DNA of 64,000 nt from Actinomadura graeca (GTDB taxonomy: Bacteria > Actinomycetota > Actinomycetes > Streptosporangiales > Streptosporangiaceae). Location of the stretch: positions 7,068,001 to 7,132,000 of the forward strand of contig NZ_CP059572.1 in the NCBI RefSeq assembly GCF_019175365.1. The letters run 5' to 3'. How positions within the stretch are numbered: position 1 is the stretch's first letter; each line of letters opens with the position of its first letter. The notes under the pieces are model-generated. The model saw only the letters and a program-made list of their open reading frames with translations, had not been told where the DNA came from and ran no database searches. Shown one piece after another: positions 1 through 64,000 of this stretch. A program made the position numbers and the translations under genes.

Positions 1-451
1 AGAGGGTGGTCCCGGTGCCCGCGGCGTCCGGGAGGAACGCCTCGGGCGCCAGCGCGGCGGCTTCGAGGACGCGGGCGAGTTCATTCGCCCTCAAAGCGGG
101 CAAGTCGGCTGAAAGTGCACCCACTCCGGCGTCCGGGGACAGCTCCCGGCCGCGTCCCGCGCCGTGCACCAGGGCCGGGTTCAGGCCGGCGTCCGGCTCG
201 TCGGGGACCACACGGGCGCCGAGGGCGGCCAGCTCGGCGGCCGGGAGGGGATCGTCGGTGACCACTATCACATCGCCGACCCGGGGGCAGCGGAGCGCCG
301 CGGCGACGGTGTCGGCCGCCAGCGCGAGCGCGAGGTCACGCCGGTGCGGGCCCGCCGCCGCGGACATGCGGGTCTTGGCCCGCGCCAGCACCTTGACCGG
401 CACGACGAGCGACCACTGGAGATGAGGCGCGCTGGGCGCTGCTGTAGACAT
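1..451 (-). CDS. cofC: 2-phospho-L-lactate guanylyltransferase, C-terminal part beyond window edge
   Basis: Coenzyme F420 biosynthesis enzyme (CofC/FbiD family) that activates phospholactate or phosphoenolpyruvate with GTP. Translated leftwards from the ATG at 449-451, the first 150 residues are visible; the reading frame is open to the window edge, so the gene is partial. Family motifs seen: an N-terminal VVPVKVLARAKTR segment (nucleotide-binding start), VVTDDP, GLNPAL, ALSADLPAL and DAAGTGTTL. It is divergent from the acyltransferase gene starting at 537, leaving an 85-bp shared promoter region. Family assignment rests on the motif series; the C-terminus cannot be judged. Confidence 0.88.
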   Translation of the reverse strand, partial: MSTAAPSAPHLQWSLVVPVKVLARAKTRMSAAAGPHRRDLALALAADTVAAALRCPRVGDVIVVTDDPLPAAELAALGARVVPDEPDAGLNPALVHGAGRGRELSPDAGVGALSADLPALRANELARVLEAAALAPEAFLPDAAGTGTTL

Positions 452-536
452 GGCAACTCGACACTATGCGCACGCAACCGCGAGACTTGAGGACACCCCG
501 CGTTCACGTGGGGGACCGACCGAGGAGGGACGGGGC

Positions 537-1388
537 ATGGGCCACGGGTATTCGCCGGCATGGCGGAAGCTCACGATCGTCATCCTGCGCCCGCTGCTGT
601 CCGGGCTCCTGAAGCGCGACTGGCAAGGCCAGGGGAACGTGCCCGGGAAGGGCGGCCTGATCATCGCCTCGAACCACATCTCCGAGTCGGACCCGCTGGC
701 CCTCGCCCACTTCGTCTACGAGTCCGGCCGCTACCCGGTCTACCTGGCCAAGTCCACGCTGTTCGACGTCCGGTTCCTGCGGGGCGTGCTGCGCGGGACG
801 GGCCAGATCCCCGTCCACCGCGACCGCGCCGACGCCGCGCTCGCGCTTGAGGACGCCGAGAAGGCGCTGGTGGACGGCGAATGCCTGATGTTCTACCCCG
901 AGGGGAGCTGCACCCGCGACCCGGAGCTGTGGCCGATGACCGGCCAGACCGGGGTGGCGCGGATGGCGCTGCGAACCGGCGCCGCCGTCGTCCCGGTGGC
1001 GAACTGGGGCGCGCACGAGCTGCTGCCCTACAAGAAGGGCGAGCAGAAGGGGCTGGCGGGACGTCTGAAGAAGGGCTTCCACCCGTTCCCCCGCAAGACG
1101 ATGAAGGTCATCGCCGGGCCGCCCGTGGACCTGTCCCGCTACCGGGAGCGCCCGCTCGACAAGGGCACCCTGCGGGCCGCCACCGACGACATCATGGACG
1201 CCATCACCGGCCTGCTCGCCGAGCTGCGCGGCCAGCGTCCCCCGGCGGAGCGCTACGACCACCACAAGGTGCTGGAGGAGCGGCGCCGCGCGGGCGCGGC
1301 CGCCGTGCCCGGCCCGGGGCCGGACGGCGTCGCGTCACCGGACGCCGCCGTGTCCGAGGCCGCCGAAAGGAAGGCGGACGGCTCGTGA
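537..1388 (+). CDS. plsC: 1-acyl-sn-glycerol-3-phosphate acyltransferase (PlsC family)
   Basis: Membrane-associated acyltransferase that transfers an acyl chain to lysophosphatidic acid to give phosphatidic acid. 283 residues. The HX4D catalytic motif lies at residues 47-52 (NHISESD) and the substrate-binding PEGS motif at 121-124. A hydrophobic N-terminus precedes the catalytic block; the C-terminal 40 residues are Ala/Pro/Gly-rich and probably disordered. I chose ATG 537, preceded by GAGGAGGGACGGGGC, over an upstream in-frame ATG at 450 that overlaps the divergent cofC start. The stop overlaps the GTG of gpsA, so the two phospholipid-precursor genes are translationally coupled. Confidence 0.9.
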   Translation: MGHGYSPAWRKLTIVILRPLLSGLLKRDWQGQGNVPGKGGLIIASNHISESDPLALAHFVYESGRYPVYLAKSTLFDVRFLRGVLRGTGQIPVHRDRADAALALEDAEKALVDGECLMFYPEGSCTRDPELWPMTGQTGVARMALRTGAAVVPVANWGAHELLPYKKGEQKGLAGRLKKGFHPFPRKTMKVIAGPPVDLSRYRERPLDKGTLRAATDDIMDAITGLLAELRGQRPPAERYDHHKVLEERRRAGAAAVPGPGPDGVASPDAAVSEAAERKADGS

Positions 1389-2395
1389 CCTTCCGCACCG
1401 CCGTGATGGGCTCCGGATCCTGGGGCACGACGTTCGCGAAGATGCTGCACGACGCCGGCGGCGAGGCCGTGCTGTGGGGCCGCCGCGCCGAGGTCGTCGA
1501 GGCGCTCAACGAACGGCACGAGAACACCGACTACCTCCCCGGCGTCCGGCTCCCCGAGGCGCTCCGGGCGACCACCGACCCCGCCGAGGCGCTCGCGGGC
1601 GCCGACTTCGTGGCGCTGGCCGTCCCGGCGCAGACGCTCCGCGCGAACCTGTCCGGGTGGGTGGCGCACCTGCCGCCGGACGCCGTCCTCGTCAGCCTGA
1701 TGAAGGGCGTCGAGCTCGGCACCACCCGGCGGATGTCGGAGGTGATAAGGGAGGTCGCCGACGTCCCCGAGGAGCGGGTCGCGGTGTTCAGCGGGCCGAA
1801 CCTGGCACGCGAGATCGCCAACGGCGAGCCCAGCGCCGCGGTCGCCGCGTGCGCGGACGAGGACGCGGCGCGGGGCCTCCAATCCGCCACCATGACGTCC
1901 TACTTCCGGGTCTACACCTCTGCCGACGTGATCGGCTGCGAGCTGGGCGGCGCGGTGAAGAACATCGTCGCGCTGTGCGTCGGGATGTCGGTCGGGCTCG
2001 GGTTCGGCGCCAACACGCAGGCGCTGCTGATGACCCGCGGGCTCGCCGAGATCGCGCGGCTGGGCGCCGCCCTCGGCGCGGACGAGCACACCTTCGCCGG
2101 GCTCGCCGGGATGGGCGACCTCGTCGCCTCCTGCATCTCGCCGCTCGCGCGCAACCGCACCTTCGGCGAGAACCTCGGGCGCGGCATGACGCTGGAGCGG
2201 GTCATCGCCGTCACCAAGCAGACGGCCGAGGGGGTCAAGTCCTCCGAGGCGGTGCTGGAGCTGGCGCGCAAGCACAACGTGGAGATGCCGATCACCGAGG
2301 CCGTGACCGCGGTCCTCTACCACGGCATGCCGATCAGGGAGGCGGCGATCTCGCTGATCTCGCGGTCCCCGAAGCCGGAGCGCTACGGGCTGTGA
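1385..2395 (+). CDS. gpsA: NAD(P)H-dependent glycerol-3-phosphate dehydrogenase
   Basis: Reduces dihydroxyacetone phosphate to sn-glycerol-3-phosphate, the backbone used by the acyltransferase encoded just upstream. 336 residues, normal for the family. The Rossmann motif GSGSWGTTFA is at residues 9-18; KGVE, the FSGPNLAREIA segment and GAVKNIVAL with the catalytic lysine near residue 191 follow; the C-terminal domain has GLAGMGDLVASC and ARNRTFG. The GTG start overlaps the end of plsC by four bases (GTGA), so no separate promoter is expected. The 77 bp to ddl contain no strong signal. Confidence 0.96.
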   Translation: MTFRTAVMGSGSWGTTFAKMLHDAGGEAVLWGRRAEVVEALNERHENTDYLPGVRLPEALRATTDPAEALAGADFVALAVPAQTLRANLSGWVAHLPPDAVLVSLMKGVELGTTRRMSEVIREVADVPEERVAVFSGPNLAREIANGEPSAAVAACADEDAARGLQSATMTSYFRVYTSADVIGCELGGAVKNIVALCVGMSVGLGFGANTQALLMTRGLAEIARLGAALGADEHTFAGLAGMGDLVASCISPLARNRTFGENLGRGMTLERVIAVTKQTAEGVKSSEAVLELARKHNVEMPITEAVTAVLYHGMPIREAAISLISRSPKPERYGL

Positions 2396-2472
2396 CGCGC
2401 CCGCGCCGCGGCCGCATCCGCCACCGGCCCGCTCATGGCCGACCCGGGTGATCACCGGTAGGGTCGGGCATC

Positions 2473-3597
2473 ATGTCCCAGGACTCTCGTAAGATCCGCG
2501 TGGCGGTGGTGTTCGGCGGGCGCAGCTCGGAGCACGCGATCTCCTGCGTCACCGCCGGCGCGGTGATGGCCGCCATCGACCGGGACCGCTACGAGGTGGT
2601 GCCGATCGGCATCGCCCGCGACGGCCGCTGGGTGCTCGCCCCCGCCGGCCTGCGCCTCACCATCGAGGACGGCCGGCTCCCCGAGGTCACCGGCGAGGGC
2701 GGCGCGCTCGCCCTGCCGTTCGACCCCGGCAGCCGCGGCCTGCTCGTCGTGGAGCCCGGCCGGGTGCCGGACACGCTCGGCGAGGTCGACGTCGTCCTGC
2801 CGCTGCTGCACGGCCCCTTCGGCGAGGACGGCACCATCCAGGGCATGCTCGAGATGGCGGGCGTCCGCTACGTCGGCGCCGGGGTGCTCGCCAGCGCGGT
2901 CGGGATGGACAAGGGCTTCATGAAGCTCGTCTGGCAGGCGAGCGGGCTGCCGGTCGGCCCGTACGCGCTGATCGGCGACCGCGAGTGGCGCCGCGAGCGC
3001 AAACGCAAGATCGACGAGGTCAAGGAGCTGGGCCTGGCGGACGGCCGGCCGGTGTTCGTCAAGCCCGCCCGCGCCGGGTCGAGCATGGGCATCACCCGCG
3101 TCACCGCCGAGGACGCCCTGGAGGCCGCGGTCGAGACGGCCCGCGAGCACGACCCCAAGGTGATCGTCGAGGCGGCGATCGAGGGACGCGAGATCGAGTG
3201 CGGCGTCCTGCAGGGCCTCGACGACGGCCCGGCCGAGGCGAGCCTGCCCGCCGAGGTGCTGATGGCGGGCGGCCACGACTTCTACGACTTCGAGACCAAG
3301 TACCTCGACGGCGCCACCACCATGGCGATCCCGCCGGACCTGGCCGCCGCGGAGGTCGAGGAGGTGCGGCGCCTGGCCGTGCTGGCGTTCGAGGCCCTCG
3401 ACTGCGAGGGTCTCGCCCGGGTCGACTTCTTCCACACCCCCGACGGCGGCTGGATCCTCAACGAGATCAACACGATGCCCGGCTTCACCCCGGCGTCGGC
3501 GTTCCCGAAGATGTGGGCCGCGACCGGGCTGGACTACCCGGCGCTGGTCGACCGCCTCATCCAGACGGCCGCCGGCCGCTCCACCGGCCTGCGCTGA
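2473..3597 (+). CDS. ddl: D-alanine--D-alanine ligase
   Basis: ATP-grasp enzyme that makes the D-Ala-D-Ala dipeptide for peptidoglycan. 374 residues. Visible motifs: VVFGGRSSEHAISC near the N-terminus, LHGPFGEDGTIQGMLE, FVKPARAGSSMGITRV (ATP-binding loop), and NEINTMPGFTPASAFPKMW at the C-terminal metal site. Sits downstream of gpsA as in other actinomycetes. The ATG is 77 bp after the gpsA stop and may have its own promoter. The downstream neighbour, a lipoprotein gene on the other strand, converges with it. Confidence 0.96.
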   Translation: MSQDSRKIRVAVVFGGRSSEHAISCVTAGAVMAAIDRDRYEVVPIGIARDGRWVLAPAGLRLTIEDGRLPEVTGEGGALALPFDPGSRGLLVVEPGRVPDTLGEVDVVLPLLHGPFGEDGTIQGMLEMAGVRYVGAGVLASAVGMDKGFMKLVWQASGLPVGPYALIGDREWRRERKRKIDEVKELGLADGRPVFVKPARAGSSMGITRVTAEDALEAAVETAREHDPKVIVEAAIEGREIECGVLQGLDDGPAEASLPAEVLMAGGHDFYDFETKYLDGATTMAIPPDLAAAEVEEVRRLAVLAFEALDCEGLARVDFFHTPDGGWILNEINTMPGFTPASAFPKMWAATGLDYPALVDRLIQTAAGRSTGLR

Positions 3598-3664
3598 GCG
3601 CACCCGCGCCGGGCGGCTTCCGCGCGCCGGGCCGCTCCTGCGCGCGCCGGTCCCGCGCCCGCGC

Positions 3665-5635
3665 TCAGCCCGCGGTGAAGGGGAGCCAGGCGCGGTCGGC
3701 CAGCGTCGCCGCGTCGGTGGCGCGCGCCCCGTCCTCGGAGAACGTCCACAGCGTGCCGCCGACCATGAGGGAACGGCGGATCGAGTTGCCGTAGTCGCGG
3801 CCGGGGTGCCGGACCGTCCCGCTCTTGGTGATGCCGGTGCCGGTGACCTTCAGCGCGAGGGCCTCGTTCATCCCGCCGCCGTTCCCGGACACCGGGACGA
3901 CCGTCAGCCCGGTCGAGGGCCAGTACATGAACGCGTGCGGCTCGAACTCCGACTCCGACGAGGCGCCCGGCAGCCGGTAGACGCCGACCCGCCGGGGCTC
4001 GCCGCCGACGTCGAACAGCGACGCCTGCAGGCCCTTGGTCCTGCCGGAGCCGTCGGCGTCCTGCCCGATGCCGAGGATCTTGCCGTCCGCCATCGGATGC
4101 AGGTACGCGGAGTAGCCGTTGATCTTCAGCTCGCCGGTCACGCGGGGCCGCCGCGGGTCCTTCAGGTCGAGCACGTAGAGCGGGTCGACCTGCCGGAACG
4201 TCACGACGTAGGCCGTCGCGCCGATGTAGCGGACCGAGTAGATGCGCTCGCCCTTGCCGAGCCCTCCGGCCCGTCCGGTCTCTTCGAGCCGAGGGCCGTT
4301 CTGGGCGAGGACGTACAGCGTGCTCGTGGACGGCGGCGCCGACGTGCCCGGCCGCGGCATGCCCGGCTGGGGGGCGTCCGTCGTCGCGACGCGCAGGTGG
4401 CCGCCGAACTCCGACAGCGCGTACTGGTTCAGCAGGGTGCCCGTCACCGACCCGGACGCCACGTAGCGCGGCCGCCCGGCGCCGCGGACATCGAACTTGT
4501 GGATGTCGGTGCGCTGCGCGGCGGGCGCGGGGTCCTTGCGGGGCGTCTCCCGGGTCGGCGGCCGCGGAGGGGCGCCCGTGATGTACAGGCTCGACCCGTT
4601 CCCGTAGACGGTGTCCCCGTCGGCGGCGACGCCGACCGGCGACGGGTCGGCGAGCCCCCGCCCGAGGTCGAGTGTCAGGACGGTCAGCATGGTCGTCCCG
4701 GTGTACGAGGCGGAGCGGCTGACCTGGTCGCACGGCGTGCGGAAGGTCTTCGCGGCCTTTCCCTCCCCGACCGTGAACCCGGGCAGCCACGCGTCGAGCG
4801 GGGCCTTGCGCACGATCTGCCGGTTGCGTTCCGTGGCCTCCCGCTCCGACGCGGGGTCGCCGGGCGTCCGGGGCGGCGTGGGGAACGCGACGCGCGGAGA
4901 GGAGCGGACCACGACCCGCACGGTCGCGCCGGTCTGCCGCGCGTCGATGTAGGAGCCGTCGGACGTCATCGTGCCGACCACCTTCGGGGCGCCGGAGAGG
5001 TCGACCAGCGTCATCCGCGTCTGCGGGCGCGCGGGGCCCGGGGGGAGCGGTGAGGCGGCTCCGGCGGTCCGCGGCGACGGCCGGTCCTCCAGGATCATCG
5101 GTGCCTGCGGCGTCACGACCAGGGCGCGGTCGCCGCTCAGCAGCAGCCGCGCGTTCCCGCCCCCGAACGGGTAGGCGTCGCGTTCGCCCAGGCTCAGCGT
5201 GTGCACGACCTTGCGGGACGCGGCGTCGATGACCTGGAGCCTGCCGCGGGCGAGCGCGACGATCCGGCGGCCGTCGGTCTTGACGATGTCGGGCTCGTCG
5301 GCGGCGGCCTCGTGGCTGTTGGTGGTGGAGTGCCCGGGCGCGGCCGCGGACCGCCCGTCCGCGGGGGCGGGGACGGCGCCCTTGTTCAGCGCGGTCCCGC
5401 CGTCCTCCGCGGCGGCCAGCGGCACCTGGAGTCCCTCCAGGCCGTACGGCCCGACCCGCTCGGCGGCCGCGCCGCGCAGCCCGTCGAGGAGGGCGTCGCA
5501 GCCGTCGTAGGCCACCAGGCGCATCGGCGGCGCCTCGGCCGGGCGTTCGGCGGAGGATCCGGCGGATCCCGAGCATCCGGCGAGCAGCAGCATGGCCGCG
5601 GCCGGTGCCAGGGGAGCGTAGGTGCGGGCTCGCAT
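3665..5635 (-). CDS. Secreted beta-propeller lipoprotein
   Basis: Predicted exported lipoprotein of 656 residues belonging to the secreted beta-propeller family (Pfam Beta_propel type). The N-terminus MRARTYAPLAPAAAMLLLAGC is a lipoprotein signal peptide whose lipobox LLAGC places the acylated Cys at residue 21. The family hallmark DEPDIVKTDGRRIVALARG follows, then repeated propeller blades with VDLSGAPKVVG and LYVLDLKDPRRPRVTGELK type motifs. Starting from this ATG (5633-5635) makes the signal peptide begin exactly at the methionine. Function is unknown; proteins of this type sit on the outer face of the membrane. It is interposed between ddl and the kinase and is divergent from the kinase. 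Confidence 0.85.
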   Translation of the reverse strand: MRARTYAPLAPAAAMLLLAGCSGSAGSSAERPAEAPPMRLVAYDGCDALLDGLRGAAAERVGPYGLEGLQVPLAAAEDGGTALNKGAVPAPADGRSAAAPGHSTTNSHEAAADEPDIVKTDGRRIVALARGRLQVIDAASRKVVHTLSLGERDAYPFGGGNARLLLSGDRALVVTPQAPMILEDRPSPRTAGAASPLPPGPARPQTRMTLVDLSGAPKVVGTMTSDGSYIDARQTGATVRVVVRSSPRVAFPTPPRTPGDPASEREATERNRQIVRKAPLDAWLPGFTVGEGKAAKTFRTPCDQVSRSASYTGTTMLTVLTLDLGRGLADPSPVGVAADGDTVYGNGSSLYITGAPPRPPTRETPRKDPAPAAQRTDIHKFDVRGAGRPRYVASGSVTGTLLNQYALSEFGGHLRVATTDAPQPGMPRPGTSAPPSTSTLYVLAQNGPRLEETGRAGGLGKGERIYSVRYIGATAYVVTFRQVDPLYVLDLKDPRRPRVTGELKINGYSAYLHPMADGKILGIGQDADGSGRTKGLQASLFDVGGEPRRVGVYRLPGASSESEFEPHAFMYWPSTGLTVVPVSGNGGGMNEALALKVTGTGITKSGTVRHPGRDYGNSIRRSLMVGGTLWTFSEDGARATDAATLADRAWLPFTAG

Positions 5636-5785
5636 TGACCTTGGACGCCCGTTCTGCGTCTCCGGTTCCCGCCGGGGATCCGGCGGGCGGATCACGCTCG
5701 ACTTGTGACCCGCCGCGGGCCATGACGGCCGTCGGATATGCCAACCTTGAGGGGTTTGGTCCCTATCCCCCGAGGAGCGCGCGCG

Positions 5786-7255
5786 TTGCCGACCGAACTG
5801 CCGGGCCGCATCGGCCCCTACCGGGTGGTGGACCGGCTCGGCGAGGGCGGGATGGGCACCGTGTACGCCGGGCTGGACTCCTCGGGCCGCAAGGTCGCCA
5901 TCAAGGTGATCAGGCGGGAGTACGCCGCGGACCGCCAGTACCGGGCGCGTTTCGAGGCCGAGGTCGCCGCGGCGCAGCGCGTCCGCCCGTTCTGCACCGC
6001 GCCCGTCCTGGACGCCGATCCCGGCGCCGAGCCGCCCTACCTCGTGACCGAGTTCGTCAACGGCCCGAGCCTGGACGACGCGGTGGTCAAGGACGGGGCG
6101 CTGCGGGGCGCCGACCTGGAGGCCGTCGCGGTCGGGATCGCCACCGCGCTGACCGCCATCCACGACGCGGGCGTCGTGCACCGCGACCTCAAGCCGTCCA
6201 ACGTGCTGCTGTCCACGTTCGGCCCGCGCGTGATCGACTTCGGTATCGCCCGCTCGGTGGACGGGACGCGGCTGACCGCGACCGGCGGCATCGTCGGCAC
6301 CCCCGCGTTCATGGCCCCCGAGCAGCTGCACGGCCTCGGCGCCACCCCGGCCTCGGACGTGTTCGCCTGGGGCGCGACGGTGGCGTTCGCCGCCCGCGGC
6401 GGGCCGTGCTTCGGCGGCGACTCGATCCCGGCGATCATCCACCAGATCGTCAGCGGCGAACCCGATCTCGGCGGCCTGGGCGGCACGCTGCTGGAGGCCG
6501 TGCGCGGCGCCCTCGCCAAGGACCCCGCGTCCCGCCCGACGGCGCAGGCGCTCCTGGACCGGCTCATCTCCAGCGGCGCCCCGCGCCAGGAGCCCCGCCC
6601 GGCCCCGCAGGAGCCCCGCCCGCAGTCTCAGGAGCCCCGCCCGGCGACCTCGGTGCCCGGCCCGCGGCCCGGCTCGCGGACCCCGCCGCCTCAGTCCGGC
6701 CCGGCGACCCCGCCGCCCCGGTCCGGCCCGCCGACCATGGCGCCACCGGCGCCCGCACTGGCCGACGGCGAGGCCGAGGCCCTCGTCGAGCGCCAGTACC
6801 GGCAGGCCGCGCAGGCGGGCGATCCGGCCGCGATGCGCAACCTGGCCGTGCTGCTCGGGCAGCAGGGACGCACCGCGGAGGCCGAGACGTGGAACCAGTA
6901 CGCCAACGCGGTCGCGGCCCGCGCGTCCGCGTACCCGCAGTCCGCGGGCTACGACGCCTACACCGCCACACGGCCCGCACACGCCTCCCACGGCCACGCG
7001 AACCCGCACGTCAAGCCGCCCTACAACCACGCCGCGATCTACGCGCTGTCGTTCGGGCTGGTCGGGCTGATCACCTGCGGCCTGCCGTCCATCCCCGCGA
7101 TCGTCGCCGGGCACATCGCCTGGGTGAAGATGCGGCGCACCGGCGAGCGCGGCGCGGGCATGGCGGTCACCGGGATCGCGCTCGGCTGGATCATGGTCGC
7201 GTTCTGGGCGCTCGTCGCCTTCGGCATGTCCCTGCCGGACGAGCCCACCCCCTGA
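5786..7255 (+). CDS. Membrane Ser/Thr protein kinase with Sel1-type segment and C-terminal DUF4190-like membrane domain
   Basis: Hanks-type kinase. The kinase domain begins with IGPYRVVDRLGEGGMGTVYAG (glycine loop), VAIKVI (ATP lysine), VVHRDLKPSNVLL (catalytic loop near residue 131) and DFGIAR (near 151). A Pro/Arg-rich linker with repeated QEPRP units follows, then a Sel1-like helix pair (AAQAGDPAAMRNLAVLLGQQ) and two membrane helices around ITCGLPSIPAIVAGHIAW and GIALGWIMVAFWALVAF, resembling DUF4190. The kinase therefore probably faces the cytoplasm. TTG 5786 is preferred because CGAGGAG lies just upstream and homologous kinases begin LPTELPGRIGPY; an in-frame ATG at 5738 is the alternative. 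No PASTA repeats are present. Confidence 0.88.
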   Translation: MPTELPGRIGPYRVVDRLGEGGMGTVYAGLDSSGRKVAIKVIRREYAADRQYRARFEAEVAAAQRVRPFCTAPVLDADPGAEPPYLVTEFVNGPSLDDAVVKDGALRGADLEAVAVGIATALTAIHDAGVVHRDLKPSNVLLSTFGPRVIDFGIARSVDGTRLTATGGIVGTPAFMAPEQLHGLGATPASDVFAWGATVAFAARGGPCFGGDSIPAIIHQIVSGEPDLGGLGGTLLEAVRGALAKDPASRPTAQALLDRLISSGAPRQEPRPAPQEPRPQSQEPRPATSVPGPRPGSRTPPPQSGPATPPPRSGPPTMAPPAPALADGEAEALVERQYRQAAQAGDPAAMRNLAVLLGQQGRTAEAETWNQYANAVAARASAYPQSAGYDAYTATRPAHASHGHANPHVKPPYNHAAIYALSFGLVGLITCGLPSIPAIVAGHIAWVKMRRTGERGAGMAVTGIALGWIMVAFWALVAFGMSLPDEPTP

Positions 7256-7356
7256 CCCGGGGAAAACCCGTTGCGGCCGCCCCGGCCGCGCTGGCACCGT
7301 GGACGACGCCGGCCCGTCCGAACGGGCGTCACGAGACTTTGAGAGGAGGACCGGCC
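7256..7356. other. Leader between kinase gene and small ORF with two short hairpins
   Basis: The 101 bp hold two perfect inverted repeats: GCGGCC/GGCCGC around a CCCC-type loop near 7273-7289, and GCCCGT-CCGA-ACGGGC at 7312-7327. The second is about 10 bases before the ribosome binding site of the small ORF at 7357. No clear promoter hexamers are seen. The hairpins could end the kinase transcript or fold in the leader of the small ORF. Confidence 0.45.
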
Positions 7357-7431
7357 ATGGCCCTGGAGCAGCTCCGCCACCGACTGCCCTCGGCGTCGCC
7401 CGCCCGACCCGGCCGGTATCCCCTCTCCTAG
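7357..7431 (+). CDS. Small ORF (24 residues) with strong ribosome binding site, upstream of the tRNA cluster
   Basis: ATG at 7357 is preceded by GAGAGGAGGACCGGCC, one of the best Shine-Dalgarno matches in the window, at good spacing. The peptide starts MALEQLRHRLPSAS and ends GRYPLS before TAG. It has four leucine codons, all CTG or CTC, and one TAT tyrosine codon. It is not recognised as any family and is too short for signal or domain analysis. It lies 48 bp before the first unusual tRNA gene. It may be a leader peptide or a real small protein; a chance ORF cannot be excluded, but the ribosome binding site argues for translation. Confidence 0.45.
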   Translation: MALEQLRHRLPSASPARPGRYPLS

Positions 7432-7479
7432 AGGCCCCCGCCGGAGCCGCCGCGAGTGACGCCGCCTCGCGAACGTCAT

Positions 7480-7553
7480 GCGGCTCTACCCCAACCGGCA
7501 GAGGGGCCACTTTCAGGAAGTGGATGTTCCGGGTTCGAGTCCCGGGGGCCGCA
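7480..7553 (+). tRNA. Unusual class I tRNA with anticodon CAG (Leu codon CUG)
   Basis: Folds as a cloverleaf: acceptor GCGGCTC with GGGCCGC plus discriminator A; U8 and A9 present; D-stem CCC/GGG with GG in the loop; anticodon stem CCACT/AGTGG, loop TTCAGGA giving CAG at 7514-7516; five-base variable loop ATGTT; T-arm CCGGG-TTCGAGT-CCCGG. Bacterial leucine tRNAs are class II with a long variable arm, so a short-armed tRNA with a leucine anticodon is abnormal. The D-loop (CAACCGGCAGA) is closer to tRNA-Trp style. CCA is not encoded. It could be a low-use leucine tRNA, a mis-identity tRNA, or a tRNA used outside normal translation. Confidence 0.65.
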
Positions 7554-7558
7554 CGCAT

Positions 7559-7631
7559 GCCCCTGTAGTCCAACGGCAGAGACGGCAGCATGAGGTGCTG
7601 TGCGATGCGGGTTCGAATCCTGCCAGGGGTA
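7559..7631 (+). tRNA. Unusual class I tRNA with anticodon GAG (Leu codons CUC/CUU)
   Basis: Acceptor GCCCCTG pairs with CAGGGGT (first pair is G-U), discriminator A; T8 and A9; D-stem GTC/GAC with loop CAACGGCAGA; anticodon stem GCAGC/GCTGT, loop ATGAGGT with GAG at 7592-7594; variable loop GCGAT of only five bases; T-arm GCGGG-TTCGAAT-CCTGC. Again a leucine anticodon in a class I body, with the same D-arm style as the preceding gene, which suggests a shared origin. The gap to the first tRNA is five bases, so they are cotranscribed. The weak G1-U72 pair is unusual for an elongator tRNA. CCA is not encoded. Confidence 0.65.
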
Positions 7632-7657
7632 CCGGCGGGCCCACGCGGGCCCGGCAG

Positions 7658-7739
7658 GGGGCGGCGCCGACGCTGGAGAGTCGGGCCTGGCTGTAACCCA
7701 GGTGCTTCGGCTGAGTGGGTTCGAATCCCACCCGCCCCA
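7658..7739 (+). tRNA. Divergent class II-like tRNA with anticodon GTA (Tyr)
   Basis: Acceptor GGGGCGG/CCGCCCC, discriminator A; anticodon stem CCTGG/CCAGG with loop CTGTAAC, anticodon GTA at 7693-7695; 12-base variable region TGCTTCGGCTGA containing a UUCG mini-hairpin; T-arm GTGGG-TTCGAAT-CCCAC. The D-arm is aberrant: an extended five-base stem CCGAC/GTCGG with an eight-base loop, and position 8 is C instead of the near-universal U. Class II architecture fits bacterial tRNA-Tyr, but the core is degenerate. Third member of the cluster, 26 bp after the second. Functionality is uncertain. Confidence 0.6.
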
Positions 7740-7753
7740 CATCGGCCCCCGGG

Positions 7754-8287
7754 TCAGATCTGGCCTTCGGGCTTCTGCGGGATCGTCGAGCCGATGGGGC
7801 CGCCCAGCTCGATGAGGACGTTCCCCGGCGGGGCGTACTTGGCAGGAACCGTCACCTCGACGTAAGCCTGCCGCGCCACCGCCGTGAAGGTCACGGGACG
7901 GTCGACGGGCTCCCCGAACCAGTCGATCCCGTTGATGGTGACCAGCTGGGACTCGGGACGCAGCGTCGGCGGCCTCGGCACGCCGCAGCGCAGCGCGATG
8001 GCCGGGGACCCCCAGGCGGCCGTCAGCGGCGAGTCGGGGGAGGTGTCCCGCCCGGACTGCCCGTGCACCTTCTCGGGAAGCCGGAGGCCCTGGCACAGCC
8101 GCTCCGTCGCCGCGTCCGGCCTGGGCGGGGGGACCTCCACGGCGGTGTCGCCGCACGCGGCGGGAAGCAGGGCGAGCGCGGCGAGCGCGAGCGCCTTAGA
8201 TATGGACGATCGGGCAGGTGAGGGTGCGTGTGATCCCCTCGACCGACTGGATCTGCGCCACGACGAGCTTGCCCAGCTCGTCCACAT
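7754..8287 (-). CDS. DUF3515 lipoprotein; start codon uncertain
   Basis: Conserved actinobacterial DUF3515 protein of unknown function, normally found between ddl and an Lrp-type gene as here. A lipoprotein-like signal segment (SKALALAALALLPAACGD) precedes the mature domain with RLCQGLRLPEKV, GSPAIALRCGV and NGIDWFGEP. The only in-frame ATG is at 8285-8287, deep inside the upstream Lrp gene, and gives an odd Ser/Arg/Trp-rich 28-residue extension. The signal peptide would begin naturally at ATA 8201-8203, overlapping the end of the upstream gene. No ATG, GTG or TTG lies in between. The start should be treated as unresolved. Confidence 0.75.
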   Translation of the reverse strand: MWTSWASSSWRRSSRSRGSHAPSPARSSISKALALAALALLPAACGDTAVEVPPPRPDAATERLCQGLRLPEKVHGQSGRDTSPDSPLTAAWGSPAIALRCGVPRPPTLRPESQLVTINGIDWFGEPVDRPVTFTAVARQAYVEVTVPAKYAPPGNVLIELGGPIGSTIPQKPEGQI

Positions 8288-8429
8288 TCCGCGCCTCCGC
8301 TCGGACGATCACGTCATAAGGACCCGTGACGTCCTCCGCCAGGGTGACCCCCGTGACATCGGCGATCTCGCCGGCCACCTCGGCCGCCTTGCCGACCTCG
8401 GTCTGGATGAGGATGTAGGCCTGCACCAT
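8196..8429 (-). CDS. Stand-alone Lrp/AsnC ligand-binding (RAM) domain protein
   Basis: 77 residues: only the effector-binding alpha/beta domain of Lrp/AsnC regulators, without the DNA-binding helix-turn-helix. MVQAYILIQTEVGKAAEVA, VTLAEDVTGPYDVIVRAEA and VAQIQSVEGITRTLTC are typical of the fold. Such single-domain proteins form dimers or higher rings and bind small molecules, usually amino acids. The ATG at 8427-8429 has GGGAGGACGTG in front. The stop overlaps the probable start of the DUF3515 gene. Divergent from thiL. Confidence 0.9.
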   Translation of the reverse strand: MVQAYILIQTEVGKAAEVAGEIADVTGVTLAEDVTGPYDVIVRAEARNVDELGKLVVAQIQSVEGITRTLTCPIVHI

Positions 8430-8562
8430 CACGTCCTCCCCGGGCGGAGAATTTGCCGTCGAACGGTCACCGTATCGTGTTACGGGCCCCGGTGGGCGGA
8501 CGGGGTGCCGCATGTGCCCGGCACGGGGCATGGGAGAGCTGAAATGCCAGGAAAAGGGGCCG

Positions 8563-9483
8563 ATGGGGACGATCGGGGAGCTGGGGGAGTTCGGGCTGAT
8601 CGGCCTGCTGACGCGGCGGCTGCCGCGCGGCCCGGACGTCCGGCTCGGCCCCGGCGACGACGCGGCGGTGGTCGCGGCGCCGGACGGCCGCGCCGTCGCC
8701 ACCACCGACCTGCTGGTCGAGGGACGGCACTTCCGCCGTGACTGGTCGGGCCCCTACGACATCGGCCGCAAGGCCGCCGCGCAGAACCTCGCCGACGTGG
8801 TCGCGATGGGCGCCCGGCCGACGGCCCTGCTCGTCGGGTTCGCGGCGCCCCTCACCACCGACGCGGCCTGGGCCGAGGGCCTCTACGACGGGCTCGCCGA
8901 CGAGTGCCGCGCCGCCGGGGCCTCGGTCGCCGGCGGCGACGTCGTCGGAGCCGACGCGATCACCCTCGCGGTCACCGCGCTCGGCGATCTGGGCGGCCGG
9001 CCGCCGCTGACCCGCTCCGGGGCGCGGCCGGGCGACGTCGTCGCCGTCCGTGGCAGGCTCGGCTGGTCCGCCGCCGGTCTGGCGCTCCTGGAAGAGGGGC
9101 GGGACGGGCCCGCCGTCCTGATCGGCGCCCACCGCCGCCCGGAACCCCCGTACGCGGCGGGCGCGGAGGCGCGCGCCGCGGGCGCCACGGCGCTCCTCGA
9201 CGTCAGCGACGGGCTCGTCCAGGACCTCGGGCACATCGCCGCGTCGAGCGGCGTGCGGATCGACCTCGACTCGTCCGCCGTGCCCGTCCCGGACGTCCTC
9301 GGCCCCGGCGGGCTGCGCCACGCCCTCACCGGTGGCGAGGACCACGCATTCGCCGGAACGTTCCCCGCGGAGGCCGTCCTGCCCTCATCCTGGAGTCCGG
9401 TCGGAGTCGTCGCCGAGGGGACGGGAGTGCTGGTGGACGGGCGTGAGCCGGGACGCGGCGGCTGGGATCATTTCCGTGCCTGA
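8563..9483 (+). CDS. thiL: Thiamine-monophosphate kinase
   Basis: Phosphorylates thiamine monophosphate to the diphosphate cofactor. 306 residues from ATG 8563, chosen because the protein then starts MGTIGELGEFGLIGLL like its homologues; upstream in-frame starts at 8512 and 8530 give unlikely extensions. Motifs: GPGDDAAVV and DLLVEGRHFRRDW (metal and substrate site), AQNLADVVAMGA, AGGDVVGAD, LDVSDGLVQDLGHIA and TGGEDHAFAG. thiD lies 0.9 kb downstream, separated by one membrane protein gene. No TPP riboswitch is evident in the 133-bp leader. Confidence 0.93.
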   Translation: MGTIGELGEFGLIGLLTRRLPRGPDVRLGPGDDAAVVAAPDGRAVATTDLLVEGRHFRRDWSGPYDIGRKAAAQNLADVVAMGARPTALLVGFAAPLTTDAAWAEGLYDGLADECRAAGASVAGGDVVGADAITLAVTALGDLGGRPPLTRSGARPGDVVAVRGRLGWSAAGLALLEEGRDGPAVLIGAHRRPEPPYAAGAEARAAGATALLDVSDGLVQDLGHIAASSGVRIDLDSSAVPVPDVLGPGGLRHALTGGEDHAFAGTFPAEAVLPSSWSPVGVVAEGTGVLVDGREPGRGGWDHFRA

Positions 9484-9584
9484 CGGCCCCCATGACGGAC
9501 CGTGTCCGCCGGTGCCCGTTCATGCATCCGGTAGGCATGTCCGGTACTGGTTTGGTATACCTCCTGTGATCGAAGAGGAATGGG

Positions 9585-10358
9585 ATGGGACGACACACCA
9601 AGCTCGGCCAACCGGACGACGAGCCCGCACCGGACGCCCGAGCGCCCGCGGGACCGTTCTTCTCGGCCCCTCCGGGCCCGTCCTACGACGCGTTCTCCGG
9701 CCCGACCGACGACCAGGTGTTCGTGTCACGCTACGAGGCTGTGTCACGCTACGAGACTGAGGACCATATCCCGGACGCCCGCCTCTGGCAGGAGCCCTCC
9801 GCCGAACCCGCCGCCCTCCAGGACCCGCCCTCCGGGAACCGCGCGGCCCGGCTGCTCGCGCTCGTCCCCGTCCCGCTGCTGCCGATCGTCGCGCTCGTCG
9901 TCGCCGTCGGCGTCGTCGCCTATGCGCTCAGCACCCAGCAGATCTCCCTCAACTTCGCCGGCGGCGCCCCCAAGGAGCCCGCGAACGCCCCCCGCGACAG
10001 CCAGGTCTCCCAGCGCGGCCCCGGCCAGCGCGCCAGCCGCGGCGCGGGCCGTCCCGACGGCGTCGTCATCGCCTTCCGGGTCGTCTCCCGCACCCCCCGC
10101 GCGTTCCGGGCGACCGCCACGATCACCAACCAGGGTCAGGCGGCCGTCCCGCAGTGGGCGCTCGCCTTCAAGATCCAGGCCGTGTCGGTACGGGCGGTGA
10201 GCGGCGCCTCCGTCGTCAGGACCGGCGCGCTCGCGTTCGTCCGCGGCCGCACCCAGATCGCCCCCGGCCAGTCCGTGCGGATCGTCTTCACCGCCACCGG
10301 CACGCCCAGGAAGCCGAACTACTGCATCCTGAACCGGCTCGCCTGCACCCTCGTCTGA
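9585..10358 (+). CDS. Single-span membrane protein with CBM2-like external domain
   Basis: 257 residues. Residues 1-85 are acidic, Pro-rich and probably cytoplasmic. One transmembrane helix ([20 protein letters not shown]) follows near residues 88-110, then a roughly 100-residue C-terminal domain. That domain reads [20 protein letters not shown], then [15 protein letters not shown] and a final [13 protein letters not shown], the order of landmarks seen in carbohydrate-binding module family 2 (ITNTG, W, APG..V.I.F, C-terminal Cys). CBM2-like is inference from this pattern. The ribosome binding site is GAAGAGGAATGGG. It sits between thiL and thiD. Confidence 0.7.
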
Positions 10359-10388
10359 CGGCCCCCGCGCCGCCCTAGAGTGGACGGC

Positions 10389-11204
10389 ATGACGCAGAAC
10401 CCGCCCGCCGCCGCGCAGGCCCCGCCGCTCGTCCTCACCATCGCGGGCTCGGACTCGGGCGGGGGCGCCGGGATCCAGGCCGACCTGAAGACGATGCTCG
10501 CCCACGGCGTCCACGGGATGAGCGTCATCGCCGCGGTCACCGCGCAGAACTCCCTCGGCGTGCAGGGCTACTGGGAACTGCCGCCCGAGGCGGTGCGCGC
10601 CCAGCTCGACTCGGTGCTGTCCGACATCGGCGTCCACGCGATCAAGACGGGCATGCTGGCCTCCACCGTCCTGGTCGAGACCGTCGCCGAGGCCCTGAGC
10701 GCCTCGGAGGCGCCGTCCGTCGTCGATCCCGTGGGCGTCTCCAAGCACGGCGACTCCCTGCTCGCCCCGGACGCCGTCGACGCCGTACGCGAGGCCCTGC
10801 TGCCCGCCGCGACCGTCGTGACGCCGAACCTGTACGAGGTCGAGCAGCTCACCGGCATCAAGGTGGTGGACGAGGGCGGCCTGCGCGAGGCCGCCGAGGC
10901 CGTCTGGGCGCTCGGCCCACGCTGGGCCCTGATCAAGGGCGGCCACCTGCCCGGGGAGCCCGCCGACCTGCTGTTCGACGGCGAGCGCGAGTACCGCTTC
11001 ACCGCGCCCCGGCACGACAACCGGCACACCCACGGCACCGGCTGCACCCTCGCGTCCGCGATCGCGTCCCGCCTCGCCCTCGGCGAGGACGTCCCCGCGG
11101 CCGTCGGCAAGGCCAAGGAGTACGTCACCGGCGCCATCGCGGCGGGCTTCCCGCTCGGCGCGGGCATCGGCCCCGTCGACCACGCCTGGCGCCACCGCGC
11201 CTGA
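10389..11204 (+). CDS. thiD: Hydroxymethylpyrimidine/phosphomethylpyrimidine kinase
   Basis: Ribokinase-fold enzyme that phosphorylates HMP and HMP-phosphate for thiamine synthesis. 271 residues from ATG 10389; a GTG at 10380 in frame is less likely. Motifs: [20 protein letters not shown] near the N-terminus, [45 protein letters not shown] and [15 protein letters not shown] with the anion hole and catalytic aspartate neighbourhood. Belongs with thiL upstream in thiamine diphosphate production. Confidence 0.95.
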
Positions 11205-11272
11205 CCCCGGACACGCGAAAACCGGCCCACCGGATCGGACCCGGTGAGCCGGCCGAAGCCTCTCGGCCCCGG

Positions 11273-11467
11273 CTAGACCGTCGGCTTGACGACCTTGCCG
11301 GCCTTGATGCAGGAGGTGCAGGCGTTGATCCGCTTGGTGCTGCCGTTGACGACGGCGCGGACGCGCTGGATGTTGGGGTTCCAGCGGCGCGGGGTGCGGC
11401 GGTGCGAGTGGGAGACGCGCATGCCGAAACCGGGTCCCTTGCCGCAGACGTCGCAGACGGAAGCCAC
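11273..11467 (-). CDS. rpmB: 50S ribosomal protein L28 (zinc-binding type)
   Basis: 64 residues from GTG 11465-11467. The sequence VASVCDVCGKGPGFGMRVSHSHRR followed by RWNPNIQ and INACTSCIKAGKV is L28. Two CxxC pairs (CDVC and CTSC) mark the zinc-containing C+ form; in actinomycetes this form is often paired with a zinc-free paralogue induced under zinc limitation, which is not in this window. Divergent from recG. The DAK-family gene often found between rpmB and recG in related genomes is absent. Confidence 0.95.
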   Translation of the reverse strand: MASVCDVCGKGPGFGMRVSHSHRRTPRRWNPNIQRVRAVVNGSTKRINACTSCIKAGKVVKPTV

Positions 11468-11719
11468 GGGAAACTCCAAGTGGGTGTCGATGCTCTGAAC
11501 CGGAGCGCCACCCGACGCCGTTGAGGGCGAGCCGGGCAGCATGGGCGCTCACTGATCGGCGCCCCGGGACGAGGCGCACGAATCAGAGTAGCCGACCCCG
11601 CACCGCAGAGGCGAATCGGCCCGCCCGCGGTCCCGGCGCCCCGGCGCGGGCAGAAGCGCCGGGCGTCGGTCGCCGGCGTCGAGTGAATCCCGTCCCCGCC
11701 ATGGGCTAGAAAAGACTGC

Positions 11720-13906
11720 GTGGCGAATCTCGACGAGCCGTTGCGCAATGTCCTCGGCGACAAGACGGCCAAGGTGCTGGAGAAGGGCCTCGACCTGAGG
11801 ACGGTAGGCGACCTCGTCCACCACTACCCGCGCCGCTACGCCCACCGCGGGGAGCTGACGCCGCTCAGCGGCCTCCAGGACGGCGAGCACGTCACCGTCA
11901 TGGCCGAGGTCGTGAAGGTCCAGGGCCGCGCCATCACCCGCAGCCCCGGCTACGTGCTGGAGATCACCGTCACCGACGGCACCGGGCAGCTCAAGCTCAG
12001 CTTCTTCGGGCGCAAGGGCTCCTACCGCGCCGAGCGGGAGCTGGCGCCCGGCACCCGCGGCCTGTTCGCCGGGAAGATCAGCACCTATGTGCCGCGCAGC
12101 GGCAACGTCCAGCGGCAGCTCACCCACCCGCAGTACAAGGTGGTCGCCGAGAAGTCCGCCGAGCAGGCCGCGCAGGAGTGGGCGGACGAGATCATCCCGA
12201 TCTACCCGTCCACCAAGGGCCTGGCCATCGAGACGATCGGCACGTCCGTCGGGATGGTGCTGGACCAGCTCGACCTCCCCGCCGACCCGATGCCCGCGCC
12301 GCTGCTCGGCCGCCGGAGGCTGATCGGCCTGCGCGAGGCGTACGAGGGGATCCACCGTCCGGGGTCATGGGAGGAGCTGGGCCGCGCCAAGGCCCGCCTC
12401 AAGTGGGACGAGGCGTTCGTCGTCCAGGTGGCCCTGGCCCAGCGGCGCCTTGCCGCCGCCGCGCTCCCGGCGACGCCGCGGCCCCCCTCGTTCGGCGGCA
12501 TCCTCGCCGAGTTCGACGCGCGCCTGCCCTTCGAGCTCACCGAGGGCCAGCGCCAGGTCGGCGACGAGATAGCCGCCGACCTGGCCCTGGAACACCCGAT
12601 GCACCGGCTCCTCCAGGGCGACGTGGGCGCCGGCAAGACGGTCATCGCGCTGAGGGCCATGCTGCAGGTCGTGGACGGCGGCGGGCAGGCGGCGCTGCTC
12701 GCGCCCACCGAGGTCCTCGCCCAGCAGCACCACCGGTCGATCACGGCCATGCTCGGCGACCTGGCGCAGGCGGGCCAGATCGGCGGCGCCGAGCACGCGA
12801 CGCGGGTCGCGCTGCTGACCGGGTCGCAGGGCGCGAAGGCCCGCAAGGCCGCCCTCCTGGACGCCGCGTCCGGCGGCGCGGGGATCGTCGTCGGCACCCA
12901 TGCGCTGCTGCAGGAGAGCGTGCAGTTCGCCGACCTCGGCCTGGTCGTGGTGGACGAGCAGCACCGCTTCGGCGTCGAGCAGCGGGACGCGCTGCGCGAG
13001 AAGACCGCCGGAGGCCGCCCGCACGTCCTGGTCATGACCGCGACGCCCATCCCGCGGACGGTCGCGATGACCGTGTTCGGCGACCTGGAGACGTCGGTGC
13101 TCGGTCAGCTCCCGGCGGGCCGCTCGGAGATCAGGACGCATGTGGTGCCGCCCGAGCGTCCCGCGTTCCTCGCCCGCACCTGGGAGCGCATCCGGGAGGA
13201 GGCGGCGCAGGGGCGGCAGGTCTACATCGTCTGCCCGCGGATCGGGGAGCAGGAGGGCGACGAGGGCGACTCCTTCGAGCAGGAGGGCGACCGCCGCTCA
13301 CCGCTCGGGATCATGGAACTGCTGCCGAAGCTGGAGGAACTGCTCCACGGGCTGCGCGTCGGCGTCCTGCACGGGAAACTGCACCCGGACGAGAAGGACG
13401 CGGTGATGCGCCGGTTCACCGACCGGGAGCTGGACGTCCTGCTCGCCACCACGGTCATCGAGGTCGGCGTGGACGTGCCGAACGCCACCGTCATGGTGAT
13501 CATGGACGCGGACCGGTTCGGTGTGTCGCAGCTCCACCAGCTGCGCGGCCGGGTCGGCCGCGGGTCCCTGCACGGGCTGTGCCTCCTGGTCACCGACGCC
13601 GAGCCGGGCAGCAAGGCCCGCGAGCGCCTCGACGCGGTCGCCTCCACCACCGACGGCTTCAAGCTGTCGCGCCTCGACCTGGAGCAGCGCAGGGAGGGCG
13701 ACGTGCTGGGCGCCGCGCAGGCCGGCCGCTCGTCCAGCCTCCGGCTCCTCACCCTCCAGCGGGACGAGGACGTGATCCGCGACGCCCGCGACGAGGCGAC
13801 CGCGCTGGTCGGGGACGATCCCGATCTGACCGGCCATCCGGGGCTCGCCACCGTCCTTGACTCCCTGCTCGACGAGGACAGGGCCGACTTCCTGGAAAAG
13901 GGTTAG
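11720..13906 (+). CDS. recG: ATP-dependent DNA helicase RecG
   Basis: Branch-migration helicase for stalled forks and recombination intermediates. 728 residues, full length. An N-terminal wedge (OB-fold) domain includes TVMAEVVKVQGRAITRSPGY; the helicase core has Walker A GDVGAGKTVIALRA near residue 300, DEQHRFGVEQRD as motif II, TATPIPRT as motif III and the C-terminal QLRGRVGRGSLHGLCLL motif VI. GTG start with weak ribosome binding site. The stop is followed within 30 bp by the promoter region of the leader peptide and HEAT-repeat gene. Confidence 0.96.
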   Translation: MANLDEPLRNVLGDKTAKVLEKGLDLRTVGDLVHHYPRRYAHRGELTPLSGLQDGEHVTVMAEVVKVQGRAITRSPGYVLEITVTDGTGQLKLSFFGRKGSYRAERELAPGTRGLFAGKISTYVPRSGNVQRQLTHPQYKVVAEKSAEQAAQEWADEIIPIYPSTKGLAIETIGTSVGMVLDQLDLPADPMPAPLLGRRRLIGLREAYEGIHRPGSWEELGRAKARLKWDEAFVVQVALAQRRLAAAALPATPRPPSFGGILAEFDARLPFELTEGQRQVGDEIAADLALEHPMHRLLQGDVGAGKTVIALRAMLQVVDGGGQAALLAPTEVLAQQHHRSITAMLGDLAQAGQIGGAEHATRVALLTGSQGAKARKAALLDAASGGAGIVVGTHALLQESVQFADLGLVVVDEQHRFGVEQRDALREKTAGGRPHVLVMTATPIPRTVAMTVFGDLETSVLGQLPAGRSEIRTHVVPPERPAFLARTWERIREEAAQGRQVYIVCPRIGEQEGDEGDSFEQEGDRRSPLGIMELLPKLEELLHGLRVGVLHGKLHPDEKDAVMRRFTDRELDVLLATTVIEVGVDVPNATVMVIMDADRFGVSQLHQLRGRVGRGSLHGLCLLVTDAEPGSKARERLDAVASTTDGFKLSRLDLEQRREGDVLGAAQAGRSSSLRLLTLQRDEDVIRDARDEATALVGDDPDLTGHPGLATVLDSLLDEDRADFLEKG

Positions 13907-13936
13907 TCGTGTTCCCGATTTTTCCGACTAATTAAG

Positions 13937-13965
13937 TTGACTTCATCGCCGGGCCGGGTCACGAT
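13937..13965 (+). promoter_or_regulatory. Probable sigma70-type promoter of leader peptide and HEAT-repeat gene
   Basis: TTGACT at 13937-13942 and CACGAT at 13960-13965 are separated by 17 bp. The region just upstream (13924-13942) is AT-rich against the local background and holds a near-palindrome ACTAATTAAGT that overlaps the -35 box and could be an operator. Confidence 0.45.
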
Positions 13966-13971
13966 GGGCGC

Positions 13972-14052
13972 GTGAACCCGAGTGAGGCCCTGACCATGCG
14001 CCTGCACGTCGATCTCCGGCGGCAGGCGAGCGCCCTGTGTTCCCGTCGCTGA
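13972..14052 (+). CDS. Cysteine-type leader peptide
   Basis: 26 residues from GTG 13972, or 18 from ATG 13996 (preceded by GAGTGAGG). The peptide ends MRLHVDLRRQASALCSRR, matching the actinobacterial leader-peptide pattern R-x-HVDL-x-R-x-(A/S)SALC found upstream of sulfur-metabolism genes, where ribosome behaviour at the Cys codon controls downstream expression. Here the Cys codon TGT is at 14038-14040, directly before the 5' arm (14043-14048, CCGTCG) of a hairpin whose other arm is 14072-14077. The downstream gene, 44 bp away, encodes a HEAT-repeat protein and not an obvious sulfur enzyme. Confidence 0.7.
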   Translation: MNPSEALTMRLHVDLRRQASALCSRR

Positions 14053-14095
14053 TCCCGCACTCTTCCGGATCCGACGGCTCACAGGAGGCCGCACC

Positions 14096-15010
14096 ATGAC
14101 GATCACCCAGGGACCCGGGCCGCTCGCCCGCGTCCTCGAACTGCAACGCATCCAGAACCCTGGCCTGGACGACGTGGAGCTGTATCTGCGCGACACCCGG
14201 CCCGAGGTCCGCGCCGCCGCCCTCACGGTGCTCACCGGCGCCGTCCGCAAGGGCAACGCCCCGCGCGGCACCGGCGACACCCTCGCCTGGGCGCTCGCCG
14301 ACGAGCACGAGGACGTCCGCCGCGTCGCCGCCGACGCCCTGCGCGGCCTTCCCGAGCTCTACCTGGGCGACGACGGCGTCGCCGCCCTCCAGCTGGCCGC
14401 CGCCCGCGGCCGCGACCCGTTCGTCCGCGAGACGGCGTCCGACCTGCTGGAGATCCTCGCCCAGGGCGCCGCCGAGCTGTACGCCCAGGGCCTGCAGGAC
14501 GGCGAGCCGCACGTCCGGATCCAGGCCGTCCTCGGCCTGGTCGCCCTGCGCGCCGCCACCCGCGTCGCCGAGGCCGCCGACGACCCGTCCCGCGAGGTCC
14601 GCGTCGCCGTCGCCGAGGGCCTGGCCCGCTTCCCGCTCCCCGCGGGGCTCGCCGCGCTGGAGGCCCTCCTCGCCGACCGCGACCCCGTGGTCCGGATGGC
14701 CGCCCTCGACACCGCGGCGGAGATCGGAGTCCCCGCGCCCCTGGAGGGGCGCGTCATCACCTCCACCGCCCACGCCAGCTGGCAGGTCCGCCGCCGCGCC
14801 GTCCTGGCCCTGGGCACCGCCGACCCCGCCGTGGCGGTGCAGCCGCTCCTGGCCGCCCTGAACGACCGCACAGTGGACGTCCGCCGCGCCGCCGTCCAAG
14901 CCTTGGAACAGTGGGCCGGGGATCACCCCGACGTGGTGACGGCCCTGACAGAAGCCCTCACAGACCCCGACCCAGGCGTCCGCACCCAAGTCCGCTGGGC
15001 GCTGAGCTAA
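14096..15010 (+). CDS. HEAT-repeat protein
   Basis: 304 residues made of about eight tandem helical repeats of 30-35 residues, for example VELYLRDTRPEVRAAALTVL, ADEHEDVRRVAADALRGLPE, ADDPSREVRVAVAEGLARFP and TDPDPGVRTQVRWALS. The D-x-x-x-x-V-R-x-x-A-x-x-x-L signature is typical of HEAT/PBS-lyase-like repeats, which act as protein-binding scaffolds. There is no catalytic residue set, signal peptide or membrane segment. The ATG has CACAGGAGGCCGCACC in front. Control by the preceding cysteine-type leader suggests a link to sulfur or cysteine status; this is inference. Confidence 0.85.
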   Translation: MTITQGPGPLARVLELQRIQNPGLDDVELYLRDTRPEVRAAALTVLTGAVRKGNAPRGTGDTLAWALADEHEDVRRVAADALRGLPELYLGDDGVAALQLAAARGRDPFVRETASDLLEILAQGAAELYAQGLQDGEPHVRIQAVLGLVALRAATRVAEAADDPSREVRVAVAEGLARFPLPAGLAALEALLADRDPVVRMAALDTAAEIGVPAPLEGRVITSTAHASWQVRRRAVLALGTADPAVAVQPLLAALNDRTVDVRRAAVQALEQWAGDHPDVVTALTEALTDPDPGVRTQVRWALS

Positions 15011-15113
15011 CTCGGGGCGACCCCCCAAACCCCCCGGCTGCGCGGCACGGGTCTTCTCCATCGCGCTCGCTGCGGGGCCGGGGTCACGAACTGCGGGTGG
15101 GACCGCTGGGGAG

Positions 15114-15291
15114 CGCAGGTCGCCGGTTTCTGGGCTGGGAAACCGGCGGCCTGCGGTCAGACCGTCAGTGCGGTGAGCTGGGGCACCGACGGTCTGTGAC
15201 CGGATCGCCGGTGACTTGGCTGGGGCACCGGCGCTCCGCGGCCGGGTCGTCGGTGCGCTGAGCTGGGCGCCACCGACGACCCGTCGCCGCG
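15114..15291 (+). repeat. Array of four contiguous large hairpins on a 43-bp period
   Basis: Four stem-loops lie end to end. HP1 15114-15155: 16-bp stem (one T-G wobble), loop 15130-15139. HP2 15155-15201: arms 15158-15166/15188-15196 plus inner GGTG/CACC. HP3 15201-15238: CGCCGGTG/CACCGGCG plus outer CGGA/TCCG. HP4 15237-15291: 13-bp perfect core 15243-15255/15271-15283. Each loop carries GCTGGG, starting at 15134, 15177, 15219 and 15262, so the period is 42-43 bp. Stem sequences differ between units yet stay complementary. A fifth GCTGGGG with a short CGCT/AGCG stem lies at 15105-15116. The array ends 17 bp before rsmD. Not a known element. Confidence 0.85.
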
Positions 15292-15308
15292 GCCGAACCC
15301 GGTAATTT

Positions 15309-15896
15309 GTGAGCGTGACGAGGGTCATCGCGGGGAGTGCGGGCGGGCGGCGGCTGGCCGTGCCTGCGGGACGGGATACGAGGCCGACCAGCGATCGTGC
15401 CAGGGAGGGCTTGTTCTCTACCGTCCTCGCCCTGCTGGGCCCGTTGGACGGGCTTCGGGTCGTCGATCTGTACGCGGGGTCGGGGGCGGTCGGGCTTGAG
15501 GCGCTGTCCCGGGGCGCCGCGCATGCGTTGCTGGTCGAGTCGCATCCGCGGGCGATGAAGGTCGTCCGGCAGAATGCCGAGTCGCTTGGGCTGCCTGGGG
15601 CGGTGCCTTGCGCGGACAGGGTGGAGCGGCTCGTGCGCAGGCCGCCGGACGAGCCGTACGACCTGATCTTCGCCGATCCGCCCTACGCCCATCCGGACGC
15701 GTCCGTCACCGGTCTGCTGGAGGATTTGCGCGACCATGGCTGGGCCGCTCCCGGCGCCCTGGTCGCGGTCGAGCGGGCCGCGCGGGGACCCGCGCTGCGA
15801 TGGCCGGACGGGTACGCCGCAGAACGCGACCGGCGCTACGGCGAGGCCGTCTTCTGGTACGGGCGCGCTACGGGTCAGGTCTCCGCCACGGGGTAG
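15309..15896 (+). CDS. rsmD: 16S rRNA (guanine966-N2)-methyltransferase RsmD
   Basis: SAM-dependent rRNA methyltransferase. 195 residues from GTG 15309. Motifs: RVIAGSAGGRRLAVP and TRPTSDRAREGLFS at the N-terminus, VVDLYAGSGAVGLEALSRGA (SAM-binding motif I) and FADPPYAHP (catalytic DPPY, motif IV). Precedes coaD in most actinomycetes; here a penicillin-binding protein gene is inserted between. Its leader contains the tandem hairpin array. Confidence 0.94.
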   Translation: MSVTRVIAGSAGGRRLAVPAGRDTRPTSDRAREGLFSTVLALLGPLDGLRVVDLYAGSGAVGLEALSRGAAHALLVESHPRAMKVVRQNAESLGLPGAVPCADRVERLVRRPPDEPYDLIFADPPYAHPDASVTGLLEDLRDHGWAAPGALVAVERAARGPALRWPDGYAAERDRRYGEAVFWYGRATGQVSATG

Positions 15897-15906
15897 GGGT
15901 TGGCGC

Positions 15907-17358
15907 ATGAGGCCCGGCATCGACCGCGCCGTGGGGCGCACCTGGGTCATCTCCCTGGTAATGATCATCGCGCTCCTGGTGAACGTCACCTACGTGCAGG
16001 GGTTCGCTGCGCAGGACCTGCGGGACGACTCGCTCAACGCGCGCCAGTACGAGGACCGCAACAAGATCGACCGCGGTCCCATCGTCGCGGACGGCCAGCG
16101 GCTGGCCTGGTCCGAGCCCGTGGACGGAGGCGAGAAGTACCGGCGCCGCTACAAGCAGGGCACCGTGTTCTCTCCGGTCACCGGGTACTTCTCGCCGTTC
16201 TCGCAGACGGGCCTGGAGAACGCCGCCAACCACGTCCTGGACGGCACCGACCCGCGTCTCGCGACGACCAGCTTCGTCGACAAGCTCCTCGGCAAGCACG
16301 TCCCGGGCGGCACCGTCGAGGCGACGGTCGACGTCGCGGCGCAGCAGGCCGCCTATGAGGCGCTACAGGCGAGCGGCGCCCGCCGTGCCGCGGCGGTGGC
16401 GCTGGACGCGAAGACCGGCGCGATCCTGGTGCTTGCGTCCACCCCGTCCTATGACGCCAACGACGTGTCCGTGCTGGACGGCGAGCAGGCGCAGCGCGTC
16501 TTCGCGCGGCTCAACGCCCAGCCGTCCAAGCCGCTCTTGGACAAGGCGACGAACGAGCTGTTCCCGCCCGGATCCACGTTCAAGACCGTGGTCGCCGCGT
16601 CCGCGGTGGCCGCGGGTGGCGACGCCGAGACCCGGGTCAGGGCCGGGCGCAGCTACCGGCCGCCCGGTGCCGGGCAGGCGATCAACAACGACGCGGGGGA
16701 CATCGGCGGCGAGTGCGATCTGCCCTCCATCCCGCTGATCAGCGCCTACGCCCAGTCGTGCAACACCACGTTCGCCTACATGGGCGCGCAGCGGCCCGGC
16801 AACGACGCCGTCGGCGAGCGGGCCGCGGAGTTCGGCTTCGGGAAGCCGATCAAGATCGAGCCGGGCATGCGGAGCGCGGCCAGCTCCTTCCCCTCGACCG
16901 ACCAGCCGTCGCTCAGCGCGCTGGGCTCGATCGGGCAGGGCAGCACCGTCGCCACGCCGCTGCAGATGGCCATGGTCGCCGCGGCCGTCCAGAACGACGG
17001 CGAGGTGATGCGGCCGTACCTGATCTCCAGGCTCACCGCCGCGGACGGCCAGGAGGTCGGGCGGGGGACACCGGAACGCCTGGCCCGGGCGCTGACGTCG
17101 GACCAGGCGGCGCAGATGCGGGAGCTGATGGAGGCCGTCGTCACGGAGGGCACCGGGAAGTCGCTGCGGGGCACGTCCGTCCTGGGTGGCAAGACCGGGA
17201 CCGCCGACGTGGAGGGCGCCGCCTACAACGACCGCTGGTTCATCGGTTTCGGCCCGCGCTCGGACGCCCGGTACGCGGTCGCGGTGATGACCGAGGCGTC
17301 CGGCTACGGCATCGAGTCCGGCCCGATCGCCGCGAAGATCCTCGACGCGCTGGGCTGA
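15907..17358 (+). CDS. Class B penicillin-binding protein (PbpA-like transpeptidase)
   Basis: 483 residues. One N-terminal transmembrane anchor (TWVISLVMIIALLVNVTYVQG) is followed by a short pedestal domain (NKIDRGPIVADG) and a transpeptidase domain with the three active-site motifs: STFK (Ser near residue 223), SCN (near 283) and KTGT (near 429). Size and lack of PASTA domains match the PbpA subgroup that cross-links peptidoglycan in elongation or spore walls. ATG 15907 is only 10 bp after the rsmD stop, so the two are cotranscribed. Placement between rsmD and coaD is unusual: PbpA genes normally sit in the rodA-pknAB cluster, so this may be an additional paralogue. Confidence 0.88.
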   Translation: MRPGIDRAVGRTWVISLVMIIALLVNVTYVQGFAAQDLRDDSLNARQYEDRNKIDRGPIVADGQRLAWSEPVDGGEKYRRRYKQGTVFSPVTGYFSPFSQTGLENAANHVLDGTDPRLATTSFVDKLLGKHVPGGTVEATVDVAAQQAAYEALQASGARRAAAVALDAKTGAILVLASTPSYDANDVSVLDGEQAQRVFARLNAQPSKPLLDKATNELFPPGSTFKTVVAASAVAAGGDAETRVRAGRSYRPPGAGQAINNDAGDIGGECDLPSIPLISAYAQSCNTTFAYMGAQRPGNDAVGERAAEFGFGKPIKIEPGMRSAASSFPSTDQPSLSALGSIGQGSTVATPLQMAMVAAAVQNDGEVMRPYLISRLTAADGQEVGRGTPERLARALTSDQAAQMRELMEAVVTEGTGKSLRGTSVLGGKTGTADVEGAAYNDRWFIGFGPRSDARYAVAVMTEASGYGIESGPIAAKILDALG

Positions 17359-17451
17359 CCCCGTGCCGCCGTACCCGGGTGCGAGGTCCGCCGACCGGTT
17401 TTGGTACGTTCGCGCCGCAGGTCGGAAACCGGGACCGAAGGGGTTCACCTC

Positions 17452-17931
17452 GTGCGCCGTGTCGTCTGTCCGGGATCGTTCGACCCCGTCACCAACGGGC
17501 ACCTCGACATCATCAGCCGCGCCTCCCGTCTCTATGACGAGGTGGTCGTCGCCGTGTTGATCAACAAGAGCAAGAAGAGCCTCTTCACCGTCGACGAGCG
17601 CGCCGGCATGATCACAGAGGTCACCAAGGAGTACGGCAACGTCACGGTGGACACCTTCTACGGGCTCACCGTGGACTATTGCCGCAAGCAAGACATCCCG
17701 GTGATCGTCCGGGGTCTGCGCGCCGTGAGCGACTACGAGTACGAGCTGCAGATGGCCCAGATGAACCACCGCATCGCCGGGGTCGAGACGCTGTTCATGG
17801 CGACCAACCCCGAGTACGCGTTCCTGTCGTCCAGCCTGATGAAGGAGGTCGTCCGCTTCGGCGGCGACATCTCCGGCCTGGTCCCCGACATCGTCCACGA
17901 GCGCCTGGTGGAACGCCTCCAGGAAAACTGA
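17452..17931 (+). CDS. coaD: Phosphopantetheine adenylyltransferase
   Basis: Penultimate enzyme of coenzyme A synthesis. 159 residues from GTG 17452, the usual length; the ribosome binding site is GAAGGGG. Motifs: RRVVCPGSFDPVTNGHLDII (nucleotidyltransferase HxGH type, here NGHLD), VIVRGLRAVSDYEYELQMAQMN and FLSSSLMKEVVRFGGDI. The 177 bp downstream are non-coding and include the hairpin AGGCGC-CCCA-GCGCCT before yceD. Confidence 0.96.
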   Translation: MRRVVCPGSFDPVTNGHLDIISRASRLYDEVVVAVLINKSKKSLFTVDERAGMITEVTKEYGNVTVDTFYGLTVDYCRKQDIPVIVRGLRAVSDYEYELQMAQMNHRIAGVETLFMATNPEYAFLSSSLMKEVVRFGGDISGLVPDIVHERLVERLQEN

Positions 17932-18108
17932 CCCCCAGACGACGGCCTCCCACGCCAAGATCACGCTTCGAAGCACGGCCAGGCAAGGCGGGTTCGGAGC
18001 GCTGCGGCGATCGCACGAAGTGCCCGCCGTAGGGAGGCGCCCCAGCGCCTGACGCCAAGGGCACCGCAATAAGCTACCCTGGAACATCACCGGTTGTCGT
18101 CGTCCGCC

Positions 18109-18756
18109 ATGCCACACGAAAGCAGGGTTCCGCTGTCTCGCCTCGATCCCAAGGCCCCGCTCGTGCTCGACACTCGAGCTCTCAGCAGGCAACCGGGGTC
18201 GTCGAAGGAGAAGCGCCTGTCCGTGCCGGCACCGGAGGACTTCGGCGTCGAGATGGTGGGCGTGCCCGAGGGCGCCGCGATCGAGCTGGACCTGCGGCTT
18301 GAGGCGGTGCTGGAGGGGGTGCTCGTCACCGGCACGGCGACGGTCCCCCTGGAGGGGGAGTGCGCCCGCTGCCTGGATCCGATCGCCTCGACCTTCGAGG
18401 CGGACTTCCAGGAGCTCTTCGTCTATCCTGACACCCGTTCCGGCGGGAACGCCGACGACGACGAGCTCCGCCTTGAGGACGATCTGATCGACCTCGAACC
18501 GGTGCTCCGGGACGCGGTGGTGCTCGCGCTGCCGCTGTCGCCGCTGTGCCGGGACGACTGTCCTGGCCTGTGCCCGGACTGTGGTGCGCGGCTGGCGGAC
18601 GCCGGCCCCGACCACCACCACGATGTCGCCGACCCCCGGTGGGCGGCGTTGCAGGGCCTGGCCGGCGGCGTGGCGCCGGCGCCCCCGCCCGGGGGACGCG
18701 GTGACGCGGGGTCCCGCGGAAGAACCGACCGACGAGAAGGAAAGCAGGAGGGCTGA
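18109..18756 (+). CDS. YceD family (DUF177) metal-binding protein
   Basis: 215 residues from ATG 18109 (a GTG at 18094 is also in frame). DUF177/YceD proteins are conserved next to rpmF and are implicated in 23S rRNA or ribosome assembly. Features: [20 protein letters not shown], then two paired cysteine motifs CARCLDPI and [16 protein letters not shown] that may bind metal. The stop is one base before the rpmF GTG, a conserved and probably translationally coupled arrangement. Confidence 0.88.
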
Positions 18757-18757
18757 C

Positions 18758-18937
18758 GTGGCCGTCCCGAAGCGGAAGAAGTCGCGGAGCAACACGCGGC
18801 ACCGTCGTTCGCAGTGGAAGACCGCTGCGCCGACCCTGGTCGAGTGCCCGACGTGCCGCGACAAGAAGCTGCCGCACACCGCGTGCGCGACCTGCGGCAC
18901 CTACGACCGGCGGCAGGTCATCGCCCCGTCGGCCTGA
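18758..18937 (+). CDS. rpmF: 50S ribosomal protein L32
   Basis: 59 residues from GTG 18758. [20 protein letters not shown] is the L32 N-terminus, and two pairs of cysteines (CPTC and CATC) form the zinc ribbon. GCAGGAGGGCTGAC supplies the ribosome binding site inside the end of yceD. Confidence 0.95.
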
Positions 18938-19314
18938 GCTTTTCGCATCCTGGGGGGCGGATCCGCGCGGACGGCGCGGCCCGCCCCTCAAGGTGCGCGG
19001 GCACCCGACCACCCGGCGCGTGACGTCGGCGTGGTGACCGGTGCGGCAGGGACGTCTCCTCGACACTGCGCCCGGAGCCGTGGTGCACGCCGGGATCAAC
19101 CGACCGGCGCGCACCTCGTCTTCGCGGAGCCGTCGTCCCGGGGGCGACCCCGGACGTCGTGGCCGGGCCCGGTGGTCCTCATGCGTGGAGGGCCATGGCC
19201 GGAGCCCGGTCCGTACCCGCGCCCGTCCGTCCTCGCCGTCGCGGCCGTCCGGCCGTACGCGCCACATCGGCGACCGCGCCCGACGCGCGGCGCCACGGCC
19301 TGCGAGGAGGGCCT
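18938..19314. other. Intergenic region rpmF-rnc, no gene recognised
   Basis: 377 bp. A GC-rich inverted repeat (GGGGCGG/CCGCCCC, about 18953-18988) just after rpmF could terminate transcription. The remainder shows no convincing coding frame; in-frame extension of rnc upstream to 19159 has no ribosome binding site and no family similarity. Confidence 0.5.
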
Positions 19315-20097
19315 GTGAGCGGCAAGAAATCCGATCCCGCGCCGGACCGCGCGGAACTGACCCGCGCGCTCGGCATCGAGATCACCGGCGATCTGCTCGA
19401 ACGCGCGCTGACGCACCGTTCGTACGCGTACGAGAACGGCGGGCTGCCGACCAACGAGCGTCTGGAGTTCCTCGGCGACTCGGTGCTCGGGCTCGTCGTC
19501 ACCGACACCCTGTTCCGGGGGCATCCGGACCTGCCGGAGGGGCAGCTGGCGAAGCTGCGCGCCGCGGTGGTCAACATGCGGGCGCTGGCGGGCGTGGCCC
19601 GGGCGCTCGGCGTCGGCGCCCACATCCGGCTCGGCCGCGGGGAGGAGGGCACCGGCGGGCGGGACAAGGCGTCGATCCTGGCCGACACGCTGGAGGCGCT
19701 GATCGGCGCGGTCTATCTCGACCGCGGCCTGGACGAGGCGTCCGCGCTCGTGCACCGGCTGTTCGACGCCCTGATCACCCGTTCGGCGGGGCTCGGCGCC
19801 GGGCTGGACTGGAAGACGTCCCTGCAGGAGCTCACGGCCGTCGAGGAACTCGGCGTCCCCGAGTACCACGTCGCCGAGAGCGGCCCCGACCACCAGAAGA
19901 CCTTCCGCGCGTCCGTGCGGGTCGGCGGGACGACCTACGGGGCGGGCGAGGGCCGCAGCAAGAAGGAGGCGGAGCAGCACGCCGCCGAGGCGGCCTGGAA
20001 CGCGATCCGCGAGATCGTCATCGAGCGCGACCCGGCGACCCGGAGGGCGGCGGCGCCTGCCGGGGACTCGCGGCCGGCCGGGCTGCCCGGTGCCTGA
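19315..20097 (+). CDS. rnc: Ribonuclease III
   Basis: Double-stranded RNA endonuclease for rRNA processing and mRNA control. 260 residues from GTG 19315, preceded by GGAGGGCCT. The RNase III signature [18 protein letters not shown] is near residue 45, the second metal-site segment [21 protein letters not shown] follows, and a dsRNA-binding domain with [17 protein letters not shown] ends the fold. A short Ala/Pro-rich tail follows. Overlaps mutM by eight bases. Confidence 0.95.
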
Positions 20098-21001
20098 GCT
20101 TCCCGAGGTCGAGGTCGTCCGGCGCGGCCTGGAGCGCTGGACGTCCGGGCGGACGGCCGCGTCCGCCGAGGTGCTGCATCCGCGGGCGGTCCGCCGGTAC
20201 GCGGCGGGGCCCGCCGACTTCGCGGGGCGGCTCGCCGGGCGCGTGATGCTGGCGCCGCGCCGCCGCGGCAAGTACCTGTGGATCCCCCTCCAGGACGCCG
20301 GGGCGGCCCAGGAGCCGTCGGAGGCGCTGCTAGCCCACCTCGGGATGAGCGGGCAGCTGCTCGTCGGAGAACCCGGCAGGGAGCGCGAGAAGCACCTGCG
20401 GGTCCGGATCGTCTTCACCGACGGCGGCCACGACCTGCGCTTCGTCGACCAGCGGACCTTCGGGCACCTGATGGTCTGCGAGCTGGTCCCGGACACCTTC
20501 GGCGTGCCCGGCCCGGCCGGGCAGGGGCTCGTCCCCGAGCCGATCGTGCACATCGCCGCCGATCCGCTGGAGGAGGCGTTCGACCCGGAGGCGTTCTTCG
20601 GCGCGCTGCGCCGCCGCAAGACCGGGATCAAAAGGGCGTTGCTGGACCAGTCGCTCATCAGCGGGGTCGGCAACATCTACGCCGACGAGGCGCTCTGGCG
20701 CGCCGGACTGCACTGGGCGCGGCCGACCGAGACGCTGACGCGGGCGGAGGCCGCACGCGTCCTGGAGGGCGCCCGTGAGGTCATGGGGGCGGCGCTGGAC
20801 GTCGGCGGCACGTCCTTCGACAGCCTGTACGTCAACGTGAACGGCGAGAGCGGCTACTTCGAGCGGTCGCTGGACGCCTACGGGCGGCGGGACGAGCCGT
20901 GCCGCCGCTGCGGCACGCCGATCCGCCGGGACGTGTTCATGAACCGGTCGTCCTACAGCTGCCCCACGTGCCAGCCGCGGCCCCGCCGGGCACGGTACTA
21001 G
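20090..21001 (+). CDS. mutM: Formamidopyrimidine-DNA glycosylase
   Basis: Base-excision repair glycosylase for oxidised purines. 303 residues. The N-terminus [14 protein letters not shown] carries the catalytic proline and glutamate. [23 protein letters not shown] is the helix-two-turn-helix, and the C-terminal zinc finger reads [10 protein letters not shown] followed by [11 protein letters not shown] start inside the end of rnc; the pair is a conserved actinobacterial unit. Confidence 0.96.
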
Positions 21002-21023
21002 GGCGGGGGATCGGAAGGGGCGC

Positions 21024-21455
21024 ATGATGGACGGACGTGACGGCGGGGACAGCGGCGAGCAGCGTGTCGGGCACACCGCCGGAGCCGGCGGGGGAGACAC
21101 CTCAACGGGCGGCCCAACGGGCGGCTCAGAGGCTGGCTCCGCGGACGAGGCGGTCCGGCTGACGGCATGGGTCCGGGGCCGTGTGCAGGGCGTGGGCTTC
21201 CGCTGGTGGGTGCGGGCGCGGGCCCTCGAACTGGGCCTGTCCGGCACCGCGACGAACCTGGGCGACGGGCGCGTGGAGGTCGTCGCGGAGGGGCCGCGGA
21301 GCGCCTGCCTGCGGCTGCTCGGCCTGCTGGGCTCCGACGCGGCGCACGGGCCGAGGCCATCGGACGATCTTCCGGGCCGTCCGGGGCGGGTCACCGGGGT
21401 CACCGAGCGGTGGAGCGCGCCACGCGGAGGGACCTCCGGCTTCCATGAACGGTGA
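21024..21455 (+). CDS. Acylphosphatase with N-terminal extension
   Basis: 143 residues. The last 100 form the acylphosphatase fold: [16 protein letters not shown] contains the phosphate loop and catalytic arginine, followed by [17 protein letters not shown] with the catalytic asparagine. The first 42 residues are Gly/Ser/Thr/Asp-rich, without family similarity, and no alternative start lies close to the domain; ATG 21024 has GGAAGGGG upstream. Acylphosphatases hydrolyse acyl phosphates; the physiological role in bacteria is unclear. The region after [11 protein letters not shown] is also atypically Pro/Arg-rich. Confidence 0.85.
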
Positions 21456-21633
21456 TCGGGTAGGGAATTCCGGTTTGTACCTGCTAAACTAGAGGAGACA
21501 GGTTGTTACCGGCCTGTGATGTGCGTCTTGACCAGGACAGCGGCCGGTGCGACTCTAGACGATACGCGCACCGATGTGAGTTGCTTCTCGTGCGCGATCC
21601 CTGCTGGTTACTCAGCGTGGAGGACCCTTAGTC

Positions 21634-21831
21634 ATGGCGAAGGCTCTACTCGGCCACGTCGGCGGTCCCGACCCCCGGATGGTCGCGGAGATGCGGCGCC
21701 TTCAGCAGCGCGTACGTGATCTGGAAGCCGAGCTCGTACGGCTCCAGGCGGAGAACGACGCGCTGGCGACGGCGACGGAGGACGACGTGATGTCCCTTGC
21801 GGTGAAGGACCGTGAACCGGCGCTGACCTGA
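21634..21831 (+). CDS. Small conserved coiled-coil protein upstream of smc
   Basis: 65 residues, MAKALLGHVGGPDPRMVAEM followed by a predicted coiled coil (RRLQQRVRDLEAELVRLQAE) and an acidic tail. A similar small protein is conserved near smc in actinomycetes to my knowledge; no function is established. The ribosome binding site is GTGGAGG. A 178-bp leader precedes it and contains TAAACT-like -10 elements, so it probably has its own promoter. Confidence 0.75.
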   Translation: MAKALLGHVGGPDPRMVAEMRRLQQRVRDLEAELVRLQAENDALATATEDDVMSLAVKDREPALT

Positions 21832-21858
21832 TCGGCGCCTTCTTCTTGAGAGTGGACA

Positions 21859-21892
21859 GGGACGCCTTCACCCGGCGTCCCTTCTGTTTGCC
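21859..21892 (+). terminator. Intrinsic terminator after the coiled-coil protein gene
   Basis: Perfect 8-bp stem GGGACGCC (21859-21866) and GGCGTCCC (21874-21881), loop TTCACCC, followed by TTCTGTTTG. It lies 28 bp after the stop codon. Confidence 0.7.
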
Positions 21893-22467
21893 CCACGCCC
21901 CGGCTCCCGGGGCCGGGGCGCCGCCCTCGGGTTCCGCGGGCCCCTCCGGGGACCCACGGGCACCGGGGGCCCACGCTCCCCGCCCGATCACCGGGCAGGT
22001 CGGCTCCCGCACCGCGCGGCCCGTCCCCGGGCACACTGCGTGATCGTGGAGAACGGCGGCGTGCGCGCCTCCGGCGCCGCGCCGCGGGGACCCGTCACGC
22101 AGGGTCAGCCTCCGGTCAAACCTTCATCGGATTTCGTCCTATCCGATTCTGGGGGCCTATGAGGTAATTGTCGGCTTTTGGGGCATGTCGACGTCACACA
22201 GGCGTAGTGCCCCGAATCCCGTCTCTCGTCCGCGCGTCCTGCGCCCATCTTCCCGGCGGCCGGGGTATAACGGAACACTGCGGCATCAGACATCACCCGA
22301 GCCGTCAACTGGAAGCGCCGCGATCGCGTGCGGGACCGGGTCCGAGTCAGCGACGACCCGATCGCACAGCGAGCCCCCCGGCGAGTCGGAGCGACCGGCG
22401 ACCGCGCGCGTCGCCCGTCGAAGAAGGGCGCTCCGCGCCCGACGCCGAGGGCGACGCGAGGAGGAAC
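21893..22467. other. Long leader region of smc
   Basis: 575 bp without a recognisable gene. The 22084-22200 stretch is distinctly lower in GC than its flanks and holds the perfect dyad ATCGGAT (22126-22132) - TTCGTCCT - ATCCGAT (22141-22147). It probably contains the smc promoter and an operator. The remainder up to GAGGAGGAAC at 22458-22467 is high-GC. Confidence 0.5.
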
Positions 22468-25400
22468 GTGTACCTGAAGAACCTGACCTTGCGCGGCTTC
22501 AAGTCCTTCGCGTCCTCCACCACCCTGAAGTTCGAGCCCGGCATCACCGCCGTCGTCGGGCCCAACGGGTCGGGCAAGTCCAACGTCGTCGACGCGCTGG
22601 CCTGGGTCATGGGCGAGCAGGGCGCCAAGTCGCTGCGCGGCGGCAAGATGGAGGACGTCATCTTCGCCGGCACCGCCAGCCGGGCGCCGCTCGGCCGCGC
22701 CGAGGTCGTGCTGACGATCGACAACTCCGACGGCGCGCTGCCGATCGACTACTCCGAGGTCACGATCAGCCGGCTGATGTTCCGGTCCGGGTCGAGCGAG
22801 TACGCCATCAACGGCGACTCCTGCCGCCTGCTGGACATCCAGGAGCTGCTGTCGGACTCGGGCATCGGCCGTGAGATGCACGTCATCATCGGCCAGGGGC
22901 AGCTCGACCGCGTCCTGCACTCGGGACCGGAGGGGCGCCGCGCGGTGATCGAGGAGGCCGCGGGCGTCCTCAAGCACCGCAAGCGCAAGGAGAAGGCGCT
23001 CCGCAAGCTGGACGCGATGCAGGGCAACCTGACCCGCGTCCAGGACCTCACCGGCGAGCTGCGCCGCCAGCTCAAGCCGCTCGGCAAACAGGCCGAGATC
23101 GCGCGCCGCGCCGCCGTCATCCAGGCCGACCTGCGCGACGCCCGGCTCCGCCTGCTCGCCGACGACCTGGTCACGCTGCGGACGAGGCTGGAGCAGGAGG
23201 CCGCCGACGAGGCCGCGGTCCGCGAGCGCCGCGCCGAGACCGAGCGGGCGCTGGGCGAGGCGCAGGGGCGCGAGGCGGTCCTGGAGGCCGAGGAGGCGGA
23301 GCAGGCGCCGAGGCTGGCCCAGGTGCAGGACACCTGGTTCCAGCTGTCGGCGCTGAAGGAGCGCCTGCGGGGCGTCGCCGATCTCGCCGCCGAGCGGCAC
23401 CGCAACGCCGCCGAGGCGCGCGAGGAGGACCGGCGCGGCCGCGACCCCGAGGACATGGAGCGCGAGGCCGTCGAGATCCGCGAGCAGGAGGAGATGCTCC
23501 GCGCCGCGCTGGAGGAGGCGCAGGGCGGGCTCGCCACCGCCGTGGAGGGGCGCTCGGGCGCCGAGGACGCGCTCGCCGCCGAGGAGCGCCGCCTCCAGGC
23601 CGCCGCCCGCGCCGCCGCCGACCGCCGCGAGGAGCTGGCCCGGCTGCGCGGCCGGGTCGAGGCGCTGCGCAGCAAGGCGCAGGCGGGCCGGTCGGAGATC
23701 GGGCGGCTCACCGCCGCGCGGGACGAGGCGGAGCAGCGCGCCGCGGTCGCGCAGGGCGAGTTCGAGGCGTTCGAGGCCGAGGTGGTCGAGGACCCGGCGC
23801 TCGCCGCCGAGCACGAGCACGCCCAGGAGGCCCTCGCCTCCGCCAAGGACGCGGCCGAGCAGGCGCGGGCCGCGGAGGAGGCCCCGCGCGGGGCGCTGAA
23901 GGAGGCGCGCGCCGCGGTCGCCTCCGCACGCTCGGCCGACCAGGGCGCGCAGAAGGGCGTCACCGCGCTCCAGGCCCGGATCGAGGCGCTGAACCTGACG
24001 CTGGCGAGCGCCGCCGACGGCGGCGAGGCGCTGCTGGCGGCGGGCGCGGACGGCTCGCTCGACGGCGTGCTGGGCACGGTCGCGTCGCTGCTGACCGTCC
24101 GTCCCGGCTACGAGACGGCCGTCGCCGCCGCCCTCGGCAACGCCGCCGAGGCCATCGCGGTGGGCTCGCTGGACACCGCCGAGGCGGCGCTGGCGCTGCT
24201 GCGCTCCCGCGACGCCGGGCGCGCGGGGCTGGTCGTCGGAGGCCCCGCCGTGGCGCCCGGCGGGCCCGGACGCGTCGCGGGCGCCGACTACGCGATCGAC
24301 GCCGTCACCGTCCCCGGCGCCGTCCGGCCCGCGCTGGAGCATCTGCTGCGCGACGTCGCCGTGGTCGACGACGTCCACGCCGCCGCCGCGCTCGTCCGGC
24401 GGGAGCCGTCGCTGCGCGCCGTGACCCGCGGCGGTGAGCTGGTCGGCGCGCACTGGGCGCAGGGCGGCGGGTCGGGCGGCGGGCAGGGCCTGCTGGAGAT
24501 GCGCGCCACCCTCGACCAGGCCACCGAGGACCTTGCCGCCGCCGAGACGGCCGCCGAGACGGCCGCGGGCGAGCTGGCCGCGTCGATCGGGTCCGAGCAG
24601 GCGGCGCAGGCCGCTCTGGACGCCGCGCAGGCGGCCGCCGGGCAGGCGCAGGCGGCGGTGGACCAGGCCCAGGCCCACCTCGACGGTGTCCGCGCGCGCG
24701 TGCGGGAGTCCGACGCGCAGGCCGCGCGCGAGGCCAGGCGCGCCGCCGGCCTGGAGGCCGACGTCCGCGCCGCCCGGGGCGAGGCCGAACGGCTGACGAA
24801 GACGCTGGACGCGGCGAACGAGACCCTGGAACGGGACACGGTGGCCGCCGACGAGCTCGCCATGCGGCTCGCCGAGTCGGAGGAGGCCGCCGAGGTCGCC
24901 GACGACGCCGGGCACGACACCGAGGCGCGCGACGAGCTGAACGCCCGCTGCCAGGAGCTGCGCTCCGCCGAGATGGAGGCGCGGCTGGCGGTCCGCACCG
25001 CCGAGGAGCGCGTCCAGGCCATCGCCGGGCGCGCCGACGCCCTCGAACGCGGCGCCCGCCGCGAGCGGGAGGAGCGCGCCCGCGCCGCCCGCCGCCGCGC
25101 CCGCCGCGAGCAGCAGGCAAGGGTCGCCGAGGCCGTCCTCACGGGCGCCCGGACGGCACTGGAGCGCATCGAGCTGTCGCTGGCGGAGGCGGTACGGCGG
25201 CGGGAGGCCGCCGAGCAGGCCCGCGCCGCCCGCGAGGCCGAGCTGAAGGTCGTCCGGGCGCAGGTCCGCGAACTGTCGGGCACGCTGGAGCGCCTCGTGA
25301 ACGTGGTGCACGGCAGCGAGGTCGCGCGCGCCGAGCAGCGGCTGCGGATGGAGCAGCTCGAACAGCGCGCGCTGGAGGAGTTCGGGCTGGAGGTCGAGTC

Positions 25401-26142
25401 GCTGGTGGCCGAGTACGGGCCCGCCCAGCCCGTCCCGCCCGACCCCGACAAGGGCGAGGACGCGCTGCCCGTCCCCTACGAGCGGGCCGTCCAGGAGAAG
25501 CGTGCCAAGGCCGCCGAACGCCAGCTCAACCAGCTCGGCAAGGTCAACCCGCTCGCCCTGGAGGAGTTCGCGGCGCTGGAGGAGCGGCACGCCTTCCTCA
25601 CCTCCCAGCTGGAGGACCTGAAGAAGACCCAGCGTGAGCTGCTCGGCCTCGTCAAGGAGGTCGACGACCGCGTCCAGCAGGTGTTCGCCTCCGCCTACGA
25701 GGACACCGCCCGCGAGTTCGAGCGGATCTTCGCGCGGCTGTTCCCCGGCGGGGAGGGCAGCCTGTCGCTCACCGAGCCCGAGGACATGCTCGCCACCGGG
25801 GTGGAGGTCGCCGCCCGCCCGCCGGGCAAGAAGGTCAAGCGGCTGTCACTGCTGTCGGGCGGGGAGCGGTCCCTGGTCGCCATCGCGTTCCTCGTGGCGG
25901 TGTTCAAGGCGCGCCCGTCGCCGTTCTACGTGCTGGACGAGGTCGAGGCGGCGCTGGACGACACCAACACCCAGCGGCTCATCACGGTGTTCGAGGAGCT
26001 GCGCGAGTCGTCGCAGCTCATCGTCATCACCCACCAGAAGCGCACCATGGAGGGCGCCGACGCGCTCTACGGCGTCAGCATGCGCGGCGACGGCGTCACC
26101 CAGGTCGTCAGCCAGCGGCTCCGCGAGCACGAGCACGCCTGA
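22468..26142 (+). CDS. smc: Chromosome segregation protein SMC
   Basis: ATPase of the condensin complex that loops and organises the chromosome. 1224 residues. Walker A VVGPNGSGKSNVVDALAW is near residue 32. Two long coiled-coil arms rich in Glu, Ala and Arg flank a hinge domain around residues 510-670. The C-terminal head has the ABC signature LSGGERSLVAIAFLVAVFKA and Walker B FYVLDEVEAALDD. GTG 22468 follows GAGGAGGAAC and gives the canonical MYLKNLTLRGFKSFA start; an in-frame upstream extension lacks similarity. scpA/scpB are not adjacent. It converges with the next gene, stops 3 bp apart. Confidence 0.96.
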   Translation: MYLKNLTLRGFKSFASSTTLKFEPGITAVVGPNGSGKSNVVDALAWVMGEQGAKSLRGGKMEDVIFAGTASRAPLGRAEVVLTIDNSDGALPIDYSEVTISRLMFRSGSSEYAINGDSCRLLDIQELLSDSGIGREMHVIIGQGQLDRVLHSGPEGRRAVIEEAAGVLKHRKRKEKALRKLDAMQGNLTRVQDLTGELRRQLKPLGKQAEIARRAAVIQADLRDARLRLLADDLVTLRTRLEQEAADEAAVRERRAETERALGEAQGREAVLEAEEAEQAPRLAQVQDTWFQLSALKERLRGVADLAAERHRNAAEAREEDRRGRDPEDMEREAVEIREQEEMLRAALEEAQGGLATAVEGRSGAEDALAAEERRLQAAARAAADRREELARLRGRVEALRSKAQAGRSEIGRLTAARDEAEQRAAVAQGEFEAFEAEVVEDPALAAEHEHAQEALASAKDAAEQARAAEEAPRGALKEARAAVASARSADQGAQKGVTALQARIEALNLTLASAADGGEALLAAGADGSLDGVLGTVASLLTVRPGYETAVAAALGNAAEAIAVGSLDTAEAALALLRSRDAGRAGLVVGGPAVAPGGPGRVAGADYAIDAVTVPGAVRPALEHLLRDVAVVDDVHAAAALVRREPSLRAVTRGGELVGAHWAQGGGSGGGQGLLEMRATLDQATEDLAAAETAAETAAGELAASIGSEQAAQAALDAAQAAAGQAQAAVDQAQAHLDGVRARVRESDAQAAREARRAAGLEADVRAARGEAERLTKTLDAANETLERDTVAADELAMRLAESEEAAEVADDAGHDTEARDELNARCQELRSAEMEARLAVRTAEERVQAIAGRADALERGARREREERARAARRRARREQQARVAEAVLTGARTALERIELSLAEAVRRREAAEQARAAREAELKVVRAQVRELSGTLERLVNVVHGSEVARAEQRLRMEQLEQRALEEFGLEVESLVAEYGPAQPVPPDPDKGEDALPVPYERAVQEKRAKAAERQLNQLGKVNPLALEEFAALEERHAFLTSQLEDLKKTQRELLGLVKEVDDRVQQVFASAYEDTAREFERIFARLFPGGEGSLSLTEPEDMLATGVEVAARPPGKKVKRLSLLSGGERSLVAIAFLVAVFKARPSPFYVLDEVEAALDDTNTQRLITVFEELRESSQLIVITHQKRTMEGADALYGVSMRGDGVTQVVSQRLREHEHA

Positions 26143-26145
26143 GCG

Positions 26146-27267
26146 TCACGCGCCGCCGCCCGGGTCCGACGCGGGCGTGAACAGGTAGCCGTCGATGCCC
26201 GTCCGGCCGCACGGCGCCTGGACGGCGTGCGCGCCGCCGGTGCTGCCGAGGTCGATGCCCACGCACATGCCGTCCGCGCGCGTCGCCTCCGGCACCACCC
26301 GGAACGGCTGGCCCGCCTTCAGCGCCTTCCCGGCGGGGGCGAGGCGGAACAGCTGGAGCGGATCGTCCCCGCACGGCTTCATGTGGAGCGCCGACCGCTC
26401 GGCCTCGGTGTCCAGCGTCGCGCAGCGCAGGTGACCCTGCGGGGTCCACGCGCGGAGCCGGTACAGCGGAGCGGCCCCGGGGCCGTCGGCGACCTCGACG
26501 CGCTGGTACCGGTCGCCGGGCGCGCACTTGTCCCGCGCGACCCGTGGTCTCAGCGCGTCGTCGGGGAGGATCGACAGGCATTCGCCGTCCGGCGCGCCGC
26601 CGGTGAGCGGCATGACGGTGTACCAGCCGGGCCGGGGCGGCGGGATGGGCGTGGACGCCGCCGACGGCGTCCCCGACCTGTCGTGCCGGGACCCGCCGCC
26701 GAACGCGCCCAGCAGCGTCGAGGCCACGACCGCGATCGTGATGAAGGCGGGCGCCGCCACCATCAGCGACACCGGGCGCTTCGACCCCGGGCCCCGGCCG
26801 GACGGCTTGCGGTGCCGGTGCCGGGACGGTGGCCTGGACGGCGGTGCGGGGAGCCCCGCACGGTCTGCCGCCGGGTGCCCCGCACGGTCTGCCGCCGGGT
26901 GCCCCGCACGGTCTGCCGCCGGGTGTGCGACGGCGGCCGGAACGCCTGATCCGAGACGCGCGTGCGCCCGCATCCATTTCTCACGTTCGTCGGGGACGAG
27001 GCCGCAAGCGGACACGAAGGCCACCAGCAGCTCCCGGTCCGGCAGGACGGTCCCGCCGAGCAGCCCGGCCGTCCCCCCGGGGACGGGCACGCCGGCCGCC
27101 GCGATCCGCTCGTCGATCTCGGGCGGCAGCAGGCCCGACCACTCCTGGAGATGGCGCAGGAGCATGAGGAACTCGGCCGGGGTGCCGGCGTCGTCCGGCT
27201 GCGGCACCGCCCTGGCAACCGACACGGGAGTCCTCTCGCGACCGGGGGCACGTGATTTCGTGGGCAT
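26146..27267 (-). CDS. Membrane protein with N-terminal HTH-like domain and external lectin-like domain
   Basis: 373 residues. Residues 20-110 (EFLMLLRHLQEWSGLLPPE through ELLVAFVSACG) resemble the HTH module of actinobacterial XRE-like membrane proteins. A linker holds three PAADRAGH-type heptad/octad repeats encoded by near-identical 24-bp units (about 26859-26930). A transmembrane helix (MVAAPAFITIAVVASTLLGAF) precedes an external domain with Cys-bounded blocks (GECLSILPDDA, RCATLD, MCVGIDLG) reminiscent of a ricin-type beta-trefoil. The ATG at 27265-27267 has GAGGAGATCGC upstream. Divergent from the two-component system, so possibly regulated with it. Confidence 0.7.
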   Translation of the reverse strand: MPTKSRAPGRERTPVSVARAVPQPDDAGTPAEFLMLLRHLQEWSGLLPPEIDERIAAAGVPVPGGTAGLLGGTVLPDRELLVAFVSACGLVPDEREKWMRAHARLGSGVPAAVAHPAADRAGHPAADRAGHPAADRAGLPAPPSRPPSRHRHRKPSGRGPGSKRPVSLMVAAPAFITIAVVASTLLGAFGGGSRHDRSGTPSAASTPIPPPRPGWYTVMPLTGGAPDGECLSILPDDALRPRVARDKCAPGDRYQRVEVADGPGAAPLYRLRAWTPQGHLRCATLDTEAERSALHMKPCGDDPLQLFRLAPAGKALKAGQPFRVVPEATRADGMCVGIDLGSTGGAHAVQAPCGRTGIDGYLFTPASDPGGGA

Positions 27268-27370
27268 CGTAGCGATCTCCTCGGGCGAAGTGACTAAGGT
27301 TCGCTGTGCGGTCTCTTGACTTGGTTCATCGCGCCACGAATCCGGCGCTCGTCCGATGGAGGGCCCTGCG

Positions 27371-28615
27371 ATGCCGCGCTCCGGCGATCCGTCCCCGCGG
27401 ACCCTGCGGCGTTCCGTCGAGACCAGGATCGGCACCACGTTCGTCCTGCTGATGCAGCTGCGCGTGCTCATCGTCGGCGCCACCGTCCTCGCGGACGACA
27501 GGGTCCGCGCCGACCCGTGGGCGCTCGGCGTGCTCGCGGTGGCGGCGCTGGTGTCGGGCGTGGTGCTGGCGGGCTGGGAGCGGGTCGTCCTGCGGCTGTT
27601 CGAGCAGCCCGCGCTGCTGGCCTTCGACGTGCTCATCGGCTACGCGGTGCTGAGGGTCGGCGGGATCTTCGGCCCGTACTTCCTGCTGACGGTCGTCGCG
27701 GCGGGCCTGGCCGGGCTGCTGTACCGGTGGCAGGCGACGACGCTGCTGTGCCTCCAGCAGACCGTCCTGTACTACACGGCGCTGTACCAGAGCGGCCCGG
27801 GCAAGACCGGCGCCGCGATGCCGCTGCTCGTCGCGCTGCCCGCCTTCTACGCGATCGGCGCGCTGGTGGGCGCGGTCCTGCGGCGGCTGTTCGACGAGCA
27901 CGCCGCGGCCGAGGAGGCCCGCTGGCGGATGGAGGCCCACGCCATGGCGGCCGAGGAGCGGACCCGGCTGGCCCGGGAGATGCACGACTCGCTGACCGCG
28001 ACGCTCGCCGGGATCGCGCTGTCGGCGACCGGCCTGCCCGCCTGGGTGCGCAGGTCGCCGGAGCGCGCCGAGACCGAGGCGCGGCGCATCGCCACCGCGG
28101 CGCAGGTCGCCACCCGCGAGGCCCGGTCCCTCATCGCCGAGCTGCGCGACGACACCGTCCGGCTCCCGCTGGGCGAGGCGCTCGCGGAGCTGGCGGCCGA
28201 GTGGGAGAGCGTCGCCGGGATCCCCGCAAGGGTGGACGCCGAGGAGGGCGCCGACCTGCCGCTGCGGGCGCGGCACGAGCTGGTGACGATCGTGCGGGAG
28301 GCGCTGGAGAACGTCCGGCGGCACGCGCACGCGTCCCGGGTCGAGATCGCCGTGACGTCCGCGGACGGCGGCCTGGAGGCGCGGGTGCGCGACGACGGGC
28401 GGGGGCTTCCGGGACGGCCCGGCGGCGACGGCTGGCTGGACGCCCTCGCCCGTGAGGGCCGCTACGGCCTCGTCGGCATGCACGAGCGGGCCCGGCGGGC
28501 GGGCGGCAGGCTGGCCGTGGTCTCGACTCCGGGCGGCGGCACCACGATCATGGTGCGGATGCCCGCGGAGGGCACCGCGGACGAACCCGCCCCGGCGGCG
28601 CTCGGGAGGCAGTGA
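27371..28615 (+). CDS. NarL-type sensor histidine kinase
   Basis: 414 residues. About five membrane helices (FVLLMQLRVLIVGATVL to LLVALPAFYAIGALVGAVL) form the sensor; no separate GAF or PAS domain is seen. The HisKA_3 dimerisation segment RTRLAREMHDSLTATLAGIAL carries the phosphorylated histidine, and the ATPase domain has REALENVRRHAHAS, DDGRGLPG and GGGTTIMV. ATG 27371 is preferred (GGAGGG seven bases upstream) over ATG 27356. The stop TGA overlaps the ATG of the response regulator, giving a coupled operon. Confidence 0.9.
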   Translation: MPRSGDPSPRTLRRSVETRIGTTFVLLMQLRVLIVGATVLADDRVRADPWALGVLAVAALVSGVVLAGWERVVLRLFEQPALLAFDVLIGYAVLRVGGIFGPYFLLTVVAAGLAGLLYRWQATTLLCLQQTVLYYTALYQSGPGKTGAAMPLLVALPAFYAIGALVGAVLRRLFDEHAAAEEARWRMEAHAMAAEERTRLAREMHDSLTATLAGIALSATGLPAWVRRSPERAETEARRIATAAQVATREARSLIAELRDDTVRLPLGEALAELAAEWESVAGIPARVDAEEGADLPLRARHELVTIVREALENVRRHAHASRVEIAVTSADGGLEARVRDDGRGLPGRPGGDGWLDALAREGRYGLVGMHERARRAGGRLAVVSTPGGGTTIMVRMPAEGTADEPAPAALGRQ

Positions 28616-29286
28616 TGGACGACGCCGGCCGCTACCGGGTCATGGTCGTGGACGACAACGCCTTCATCCGCGCGGGGCTGACCTCCGCGCTGGAGGCGAC
28701 CGACGACATCGAGGTCGTGGGCGAGGCCGCCGACGGGCACCGGGCCCAGGAGCTGGCCTGGCGGCTGATGCCCGACGTCGTCCTGCTGGACGTGCGGATG
28801 CCGCGCACCGACGGGGTCAGCGCCGCCGCGGCGCTCAGCAGGATCAGCCGGGTGATCATGCTGACGCAGGTGGAGGAGCCCGACGTGGTGCTGTCGGCCG
28901 TCCGCAACGGCGCCGTCGGCTACCTCGTGCACAACACCTTCACGGTGGACGAGCTCGCCGAGGCGATCCGGGACACGGTACGGCACCGCGCCCACCCCCT
29001 CTCGCACGCGGCCAGCGCCGCGCTCATCGACGCCGCGCGGACGGACCGTGCCACCGCGCCGGCCGCCGATCCGGCGGAGCGGCGCGCGCGGTTCGGCCTT
29101 TCGGCCCGCGAGGTCCAGGTCATGGACCTCATCGTGCGCGGTCATGCGAATCAGGACATCGCGGCCAAGCTATTTCTCACCGAGAAGACCGTCAAGAACT
29201 ACATCAACCGCATTTACGCGAAACTGGGGGCGCCGAATCGGGCGACGGCCATCGTCACCTGGATCGGGATGCCTCCCCAGGGCTGA
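28615..29286 (+). CDS. NarL/LuxR-type response regulator
   Basis: 223 residues. The receiver domain has VVDDNAFIR, the phospho-acceptor in VVLLDVRMPRTDG and a VIMLTQVEEPD switch region; the C-terminal LuxR helix-turn-helix reads LSAREVQVMDLIVRGHANQD then TVKNYINRIYAKLGA. Partner of the upstream kinase. NarL-family regulators bind short dyads; a 16-bp perfect palindrome lies 40 bp downstream of this gene in front of the GH16 gene, and an almost identical one near the globin operon. Confidence 0.93.
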   Translation: MDDAGRYRVMVVDDNAFIRAGLTSALEATDDIEVVGEAADGHRAQELAWRLMPDVVLLDVRMPRTDGVSAAAALSRISRVIMLTQVEEPDVVLSAVRNGAVGYLVHNTFTVDELAEAIRDTVRHRAHPLSHAASAALIDAARTDRATAPAADPAERRARFGLSAREVQVMDLIVRGHANQDIAAKLFLTEKTVKNYINRIYAKLGAPNRATAIVTWIGMPPQG

Positions 29287-29325
29287 GCTGGGCCTTCGCG
29301 ATTGGGGTCCCCTGCGGAGACGGGT

Positions 29326-29341
29326 AGGGCCCTAGGGCCCT
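29326..29341. promoter_or_regulatory. 16-bp perfect palindrome, candidate operator of the GH16 gene
   Basis: AGGGCCCTAGGGCCCT is self-complementary and extends by GT/AC to 20 bp (29324-29343). It lies 103 bp before the GH16 start. The same palindrome with one symmetric change (C to T, G to A) occurs at 31115-31130. The GGG-8-CCC geometry resembles DosR-type boxes; binding by the adjacent regulator is inference. Confidence 0.6.
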
Positions 29342-29444
29342 ACGGGCGTTCCCGGTCGGCTCCGTAACGTTCCGGGCAAGCGGTGAGAGAAGGCCGGTCA
29401 CCACTTTTCCGGACCGCCGCGCCAATCCGTGCCTGGAGGTCCGT

Positions 29445-30398
29445 GTGCGTTTTACGGCCAGAAAAAGAATGGTGGTGTTCACGGCCGGGGTCCTGGCCGT
29501 GGGCCTGTGCGCCGCGGCGGCCGTGCAGGACGTGCCCGCGGGGCCCGCGCATTCCACCGCCCCCGCCGGCGTCCTGGATCGCCCGGCGCCCGCCATCGTG
29601 GTCGGCAAGCCCGGACCGGGACCCCATAAGGACATGCAGGACGCGGAGAAGGACAGGACGCGCGGGAAGGACCGGGCAGGCGGGCGGAACAGGACCGTTC
29701 CGAAGACCGCCGCACAGCGTTACGGGTGGGGGCGTCCGGTCGCCTCCGAGGACTTCCGCGTCCTCGATCCGCGCGACTGGGAGATCTACGAGGGCGCGGG
29801 CAACGGCGGCCTCGGCCGGCGCTCGGCGGAGGCGGTGGGCGTGGCGAACGGCGTCCTGAAGATCACCGGGGACGGGAAGGGCGTCACCGGCGGGGTCGCG
29901 TGGATGCGGGGCGCTCGGAAGCGGGGCCGCTGGGAGGCACGGGTCCGGGTCAACCGCGCCTGCGCGTGCTACAACGCCAACCTGCTGCTCTGGCCGGTCG
30001 AGGGCGGTGGCGGCACCGGCCCCCGGGGTGGCGGCGGTGAGATCGACTACATGGAGACCTACGGCGACAGAGGTCTGCGCGACGGGACGAACTTCTTCCT
30101 CCACTACGGGCCGGAGCAGGGGTCGCTGCGCCTAGACGCGCACCTGGACATCGACCTGCGGACGTGGCACGCGTTCGCCGTCGAGTGGACGGGCTCGTCC
30201 ATGACCGGCTACGTCGACGGACGCCGGTGGTTCCGCACCGGGAAGCGGGCGGCGCTGCCACCGGGGGCGATGGGCCAGGCCATCCAGCTCGACTGGTTCC
30301 CCGGCCTGACGCCCACGACGGTGAAGGGCGTCAGCCGTACCGCGGACGCCACGCTCGAAGTCGACTGGATCCGCATGTACTCCCTCGCCGGGCGGTGA
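29445..30398 (+). CDS. Secreted glycoside hydrolase family 16 protein
   Basis: 317 residues. The N-terminus (MRFTARKRMVVFTAGVLAVGLCAAAA) is a signal peptide or anchor. A basic, disordered linker rich in Lys/Arg/Gly covers residues 50-85. The GH16 domain contains the catalytic signature GGEIDYMET (EIDxxE), with FLHYGP, WHAFAVEWTGSSMTGYVDG and DWIRMYS typical of beta-jelly-roll endoglycosidases acting on beta-1,3/1,4-glucans or related polymers. Start at GTG 29445 after GGAGGT. Probably controlled by the upstream two-component system through the palindrome in its leader. Converges with the lipoprotein gene two bases away. Confidence 0.88.
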   Translation: MRFTARKRMVVFTAGVLAVGLCAAAAVQDVPAGPAHSTAPAGVLDRPAPAIVVGKPGPGPHKDMQDAEKDRTRGKDRAGGRNRTVPKTAAQRYGWGRPVASEDFRVLDPRDWEIYEGAGNGGLGRRSAEAVGVANGVLKITGDGKGVTGGVAWMRGARKRGRWEARVRVNRACACYNANLLLWPVEGGGGTGPRGGGGEIDYMETYGDRGLRDGTNFFLHYGPEQGSLRLDAHLDIDLRTWHAFAVEWTGSSMTGYVDGRRWFRTGKRAALPPGAMGQAIQLDWFPGLTPTTVKGVSRTADATLEVDWIRMYSLAGR

Positions 30399-30400
30399 CC

Positions 30401-30931
30401 TCAGCCCACGATCTGCCAGGCGAGCTTGGTGCGGCGCAGGATGAACGTGTCCTGGAGCGTGTTCACGGTCATGTTGCCGGACGTCCAGTGCAGGGCGGTG
30501 AACGGGATGACCGCGTCGCCGTCCCTGAGCCGCCCGCCCGTCACGACCACGGTGCGCATGGCCTGCCGTTCCTGGGGCCGCAGGACGTGCGGGGTGTTCT
30601 CCACGCCGCGCGTGCAGTCGCCCTTGAGGGCGGGGCCGTTGACGAACGCCTCGTTCACGGCGACATAGCGGCAGACCGCCGCGTCGCCCGCGGCCTGCCC
30701 TCGCAGGAACGCCTGCAGGGCCGCCCGCGCGCCCCCGATCCCGTCCACGGCGCCCGGGTCGGGCGCCGTGGCCGTGGCCTGCGGAGACGCCGTGCCTCCG
30801 GGCGTCGCGGAGGCCGGTGGCGTGTACACCTTCCGGCCCTCGGCGTCGTCGCCACCGCCGCCGCACGCCGCCGCCAGCAGCGAGATCGCGAGCGACGCGC
30901 AACCGGAGCGGACCAGAGATGCATGAGCCAT
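30401..30931 (-). CDS. Lipoprotein of unknown function
   Basis: 176 residues. The signal peptide MAHASLVRSGCASLAISLLAAAC ends in lipobox LAAAC (Cys near residue 23), then a Gly/Asp and Pro/Thr/Ala-rich linker, then a globular domain of about 110 residues: ARAALQAFLRGQAAGDAAVC, VVVTGGRLRDGDAVIPFTALHW and QDTFILRRTKLAWQIVG, an arrangement like small NTF2/SnoaL-type extracytoplasmic domains. That fold suggestion is weak. ATG at 30929-30931 with GAGGAAGG upstream. The second palindromic operator candidate is 184 bp upstream of its start. Confidence 0.75.
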   Translation of the reverse strand: MAHASLVRSGCASLAISLLAAACGGGGDDAEGRKVYTPPASATPGGTASPQATATAPDPGAVDGIGGARAALQAFLRGQAAGDAAVCRYVAVNEAFVNGPALKGDCTRGVENTPHVLRPQERQAMRTVVVTGGRLRDGDAVIPFTALHWTSGNMTVNTLQDTFILRRTKLAWQIVG

Positions 30932-31618
30932 GGCGAGCCTTCCTCGGGCGGGTGTCTCCGCGCTCGTTTCCCGGGTCTGACCACCGCTTTGTTCGTGATC
31001 AGGTGGCGCTGCGAAGATTAACGCCCCCCGCCGTGGAAGGCCAGCGGCCGGAAATGACGCCGCGGCCGCGTTCGCCGAACGGCATTCCACTGGTGGGCCT
31101 CCTTTACCATATGAAGGGTCCTAGGACCCTGGTCCTAGGAATTGCGGATCCGTGGCGTTCCGATGCACCGGGGATCGGGAAAGCGTGCCGTCCGGGAGTT
31201 CCCGCGCGGAAGTCCGCAGATCCGCGACGGTGCCGTACGGCGGGGACGGCCGTACCCCCGCGTGGGCGCGCGGAACATGCGGGCATGGTGAGCGGAGTGC
31301 GTCGGTGCCACCCCGCGACCGCGCTCCGTGGCACGCGACTGCGCCTGTCACCAGCCACGGCCGCCGTCCGGGCCGGGGGGTGGACCGTCCGGCCGCCCTG
31401 GTTTCCACAGGACCGTTGCAAAACAGCGTGAAATATCGATTCCACCGCAGTGGTAACGGTGCAGGCCGCCCGGATTCGGATGCACCGGCTGTAATGGCTC
31501 GGCGACCCTGGCAGGGCTTGTGTGTGATCAGCGAATCCACTACGCATGTGCACCGTGGTTCTCCGGCTCCCTCCCCGGACACCCCGCCCGGCGCGGAGAG
31601 CCACTGGAGAGGTGTGGT
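30932..31618. other. Long intergenic region between lipoprotein gene and globin operon
   Basis: 687 bp. It holds the palindromic operator candidate at 31115-31140, a GTACGG/CCGTAC dyad near 31231-31251, and a lower-GC stretch at 31415-31450 (TTGCAAAACAGCGTGAAATATCGATT) that may include the globin promoter. No convincing coding frame: open frames in it lack ribosome binding sites. Confidence 0.5.
31115..31140. promoter_or_regulatory. Compound palindromic operator candidate near globin operon
   Basis: AGGGTCCTAGGACCCT (31115-31130) is a perfect 16-bp palindrome; the half GGTCCTAGGA repeats at 31131-31140, forming a second inverted repeat with 31119-31128. It matches the palindrome before the GH16 gene at 14 of 16 positions, with a symmetric difference. 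It overlaps an AT-rich CATATGAA segment. Confidence 0.6.
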
Positions 31619-32026
31619 ATGGACGCGCAACGACTCAAGGAGAACTTCGCCATGGTCGATGCGAACGGAATTGAAGTGGCCGAATACTTCTATGCTGATC
31701 TGTTCGGGCGGGAACCGCAGCTCAGGCCGATGTTCCCGGCCGCGATGACAAAGCAGCACGAGAAACTTCTCGGCGCGTTGTCGCATATCGTGTCGATGGT
31801 CGACGACGCCCCCGGCCTCGTTCCGTTCCTGCGTGACCTCGGCCGTCGGCACAGCCTGTTCGGCGTCGTCCGGGAGCACTACCCGATGGTGGGTGCCAGC
31901 CTGATGACCACCCTCGCCTACTTCACCGGCCAGGACTGGGACGAGGACCTGGAACGCGACTGGCAGACCGCCTACTCCCAAGTCGCCCAGGTCATGTCCG
32001 AAGCCGCCACCGAGCCCGCCATCTGA
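31619..32026 (+). CDS. Single-domain globin
   Basis: 135 residues, the haem domain of the flavohaemoglobin lineage without a reductase. Conserved haem-pocket residues in my alignment: Tyr25 (B10), Phe39 (CD1), Gln46 (E7) and proximal His78 in LGRRHSLFG, followed by EHYPMVGASL. The first 130 residues are clearly paralogous to the globin domain of the next gene (both start MDAQRLK-x-NFA), so this pair arose by duplication. ATG 31619 has GGAGAGG upstream. Probable role: NO or oxygen binding in concert with the adjacent flavohaemoprotein. Confidence 0.9.
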   Translation: MDAQRLKENFAMVDANGIEVAEYFYADLFGREPQLRPMFPAAMTKQHEKLLGALSHIVSMVDDAPGLVPFLRDLGRRHSLFGVVREHYPMVGASLMTTLAYFTGQDWDEDLERDWQTAYSQVAQVMSEAATEPAI

Positions 32027-32028
32027 CC

Positions 32029-33180
32029 GTGGACGCACAACGACTGAAGGACAACTTCGCACACGTCGCCGAACAGGGCGACGCGGTCGCACTGTTCTTC
32101 TACTCCGACCTGTTCGTGCGCAACCCGCACCTGCGCGACATGTTCCCCGTCGGGATGACCGGCCAGCGCGACAAGCTCCTCCGCGCGCTCGGGCGGATCG
32201 TCTCCCAGGCCGACGACCTGCCCACCCTCGTTCCCTTCCTGCAGCAGCTCGGCCGCGACCACCGCAGGTTCGGGATCATCGCCGAGCACTATCCGAGCGT
32301 CGGCGCCAGCCTGATCGCGACCCTGCGCCACTTCTCCGGGTCCACCTGGACCGACGAGATCGCCGAGGACTGGAACGCCGCCTACACCCTGGTCGCCAAG
32401 GTCATGCTGGAGGCCGCCGACGAGGACGCCCTCTCCCGCCCGGCCTGGTGGAACGGCCAGGTCATCGGCGTCGAGCGGCGGCGCTTCGACATCGCCGTCC
32501 TGCGCGTCCAGCCGGACCGGCCGCTGCCCTACCTCGCGGGCCAGTCCGTCGCCGTGGAGGTCCCGGCGCGGCTGCGGCAGTGGCGCTACTACTCGATGGC
32601 GAACGCCCCCCGTCCCGACCACACCGTGGACTTCCACGTCCGGCTGGTGGACGGCGGGCCCGTCAGCTCCGTCCTGGTGCGCACCATGAAGACCGGCGAC
32701 CACCTGCGCATGGGCGCGCCCATCGGCGTGCTCACGCTGGACGAGTCGTCCGGCCGGGACATGCTGCTCGTCGCGGGCAGCACCGGCCTGGCCCCGCTCA
32801 AGGCCATCCTCGAACAGGTCGCGCGCCGCCCCATTCCGCCGCGCGTGCACCTGTACTTCGGCGCCCGGAACCGGGATGGCCTGTACGACCTTGAAGACCT
32901 GACCAAGCTCGCCCACGAGCACGCTTGGCTCACGGTCGTGCCCGCCGTGTCGGACGAGTCGGCCGGGCATGGGTTCTCCACGCTGCTCCAGTCGGGGGAC
33001 GGCGACGTGGAGTACGGGAACCTCCCCGACGTCGTGGCCCGTCACGGGCCCTGGAGCGCGCACGACGCCTACGTCTGCGGCCCGGCCGAGATGGTCGGCC
33101 GGACCGTCGAGCGGCTGGAGTCGCTCGGCGTGGAGCGTGCGCGCATCCGGCTGGAAACCTTCGCAGACGCCCAGAGGTGA
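32029..33180 (+). CDS. Flavohaemoprotein (NO dioxygenase-like)
   Basis: 383 residues: globin domain 1-135 with Tyr25, Phe39, Gln46 and His78 conserved, then a ferredoxin-NADP reductase-type module. FAD-binding RQWRYYSMANAP and NAD(P)-binding LLVAGSTGLAPLKAIL and YVCGPAEMVGRTVE are clear. Such proteins oxidise NO to nitrate using NAD(P)H. The GTG is two bases after the globin stop, so the two globins are coupled. The paralogous neighbour could share the reductase. The final RIRLETFAD segment is typical of the family C-terminus. Confidence 0.92.
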   Translation: MDAQRLKDNFAHVAEQGDAVALFFYSDLFVRNPHLRDMFPVGMTGQRDKLLRALGRIVSQADDLPTLVPFLQQLGRDHRRFGIIAEHYPSVGASLIATLRHFSGSTWTDEIAEDWNAAYTLVAKVMLEAADEDALSRPAWWNGQVIGVERRRFDIAVLRVQPDRPLPYLAGQSVAVEVPARLRQWRYYSMANAPRPDHTVDFHVRLVDGGPVSSVLVRTMKTGDHLRMGAPIGVLTLDESSGRDMLLVAGSTGLAPLKAILEQVARRPIPPRVHLYFGARNRDGLYDLEDLTKLAHEHAWLTVVPAVSDESAGHGFSTLLQSGDGDVEYGNLPDVVARHGPWSAHDAYVCGPAEMVGRTVERLESLGVERARIRLETFADAQR

Positions 33181-33185
33181 GCCCG

Positions 33186-34034
33186 ATGAACTCCCCGAAC
33201 CTTCCCGTCGTGTCCGATGGAGCCAGGCTGACGCCAGGCGAGATCCAGTCGGTGGTGTTCGCGCGGGCCGCCAGGGGCCGGCGCGGCTATGACGAGGGGC
33301 AGGTCCGGACCTTCCTGCGGCGCGTGGAGCGGGAACTCGTCCAGATCCTCAAGGACAAGGCAGCGCTCACCGGTGAGGTGGACCGGCTCCGCGCGCAGGT
33401 CGCCAAGGGCGGTCCGGCGGTCCTGGCACCCGAGGACGCCCACTTCCAGGCCGTCCGGATCCTGTCGCAGGCCCAGCAGACCGCCGACCTGTACGTCGCC
33501 GACGCCGAGCGTTACACCCGCGAGCTGGCGCACGAGGCCAGGCTGCACCGCGAGGCGATCCTGTTCGACGCCAAGGGCCGCGCGGAGCACCTCCTGGAGG
33601 ACGCCCATCGCAAGGCCGCGGAGGTGGCCGAGGCCGTGGTCCGCTCCGGGGCGTCGCCCTCCGCGGCCGTGCCGCCCGCCCAGCCCGCCGTACCCGCGGG
33701 GGGCGCCGCGCCCGGCTCCAACAACGCGGGCAAGACCTCGGACAAGGTGGTCGCGGGCGCCGGGTCCGGGACGGGCGGGGCCACCGCGTCCGGGACCGCC
33801 GGGGCCGCTCCGTCCGCCGCGTCCGGGAGCCTGGTGCCCGGACTGGTAGGCCAGTCGGACGAGGAGCGCCGCCGGATGGAGCAGGAGATCGCCTACCTGC
33901 GGACCTACAGCGACGTCTACCGGACCCACCTGCGTTCCTACCTTGAGGCCCTTCTGCGGAACGTCGACGAGTGGGAGAGTTCCGAACGGGCATCCCTGCC
34001 CCGCGGGTTGCCGGGGCCGCAGTCCCGGAGCTGA
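33186..34034 (+). CDS. DivIVA/Wag31-like coiled-coil protein
   Basis: 282 residues. The N-terminal 50 residues (LTPGEIQSVVFARAARGRRGYDEGQVRTFL) match the DivIVA lipid-binding domain with its GYDexxVd motif. A long coiled coil follows (LLEDAHRKAAEVAEAVV), then a Gly/Ala/Ser-rich linker and a second helical segment near the C-terminus. DivIVA proteins mark curved membranes and recruit polar growth factors. ATG 33186 is five bases after the flavohaemoprotein stop with AGAGGTGAG, so it belongs to the globin operon, an odd partnership. ftsY follows 133 bp later. Confidence 0.85.
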   Translation: MNSPNLPVVSDGARLTPGEIQSVVFARAARGRRGYDEGQVRTFLRRVERELVQILKDKAALTGEVDRLRAQVAKGGPAVLAPEDAHFQAVRILSQAQQTADLYVADAERYTRELAHEARLHREAILFDAKGRAEHLLEDAHRKAAEVAEAVVRSGASPSAAVPPAQPAVPAGGAAPGSNNAGKTSDKVVAGAGSGTGGATASGTAGAAPSAASGSLVPGLVGQSDEERRRMEQEIAYLRTYSDVYRTHLRSYLEALLRNVDEWESSERASLPRGLPGPQSRS

Positions 34035-34167
34035 CGCGCCCCGGAGCCCGGCCCGTGCGCCCTCGCGGCGGGCGGGCCTGTTCGCGCGCGCCGGGGGACG
34101 CGCGTGACCGGGGGATGGGCGCAGCGTGGTCGGCGCACGGGCGCCGGTCTGGAAAACTGGGGGCGCT

Positions 34168-35319
34168 ATGGAATATCTGATCGTCATCGCAGGGCTGGTC
34201 GCCGTCGCCCTGATCGTCGGCGGGGTCGCGTTGCTGCGGCCGGGCCGCCGCGGGCCCCGCCCGCCCGTCGAACCGGAGGAGCGGCGCGGCGGCGCCACCG
34301 CCGTCGACGAGGCGGGGGGCGCCGCGCCCACCCTTGAGCGGCCGCCCCCCACGCAGGCGCCGGCGCCCCCGCCCACGATCGAGATCGAGCAGCCGCCGCC
34401 GGGCGCCGGGCGGCTCGTCCGGCTGCGGGCCCGGCTCGCCCGCTCCCAGAACACCTTCGGCAAGACCCTCCTCGGCCTCCTGTCGCGCGAGACGCTCGAC
34501 GACGACGCCTGGGAGGAGATCGAGGACACCCTCATCACCGCCGACATGGGCACCGCCGTCGCCCGCCAGGTCACCGACGACCTGCGCACCCGGGTGCAGG
34601 TGCTCGGCACCCGCGACGCCGCCGAGGTGCGTGCGATGCTCAAGGACGAGCTCGTCAAGCAGATCGGCGCCGACCTGGACCGCTCGCTGAAGACCGAGCC
34701 GCACGGCAACCGCCCGGCCGTCCTGATGGTCGTCGGCGTCAACGGCACCGGCAAGACCACCACCTGCGGGAAGCTCGCCCGCGTCCTCGTCGGCGACGGC
34801 CGCACCGTGCTGCTCGGCGCCGCCGACACCTTCCGCGCCGCCGCCGCCGACCAGCTGGAGACCTGGGGCTCGCGGGTCGGCGCGCAGGTCGTCCGCAAGG
34901 ACGAGGGCACCGACCCCGCCAGCGTCGCGTTCGACGCCGTACGCCAGGGCATCGACACCAAGGTCGACGCGGTGATCGTCGACACCGCCGGGCGGCTGCA
35001 CACCAAGACCGGGCTGATGGACGAGCTCGGCAAGGTCAAGCGCGTCGTGGAGAAGCAGGCCGAGGTCGACGAGGTCCTGCTCGTCCTGGACGCGACCACC
35101 GGGCAGAACGGCATGCAGCAGGCCCGCGTGTTCGCCGAGGTCGTCAACGTCACCGGCGTGGTGCTGACCAAGCTGGACGGCACCGCCAAGGGCGGCATCG
35201 TCGTCCAGGTGCAGCGCGAGCTGGGCGTCCCGGTAAAGCTGGTCGGCCTCGGCGAGGGGCCCGACGACCTCGCGCCCTTCGAACCCGAGGCGTTCGTGGA
35301 CGCCATCCTGGGGGACTGA
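34168..35319 (+). CDS. ftsY: Signal recognition particle receptor FtsY
   Basis: SRP receptor GTPase for cotranslational membrane targeting. 383 residues. A membrane helix (YLIVIAGLVAVALIVGGVALL) and an acidic Pro-rich region precede the NG domain with VGVNGTGKTTTCGKLA (P-loop), DTAGRLHTKTGLMDEL and TKLDGTAKGGIV. ATG 34168 gives the usual N-terminal anchor; an in-frame start at 34126 is less likely. Ffh, its partner, is encoded at 39817. Confidence 0.96.
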   Translation: MEYLIVIAGLVAVALIVGGVALLRPGRRGPRPPVEPEERRGGATAVDEAGGAAPTLERPPPTQAPAPPPTIEIEQPPPGAGRLVRLRARLARSQNTFGKTLLGLLSRETLDDDAWEEIEDTLITADMGTAVARQVTDDLRTRVQVLGTRDAAEVRAMLKDELVKQIGADLDRSLKTEPHGNRPAVLMVVGVNGTGKTTTCGKLARVLVGDGRTVLLGAADTFRAAAADQLETWGSRVGAQVVRKDEGTDPASVAFDAVRQGIDTKVDAVIVDTAGRLHTKTGLMDELGKVKRVVEKQAEVDEVLLVLDATTGQNGMQQARVFAEVVNVTGVVLTKLDGTAKGGIVVQVQRELGVPVKLVGLGEGPDDLAPFEPEAFVDAILGD

Positions 35320-35349
35320 TCCCGGCGGCCGATCCGCGCGTGCCCGGCG

Positions 35350-35386
35350 CCCCGCGACCCTGACGGTCGCGGGGTGCCTGCTTTTA
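35350..35386 (+). terminator. Intrinsic terminator of ftsY
   Basis: Perfect 10-bp stem CCCCGCGACC (35350-35359) / GGTCGCGGGG (35365-35374), loop CTGAC, followed by TGCCTGCTTTTA. Located 30 bp after the ftsY stop. Confidence 0.8.
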
Positions 35387-35446
35387 CCCGCTTCTCCGGG
35401 CGGACCGGGCGAATTCACCCGCGGGGCGGGCCGTCCAGCCAGGTGA

Positions 35447-37278
<1,832 letters not shown>

Positions 37279-37279
<1 letters not shown>

Positions 37280-39651
37280 TGGACCGCGATCCCGGGCCGG
37301 CCCGCGCGACCCTCAAGGCCGCGCGGGCCGCCCGCGCCGCGTCCCTCGACGAATGGCTGACGGGCCTGCTGCACGACGCCCCCGCGGACGTCGCGCTCGC
37401 CGCCGTGGGCAGCCACGCCCGCCGCGAGCTGACCCCCGGAGGCGACCTCGACCTCGTCCTGCTGCACCGGGGCCGCCCCGACGTCGCGGAGATCGCGGAC
37501 CGCGTCTGGTACCCGGTCTGGGACTCCGGCGTCCGCCTGGACCACTCCGTCCGGACGGTCCCCGAGGCGCGCTCCATCGCCCGGCAGGACCTCAAGGCCG
37601 CCCTCGGCCTGCTCACCGTCCGGCACATCGCGGGCGACCGCGCCGTCGTCGACGACCTGCGCGCCGCCGTCCTGGCCGACTGGCGCGCCGACGCCCCGGT
37701 CCGGCTGCCCGAGCTGTCCGCCCTGTGCCGTGAGCGCTGGGAGTCCGGCGGCGAGCTGGCGTTCCTGCTCGAACCCGACCTCAAGGAGGCCCGCGGCGGC
37801 CTGCGTGACGTCCACGCGATGCGGGCGGTCGCCGCGTCGTGGGTGGCCTCCGCTCCGGGCGAGCCGGTCCAGTCCGCCCACGACCTGCTGCTGGACGTCC
37901 GGCACGCCCTCCACGACGCCACCGGCCGCTCCGCCGACCGCCTCGTCCTGCAGGAGCAGGAGACCGTCGCCCGCGCCCTCGGCCTGCCCGGCGCCGACGC
38001 CCTGCTGCGCGCGACCGCCGAATCCGCCCGCGCCATCGCCTACGCCGCCGACCACCTCTGGCGCCACGCCGACCGCCTCGCCCGCCGCCCGCGGCCCGCC
38101 GTGTCCGGGATCGCCCGGGGCCCCGCGCACGGCGTGGGACGCCACGGAGCGTGGCGGCACGGCTCCGACCGGCCGCGGGGCGGGCCGCGGACGGCCCGTC
38201 CCGGCGGACGGGCGCGGGAGATCGAACGGCGGCCCCTCGGCGACGGGGCCGTCGAGCACGACGGAGAGGTCGTCCTCGCCCGCGGGGCCGACCTCGGCGA
38301 CCCCGCGCTGATCCTGCGCGTCGCCGCGGCCGCCGCGCAGGCGGGGCTGCCCCTCGCCCCCGCCACCGTCGCGCGGCTCGCAGAACGCGCCGCGCTGCCC
38401 CCGGTGCCCTGGCCCGCCCCTGCCCGCGACGCGCTGGTGTCGCTGCTGGGCGCCGGGCACGCGGCCATCGGCGTCTGGGAGGCGCTCGACCAGGCCGGGC
38501 TGATCGTCCGGCTGCTGCCCGACTGGGAGCATGTCCGGAACCGGCCGCAGCGCGACCCGGTCCACCGCTTCACCGTGGACCGCCACCTGGTCGAGACCGC
38601 GGCGGGCGCCGCCGCCCTCGCCCGCGAGGTCGCCCGTCCCGACCTGCTGCTGGTGGGCGCGCTGCTGCACGACATCGGCAAGGGACGCGGCGGCGACCAC
38701 TCGGTCACCGGCGCCGCCATCGCTCGCGACCTCGCGGCGCGGCTGGGCTTCCCCGCGGGCGACGTCGCCGTCCTGGCGGCGGTCGTCCGCCACCACTTGC
38801 TGCTCCCCGAGACCGCCACACGCCGCGACCTCGACGACCCCGTCACCGTCAAGACCGTCGTGGCCGCCCTGTCCGAGGTGCCCGGCCGTGAGCGCGAGAC
38901 CCTCGACATCCTCCGCGCCCTCGCGACGGCCGACGGCAACGCCACCGGCCCCGCCGCCTGGGGCACCTGGAAGGCAGGGCTGGTCTCCGACCTCGCCCGC
39001 CGCGCCGCCGCCGCGCTCTCAGGCGGCACCCCGCCGCCCGTCCCCGAACCGGGACCCGAGAAGCTCGCGCTGGCCAGGCACGACGGCGCCGCCGTGCGCG
39101 TCGCCGGGACGCGCATCACCATCGCCGCGCCCGAGCGCCCCGGCCTCCTCTGGCGTGCCGCCGGGATCCTCGCCCTGCACCGCCTCGCGGTGCGGACGGC
39201 GCGCGTCGTGTCCTCGGGCGCCGGGACCACCGTCCTCGACTTCACGGCCGTCCCCGAATACGGGACGCCACCGGATCCGGCCACCCTGGAGGCCGACCTG
39301 CGCCGCATGCTCGCCGACCGCCTGGACGTGGCCGCGCGGCTCGAACGGCGCGCGCGCTCGGTGCGCCCCCGCCCGGGCGTGACCGTCCCGCCGCCGAGCG
39401 TCCGGCTCGTGGACGACGCCTCCAGCACGGCCACGGTCGTCGAGGTCCGCGCCCACGACCGTCCCGGCCTCCTCTGGCGGATCGGCCGGGCCCTCGGGGC
39501 GTGCGGCCTCCAGGTCCGCGCCGCCCGGGTCGACACCCTGGGGGCCGAGGCCGTCGACGTCTTCTACGTCGTGGACGAGGCGGGCCGGTCCCTCACCGAT
39601 CCCGCCGCGCTGTCCTCCGTCCGCACCCAGGTCATAGCGGTCCTGCGCTGA
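37279..39651 (+). CDS. glnD: PII uridylyl/adenylyl-transferase and removing enzyme
   Basis: 790 residues, modifying PII from the preceding gene. N-terminal nucleotidyltransferase motif GSHARRELTPGGDLDLVLL, a helical middle with FLLEPDLKEARGGLRDVHAM, an HD phosphohydrolase site LLVGALLHDIGKGRGGDHS, and two C-terminal ACT domains (ERPGLLWRAAGILA and DRPGLLWRIGRALG). In actinomycetes this enzyme adenylylates GlnK/GlnB. GTG start overlapping the glnB stop. Confidence 0.95.
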
Positions 39652-39816
39652 CCCCGAACACCCCGCCGGACGGGATCAACACAGGACGCGCCACATCCCG
39701 ATGTACGGGACCGGACGCGATGGGGTTCAAACGGGTCACGCGACCGGGCGGGACCCGGCCGGTGACCCGATACGCTGATAGCGATCCCAGAAGCTTTCCA
39801 AGGACGGTCCAGACAC

Positions 39817-41394
39817 GTGTTCGAGACGCTCTCCGACCGGTTGACGACGGTCTTCTCGTCGCTGCGCAGCAAGGGCCGGCTCTCCGAGGCCGACATCAAC
39901 GCGACGGCCCGCGAGATCCGCATCGCGCTGCTCGAGGCCGACGTCGCGCTTCCCGTGGTCAAGGACTTCATCGCCCAGGTCAAGGAGCGCGCGCGGGGCG
40001 AGGAGGTCTCGCAGGCGCTGAACCCCGCCCAGCAGGTCGTAAAGATCGTCAACGACGAGCTGATCAACATCCTCGGCGGCGAGACGCGCCGGATCCGGTT
40101 CGCCAAGACCCCCCCGACCGTGATCATGCTCGCGGGCCTCCAGGGCGCCGGCAAGACGACGCTGGCGGGCAAGCTCGCGCGCTGGCTGAAGTCCGAGGGC
40201 CACGCGCCGATGCTGGTGGCCGCCGACCTCCAGCGCCCGAACGCCGTCCAGCAGCTCCAGGTCGTCGGCGAGCGCGCCGGGGTCCCGGTGTTCGCGCCCG
40301 AACCGGGCAGCGGCGTCGGCGACCCGGTGGACGTCGCCCGCCGCTCCATCGACCAGGCCAAGCACGCCCAGCACGACGTCGTCGTCATCGACACCGCGGG
40401 ACGGCTCGGCATCGACGCCGAGATGATGCGGCAGGCCATCGACATCCGCGACGCCGTCCGCCCCGACGACGTCCTGTTCGTCGTCGACGCGATGGTCGGC
40501 CAGGACGCCGTCAACACCGCCCAGGCGTTCATGGACGGCGTCGGCTTCGACGGCGTGGTCCTCACCAAGCTCGACGGCGACGCCCGCGGCGGCGCCGCGC
40601 TCTCGGTCCGGCACATCACCGGCCGTCCGATCATGTTCGCCTCGACCGGGGAGAAGCTGGAGGACTTCAGCGTCTTCCACCCGGACCGCATGGCGGGCCG
40701 CATCCTCGACATGGGCGACATCCTCACCCTGATCGAGCAGGCCGAGCAGGCGTTCGACGCCGAGCAGGCCGAGAAGATGACCAGCAAGTTCGCCTCGGGC
40801 GAGGACTTCACCCTCGAGGACTTCCTTGAGCAGATGATGATGATCCGCAAGCTCGGGCCGATCGGCAACCTGCTCGGGATGATGCCCGGGATGGGGCAGG
40901 TCCGTGACCAGATCAGCCAGATCGACGACAAGGACCTCGACCGCGTCGCCGCGATCATCCGCTCGATGACCCCGCAGGAGCGCGCCCAGCCGAAGATCAT
41001 CAACGGCTCCCGGCGGGCCCGCATCGCGCGCGGCTCGGGTGTCGGCGTCGGCGAGGTCAGCAGCCTCGTCACCCGGTTCTTCGACGCGCAGAAGATGATG
41101 CGCCAGATGGCCGGCGGCATGGGCCTTCCCGGCATGCCCGGCGGCCGCCGCAAGGCCGCCAAGGCGGCGAAGGCCAAGAACAAGAAGGGCAAGCAGCGCA
41201 GCGGCGACCCGCGCAAGCGCGCCGCGGGCGGCCGGCGCCCCGAGGGGCAGCCCACGGCCGACGGCGCGCCCCAGGGCCTCCCGCCCGGCCTCGGCGGCGG
41301 CCAAGGCGGCCTGCCGCCCGGTCTCGGCGGCCAGCTGCCCCCCGGTTTCCAGATGCCCGACCTGAACAAGCTCCAGAGCCGTAAGAAGAAGTAG
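39817..41394 (+). CDS. ffh: Signal recognition particle protein Ffh
   Basis: SRP54 GTPase. 525 residues. N domain FETLSDRLTTVFSSLRSKG, G domain with AGLQGAGKTTLAGKLA, DTAGRLGIDAEMM and TKLDGDARGGAAL, and a Met-rich M domain (MMMIRKLGPIGNLLGMMPGM) for signal peptides and 4.5S RNA. The C-terminal tail is Gly/Gln/Pro-rich (GLPPGLGG repeats). GTG start. 165 bp separate it from glnD. Confidence 0.96.
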   Translation: MFETLSDRLTTVFSSLRSKGRLSEADINATAREIRIALLEADVALPVVKDFIAQVKERARGEEVSQALNPAQQVVKIVNDELINILGGETRRIRFAKTPPTVIMLAGLQGAGKTTLAGKLARWLKSEGHAPMLVAADLQRPNAVQQLQVVGERAGVPVFAPEPGSGVGDPVDVARRSIDQAKHAQHDVVVIDTAGRLGIDAEMMRQAIDIRDAVRPDDVLFVVDAMVGQDAVNTAQAFMDGVGFDGVVLTKLDGDARGGAALSVRHITGRPIMFASTGEKLEDFSVFHPDRMAGRILDMGDILTLIEQAEQAFDAEQAEKMTSKFASGEDFTLEDFLEQMMMIRKLGPIGNLLGMMPGMGQVRDQISQIDDKDLDRVAAIIRSMTPQERAQPKIINGSRRARIARGSGVGVGEVSSLVTRFFDAQKMMRQMAGGMGLPGMPGGRRKAAKAAKAKNKKGKQRSGDPRKRAAGGRRPEGQPTADGAPQGLPPGLGGGQGGLPPGLGGQLPPGFQMPDLNKLQSRKKK

Positions 41395-41456
41395 CCGCCC
41401 GGACGCTGCGTCGACCGGACGGATACGCAGAGAAGTCGCCGCGTGTCATCGCACGA

Positions 41457-41487
41457 TTGCGCTTTTCCGTGGTTCGTCTGGCAGAAT
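41457..41487 (+). promoter_or_regulatory. Probable promoter of the rpsP operon
   Basis: TTGCGC at 41457-41462 and CAGAAT at 41482-41487, spacing 19 bp, in a locally AT-richer segment 140 bp before rpsP. Spacing is slightly long, so the call is tentative. Confidence 0.4.
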
Positions 41488-41627
41488 GACTGGCTGGAAA
41501 CCCCGGAAGCGCCAGGCGCCCTCTCTCGTCCTCGGCGGCCGGAGTCCATCGGGCGGCCGTGAGCCGGTGTTCCCCACCTGGAGCGGGCCCGCTCACCCTG
41601 TAATGAAGTCTGGAGTACACCACACCC

Positions 41628-42077
41628 GTGGCAGTCAAGATCAAGCTCAAGCGTCTGGGGAAGATCCGGAACCCGCAGTACCGGGTCGTCGTGGCCGACG
41701 CGCGCACCAAGCGCGACGGACGGGCCATCGAGGAGATCGGGCTCTACCAGCCCAAGCAGGAGCCGTCGCTCATCCAGATCGACTCCGAGCGCGCGCAGTA
41801 CTGGCTCGGCGTCGGCGCGCAGCCGACCGAGCCCGTCCTCAACCTCCTGAAGATCACCGGCGACTGGCAGAAGTTCAAGGGCGAGCCGGGCGCCGAGGGC
41901 ACCCTCAAGGTCGCCGAGCCCAGGGCCGACAAGAAGTCGGTGTTCGAGGCCGCCGTCAAGGAGTCGCTGGGCGACGACGAGGCCACCGGCACCGCCACCC
42001 GGGGCAGGAAGAAGGCCGAGCCGAAGAAGTCCGAGGCCAAGGCCGCCGAGACAACCGAAGTCAAGAGCGAGGGCTGA
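41628..42077 (+). CDS. rpsP: 30S ribosomal protein S16
   Basis: 149 residues. The first 85 ([36 protein letters not shown]) are canonical S16; the remaining 60 form a Lys/Glu/Ala-rich actinobacterial extension absent from the E. coli protein. GTG start at 41628. First gene of rpsP-khpA-rimM-trmD-rplS. Confidence 0.96.
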
Positions 42078-42078
42078 C

Positions 42079-42321
42079 GTGCTCGAAGAAGCGCTCGAGC
42101 ACCTGGTCCGCGGGATCGTCGAGAACCCGGACGACGTCCGGGTCCGCGCCCGCCGGATCAGGGGTGGCCGGGTCCTGGAGGTGCGCGTGCACCCCGAGGA
42201 CCTCGGCAAGGTCATCGGCCGAAGCGGTCGCACCGCCAAGGCCCTGCGCACCGTGATCAGCGCCCTCTCCGGGGGCCGGTACGTGCGCGTGGACCTGCTC
42301 GACGTCAACGAGGTCCGCTGA
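42079..42321 (+). CDS. khpA: KH-domain RNA-binding protein KhpA
   Basis: 80 residues, one KH domain with the loop VIGRSGRTAKALRTVISA (GxxG-type). Conserved between rpsP and rimM in Gram-positive bacteria, where KhpA acts with KhpB on RNAs in cell-envelope control. GTG start one base after the rpsP stop. Confidence 0.92.
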   Translation: MLEEALEHLVRGIVENPDDVRVRARRIRGGRVLEVRVHPEDLGKVIGRSGRTAKALRTVISALSGGRYVRVDLLDVNEVR

Positions 42322-42788
42322 GTGACCCCCCGGCATCGCGCATGCCGGGGGCCGCTCGGCGCCCGGGGACGTGCCCGGGTCTCCGACCCGGCCCCCGCCC
42401 CCGGCGGACCGCACCGGACGCCCACGCCCCGATGCGGCATCCTGGACCGCGCCATCCCGGGAGACACCTCCCGGGATGGCTGCTCCCAGGCGGCACCCCC
42501 ACCCGCCGCCCCCACCCCGCCTCCCAAACCCCCCTCCCCAACAAGGCCCTCCCACCACCCCCGCCCGGTCGGCCAGGTTCGCGCAACCGCAACAGCGGCA
42601 CCAGCCGCAGCCGCCGACGCGTCGGCCACCCGTGTCCGCATCCGCCAGACCGCGCCACAGGCGATCTTGGGAGGGGCCCGCTCCGTCGTGATCGCCCCTT
42701 CCTCCGACCCGTCGGGCTTGAGCGGGTTCAGTTCCGTCCCGGCCATCCGCCCCGGTGGGGGGCCGCGTCCCGTGAGGGAACGGTCCTG
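42322..42788. other. Gap khpA-rimM with two strong hairpins and a C-rich tract
   Basis: 467 bp without a gene. Hairpin 1: CCCCCGGCAT (42327-42336) / ATGCCGGGGG (42342-42351). Hairpin 2: 13-bp perfect stem 42451-42463 / 42468-42480 with loop ACAC. A markedly C-rich, G-poor tract follows (about 42487-42570). Both hairpins could terminate or attenuate; there is no U-tract. rimM must then have its own promoter. Confidence 0.65.
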
Positions 42789-43301
42789 ATGGGCGAGAAA
42801 CTCGTCGTCGGACGGATCGGCCGCCCGCACGGGATCCGCGGCGAGGTCACCATCGACGTCCGCACCGACGAACCGGACGCCCGCTTCGCCCCCGGCAGCG
42901 AGATCGCCACCGACCCCGCCGACGCCGGGCCGGTCGTGATCGAACGCGCCCGGTGGCATTCGGGACGGCTCCTCCTGCGCTTCGCCGGGGTCGGCGACCG
43001 CGACGCCGCCGAGGGACTGCGCGGCACCTGGCTCGTCGTCGACGAGGACGACATCCCGCCGTCCGCCGACCCGGACGATTTCCACGACCAGGAGCTGATC
43101 GGCCTCGCCGTCGTCACCGCCGACGGCACCGACGTCGGCCGGGTGGCCGAAATCCTCCACCATGGGCAGGACCTCCTGGTCGTGCGGGGCGCCGCGGGCG
43201 AGAGGCTCGTCCCCTTCGTGGCCGCGCTCGTCCCCGAGGTCGACATCCCCGGCGGCCGGCTCGTGATCGCCCCACCCCCCGGCCTGCTCGACGAATCATG
43301 A
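42789..43301 (+). CDS. rimM: Ribosome maturation factor RimM
   Basis: 170 residues. [20 protein letters not shown] is the RimM N-terminal domain; the PRC-barrel C-terminus has [20 protein letters not shown] and [14 protein letters not shown]. Binds S19 during 30S maturation. ATG 42789 with GAGGGAACGG upstream. Stop overlaps the trmD ATG (ATGA). Confidence 0.95.
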
Positions 43302-44080
43302 TCATCGACATCCTCACGATCTTCCCCGAGTACTTCGCGCCCCTGGACGTCTCCCTGCTGGGCAAGGCCAGGCGCAACGGGCTGCTGGACGTCCACGTCC
43401 ACGATCTGCGCGACTGGACCCACGACCGGCACCGCACCGTCGACGACACCCCGTATGGCGGGGGCCCCGGCATGGTGATGAAACCCGAACCCTGGGGTGA
43501 GGCGCTTGATGCCCTCGCGCCACCAGGCTCGGCCAACCGCCTGGTGATCCCGACACCCAGCGGACGCCCGTTCACCCAGGCCCTCGCGGTCGAGTACGCC
43601 GCCGAGCCGAGGCTGCTGTTCGCCTGCGGCCGCTACGAGGGCATCGACTCCCGCGTCGCCGAGGAGGCCAGGACCCGCATGCCCGTCGACGAGGTCAGCC
43701 TCGGCGACTTCGTCCTCGCCGGGGGCGAGGTCGCGGTGCTCGTCATGGTCGAGGCGGTCGGCCGCCTCCTCCCCGGCGTCCTCGGCAACGCCGACTCCGT
43801 CGCCGACGACTCGTTCGCCCCCGGCGCCATGGAGTCGCTCCTGGAGGGCCCCGTCTACACCAAGCCCCCGATCTGGCGCGAACGGCCCGTTCCGGACGTC
43901 CTGCTGTCGGGCCACCACGGCGCCATCGCCCGCTGGCGCCGCGACGAGGCCCTGCGGCGTACCGCCCTGAACCGCCCCGAACTTCTCGGACGCCTGGACC
44001 CCGGCTCCCTCGACGGCCACGACCGTGACGTCCTCCGCGCGGCCGGTTTTCCGGTTGACGGCGAAGGTATGGCAAACTAG
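43298..44080 (+). CDS. trmD: tRNA (guanine37-N1)-methyltransferase
   Basis: 260 residues. Methylates G37 to prevent frameshifting. [33 protein letters not shown], the knot segment [11 protein letters not shown], and [19 protein letters not shown] are diagnostic. Start overlaps rimM. The rplS promoter appears to lie inside its 3' end (44055-44083). Confidence 0.96.
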
Positions 44081-44083
44081 AGC
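44055..44083 (+). promoter_or_regulatory. Probable rplS promoter within the end of trmD
   Basis: TTGACG (44055-44060), 17-bp spacer, TAGAGC (44078-44083). Directly downstream a leader hairpin CCGTGCG (44086-44092) / CGCACGG (44100-44106) begins the 5' UTR. Confidence 0.5.
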
Positions 44084-44198
44084 GTCCGTGCGTTCTGATC
44101 GCACGGCACCCACATACCGCTTCCCGCGGCGCGACGCCCCCACGAAGGACCCATCGGGGCCTCTCGACGCCCGCGTTCGACCATGAGGAACCGCTGCG

Positions 44199-44549
44199 AT
44201 GCACACCCTGATCCAGGAGATCGAGAAGGCCGCGATGCGCGCCGACGTCCCGGACTTCCGTCCGGGCGACACGCTGAAGGTGCACGTCCGCGTCACCGAA
44301 GGCAACCGGAGCCGTATCCAGGTGTTCCAGGGCGTGGTGATCCGGCGGCAGGGCGGCGGCGCCCGCGAGACGTTCACCGTCCGCAAGGTCAGCTACAGCG
44401 TCGGCGTCGAGCGGACCTTCCCGCTCAACAGCCCCTCGATCGACAAGATCGAGGTCGTCACCCGCGGCGACGTCCGCCGCGCCAAGCTGTACTACCTGCG
44501 CAACCTTCGCGGGAAGGCCGCGCGCATCAAGGAGAAGCGCGACTTCTGA
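44199..44549 (+). CDS. rplS: 50S ribosomal protein L19
   Basis: 116 residues. [40 protein letters not shown] and [18 protein letters not shown] are L19. ATG 44199 with TGAGGAACC upstream. The 118-bp leader contains a perfect 7-bp hairpin. Confidence 0.97.
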
Positions 44550-44563
44550 GCCCATGCCTTCCT

Positions 44564-44609
44564 CAACGCCCCGGGAACCGTTCGCGGTCACCGGGGCGTT
44601 GCCCGTTTC
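44564..44609 (+). terminator. Terminator hairpin after rplS
   Basis: 11-bp stem CAACGCCCCGG (44564-44574) / CCGGGGCGTTG (44591-44601), with an inner ACCG-TTCG-CGGT tetraloop, followed by CCCGTTTCG. 14 bp after the rplS stop. Confidence 0.75.
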
Positions 44610-44693
44610 GGTAGGCGGTGACCGGCATGGTCCCCGGCGACACGCCTTCGGGCGGAGCTTCCCGGTCCCCGGCGCCGCTAGGCTTTCGCTCTG

Positions 44694-45599
44694 ATGACTG
44701 ACGAGGACGATCGGAGAAACGTGCGATCCGAAGCCGAGGGCGCGGTGCCCGAAGACGAGCAGACCGTGACCTCCTCCGATGAGACGGCCGACGACGAGTC
44801 CCTTGACAAGGGGAAACGTAAGAAGAAGCCGGGCTCGTTCTGGAAAGAGCTCCCCGTCCTCATCGTGGTCGCCGTCGTCCTGGCCCTGGTCATCAAGGCC
44901 TTCGCCGTGCAGGCGTTCTACATCCCGTCCGGCTCGATGGAGAACACCCTCCAGGTCGGCGACCGCGTCCTGGTCAACAAGATCGTCTACCACACCCGCG
45001 ACATCGCGCGCGGAGACGTCGTGGTCTTCAACGGCCTCGACTCGTGGGACCCCGAGACCCAGGTCGAGGAGCCCGGCAACCCCATCTCCAAGGCCCTGCA
45101 CGCGGTCGGCAGCGCCTTCGGCGTCGCCCCCAACGAGAAGGACTACATCAAGCGGGTCATCGGCGTCCCCGGCGACCACGTCAAATGTTGCGACGCCCAA
45201 GGCCGTGTCACCGTCAACGGCGTCCCCCTGGACGAGAAGTCCTACCTGTTCACCGACCCGATCACGCACGAGCAGAACAAACCGTCCAACGACCCGTTCG
45301 ACGTCACCGTGAAACCCGGCCAGCTCTGGGTCATGGGCGACCACCGGGAACTGTCCTACGACTCCCGCTCCCACCGCGGCGACCCGGGCGGCGGCACCAT
45401 CCCCACCGACCGCGTCATCGGCCGCGCCTTCGTGATCGTCTGGCCCCTGAACCGCCTGGACACGCTCCCGATCCCCGGCACCTTCAAGCAATCCGCCTTC
45501 AAGGGCACCGCCATGGCCCTTCCCGGCACCCCCCTGGCTCTGGGCCTGGCAGGCGCGTTCCCCCTCACCTACCTGCTGCGCCGCCGCCGGTTCAAATAA
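44694..45599 (+). CDS. lepB: Signal peptidase I
   Basis: Removes signal peptides from exported proteins. 301 residues: an acidic cytoplasmic N-terminus (residues 1-45), one transmembrane helix (LPVLIVVAVVLALVIKAF), catalytic Ser81 in YIPSGSMENTL, catalytic Lys153 in DYIKRVIGVPGD, GDHRELSYDSR box and a C-terminal hydrophobic segment (LALGLAGAFPLTYLL) before an Arg-rich end, so both termini may be cytoplasmic. Streptomycetes carry four lepB genes here; this window has one, followed by a repetitive region. Confidence 0.95.
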   Translation: MTDEDDRRNVRSEAEGAVPEDEQTVTSSDETADDESLDKGKRKKKPGSFWKELPVLIVVAVVLALVIKAFAVQAFYIPSGSMENTLQVGDRVLVNKIVYHTRDIARGDVVVFNGLDSWDPETQVEEPGNPISKALHAVGSAFGVAPNEKDYIKRVIGVPGDHVKCCDAQGRVTVNGVPLDEKSYLFTDPITHEQNKPSNDPFDVTVKPGQLWVMGDHRELSYDSRSHRGDPGGGTIPTDRVIGRAFVIVWPLNRLDTLPIPGTFKQSAFKGTAMALPGTPLALGLAGAFPLTYLLRRRRFK

Positions 45600-45799
45600 C
45601 CGCCAACCCGCCACACCGCTCCCATCGCACCTCCACGAGCGCCCCAAGGCCGTCGGCCATAGCGCCCCACACCGCCCCCGCCAAAGACCGACATGCCCAT
45701 AACCCGGGCCAGCACTTCGCCGATTCCCGTGCCCCAATCGCCGTGCTAGCTGAGCATCGCTCCCGTAATCCGCCCCAACAACGCCACGACCCACCCCCG

Positions 45800-46672
45800 A
45801 GGCCCCAACGCCAGGCCCCAACGCGAGGGCCAGCGCCAGGGCCCAACGTGAGGGCTGAGCGTGTGGGCTCAGCGCCAGGGTCCAGCGCCAGGGTCCAGCG
45901 CCAGGGTCCAGCGCCAGGGTCCAGCGCCAGGGTCCAGCGCCAGGGTCCAGCGCCAGGGTCCAGCGCCAGGGTCCAGCGCCAGGGTCCAGCGCCAGGGTCC
46001 AGCGCCAGGGTCCAGCGCCAGGGTCCAGCGCCAGGCCAGCGGGTCCAGCGCCAGGGTCCAGCGCCAGGGTCCAGCGCCAGGGTCCAGCGCCAGGGTCCAG
46101 CGCCAGGGTCCAGCGCCAGGGTCCAGCGCCAGGGCCCAGCGCCAGGGCCCAGCGCCAGGGCCCAGCGCCAGGGCCCAGCGCCAGGGCCCAGCGCCAGGGC
46201 CCAACGCCAGGGCTCAGCGTGAGGGCGCAGCGCCAGTGCGCAACGCCAGGGCCCAGCGCGAGGGCCCAACGCCAGGGCCCAACGCCAGGGCCCAACGTGA
46301 GGGCTCAGCGTGAGGGCGCAGCGCCAGGGTCCAACGCCGAGGGTCCAACGCCGAGGCCCAGCGCCAGGGCCCAGCGCCAGGGCCCAGCGCCAGGGCCTAG
46401 CGCCAGGGCGCAGCGCCAGGGCGCAGCGCCAGGGTCCAGGGGTGAGGGCGCAGCGCCAGGGTCCAGGGTGAGGGCGCAACGCCAGGGCTGAGCGTGAGGA
46501 CTCAGCGTCAGGGCTCAGCGTCAGGGCTCAGCGTCAGGGCCCAACGCCAGGGCCCAACGTGAGGGCCCAGCGCCAGGGCCAGCGCCAGGGTCCAGCGTGA
46601 GGGCTCAGTGCCAGGGCCCAAGGTGAGGGCTCAGCGCCAGGGCCCAACGTGAGGGCCAACGCGAGGGCCCTG
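45800..46672. repeat. 13-bp tandem repeat array (minisatellite), about 65 units
   Basis: Unit CCAGCGCCAGGGT. About 20 near-identical copies occupy 45871-46131 with one indel at 46033-46040; then about seven CCAGCGCCAGGGC copies to 46200; variants (CGTGAGGG for CGCCAGGG, AACG for AGCG, GC or TC starts) continue to about 46672 and also occur before 45871. Because 13 is not a multiple of 3 and the unit lacks stops, all frames stay open and yield false 13-residue-periodic proteins on both strands. Runs of GGG every 10-13 bp could favour G-quadruplexes on one strand. It begins 200 bp after lepB. Confidence 0.92.
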
Positions 46673-46801
46673 GCCATGGCGTTCTGCGGCCTATACCGCC
46701 TGCCTCAAGGACCGGCCCGCTCATGACCCGGGTTACCAACGTCCCATGGGCTGCCTTCTCGCGCCTCACCACGTTCACCCGAACAGGCACTGCTCCTTGG
46801 A

Positions 46802-47090
46802 TCAGGTGCGGAGCCAGATGAGCAGGACGGCAGCCGTGATGGTGCCGGTGAAGGCATAGGCGCATTCACCGAAGCTGAGTCGTCACCGCGCGACATCGTC
46901 GACTGAGTCGGCTGATCATGCGCTCGACGGTGTTGCGTGCCCTGTAGCGCTCGGAATCGAAGGCGGGGGACGCCCGCCGCGCCGTCCACGGTCGCGGTGA
47001 TGACACTGCTGATCGACCGATTCGGGGATGGCGTGCCTCATCCCGCGCTGGCGGCGGCCGTGGTCTCGCTGGCGCACCAGCCCTCACACG
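46802..47090 (-). pseudogene. Remnant of an IS5-family DDE transposase (C-terminal part)
   Basis: Minus-strand translation in three successive frames gives RGMRHAIPESVDQQ, then FDSERYRARNTVERMISRL, then FGECAYAFTGTITAAVLLIW and a stop at 46802-46804. These match in order the C-terminal region of IS5-type transposases (G-I-R-x-x-I-P, the R-Y-R-x-R-N-x-V-E-R-x-x-x-R-L motif with the last catalytic Glu, and the final helix). At least two frameshifts separate them (near 46975 and 46870). No N-terminal half or inverted repeats were identified. Next to the 13-bp array, marking an insertion-prone interval. Confidence 0.75.
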
Positions 47091-47630
47091 GAGAGGGGAC
47101 TCCCGGCGTCCGCGGGCACCCCGGTCAGCACCGCCTCGAAGACGCGCCGTCGCAGGTACCTGCCGCCGTCGCAGGTACCTGCGGTTGGCCCCTGGGGAAC
47201 GGGCCCTGTCGGCCAGCGCGTGGGCAGGCCGGCGCCGCAGTCGGCCGGGTCCCTGCCGCTGGAGGTCGAATGGCGTCCAGGTTCCAGGGCGCGTGTGCGC
47301 TCGTGCTCTGGTGCGCCACGTTTCGCGCCGGGCGTTGTCTTCTGCTCTTCGGATCCCCATGCGCAACCGGGTAATCCGTCCCGAGGCTGCGGTTGGCCCA
47401 TGCGTGGGTTGGAGGGACGGATGCCCTCGGCCTCGGTGATCGCTCGGCCAAGAGGTGGTGACCGCGTCCGCGGGACGGATATGTGGCGTGGTGGGCCATG
47501 GTCTCCTCACCGGCTTGGCAGTGCCCTCTGTGTGGGCGTCTGCAGGGCTGTCCGGGGCGTGATCATTGACATGTCGGAGAAGGCGGCATTCGGGACCGGC
47601 GAGGGGGTTCGGCGACGTACGCTGCGGAGC
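47091..47630. other. Region between transposase remnant and rnhB
   Basis: 540 bp without a recognised gene. GTCGCAGGTACCTGC occurs twice (about 47149-47182), each containing the 12-bp palindrome GCAGGTACCTGC. A minus-strand frame at 47125-47499 has a fair ribosome binding site but no family resemblance. The rnhB promoter should lie near 47560-47620. Confidence 0.5.
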
Positions 47631-48356
47631 ATGAAGGGTCGTCCACTCCGCTTCACGCCACGCCGTGACGCAGGGCTTCACGCTTTCGAGCGGGCCCTGG
47701 GCCACGCAGGGTTCAGTCCCGTCGCCGGCGTTGATGAGGCGGGGCGGGGGGCGTGCGCCGGGCCCATGGTGATCGGGGCGGTGATCCTGCAAGGGGGACG
47801 CGGCAGAATCGAGGGGCTTACCGACTCCAAGCTCCTCACTCCGGCGCGCCGCGAGGAATTGTACGCCGAGATCACCGAACGGGCGTTCGCGTGGAGTGCC
47901 GTCGTGATCCCGTGCTACGACATCGACCGGATCGGGCTCCACCGTTGCAACATCACCGGTATGCGGAGGGCCTTGGCCGCACTGGACAAGCGGCCCGCGT
48001 ACGTGCTGAGCGACGGTTTCCCGGTGCCGGGCCTGGAGGTCCCCTCCCTTGCAATGATCAAGGGTGACCAGGTCGCGGCGTGTGTCGCCGCCGCGTCCAT
48101 CGTCGCGAAGGTCACCCGAGACCGGCTCATGGTGCAACTGCATGACCGCTATCCCCTCTACGGTTTCGACGTCCACAAGGGTTATGTGACCCGCGCGCAC
48201 GGTGCGGCGCTGGCCGAGCACGGTCCGTGTGCGGAGCATCGCTTCTCCTACGTCAATGTCGGACGTGCGTTGCGTAACAATGGAGAGGTGGCCCTAGGGG
48301 AGGGAACCGAAGGAGAGGTCCCTGGCGAGGGCCGTACGGAAGGGGCACGAGCGTGA
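47631..48356 (+). CDS. rnhB: Ribonuclease HII
   Basis: Removes ribonucleotides and RNA from RNA-DNA hybrids. 241 residues. VAGVDEAGRGACAGPMVIGA holds catalytic Asp35 and Glu36; LTDSKLLTPARRE, IKGDQVAACVAAASIVAKVTRD and HKGYVTRAH follow. ATG 47631 is chosen since upstream in-frame sequence overlaps the transposase remnant. The C-terminal 25 residues are Gly/Glu-rich. Overlaps the DUF2469 GTG (GTGA). Confidence 0.95.
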   Translation: MKGRPLRFTPRRDAGLHAFERALGHAGFSPVAGVDEAGRGACAGPMVIGAVILQGGRGRIEGLTDSKLLTPARREELYAEITERAFAWSAVVIPCYDIDRIGLHRCNITGMRRALAALDKRPAYVLSDGFPVPGLEVPSLAMIKGDQVAACVAAASIVAKVTRDRLMVQLHDRYPLYGFDVHKGYVTRAHGAALAEHGPCAEHRFSYVNVGRALRNNGEVALGEGTEGEVPGEGRTEGARA

Positions 48357-48667
48357 GCGCCGAGGATCTCGAGAAGTACGAGACCGAGATGGAGTTGCAG
48401 CTCTATCGCGAATACCGCGATGTCGTCGGGCTCTTCACCTACGTCGTCGAGACCGAGCGGAGGTTCTACCTCACCAACTCGGTCGACCTCCAGGTGCGCG
48501 GCGCCGAGAACGGTGAGATCTACTTCGAGGTCACCATGCAGGACGCCTGGGTCTGGGACATGTACCGGCCCGCCCGCTTCGTGAAGAACGTGCGTGTCGT
48601 CACGTTCAAAGACGTCAACGTCGAAGAGCTCGCCAAGAGTGACTTCGAGCTCCCTTCGCAGCAATAG
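48353..48667 (+). CDS. DUF2469 family protein
   Basis: 104 residues, SAEDLEKYETEMELQLYREY to VEELAKSDFELPS. Highly conserved actinobacterial small acidic protein that always follows rnhB; no function is established. Contains aromatic-rich EIYFEVTMQDAWVWDMYRPA. GTG start overlapping the rnhB stop. Confidence 0.93.
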   Translation: MSAEDLEKYETEMELQLYREYRDVVGLFTYVVETERRFYLTNSVDLQVRGAENGEIYFEVTMQDAWVWDMYRPARFVKNVRVVTFKDVNVEELAKSDFELPSQQ

Positions 48668-48978
48668 GACGCCCCTCACTTCCCCGACCGCGGCGAGACC
48701 GTCCTGCTCTGGGATGCCCGTGCCGGAGGGTGCGGATCGGACTGTCTGAAGAACGTGTCGTGAGCTGCCGGTGGGGCGCCTGTTCTCCTGGATGGGCGAC
48801 GGATTCATCGTTTCCTCCTGATGAATTTCGATCACAACGGCCAGGCGGTTTCGGGCGCGGTGATGCCTCGGCCTGCGTATGGCGGGGTTCGGAAGCGGCA
48901 CCGCTGAGATGTCGGTGATGGTTGTGTGCGCCAGCTTTCGATCCGGCGGCACTGTTTCGGGTGTCGGGTGTGTGCTGG
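48668..48978. other. Convergent intergenic region DUF2469-dprA
   Basis: 311 bp between two converging genes. No coding frame, RNA gene or strong hairpin was recognised. Confidence 0.5.
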
Positions 48979-50118
48979 TCATTTGGGTGCTCTGGCTTGT
49001 CTCGTCAGGCGCCATCCGCCCGGGGAGCGCTCGATGAAGCCCGACGCCGCGAGGAGGCCGAGCTTGGCGTTGACGGTGGAGAGGTCGACTCCCGCCCTGG
49101 CGGCCAGCTGGGCCGGGCCGGACGATCCTCGGGCGGGAACGGCCTCCAGGACGGAGCGGGTGACCTCCTCCAAACGGTCGCGGGGGAGGACGGGAGTGTG
49201 CGGAGGCGGCGCGAGGTCCGTGCCGATGAGGCCCACGGCTTCGATGACCTCTTCGGCGCGCGTGATCAGGATCGTGCCCTCCTCGCGGAGCAGTTTGTGG
49301 GAGCCGACCGATGTCCGGGAGGTGATCGGGCCCGGGACGGCCATGACGACGCGGCCCAGCTTGCGGGCCCACGTGGCGGTGTTCAGTGCTCCGCTGCGCG
49401 CCTCCGCCTCGACGATCAGGCTTCCTCTGGACAGCGCGGCGATCACGCGGTTGCGGATGAGGAACCGGAGCCGGTTCGGGGCGGCGCCCGGCGGGGATTC
49501 GCTCACCAGGAGCGAGCGCCGGGCCATCTCGGCGAACAGCCCCTCGTTCGAGGCGGGGTAGGGGACGTCGACGCCGTTGGCGAAGATCGCGACCGTGGAG
49601 CCGTCGGCGGCCAGGGCGCCGCGGTGGGCGGCGGCGTCGATGCCGAGGGCGCCGCCGGAGATCACCGTCCAGCCCTGGTCCGCCAGGTCGGCCGCGAGGT
49701 CGGAGGCCGCGCGCAGGCCATAGGGGGACGCGGCGCGGGATCCGACGATGGCGACCGAACGCAGGCACCCGTACCGCAGGTCGCCGGGACCGCGGAGCCA
49801 CAGCGCGTAGGGGCGGTGATCGGCGAGGTCGTCGAGTGTGGTGGGCCATTCCGGGTCTCCCGGGCAGATGAGGCGACCGCCGAACCGGTCGCAGACGGCC
49901 AGGTCCTGGTCGGGGTCGATGGTGGCGAGCCGGATCCGCCAGTGGTCGAGACGCTGGGCGCCCTTCGCCGTGACGGGCAGGTCGTGCGGAGCCCGGCCGG
50001 TGCGGATGGTCTCGATGGCCGCTTCGGCTCCGGAGAGGTCGATGATGCGGTTGAGCAGGGCGTCGCCCGGCTCCGCGACCGCCGTGAGCGTCGCGCGGGC
50101 GGTCCGTTCGGCGTTCAT
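48979..50118 (-). CDS. dprA: DNA-processing protein DprA
   Basis: 379 residues. Loads RecA on incoming single-stranded DNA; widely kept in non-transformable actinomycetes. Rossmann-like core: VAIVGSRAASPYGLRAASDL, VISGGALGIDAAAHRGAL, VPYPASNEGLFAEM, FLIRNRVIAALSRGSLIVEA and GSLIVEAEARSGALNTA. A C-terminal winged-helix segment (ARAGVDLSTVNAKLGLLAASG) follows. ATG overlaps the comM stop (ATGA). Confidence 0.94.
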   Translation of the reverse strand: MNAERTARATLTAVAEPGDALLNRIIDLSGAEAAIETIRTGRAPHDLPVTAKGAQRLDHWRIRLATIDPDQDLAVCDRFGGRLICPGDPEWPTTLDDLADHRPYALWLRGPGDLRYGCLRSVAIVGSRAASPYGLRAASDLAADLADQGWTVISGGALGIDAAAHRGALAADGSTVAIFANGVDVPYPASNEGLFAEMARRSLLVSESPPGAAPNRLRFLIRNRVIAALSRGSLIVEAEARSGALNTATWARKLGRVVMAVPGPITSRTSVGSHKLLREEGTILITRAEEVIEAVGLIGTDLAPPPHTPVLPRDRLEEVTRSVLEAVPARGSSGPAQLAARAGVDLSTVNAKLGLLAASGFIERSPGGWRLTRQARAPK

Positions 50119-51662
50119 GGGCGGGACCACAGCGCGAGCGCGCCGCCGACGTCGTCGGCGCTGGGTTCGTCGTGGCCGGAGAGGTCCGCGATCGTCCAGG
50201 CGACCCGGAGGATGCGGTCGAGGCCGCGCGCGCTGAGGCTGCCTCTTTGGAGGGCCTCGTCGGCCGCGTACATGGCCTCGGGCCCGGGGGTGAAGCGGCG
50301 GCGCATCTCCGGCCCGGGGATCTCGGAGTTGGAGCGCCAGGGAGTGCCGACCAGGCGTTTGAGGGTTCTCTCCCTGGCCAGCAGGACCCGTTCGGCGACG
50401 ACCGTGCTGGACTCGGCGAATTCCAGGTCGTACCGGAGCTCGGCGCGGCTGGCGGGGGCCAGTTCGAGCTTGAGGTCGATCCGGTCGATGAGCGGACCGG
50501 AGATTCGCGAGGTGTATTTGCGGCGGAGTCCCGGCGCGCAGGAGCAGTCGACCTGCTTGGCCGCCGCGCACGGACATGGGTTGGCGGCCAGCACGAGAGT
50601 GAAGCGGGCCGGGAAGGTGGAGGTGCCTTCCGCCCGCGAGATCCGTACTTCACCTTCTTCGAGGGGCTGCCGGAGGGCGTCGAGCGTCCCATGCTGGAAC
50701 TCCGGAGCCTCGTCCAGGAAGAGGATGCCGCGGTGGGCCAGTGAGACGGCGCCAGGCTGGAGCACACGGCCCGAGCCACCGCCGACCATCGATGCGCGTG
50801 TGGCGGTGTGGTGCGGCGCGTAGAACGGCGGCTGGACGATCAGCGGCTGGCCGGGAGGGAGGGTTCCCGCGACCGAATGGATGGCCGTGACCTCCAACGC
50901 CGTGTCGGGTTCCAGAGGCGGCATCAGCGTCGGCAGCCGCTCGGCCAACATCGTCTTCCCGCAGCCTGGAGGCCCGGAGAAGTACAGGTGGTGCCCGCCT
51001 GCGGCGCTTATCTCCAACGCCCGCCTGGCCTCGGCCTGGCCCCGGACGTCGGCCAGATCGAGGTCCTTCCGCGCGTCCGGACGGCGGAGGGCCAGGCCGT
51101 CGGCGCGTGCGGTCGGAACGTCGGGTTCTTCGTCGTCGAGCGGTGGCGGCTCGTCGCGCAAGAAGCACAGGAGAGCGTGGAGGGAGCCCGCGGAGACCAC
51201 TTCCACCTCCGGGACGAGTTCGGCCTCGGCGGCGTTCGCGCGCGGCACGACCACCGTCCGGCAACCGGCGTTGGCGGCCGCCAGGACGGCGGGCAGGACC
51301 CCGGAGATCGGACGGAGCCGGCCGTCGAGACTGAGTTCGCCGACCAACACCAGCCCTGCGCAGGATCGGGGCGGGACGGCCTCGGCGGCGGCGAGCAACG
51401 CGATCGCGATGGCAAGATCGAAAGTCGAGCCCTTCTTCGGCAGGCTTGCGGGACAGAGCGACACCGTCACATGTCTGTTGGGCCAGTCCTCTCCCGAGTT
51501 GAAGATGGCGGCACGGACACGGTCCCGCGCCTCGCTGAGGGCGGTGTCGGGCAGGCCGACCAGGTGTAGCCCGGGGACCCCGCTCGTGATGGCGGCCTCG
51601 ACGTCCACGACGAAACCGTCCACGCCGACCAGTGACACCGAGCGGGTCTTGGCGAGCGTCAT
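50115..51662 (-). CDS. comM: YifB/ComM family Mg-chelatase-like AAA+ ATPase
   Basis: 515 residues. N-terminal Lon-substrate-like domain (VDVEAAITSGVPGLHLVGLP), AAA+ core with GPPGCGKTMLAERLPTL (Walker A), GILFLDEAPEF (Walker B) and ALRQPLEEGEVRISRA, plus a Cys-rich NPCPCA segment and C-terminal Mg_chelatase_C. ComM homologues are branch-migrating helicases in transformation. Coupled to yraN upstream and dprA downstream. Confidence 0.94.
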   Translation of the reverse strand: MTLAKTRSVSLVGVDGFVVDVEAAITSGVPGLHLVGLPDTALSEARDRVRAAIFNSGEDWPNRHVTVSLCPASLPKKGSTFDLAIAIALLAAAEAVPPRSCAGLVLVGELSLDGRLRPISGVLPAVLAAANAGCRTVVVPRANAAEAELVPEVEVVSAGSLHALLCFLRDEPPPLDDEEPDVPTARADGLALRRPDARKDLDLADVRGQAEARRALEISAAGGHHLYFSGPPGCGKTMLAERLPTLMPPLEPDTALEVTAIHSVAGTLPPGQPLIVQPPFYAPHHTATRASMVGGGSGRVLQPGAVSLAHRGILFLDEAPEFQHGTLDALRQPLEEGEVRISRAEGTSTFPARFTLVLAANPCPCAAAKQVDCSCAPGLRRKYTSRISGPLIDRIDLKLELAPASRAELRYDLEFAESSTVVAERVLLARERTLKRLVGTPWRSNSEIPGPEMRRRFTPGPEAMYAADEALQRGSLSARGLDRILRVAWTIADLSGHDEPSADDVGGALALWSRP

Positions 51663-52016
51663 TCAGCACACCTCCCGCATGTGGTCGATCGAGAAGCCGT
51701 CGCCTTCGGCGACCAGCCCGATCACGTCGACCCTGACGAGGGTGCCGCCGACTCCGTTGGCCGCGGCCCATCGCCAGGCGAGGCGCCTCAGCCGTGCCGC
51801 CTTGATCGGCGTGATCGCGTCGAGCGGGTCGCCGAACCGGGCGGAGCTGCGTGTCTTCACCTCACAGGCGACGTGCGCCGCGCCGTCGTGGGCGACGATG
51901 TCGAGCTCGCCCTCGGGACACCGCCAGTTGCGGTCGAGGATGCTCCAGCCGAGCTTCGCCAAGTACGCGGCGGCGGCTTCCTCACCGCGTCGGCCGAGGT
52001 TGATGTGGGTTCTCAT
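51663..52016 (-). CDS. YraN family (UPF0102) endonuclease-like protein
   Basis: 117 residues. MRTHINLGRRGEEAAAAYLA, ILDRNWRCPEGELDIVAHDG and ACEVKTRSS show the restriction-endonuclease-like fold (E, D, ExK). Function not established. First gene of the minus-strand yraN-comM-dprA operon; the stop directly abuts the comM ATG. Confidence 0.93.
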   Translation of the reverse strand: MRTHINLGRRGEEAAAAYLAKLGWSILDRNWRCPEGELDIVAHDGAAHVACEVKTRSSARFGDPLDAITPIKAARLRRLAWRWAAANGVGGTLVRVDVIGLVAEGDGFSIDHMREVC

Positions 52017-52164
52017 GCGTCCTCACCTCCGGTCTCCGACGGTGCCGAAACCGCGGGCGACTCGGAAGTAGAACGACATTCTGTGGATAGAGCAGAGAGC
52101 ATCGGAGGGCGAATCGGTGCGATTCGGCCCTCGGTGCTTGCTTCGGTCGGGTGGGTGCCGCAGC

Positions 52165-53100
52165 GTGGCCGTTGTGAGCAACCCCTTGGAGGAAGCGGTC
52201 CTTGAGTTCGGCCGTCATCTGCGCGCAGAACGTGACGTGTCCCCGCACACACTGCGCGCGTACCTTGGCGACCTGGAGGACTTGTGCACCTATGCGCGGA
52301 GCGTCGGCTTGACCGAGCCTCAGGCTTTGGACGTCTCCCTGCTGCGTGCATGGCTCGCGCGCCAGCACGCCCTCGGACGCTCGCGCGCGACCCTGGCCCG
52401 CCGCACCGCGGCAGTGCGGACCTTCACCCGCCACCTGCACCGGCGCGGGCTGCTGGAGAACGATCCGGGCCTGCTCCTTGGGACGCCCAAGCGCACGCAG
52501 GATCTGCCGGGCGTGCTCACTCAGGACGACGCCGCCCGCCTCCTGGACGAGCTGGACGCTCAGGGGCCCGTAGGTCTTCGGGACCTGGCGGTGCTAGAGG
52601 TGCTCTACGGCACAGGCGTGCGGGTGAGCGAACTCTGCGGACTGGACATCGACGATCTGGACACCGGCCGACGTACCGTACGTGTGCTCGGCAAGGGCGG
52701 GCGGGAACGCACCGTCCCAGTCGGTGAGCCGGCCGTGCGCGCCGTCCAGGATTGGCTCCGGGCAGGGCGTCCCGCACTGGCGAACGAGGAGAGCGGGCCC
52801 GCTCTCTTCCTCGGCGCCAGGGGAGGACGTCTCCACCCGACGAGTGCTAGAAGGATCGTCCACACCCGGATAGCGGAGGTCGGCGAAGTGCCCGACCTGA
52901 GCCCGCACGGTCTACGGCACAGCGCTGCGACCCACCTGCTTGAGGGCGGCGCGGATCTGCGGAGCGTCCAGGAGATCCTCGGCCATGCCTCCTTGCAGAC
53001 CACCCAGCTCTACACGCACGTTTCCGCTGAACGGCTCAAACAGGTTCACCGCCAAGCCCACCCGCGCAGCGTCCGGGACCACGAGAGCGACTCGCGTTGA
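52165..53100 (+). CDS. xerC: Tyrosine recombinase XerC
   Basis: 311 residues from GTG 52165 (GTG 52174 and GTG 52117 are also in frame). The SAM-like N-terminal domain (FGRHLRAERDVSPHTLRAYL) is followed by the catalytic domain with GTGVRVSELCGL (Arg I), HGLRHSAATHLL (His-x-x-Arg), LGHASLQTTQLYTHV (His and nucleophilic Tyr). Resolves chromosome dimers with XerD. Its stop codon lies within the first copy of a 16-bp tandem repeat. Divergent from yraN. Confidence 0.93.
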   Translation: MAVVSNPLEEAVLEFGRHLRAERDVSPHTLRAYLGDLEDLCTYARSVGLTEPQALDVSLLRAWLARQHALGRSRATLARRTAAVRTFTRHLHRRGLLENDPGLLLGTPKRTQDLPGVLTQDDAARLLDELDAQGPVGLRDLAVLEVLYGTGVRVSELCGLDIDDLDTGRRTVRVLGKGGRERTVPVGEPAVRAVQDWLRAGRPALANEESGPALFLGARGGRLHPTSARRIVHTRIAEVGEVPDLSPHGLRHSAATHLLEGGADLRSVQEILGHASLQTTQLYTHVSAERLKQVHRQAHPRSVRDHESDSR

Positions 53101-53158
53101 GTGCGGATCGCGTTGAGTGCGGATCGCGTTGAGTGCGGATCGCGTTGAGAGCGCATCG
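53095..53158. repeat. Four tandem 16-bp repeats at the end of xerC
   Basis: CGTTGAGTGCGGATCG occurs at 53095-53110, 53111-53126 and 53127-53142, with a variant CGTTGAGAGCGCATCG at 53143-53158. The xerC stop TGA is in the first copy, and each copy provides an in-frame-shifted TGA. Confidence 0.9.
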
Positions 53159-53911
53159 CGGGGGGCGACGACGCGTAAGGAGGGGCTACTGCGCTGGAGG
53201 GGCCGGTGAGCAGCGCGGCAGCATGGTCATGCTGCTCCAGGGTGCCGCCGGGTGTGGCGGCAATGCACTCAGCGTGGTCTCTTCTGCTTCGGGGTCGGCG
53301 CGTTGGCGGAGGCGGTCGCGTGGGGCGGCCGCTGGGGTGAGCGGTGAGGCAGCGCGTTCATGGTCTTTCCGGGTTGCTGCCGGGCGTGGCGCAGTGCACC
53401 CCTGCTGGTCCTCACTTGCCTGGAGTCGGCGGCGTGTCCGCTGGACGATTAGGCGAGGTTTGGTGGACGGGTGGGGGGCTGTTGCCTGCTGTATTGGTTC
53501 TCGGATGGCCCTGCTTGGGGATACGCCATGTGGGTGAAGGCGTGTTCTCTCGAAGCCTGCTTCGGCCTGGCTGGCGTGAGGATTGGTGGGCCCGAGATCA
53601 ATGATTGATTTGGGCACTGCCGACCTGCCGCACCGGTGTGGTGGGGGCGGCAGGTCGGCAGGTCTTGGGCTGTCGCTCGGGGACGAGGAACGCGGCCTGT
53701 TGGCCAGGTATGGGTCGAAGAGCCCAGGGGCGAGCCCAGGGATTGTCTCGAAGTGGGCTCGGCCATGCGCGCGAACGCGTGACCTACCCGGTGCCGCGAA
53801 GCCGAAGGCGGGCGGAAGCGGGCAGATCGCGAAGCGATGCCGCGTTCGCCCAGGTCCGGTCACGTAGCGAGCCGCCAGGCGAGCGGAGCGGGCCGGGACT
53901 GTGAAACACAG
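53159..53911. other. Intergenic region between xerC and M23 peptidase gene
   Basis: 753 bp between convergent genes. GC is lower and composition more G+T-rich on the plus strand than in coding neighbours. A CTGTG-AAA-CACAG hairpin (53899-53911) abuts the downstream gene's stop. Open frames on the minus strand have no ribosome binding site and no recognisable family. Confidence 0.5.
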
Positions 53912-54874
53912 CTAGGGGGTGCGTCGCAGGCGGCGCTCTCTGGCCAGGTCCACGACGCCCGGTGGCGGACGGTGCGGACGCCGCATAGCGGAGCGGGTTC
54001 GAGTGCGGCGCAAGGTGAACGCGAGGCCGTAGGCGAGGGCGAGGCCCACACAGGCGCCGCCCGTCGCGGTCGTGGCGTCTCGGAGGCCCATACGCGGTTC
54101 CGGGTGGGGTTGCCGGGCGGGGACCGGGGGCGGAGTCGCCGCCGGTGATGGTGGTGTCCAGAAGGGAAGCAGGCGGACATGGCGTCTCACCAGACTGAGC
54201 GGATCCAGGTAGATGCGCCCCTGAAGGAGGCCCCAATGTAGACAGGCCGTGGGGCAGTGGAAGGGACCGTCCTCCAACTCGCCGATTCGGGCGCCGATCC
54301 TGACCTGGCGTCCGACGCGGACGCCCGCCCGTACGGGCAGGTATGTCGTGCGCAGGGTGCCGTGCGTGATCGCGATGACGCCCCGGCCCGCCAGGCGTCC
54401 GGCGTAGGAGACCTCGCCCGAGGCCGCTGCCCGGACGATCTGCCCTGGGCGGGCGGCGAGGTCCACTCCGCGGTGGCCGGCCGTCCACGGAGTGGGCGGC
54501 GGCGAGAACACGCGCAGGACCTTGGGAGCGGGTGGTCCTAAGGGCCAGCGCCATGTGTCCGGCGCAGGCTGAGGCGAATCTGGATCGGGCGCCCGCCCCG
54601 TCAGGCCGGGGACTGGCTTGCTCGGGGTCGCCACTGGAAGGGCCGGTCTCCGGGTATGCGTGCTCAGCAGCGGCTTCGGCTTGTTCAGGTCAGCTGTTCG
54701 CATGTTCAGGTCCGGCGCGTTCGGATTCACCTGCCGGTCTCCCGCGTCCAGGTCAGGCGCACGCGCTTTCAAGGCGGCCGTCCCGGCAGAGACGGTGCGA
54801 GGGGGCTCTGGCACGGCCGAGGCGGGAGACGCCGAAGTGATCACGCAGGTGAGCAGGACTGTGAGCAGGGTCAT
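53912..54874 (-). CDS. Secreted M23-type peptidase-like protein
   Basis: 320 residues. Signal peptide MTLLTVLLTCVITSASPASA; a Pro/Asp/Asn-rich linker (residues 25-105); an M23 (LytM) domain with GHRGVDLAARPGQIVRAA (metal His and Asp), TTYLPVRAGVRVG and ACLHWGLLQG; a C-terminal transmembrane helix (TGGACVGLALAYGLAFTL) and Arg-rich end. The usual HxH motif is CLH here, so the first histidine is replaced by Cys. Convergent with xerC; divergent from rpsB, the usual neighbour of M23 genes in actinomycetes. Confidence 0.87.
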   Translation of the reverse strand: MTLLTVLLTCVITSASPASAVPEPPRTVSAGTAALKARAPDLDAGDRQVNPNAPDLNMRTADLNKPKPLLSTHTRRPALPVATPSKPVPGLTGRAPDPDSPQPAPDTWRWPLGPPAPKVLRVFSPPPTPWTAGHRGVDLAARPGQIVRAAASGEVSYAGRLAGRGVIAITHGTLRTTYLPVRAGVRVGRQVRIGARIGELEDGPFHCPTACLHWGLLQGRIYLDPLSLVRRHVRLLPFWTPPSPAATPPPVPARQPHPEPRMGLRDATTATGGACVGLALAYGLAFTLRRTRTRSAMRRPHRPPPGVVDLARERRLRRTP

Positions 54875-55270
54875 GCCCGGCAGCCTGCCCGCCGCCCGCT
54901 ACGCTCGTCGAGGAGGTCCGCGAACTGTGGATAACTGCCGCGGCCGTTGATTCCCGGCGACGTCGGAGCCCTGATAATCTGTAGGCGTGCCCGAAAGGAC
55001 ACCGGCCAGGCCAGGCCGTCGCCGATCCACCGTCCGGTCGGGGAGGCGAGAAGCCGCTTCAGGTGAGCGGAAGAGCCGGATCCGGGAAAGGCTCCGGATC
55101 ACAGCCGCCTGGGGTACCCCGGCGGCTGATTTCACGCGTCCGCATGCCACCGCAGACATGGTGGGGCGCTGTCCCTCGGTCCGTCGCCCACGGCGACGGT
55201 GGGGCGGCGCCCGGGCGCAGGCAGACAACCAAATGCGGCCCGCCAGGGCCAGAGAAGGAGAGCACGGGCC
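54875..55270 (+). promoter_or_regulatory. Promoter and structured leader of rpsB
   Basis: 396 bp. A GATAATCT segment near 54972 is the best -10 candidate. The leader contains two adjacent hairpins: GATCCGG (55079-55085) / CCGGATC (55094-55100), and CAGCCGCC (55102-55109) / GGCGGCTG (55121-55128) around GGGGTACCCC. They may serve S2 autoregulation; this is inference from position. Confidence 0.5.
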
Positions 55271-56260
55271 ATGGCACCCGTCGTCACCATGCGGCAGCTC
55301 TTGGAGAGCGGCGTCCACTTCGGTCACCAGACCCGCCGGTGGAACCCGAAGATGAAGCGTTTCATCCTCACCGAGCGCAACGGCATCTACATCATCGACC
55401 TGCAGCAGTCGCTGTCCTACATCGACCGGGCCTTCGAGTTCGTCAAGGCCACGGTCGCCCACGGGGGCACGATCCTGTTCGTCGGCACCAAGAAGCAGGC
55501 TCAGGAGTCCATCGCCGAGCAGGCGACCCGGGTCGGCATGCCCTACGTGAACCAGCGCTGGCTGGGCGGCATGCTCACCAACTTCTCCACCGTCCACAAG
55601 CGGCTCACCCGGCTCAAGGAGCTGGAGGAGATCAACTACGACGACGTGGCCGGCTCCGGCATGACCAAGAAGGAACTGCTCGGCCTGCGCCGCGAGAAGG
55701 ACAAGCTGGAGCGCACCCTCGGCGGTATCCGCGACATGGCGAAGGTCCCGAGCGCCATCTGGATCGTGGACACCAAGAAGGAGCACATCGCGGTCAACGA
55801 GGCCAAGAAGCTCGGCATCCCGGTCGTCGCGATCCTGGACACCAACTGCGACCCCGACGAGGTCGACTACCCCGTCCCGGGCAACGACGACGCCATCCGC
55901 AGCGTCAGCCTGCTGACGCGCGTGGTCGCCGACTCCGTCGCCGACGGGCTGATCGCCCGCGCGGGCGCGTCCTCCGGCGGCGACGAGAAGCCCGCCGAGG
56001 GCGCCGCGTCCGGTGCCAGCGAGCCGCTCGCCGAGTGGGAGCGGGACCTGCTGGTGGGCAAGCCCGCCGAGGAGGCCGCGGCCCCCGCCGAAGCCCCCGC
56101 TGACGCCCCGGCCGCTGACGCCCCGGCCGCCGAGGCCCCGGCCGAAGCCCCCGCCGAGGCTCCGGCCGAGGCCCCCGCCGCCGAGAGCGACGACGCCAAG
56201 CCCGCCGAGCCGGTGGCGGAGGTCGCCGCCGAGGCGAAGGCCGAGTCCGAGCAGGCTTGA
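55271..56260 (+). CDS. rpsB: 30S ribosomal protein S2
   Basis: 329 residues. [49 protein letters not shown] and [20 protein letters not shown] identify S2. The C-terminal 85 residues form a Glu/Pro/Ala repeat tail ([12 protein letters not shown] units), longer than usual. GAGAAGGAGAG lies before ATG 55271. Confidence 0.97.
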
Positions 56261-56345
56261 TCCCGCGGTCCCGGCGGCCCCTGCGAGGGTGCCGCCGGGA
56301 CCGTCGCGGGTCGTACGACCAACGACGAGAGAAGCGAAGAGAGCG

Positions 56346-57182
56346 ATGGCTAACTTCACCGCCGCTGACGTCAAGCGGCTTCGCGAGCTGACCGGCTCCG
56401 GCATGATGGCCGTAAAGAACGCCCTGACCGAGGCGGACGGCGACTTCGAGAAGGCCACGGAGCTGCTGCGCCTCAAGGGCGCCAAGGACGTGGGCAAGCG
56501 CGCCGAGCGCACCGCGGCGAACGGCCTGGTCGCCGAGCATTTCGAGGGCTCCGGCGACGGCGCGCTGCTGGAACTGAACTGCGAGACCGACTTCGTCGCC
56601 AAGAACTCCCAGTTCATCGAGCTCGCCGCCCGCCTGGTCCGGTTCGCCGCCACGAGCGGCGCCGCGGACGCCCCGGCGCTGCTGGGCGCCGAGATCGAGC
56701 CGGGCAAGACCGTCCAGGCCCTGATCGAGGAGCACAGCGCCACCATCGGCGAGAAGCTCGAGCTGCGTCGCTTCGCCCACTTCCAGGGCGCCTACGTGGC
56801 CAGCTACCTGCACAAGTCCGACCCGTCCCTGCCGCCGACCACCGGTGTCCTGGTCGAGCTGGACTCCGAGAACGCCGTGGTGGCCAAGGACGTCGCCCAG
56901 CAGATCGCGGCGATGTCGCCCAAGTACCTCACCCGCGAGGAGATCCCCGCCGAGGCGATCGAGAAGGAGCGGGCGCTGGCCGAGCAGCTCACCCGCGACG
57001 AGGGCAAGCCCGAGCAGGCCATCCCCAAGATCGTCGAGGGCCGGGTGAACGCCTACTTCCGCGACTTCGTGCTCGTGGAGCAGGCGTTCGTCAAGGACAA
57101 CAAGAAGACGATCGCGAAGGTCCTCGACGAGGCCGGTGTGAAGGTCGTCCGCTTCGCCCGCTTCAAGGTCGGGCAGGTGTAG
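56346..57182 (+). CDS. tsf: Elongation factor Ts
   Basis: 278 residues. Guanine nucleotide exchange factor for EF-Tu. [20 protein letters not shown] (UBA-like), [14 protein letters not shown], and [11 protein letters not shown] with VGVLVEL-like dimerisation segments. Follows rpsB as in nearly all bacteria; AGAGAAGCGAAGAG upstream of ATG 56346. Confidence 0.97.
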
Positions 57183-58037
<855 letters not shown>

Positions 58038-58129
58038 CCGCAGCCCCTGACCGCAGTGCGCGAGCGCGGCGCGCGACCGGACTGTGGAACCGCAGTGACC
58101 AGGGCCGACCAGATGACATGGGAGTCGCA

Positions 58130-58687
58130 GTGATCGACGAGACGCTCCTCGAAGCCGAGGAGAAGATGGAGAAGGCGGTCGCGGTCGCCAAGGAGGACTT
58201 CCAGGCCATCCGTACCGGACGGGTCACCCCCGCCATGTTCAACAAGATCACGGCGGAGTACTACGGCACGCCGACGCCGATCAACCAGCTGGCCTCGTTC
58301 ACCCTGCCGGAGCCGCGGATGGTCATCGTCCAGGTCTTCGACAAGTCGTCGATGCAGGCCGTGGAGAAGGCGATCCGCGAGAGCGACCTCGGCGTGAACC
58401 CGACCAACGACGGCAACGTCATCCGGGTGGTCTTCCCCGACCTGTCGGAGGAGCGCCGCAAGGAGTTCATCAAGGTCGCGGGCGGCAAGGCCGAGGACAG
58501 CAAGATCTCCATCCGGAACATCCGGCGGCGCGCCAAGGACACCCTCGACAAGCTCGCCAAGGACGGCGAGGTCGGCGAGGACGAGGTCCGGCGCGCGGAG
58601 AAGGAGCTCGACGACACCACGCACCGGTACGTGGCGCAGATCGACGAGCTCCTTGAGCACAAGAAGGCCGAACTGCTCGAGGTTTGA
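58130..58687 (+). CDS. frr: Ribosome recycling factor
   Basis: 185 residues from GTG 58130, the standard length; GGGAG lies five bases upstream. ATG 58118 in frame would add four residues. [33 protein letters not shown] and [14 protein letters not shown] are diagnostic. Splits post-termination ribosomes with EF-G. Stop overlaps the cdsA ATG (TGATG). Confidence 0.96.
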
Positions 58688-59694
58688 TGAGACTCGACGA
58701 CGCCGGGGAGCCCGCGGGCTCCCCGGACGAGCCGGCGGCAGGTGTTCCCGGCCCGCCGACGGACGAGGTGCCGGCCTCGCTTCCCGGTGACGATCCGGGG
58801 GCCTTCCCCGACAGCGCCGCCTCCCCGGCCGGTCAGCCTGAGGAGGACCGGTCCGGCGCGACGGCTCCCGGCGGCCCGGGGCAGGGCAGGGCCGGACGCA
58901 ACCTTCCGATCGCCATCGGCGTGGGCAGCGCCCTCGGCGCCCTGGTGCTGCTGTCGCTCTACACGGTCAAGGAGATCTTCCTTGGCGTGATGGTGGTCTT
59001 CCTGTTCCTCGGGATGCGCGAGCTGACGGAGGCGTTCAAGAGCCGCGGCATCCGGGTGCCCTTCATCCCCGTCGCGACGGGCATGGTCGCCACGCCGGTC
59101 GTCGCGTACGTGTGGGGCCCGACGGCCGTGGTCGCGGCGGTCTCGCTCACCGTCCTGGCACTGCTCATGACGCGGATGACCGAGGGCTCCGACGGTTATG
59201 TGCGGGACGTCGCCGCAGGCGCGCTCGCAGTGGGCTACCTGGTCCTGATGGGCGGCATCGTCGCGCTGCTCATGCGCCCGGACGACGGCGACCACCGCAT
59301 CGTCATCTTCATCGCGACGACCGTGGCCAGCGACATCGGAGGCTACTTCGCCGGGTCGTTCCTCGGCAGGCACAAGATGGCCCCGACGATCAGCCCGAAG
59401 AAGACCTGGGAGGGCTTCACCGGTTCCGCTCTCACCTGCATGCTCGTCGGCGGCTGGCTCGTGTGGTGGCTGCTGGACGACGGCAGGGTCTGGCAGGGCG
59501 TGCTGGTCGGCCTCGCCGCCGTCGTGACCGCGACCGTCGGCGACCTCATCGAATCGATGATCAAAAGGGATCTCGGCATCAAGGACATGGGGACGCTCCT
59601 GCCCGGCCACGGCGGGGTGATGGACCGCCTGGACTCGCTGGTGGCCACGGCCCCGGTCGTCTGGCTGCTGCTGGAGCTCTTCATCCCCAGCTGA
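58687..59694 (+). CDS. cdsA: Phosphatidate cytidylyltransferase
   Basis: 335 residues. Makes CDP-diacylglycerol from the phosphatidic acid produced by PlsC-type enzymes. A long Pro/Gly/Asp-rich cytoplasmic N-terminus (1-70) precedes about seven membrane helices. Signature region: SDIGGYFAGSFLGRHKMAPT, ISPKKTWEGFTGS and the C-terminal DLIESMIKRDLGIKDMG - LLPGHGGVMDRLDS. ATG overlaps the frr stop. Confidence 0.95.
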   Translation: MRLDDAGEPAGSPDEPAAGVPGPPTDEVPASLPGDDPGAFPDSAASPAGQPEEDRSGATAPGGPGQGRAGRNLPIAIGVGSALGALVLLSLYTVKEIFLGVMVVFLFLGMRELTEAFKSRGIRVPFIPVATGMVATPVVAYVWGPTAVVAAVSLTVLALLMTRMTEGSDGYVRDVAAGALAVGYLVLMGGIVALLMRPDDGDHRIVIFIATTVASDIGGYFAGSFLGRHKMAPTISPKKTWEGFTGSALTCMLVGGWLVWWLLDDGRVWQGVLVGLAAVVTATVGDLIESMIKRDLGIKDMGTLLPGHGGVMDRLDSLVATAPVVWLLLELFIPS

Positions 59695-59719
59695 GCCGGG
59701 ACATTCTGGCTGGGCCGGG

Positions 59720-60865
59720 TCAGGAGACGACCCAGGAGCGGCCTTGCTGCGCGAGGCGGCGCACCAGGGCGTCCGAACCCTCGCTCTTGGCGAGGCGGTG
59801 CTCCTCGCCGGTGATGGGGACGAGCCACAGCCACCGCACAGGGTCGCCCTGGATCGACAGCCCGGTCAGAGCCGGGGCAGGCGGCCCGGCGAGTCTTCCC
59901 GGGTCCTCCAGAAGCAAGACCCCCTCCCAGGCGGCCTCACCAGTGCCGAGAGGGAACGTGCGGGCCTCGTGGTACCACTTGACCACGTCCCCGGGCGCGA
60001 ACCACGTCACGGACCGCCACGGGTACTGCGCGAGCCAGGGGAAGATACTGCCCGCTCGCTGGCTGGGCAGGGTGCTCGCCACGGCCAGCTCGATCCTGCC
60101 GTAGGGGGAGACGTCGTCCTCGTACAGCTCCACCGTGGGCATCCTCTGGCGGCTCATGCCGACCGTACTGAGAACGGTGAAATCACGGTCGCCGCGTAGG
60201 GGGCGTTCCGATACGCCCACGGTCGGCGCCACGCTCGGCCGTCCGCCGGCCAGTTGGCGTCCGACATCGTGCCAGTAGTGGCCACCTGGCCCGAGCCTTT
60301 GCAGCAGGTGACCGAGGATGGCTTGCTGGAACTCCGCCCAGGATCCGTCTGCACGGCAGGTCTTCCAGTGCTCGCGTGCGCGGTCGATCCTGGGCCCGAA
60401 GTCCTCGATCTCTTCTTCCAGAGGGAAGGCGAAAGGGCTCTGCTCCGCCGCGTCCCGGCAGTAGCCGGGGATCCCACGGCCCATGTCCGACCAGCCGGGG
60501 ATGACGAACAGGGGGTCCCCCGCCTCAAGGACGGCCACCCCGTCGCCTTCTTCGAACCACACGGCCTCAAGGTCGGCGGTGTCGAGCGTCCCGCGCCCCT
60601 CCGGGTGCCTGACGTGGGACTCCGGCAGCAGCGGCGCGTTGCCGGAGTCCAGCCGCGGCCGGTCCAGCTCGGACGGGGCCTCGCGGTGGTTGGCGACCCA
60701 GACCGCCCCGACCACCGAGTCGCGGGCGTCCTTGAGGTAGGCCGCGGTGACGTCCCCATCGGTCTCGATGACGAGCCTGCGGCTGCCGTACGGGCTGGCC
60801 TCGGCGTGGACGACCGTGGCGGCGGGGCTCCGGGGGGATGCGGCGCCCCTGCGCAATACCGACAT
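59720..60865 (-). CDS. SUFU (suppressor of fused) domain protein
   Basis: 381 residues from ATG 60863-60865 (AAGGTG upstream); ATG 60893-60895 would add ten residues. The C-terminal half has [40 protein letters not shown] and [20 protein letters not shown], typical of bacterial SUFU-like proteins, often linked to toxin-immunity or protein-binding roles. The N-terminal half carries [20 protein letters not shown] and may be a diverged partner domain. Convergent with cdsA, divergent from rlmN. Confidence 0.82.
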
Positions 60866-60994
60866 GATCGGCACCTTAGTCGCAGACAAGGTCATGTGCA
60901 GGGATGTCGTGTCTCGCTTGTGTCCCGGCTGGGAATCGGGGCGGTACCGCGGACGGACGAGGCATGGCCGGGTGTTTGCGACACTGTAAGGACC

Positions 60995-62152
60995 ATGTCT
61001 GCCACCACCGGGTCTGCCTCCACCGGCTCCGCCACCACCGGCCCCACGAAGACCCCCGCGAAGCTCGTCTTCGCCGCCCCGCGCCGCGGCAAGCCGCCGC
61101 GGCATCTCGCCGACCTCACCACCGCCGAGCGGCGCGAGGCGGTGGCGGCGCTCGGGGAGAAGCCGTTCCGGGCCGACCAGCTGTCACGGCACTACTTCGT
61201 GCGGCTGACCGACGATCCGGCGAAGATGACCGACCTTCCCGCCGCCGTCCGCGACCGTCTCGTCACGGAACTGCTGCCCTCGCTCCTGACCCCGGTGCGG
61301 GAGATGGACTGCGACGGCGGCACGACGTTGAAGACCGTGTGGAAGGCGTTCGACGGCGTGCTGTTCGAGTCGGTGCTGATGCGCTACCCGGACCGCGCGA
61401 CGATGTGCGTCTCGTCCCAGGCGGGGTGCGGCATGAACTGCCCCTTCTGTGCGACCGGTCAGGCCGGGCTCACCCGCAACCTCTCGACGGCCGAGATCGT
61501 CGAACAGGTCGCTGCGGGCGCGCGCGCACTCGCCCGGGGGCGGATCCCAGGCGGCCCGGGGCGCGTCTCCAACATCGTCTTCATGGGCATGGGCGAGCCG
61601 CTGGCCAACTACAAGGCCGTGATCGGCGCGGTACGGCGCATCACGGATCCCGCACCGGCCGGGCTGGGGATCTCCCAGAGGTCCGTCACGGTCTCGACGG
61701 TCGGGCTCGTCCCGGCGATGGAGAAGCTCGCCGCCGAGGACATGTCCGTGCGGCTCGCGCTCTCCTTGCACGCGCCCGACGACGAACTCCGCGACGAGCT
61801 CGTCCCGGTCAACAACCGCTGGAAGGTCGCCGAGGTCCTCGACGCCGCCTGGGCCTACGCGGACCGCAGCGGCCGCCGCGTCTCGATCGAGTACGCCCTC
61901 ATCAAGGACGTCAACGACCAGGCGTGGCGGGCCGACCTTCTGGGCAGGCTCTTGCGCGGCCATCTCGTACACGTCAATCTGATCCCGTTGAACCCGACGC
62001 CGGGATCCAGGTGGACCGCCTCACGGCCCGAGGACGAGCGCGAGTTCGTCCGGCGCCTTGAGGCCCACGGGGTCCCGGTCACGGTGCGCGACACTCGGGG
62101 CAGGGAGATCGACGGGGCCTGCGGGCAGCTGGCCGCGGCGACGAGGGACTGA
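60995..62152 (+). CDS. rlmN: 23S rRNA (adenine2503-C2)-methyltransferase
   Basis: 385 residues. Radical SAM methyltransferase for A2503 in 23S rRNA and A37 in tRNAs. The cluster-binding motif [19 protein letters not shown] is near residue 145; [41 protein letters not shown] and [12 protein letters not shown] follow. A Ser/Thr/Gly-rich 20-residue N-terminus is added. AAGGACC precedes ATG 60995. Confidence 0.96.
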
Positions 62153-62209
62153 GCGCGCCGGCGGGCGTGTCCACGCGCGCCCGGCGGGCGGGCCGGACTG
62201 AGGAGCACG

Positions 62210-62722
62210 GTGCCGGTGAGAACGGGTGCACGGCTGCCGGTGGCGTTGCGGGGATATGACCGGCGGCAGGTGGACGAGCTGCTCAGGAGCATCGCGCGGG
62301 CGCTGAACGGCGGGCCGCCGATGTCAGCGGATCAGGTTCGCGCCGCACGGTTCGACATCGTCCTGCGGGGCTACGAGCAGCGTGCCGTGGACGAACTGGT
62401 GCGCGAATGCATCAGGGAGCTCCAGACCACCGGCCCTCACAGTGAGCGCCCCGGGCGTCCCCGCGTCCATCCCGGCTGGCTGGTGAACTGGATCCAGAAC
62501 GCACGGTTCTCCGGCGCGGGATTCCGCTCGGGCTACGACGTCCGCGACGTGGACGCCTTCCTGGACCGCGTGGTCGCGGGCCTGCGCGGCTCCGCCCCGC
62601 CGGTGACCGCCCGTGACGTGCGCGAAAGCGCGTTCCGGGTGGTCCGGCTCGGACCCGGCTACGACGAGCAGGAGGTCGACCGGTTCCTCGTCCAGCTCGC
62701 GGGCGCCCTCGAACGCCGCTGA
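62210..62722 (+). CDS. Protein of four DivIVA-type GYDxxxVD repeats
   Basis: 170 residues. Four copies of the DivIVA-domain helix-turn motif: LRGYDRRQVDELLRSI, LRGYEQRAVDELVREC, RSGYDVRDVDAFLDRV and GPGYDEQEVDRFLVQL, joined as pairs by SADQVRAARF and TARDVRESAF linkers. Unlike DivIVA there is no long coiled coil after the domain. GTG 62210 with GAGGAGCAC upstream. Possibly a membrane-curvature or DivIVA-interacting adaptor; function unknown. Confidence 0.82.
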   Translation: MPVRTGARLPVALRGYDRRQVDELLRSIARALNGGPPMSADQVRAARFDIVLRGYEQRAVDELVRECIRELQTTGPHSERPGRPRVHPGWLVNWIQNARFSGAGFRSGYDVRDVDAFLDRVVAGLRGSAPPVTARDVRESAFRVVRLGPGYDEQEVDRFLVQLAGALERR

Positions 62723-62782
62723 GTTATCCACAATTCGCCGGGGGACTGGCGCCGGGGGCCGCGGCGCGCAACGCTACGTGAC

Positions 62783-63610
62783 ATGGATCACTTCGACGCG
62801 CAGCGGCGGCGCCTGCGCTCCCTGTTCGGCCTCTTCTTCGCTCCCGAGGTTACCGCCGCGCTGCTCCCCCTCACCCGTCCCGCGCTGCGGCTCGGTGGCG
62901 AAGGCGTGGTCAACGTCCACCTCGGCGGCACCCCCCTGCTCCCGGAGGGCGAGCGCTGGCCCGAATGGCAAGGACGCCCCCTCGACTTCCTCGGCGCCGT
63001 CGATTTCGCCGACCTCGCCGTCCTCGGCGAGATCCCCGGGCTGCCCTCCACGGGTAAGGCCGCCTTCTACTACGCGTGCGAGGCACCCCGTCCGTGGGGC
63101 GACGCCGCGGACCAGCGCGACGGCTGGCGCATCTTCACGGGACGCTTGCGGGAGGCCACCGCGCCACCTGGCGCTTCCAAGTACCCGCGATGCGCGCTGG
63201 GGGCTGCTCCCTTCCTGTCACTGCCCTCACCGCAGGAGCCCGCCATCCGCCACCTGGAACAGACCTTCAACGGTTGCCTGCACGTGTACGAGCAGCTCCA
63301 CGCGGCCTGGTCACAGCACGCCTGGCCCGACGACACCCCCGTCCATCAGCTGGGAGGCTGGCCCGCGCTCGTGCAGCGCCCGATCGGCCCCGACTGCGTG
63401 TACGCCTCGTCTGGCCGTGACCTGGACTCCTTCCGGCCCGTCGAGCTCTCGGCCGCGGACGAGGCGGCCGTGGACGAGTGGCGCCTGCTGCTCCAGCTCG
63501 ACTCCGACCGCCGCCTCGGATGGCACTGGGGCGATCCGGGCCGCGTGTACTTCTGCGCCCGCCGAGACGAACCCTTGGAGCGGACATGGCTGACTGTCCA
63601 GGCGACCTGA
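62783..63610 (+). CDS. DUF1963 (YwqG-like) protein
   Basis: 275 residues. LRLGGEGVVNVHLGGTPLLP, LDFLGAVDFADLAVL, FYYACEAPRPWG and HQLGGWPALVQRP resemble DUF1963. The conserved QLGGWP and a final WGDPGRVYFCARRDE fit the family. No signal peptide or membrane helix. Function unknown. ATG 62783 lies 60 bp after the preceding gene. Confidence 0.85.
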   Translation: MDHFDAQRRRLRSLFGLFFAPEVTAALLPLTRPALRLGGEGVVNVHLGGTPLLPEGERWPEWQGRPLDFLGAVDFADLAVLGEIPGLPSTGKAAFYYACEAPRPWGDAADQRDGWRIFTGRLREATAPPGASKYPRCALGAAPFLSLPSPQEPAIRHLEQTFNGCLHVYEQLHAAWSQHAWPDDTPVHQLGGWPALVQRPIGPDCVYASSGRDLDSFRPVELSAADEAAVDEWRLLLQLDSDRRLGWHWGDPGRVYFCARRDEPLERTWLTVQAT

Positions 63611-63785
63611 CTCCGGCCCACCGTCCCAGGCCTCCGCCTGACCGTACTCCGCGTCGGGACGCGACGAGGGCGGCCAAGTCGGCCAGGGTGAAGCGTGTAC
63701 CGGTCTCGTCGTCCGCGCGGTTGCGCGGTGTTGGTCGGCATGGCCGAGCACTGTGAGTCGGCGTAATCGGCTGATCGCGGGACGA
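63611..63785. other. Region downstream of DUF1963 gene
   Basis: 175 bp with no recognised gene or RNA. Leads into the 18-bp repeat array. Confidence 0.4.
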
Positions 63786-63789
63786 CAAG

Positions 63790-64000
63790 GCGGCCGTGGA
63801 GTGGTGAGCTGCCATGAAGCGGTGAGCTGCCAAAGAGCGGTGGGCGGCTGTGGGGCAGTGGCTGCCATAGAGCGGCGGGGGCCGCGGGCGGTGGGCTGTT
63901 ATGAAGCGGTGAGCTGCCATGAAGCGGTGAGCTGCCGTGGGGCGCTGAGTAGCCGTGAGGCGGTGGGTGGCCATGAAGCGGTGAGTTGTCGTGGGGCGGT
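63790..64000. repeat. 18-bp tandem repeat array running off the window
   Basis: Unit GTGAGCTGCCATGAAGCG with decayed copies (TGCCAAAGAGCGGTGGGC, TGTTATGAAGCG, TGCCGTGGGGCGCTGAG). About 11 units are visible, and the array continues past 64000. Since 18 is a multiple of 3, minus-strand reading gives an RFMAAH hexapeptide repeat, but no start or ribosome binding site is visible in the window. Confidence 0.85.

Follow-up and report, generated by a model that had tools for sequence, protein, structure and literature searches.

A tandem array of GCTGGG-loop hairpins behind a HEAT-repeat gene of Actinomadura graeca, a candidate U-tract-less terminator cluster

Tandem hairpins with a repeated loop motif make up the CsrB/RsmZ-type sponge RNAs, in which the CsrA motif is GGA. 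In mycobacteria, intrinsic terminators are mostly I-shaped, i.e. without poly-U, and are reported within 50 nt of the stop codon (PMC12288462); the same review regards them as scarce there, with Rho as the dominant factor. Gupta and Pal 2021 (PMC8355165) describe clusters in which hairpins spaced by less than 15 nt serve as terminators, reported within 80 nt. The array analysed here lies in a window of 64,000 nt, the whole stretch of Actinomadura graeca DNA that was studied. With the I-shaped terminators of PMC12288462 it shares GC-rich stem-loops, the lack of poly-U and a position after a stop codon; here, the array also precedes the presumed promoter of the next gene. It differs from them in a loop conserved across species, in its four units and in its distance from the stop codon, and its terminating role is predicted. 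Like the clusters of PMC8355165, it lies behind a stop codon with its hairpins spaced by less than 15 nt, and it would not need poly-U. Those clusters are defined by predicted folding, whereas here the copies are homologous, have one loop in common and differ by stem changes that covary. Our best reading is that the array is a U-tract-less clustered terminator, or another 3'-end element, of the transcript of a HEAT-repeat protein gene (hereafter HEAT), expanded from one unit to four.

The four hairpins lay end to end on the + strand (window 15114-15290; Table 1), each with GCTGGG in its loop. Successive GCTGGG motifs were spaced by 43, 42 and 43 nt, and the hairpin cores were separated by gaps of 2-4 nt. 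Folded as RNA, the array reached -151.6 kcal/mol, compared with a shuffled mean of -121.8 (sd 5.3; z -5.6), and none of 200 shuffles folded as well. Coordinates, spacings and fold thus bore out the first-pass annotation, which had described four abutting inverted repeats with a shared GCTGGG loop and a period of 42-43. Its description of the stems as mostly perfect needs correction for unit 3, the weakest with one mismatch in 13 bp, and for unit 2, which has a bulge. The partial fifth unit that it had placed upstream dissolved into a short CTGCG/CGCAG palindrome at about 15092-15120. The G-rich stretch there was largely conserved in an alignment with A. macra and may be a relic of a type II hairpin or a product of chance. 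Folded singly, units 1-4 gave z values of -7.3, -3.5, -2.3 and -4.8 on the + strand and of -6.7, -5.4, -2.7 and -3.9 on the - strand. Since the units folded about equally on both strands, folding alone favoured neither.

Table 1. Features of the locus in window coordinates, and the hairpin types found after the HEAT stop codon in the genus.
Feature	Location	Strand	Description	Model match
recG	11720-13906		upstream of leader peptide ORF	
Putative Cys-type leader peptide of HEAT	13972..14052	+	26-codon upstream ORF (...MRLHVDLRRQASALCSRR)	NF042934, 31.6 bits (cut-off 27)
HEAT-repeat protein gene	14096..15010	+	304 aa; array-type hairpins come after its 3' end in the genus	
G-rich stretch before unit 1	15092..15120	+	resembles, by eye, 5' half of relatives' type II hairpin	
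Hairpin unit 1	15114..15155	+	17-nt arms, one G-U, loop TGGGCTGG	R2, 55.8 bits; unit used in building R2
Hairpin unit 2	15154..15202 (core 15158-15196)	+	loop GGTGAGCTGGG	R2, 52.5 bits; unit used in building R2
Hairpin unit 3	15200..15240 (core 15201-15238)	+	loop ACTTGGCTGGGG, one mismatch	R2, 54.1 bits; unit used in building R2
Hairpin unit 4	15238..15290 (core 15243-15283)	+	loop CGCTGAGCTGGGCGC	R2, 49.2 bits; unit used in building R2
TAATTT, candidate -10 box of rsmD	15303..15308	+	12 nt before GTG 15315; same offset as GATACT in relatives	
rsmD	15315..15896	+	directly downstream of array	PF03602
Type I hairpin	after HEAT stop codon		GCGGGTCGCCGGTG-loop GTTTGGGCTGGGG-CACCGGCGGCCCGC; window units belong here	
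Type B hairpin	after HEAT stop codon		stem like type I, loop TGGCACGG	
Type II hairpin	after HEAT stop codon		GCGGGCGGGACG-loop TTCYGGGGTGGGG-CGTCCCGCCCGC	

The genes were arranged in the order recG, leader peptide, HEAT, array, rsmD, penicillin-binding protein (PBP), cytidylyltransferase-like protein (which we take to be CoaD) and yceD. The Cys-type leader peptide ORF (LHVDLRRQASALCSRR) was whole in 16 of the 18 HEAT loci compared; in L064 and L066 the compared stretch began too late and held only its last codons. This conserved ORF suggests that HEAT is regulated by sulfur or cysteine. In other actinobacteria, cys operons preceded by Cys leader peptides have been described (PMC1262725). An AT-rich element (TTTCCTA..TTAA.TTGACTT) was seen before the leader peptide ORF in many loci. 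Against NF010374 (PRK13800), a fumarate reductase/succinate dehydrogenase flavoprotein model, the HEAT protein itself scored 207 bits, short of the cut-off of 1196; the resemblance is to the C-terminal part of the model.

At gathering scores, Rfam returned two tRNAs only in the window and no match in the loci of five relatives. In a permissive search, nine matches touched the array, all far below gathering scores (seven microRNA families, one Scr5676 on the minus strand and one viral element). A CRISPR array was rejected, since over 37 nt the direct copies resembled the reference copy by only 70% and 81%. So was a dispersed repeat of the REP/BIME type, for which many copies were found neither in the strain's own genome nor in genomes of the genus. 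The array is like the CsrB/RsmZ sponges in consisting of tandem hairpins with a repeated loop motif; unlike them it has, by eye, no repeated GGA loop motif. This candidate was rejected as well, since a CsrA gene was not found in the genome (PF02599, zero matches, compared with matches in 3 of 14 control genomes). A literature search, with most subscription journals outside its reach, found no description of the element.

Hairpin runs were rare in background DNA, for which 400 kb were sampled from each of two Actinomadura genomes (800 kb in total). Hairpins scoring at least 10 numbered 89 and 111 in the two samples, with zero pairs within 8 nt, and the same scan of the window returned one run, of four hairpins. 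At a score of at least 13, the samples held 32 and 35 hairpins, and one pair, in G080, was less than 12 nt apart.

Comparison across the genus tied the element to a single place, the 3' end of HEAT, in most members with the gene, and also showed selected pairing, a conserved loop and more units in the window than in relatives. HEAT was matched at E <= 1e-40 in 44 of 65 Actinomadura genomes; in five of these only a longer protein matched, and with these left out 39 HEAT loci were counted as the gene itself. Taking matches of at least 42 bits, and dropping weaker or opposite-strand ones, we found type II in 22 of the 39, type I or B in 13 (5 I, 8 B) and any type in 31; one of the eight loci without a match spanned only 25 nt. 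The type II model (R1) gave 22 matches at E <= 1e-5 in the 65 genomes, all of them 9-174 nt after the HEAT stop; 16 had served to build the model and 6 had not. Of these matches in relatives, 20 begin within +80 of the stop. The strongest matches of the type I/B model (R2) also fell at HEAT 3' ends, and the weaker ones elsewhere that were inspected were, by eye, unrelated palindromes. A hairpin was commoner where rsmD came next: it was present in 20 of 20 loci whose downstream DNA, up to 1319 nt, showed rsmD, compared with 10 of 16 in which rsmD was not seen in at least 700 nt of downstream DNA (Fisher p 0.004, the species not being independent). In loci with less than 700 nt of downstream DNA and no rsmD seen, one of three had a hairpin. 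In one genome, G040, in which HEAT was not matched, the type II model matched between recG and rsmD (E 6.5e-5). Together with the difference between 20/20 and 10/16, this makes a link to rsmD possible, and we counted it against a reading in terms of HEAT only.

A. macra NBRC 14102, the closest named relative among the genomes compared, also carries a four-unit array. Its unit 2 is altered, and all of its units keep GCTGGG; R2 matched three of the four and a simple scan detected two. Three other species have one type I unit each, and unit 1 of the window is, by eye, the closest of the four to this single-copy hairpin. Beyond the genus, the order-wide R1 search (345 genomes) found a match at E <= 3e-4 in 29 genomes. 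The 25 of these in the own genus include the window's genome through a weak match away from the array. Four weak matches fell in three other genera of the family, and two of them (L158, L159) share the GGGGTGGGG loop and, judging from ORFs only, seem to lie near gene ends. R1 and R2 were also run against 17 HEAT loci, including A. craniellae, Actinocorallia, three MAGs, Streptosporangium, Nonomuraea, Streptomyces and Microtetraspora; a strong match was found only in A. logoneensis (L195, R1), and the best R2 score was 23.2 bits. In four outgroup loci without a strong R1 or R2 match (L181, L182, L187, L198), hairpins of unrelated sequence lay between the HEAT stop and rsmD (folds by eye). Unrelated hairpins in the same spot are expected if position and pairing matter most.

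The array is real and its hairpins are under selection. In the type I/B alignment of 15 rows, cut by hand around the hairpins, 96.2% of cells were paired, and 9 pairs with 26 cells had changed on both sides. Shuffles, which ignore relatedness, had means of 4.6 pairs and 7.0 cells; none of 500 was as high, and slid registers gave at most 4 pairs and 5 cells. Further pair types numbered 17, a count that 76 of 500 shuffles reached. In the likewise hand-cut type II alignment (16 rows), 95.6% were paired and 8 pairs with 16 cells had changed on both sides, compared with at most 3 and 5 in slid registers. Between the window and A. macra, 52 standard pairs could be registered: 47 were unchanged, three had changed on both sides and still paired, one had become G-U, and one was broken, in unit 2, whose apical part could not be registered. 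The first-pass claim that paired stem changes reflect selection on structure was supported by the type I/B alignment. G-U cells outnumbered A-C cells by 26:8 and 12:1 in the two alignments (21:8 on 15 non-redundant rows), an excess that may be inflated because the hairpin finder penalised G-T less than other mismatches. The excess suggests RNA of the HEAT (+) strand.

We hold it rather probable that the array forms the 3'-end element of HEAT mRNA, a group of I-shaped terminator hairpins lacking a U-tract, which would end HEAT transcription and shield rsmD. The array comprises stable GC-rich hairpins after a stop codon, with no U-tract and cores less than 15 nt apart. Its position after the stop codon, the presumed promoter next to it, the lack of a U-tract, the clustering and the outgroup hairpins all fit U-tract-less clustered termination. 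No terminator-like site with a T-run was found in window 13850-15450, so the array is not a canonical (L-shaped) terminator. The first-pass statement that the array does not match a terminator stands for the canonical kind with a U-tract, but not for the I-shaped and clustered kinds without one, which are published. The distance of the array from the HEAT stop, 104 nt, exceeds the 50 nt and 80 nt reported and was counted against a terminator, as were the eight of 39 HEAT loci without a match and the comparable folding of single units on the - strand. Expression of HEAT is probably under control of the Cys-type leader peptide; the array would then end its transcription and keep the transcript out of rsmD, which would be transcribed from its own promoter just downstream of the array. 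In the lineage that includes this strain and A. macra, one unit would have become four, relatives having one or two, and the four copies would then have drifted with compensatory changes. We infer transcription, termination, the insulation of rsmD and the direction of the expansion from these comparisons. A terminator-like hairpin thus occurs in one to four copies at one gene end across relatives, with co-evolving arms and a fixed loop. This is a natural experiment on two questions about U-tract-less terminators in high-GC bacteria: whether they act in clusters, and whether some factor recognises their loops.

Plain termination does not account for the fixed loop, and because a plain terminator needs none, the conservation of the loop was counted against that reading. 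The GGGGTGGG loop occurred in all 23 type II rows, including all 15 non-redundant ones, and mean pairwise identity in type II was 0.77 and 0.66 in the arms and 0.85 in the loop. The R1 sequences had been chosen for their GGGGTGGGG loop, so its invariance in that alignment is partly due to selection of the rows; the loop was also kept by the six strong matches outside the model and by the weaker G040 match. Types I and II share the loop core G(C/G)TGGG, which type B lacks, and the type I unit of G061 reads GCTGGC there. Base pairing between the loop and the 3' end of 16S rRNA was weighed and dropped, as type I loops do not fit. Perhaps the conserved G(C/G)UGGG loop contacts RNA polymerase, a termination factor or another RNA-binding protein.

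The loop also bears on a second reading, in which a protein or small RNA reads G(C/G)UGGG in the 3' UTR and governs HEAT mRNA stability or output, the copies raising avidity and termination being secondary. The loop is invariant while the stems change, every unit in the window and in A. macra keeps GCTGGG, and loops with a pair of G-runs are rare among strong background hairpins (score at least 13; 1/32 and 1/35). We nevertheless think this unlikely, given that eight loci pair a similar stem with another loop (TGGCACGG), that outgroup hairpins at the same place are of unrelated sequence, and that CsrA was not found in the own genome. The first-pass proposal of a tandem protein-binding RNA is likewise conceivable, though not one of the CsrA kind. 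A more elaborate reading, improbable in our view, would make this an RNA element particular to the genus, its G(C/G)UGGG loop being recognised and type II being a switch between hairpin and G-quadruplex; the window's lineage would have given up the quadruplex form for four hairpins. Type II would fold either as a terminator hairpin or, during transcription, as a quadruplex (GGG-N-GGG-N6/7-GGGG-U-GGGG) formed from 5' arm and loop and blocking the hairpin; the switch would sit where an mRNA under cysteine-leader control ends. The type II 5' arm adds GGG-C-GGG. Together with the loop it completes, in 19 of 23 rows, a motif of four G-tracts of at least three with linkers of at most 7 nt; allowing an 8-nt linker raises this to 21. 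Such motifs numbered 135 and 129 per 400 kb on both strands of the background samples, and there was none in window 15001-15320. ViennaRNA put the type II quadruplex at about -10 to -11 kcal/mol and the hairpin at -24 to -42, so the quadruplex could win only kinetically; L109, L110 and L120 did not fold as a quadruplex, and L108 and L113 lack the motif.

Other readings move the function away from the HEAT transcript. The first-pass annotation had suggested a leader RNA in the 5' UTR that controls rsmD and the PBP gene, to which the array's closeness to the rsmD start, the hairpins in all HEAT loci with rsmD seen downstream and a sigma-70 consensus scan, which found no promoter-like site between array and rsmD, lend some weight. 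This suggestion was not supported. The hairpins stay with HEAT in the 10 of 16 loci in which rsmD was not seen next, and a simple scan upstream of rsmD found a GGG-N-TGGG-loop hairpin in 7 of 30 loci (the window's own counted), each with a HEAT match upstream; across these 30 loci the element is, on sequence comparison, no general rsmD leader. The class-level outgroups L033 and L036-L038 have no hairpin in the scanned 300 nt before rsmD, and there an apparent recG end (by eye) abuts or nearly abuts rsmD. Of 48 rsmD loci, 20 have GATACT 12-13 nt upstream of the start codon and 33 a loose -10-like pattern about 12 nt upstream of it, with hairpins further upstream or none, some genomes being counted twice. 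Alignment with relatives whose protein begins MTRVI makes GTG 15315 the likelier start in the window, ahead of GTG 15309. With a -10-like box just before the start codon, the rsmD mRNA should begin after the array; this fits a leaderless mRNA with a putative promoter of its own downstream of the array, and we regard the leader reading as very unlikely. An action as DNA, the palindromes forming a cruciform or an operator for a DNA-binding protein, is just as doubtful: the long, nearly perfect arms and the good folding of both strands agree with it, but G-U wobbles are kept preferentially on one strand, which a DNA element would not produce. REP-like mobile palindromes accumulated here by chance would give tandem copies, and other intergenic repeats occur in some relatives (by eye). 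This explanation can hardly be right, with strong model matches at one locus per genome and own-genome pattern matches (46 and 39) fewer than those of the reversed control (95 and 97). Own-genome searches also bore on the first-pass caveat that the units might be generic scattered repeats; ten loci were inspected, and none was a convincing second place.

Further palindromes and repeats were seen near these genes. In L034, from another family of the order, an unrelated hairpin with 24-nt arms and one mismatch lies 79 to 11 nt before rsmD, and the gene preceding it looks by eye like recG. Downstream of HEAT, L067, L068, L073, L074 and L078 share, by eye, intergenic repeats (CTCCTCCTTCGGGC..., GCGATCGCTGGCATCGCT...). 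Elsewhere in the window, GGCGTCAGGCGCTGGGGCGCC (18036-18056, minus strand) has four further copies in the genome, each with at most one change.
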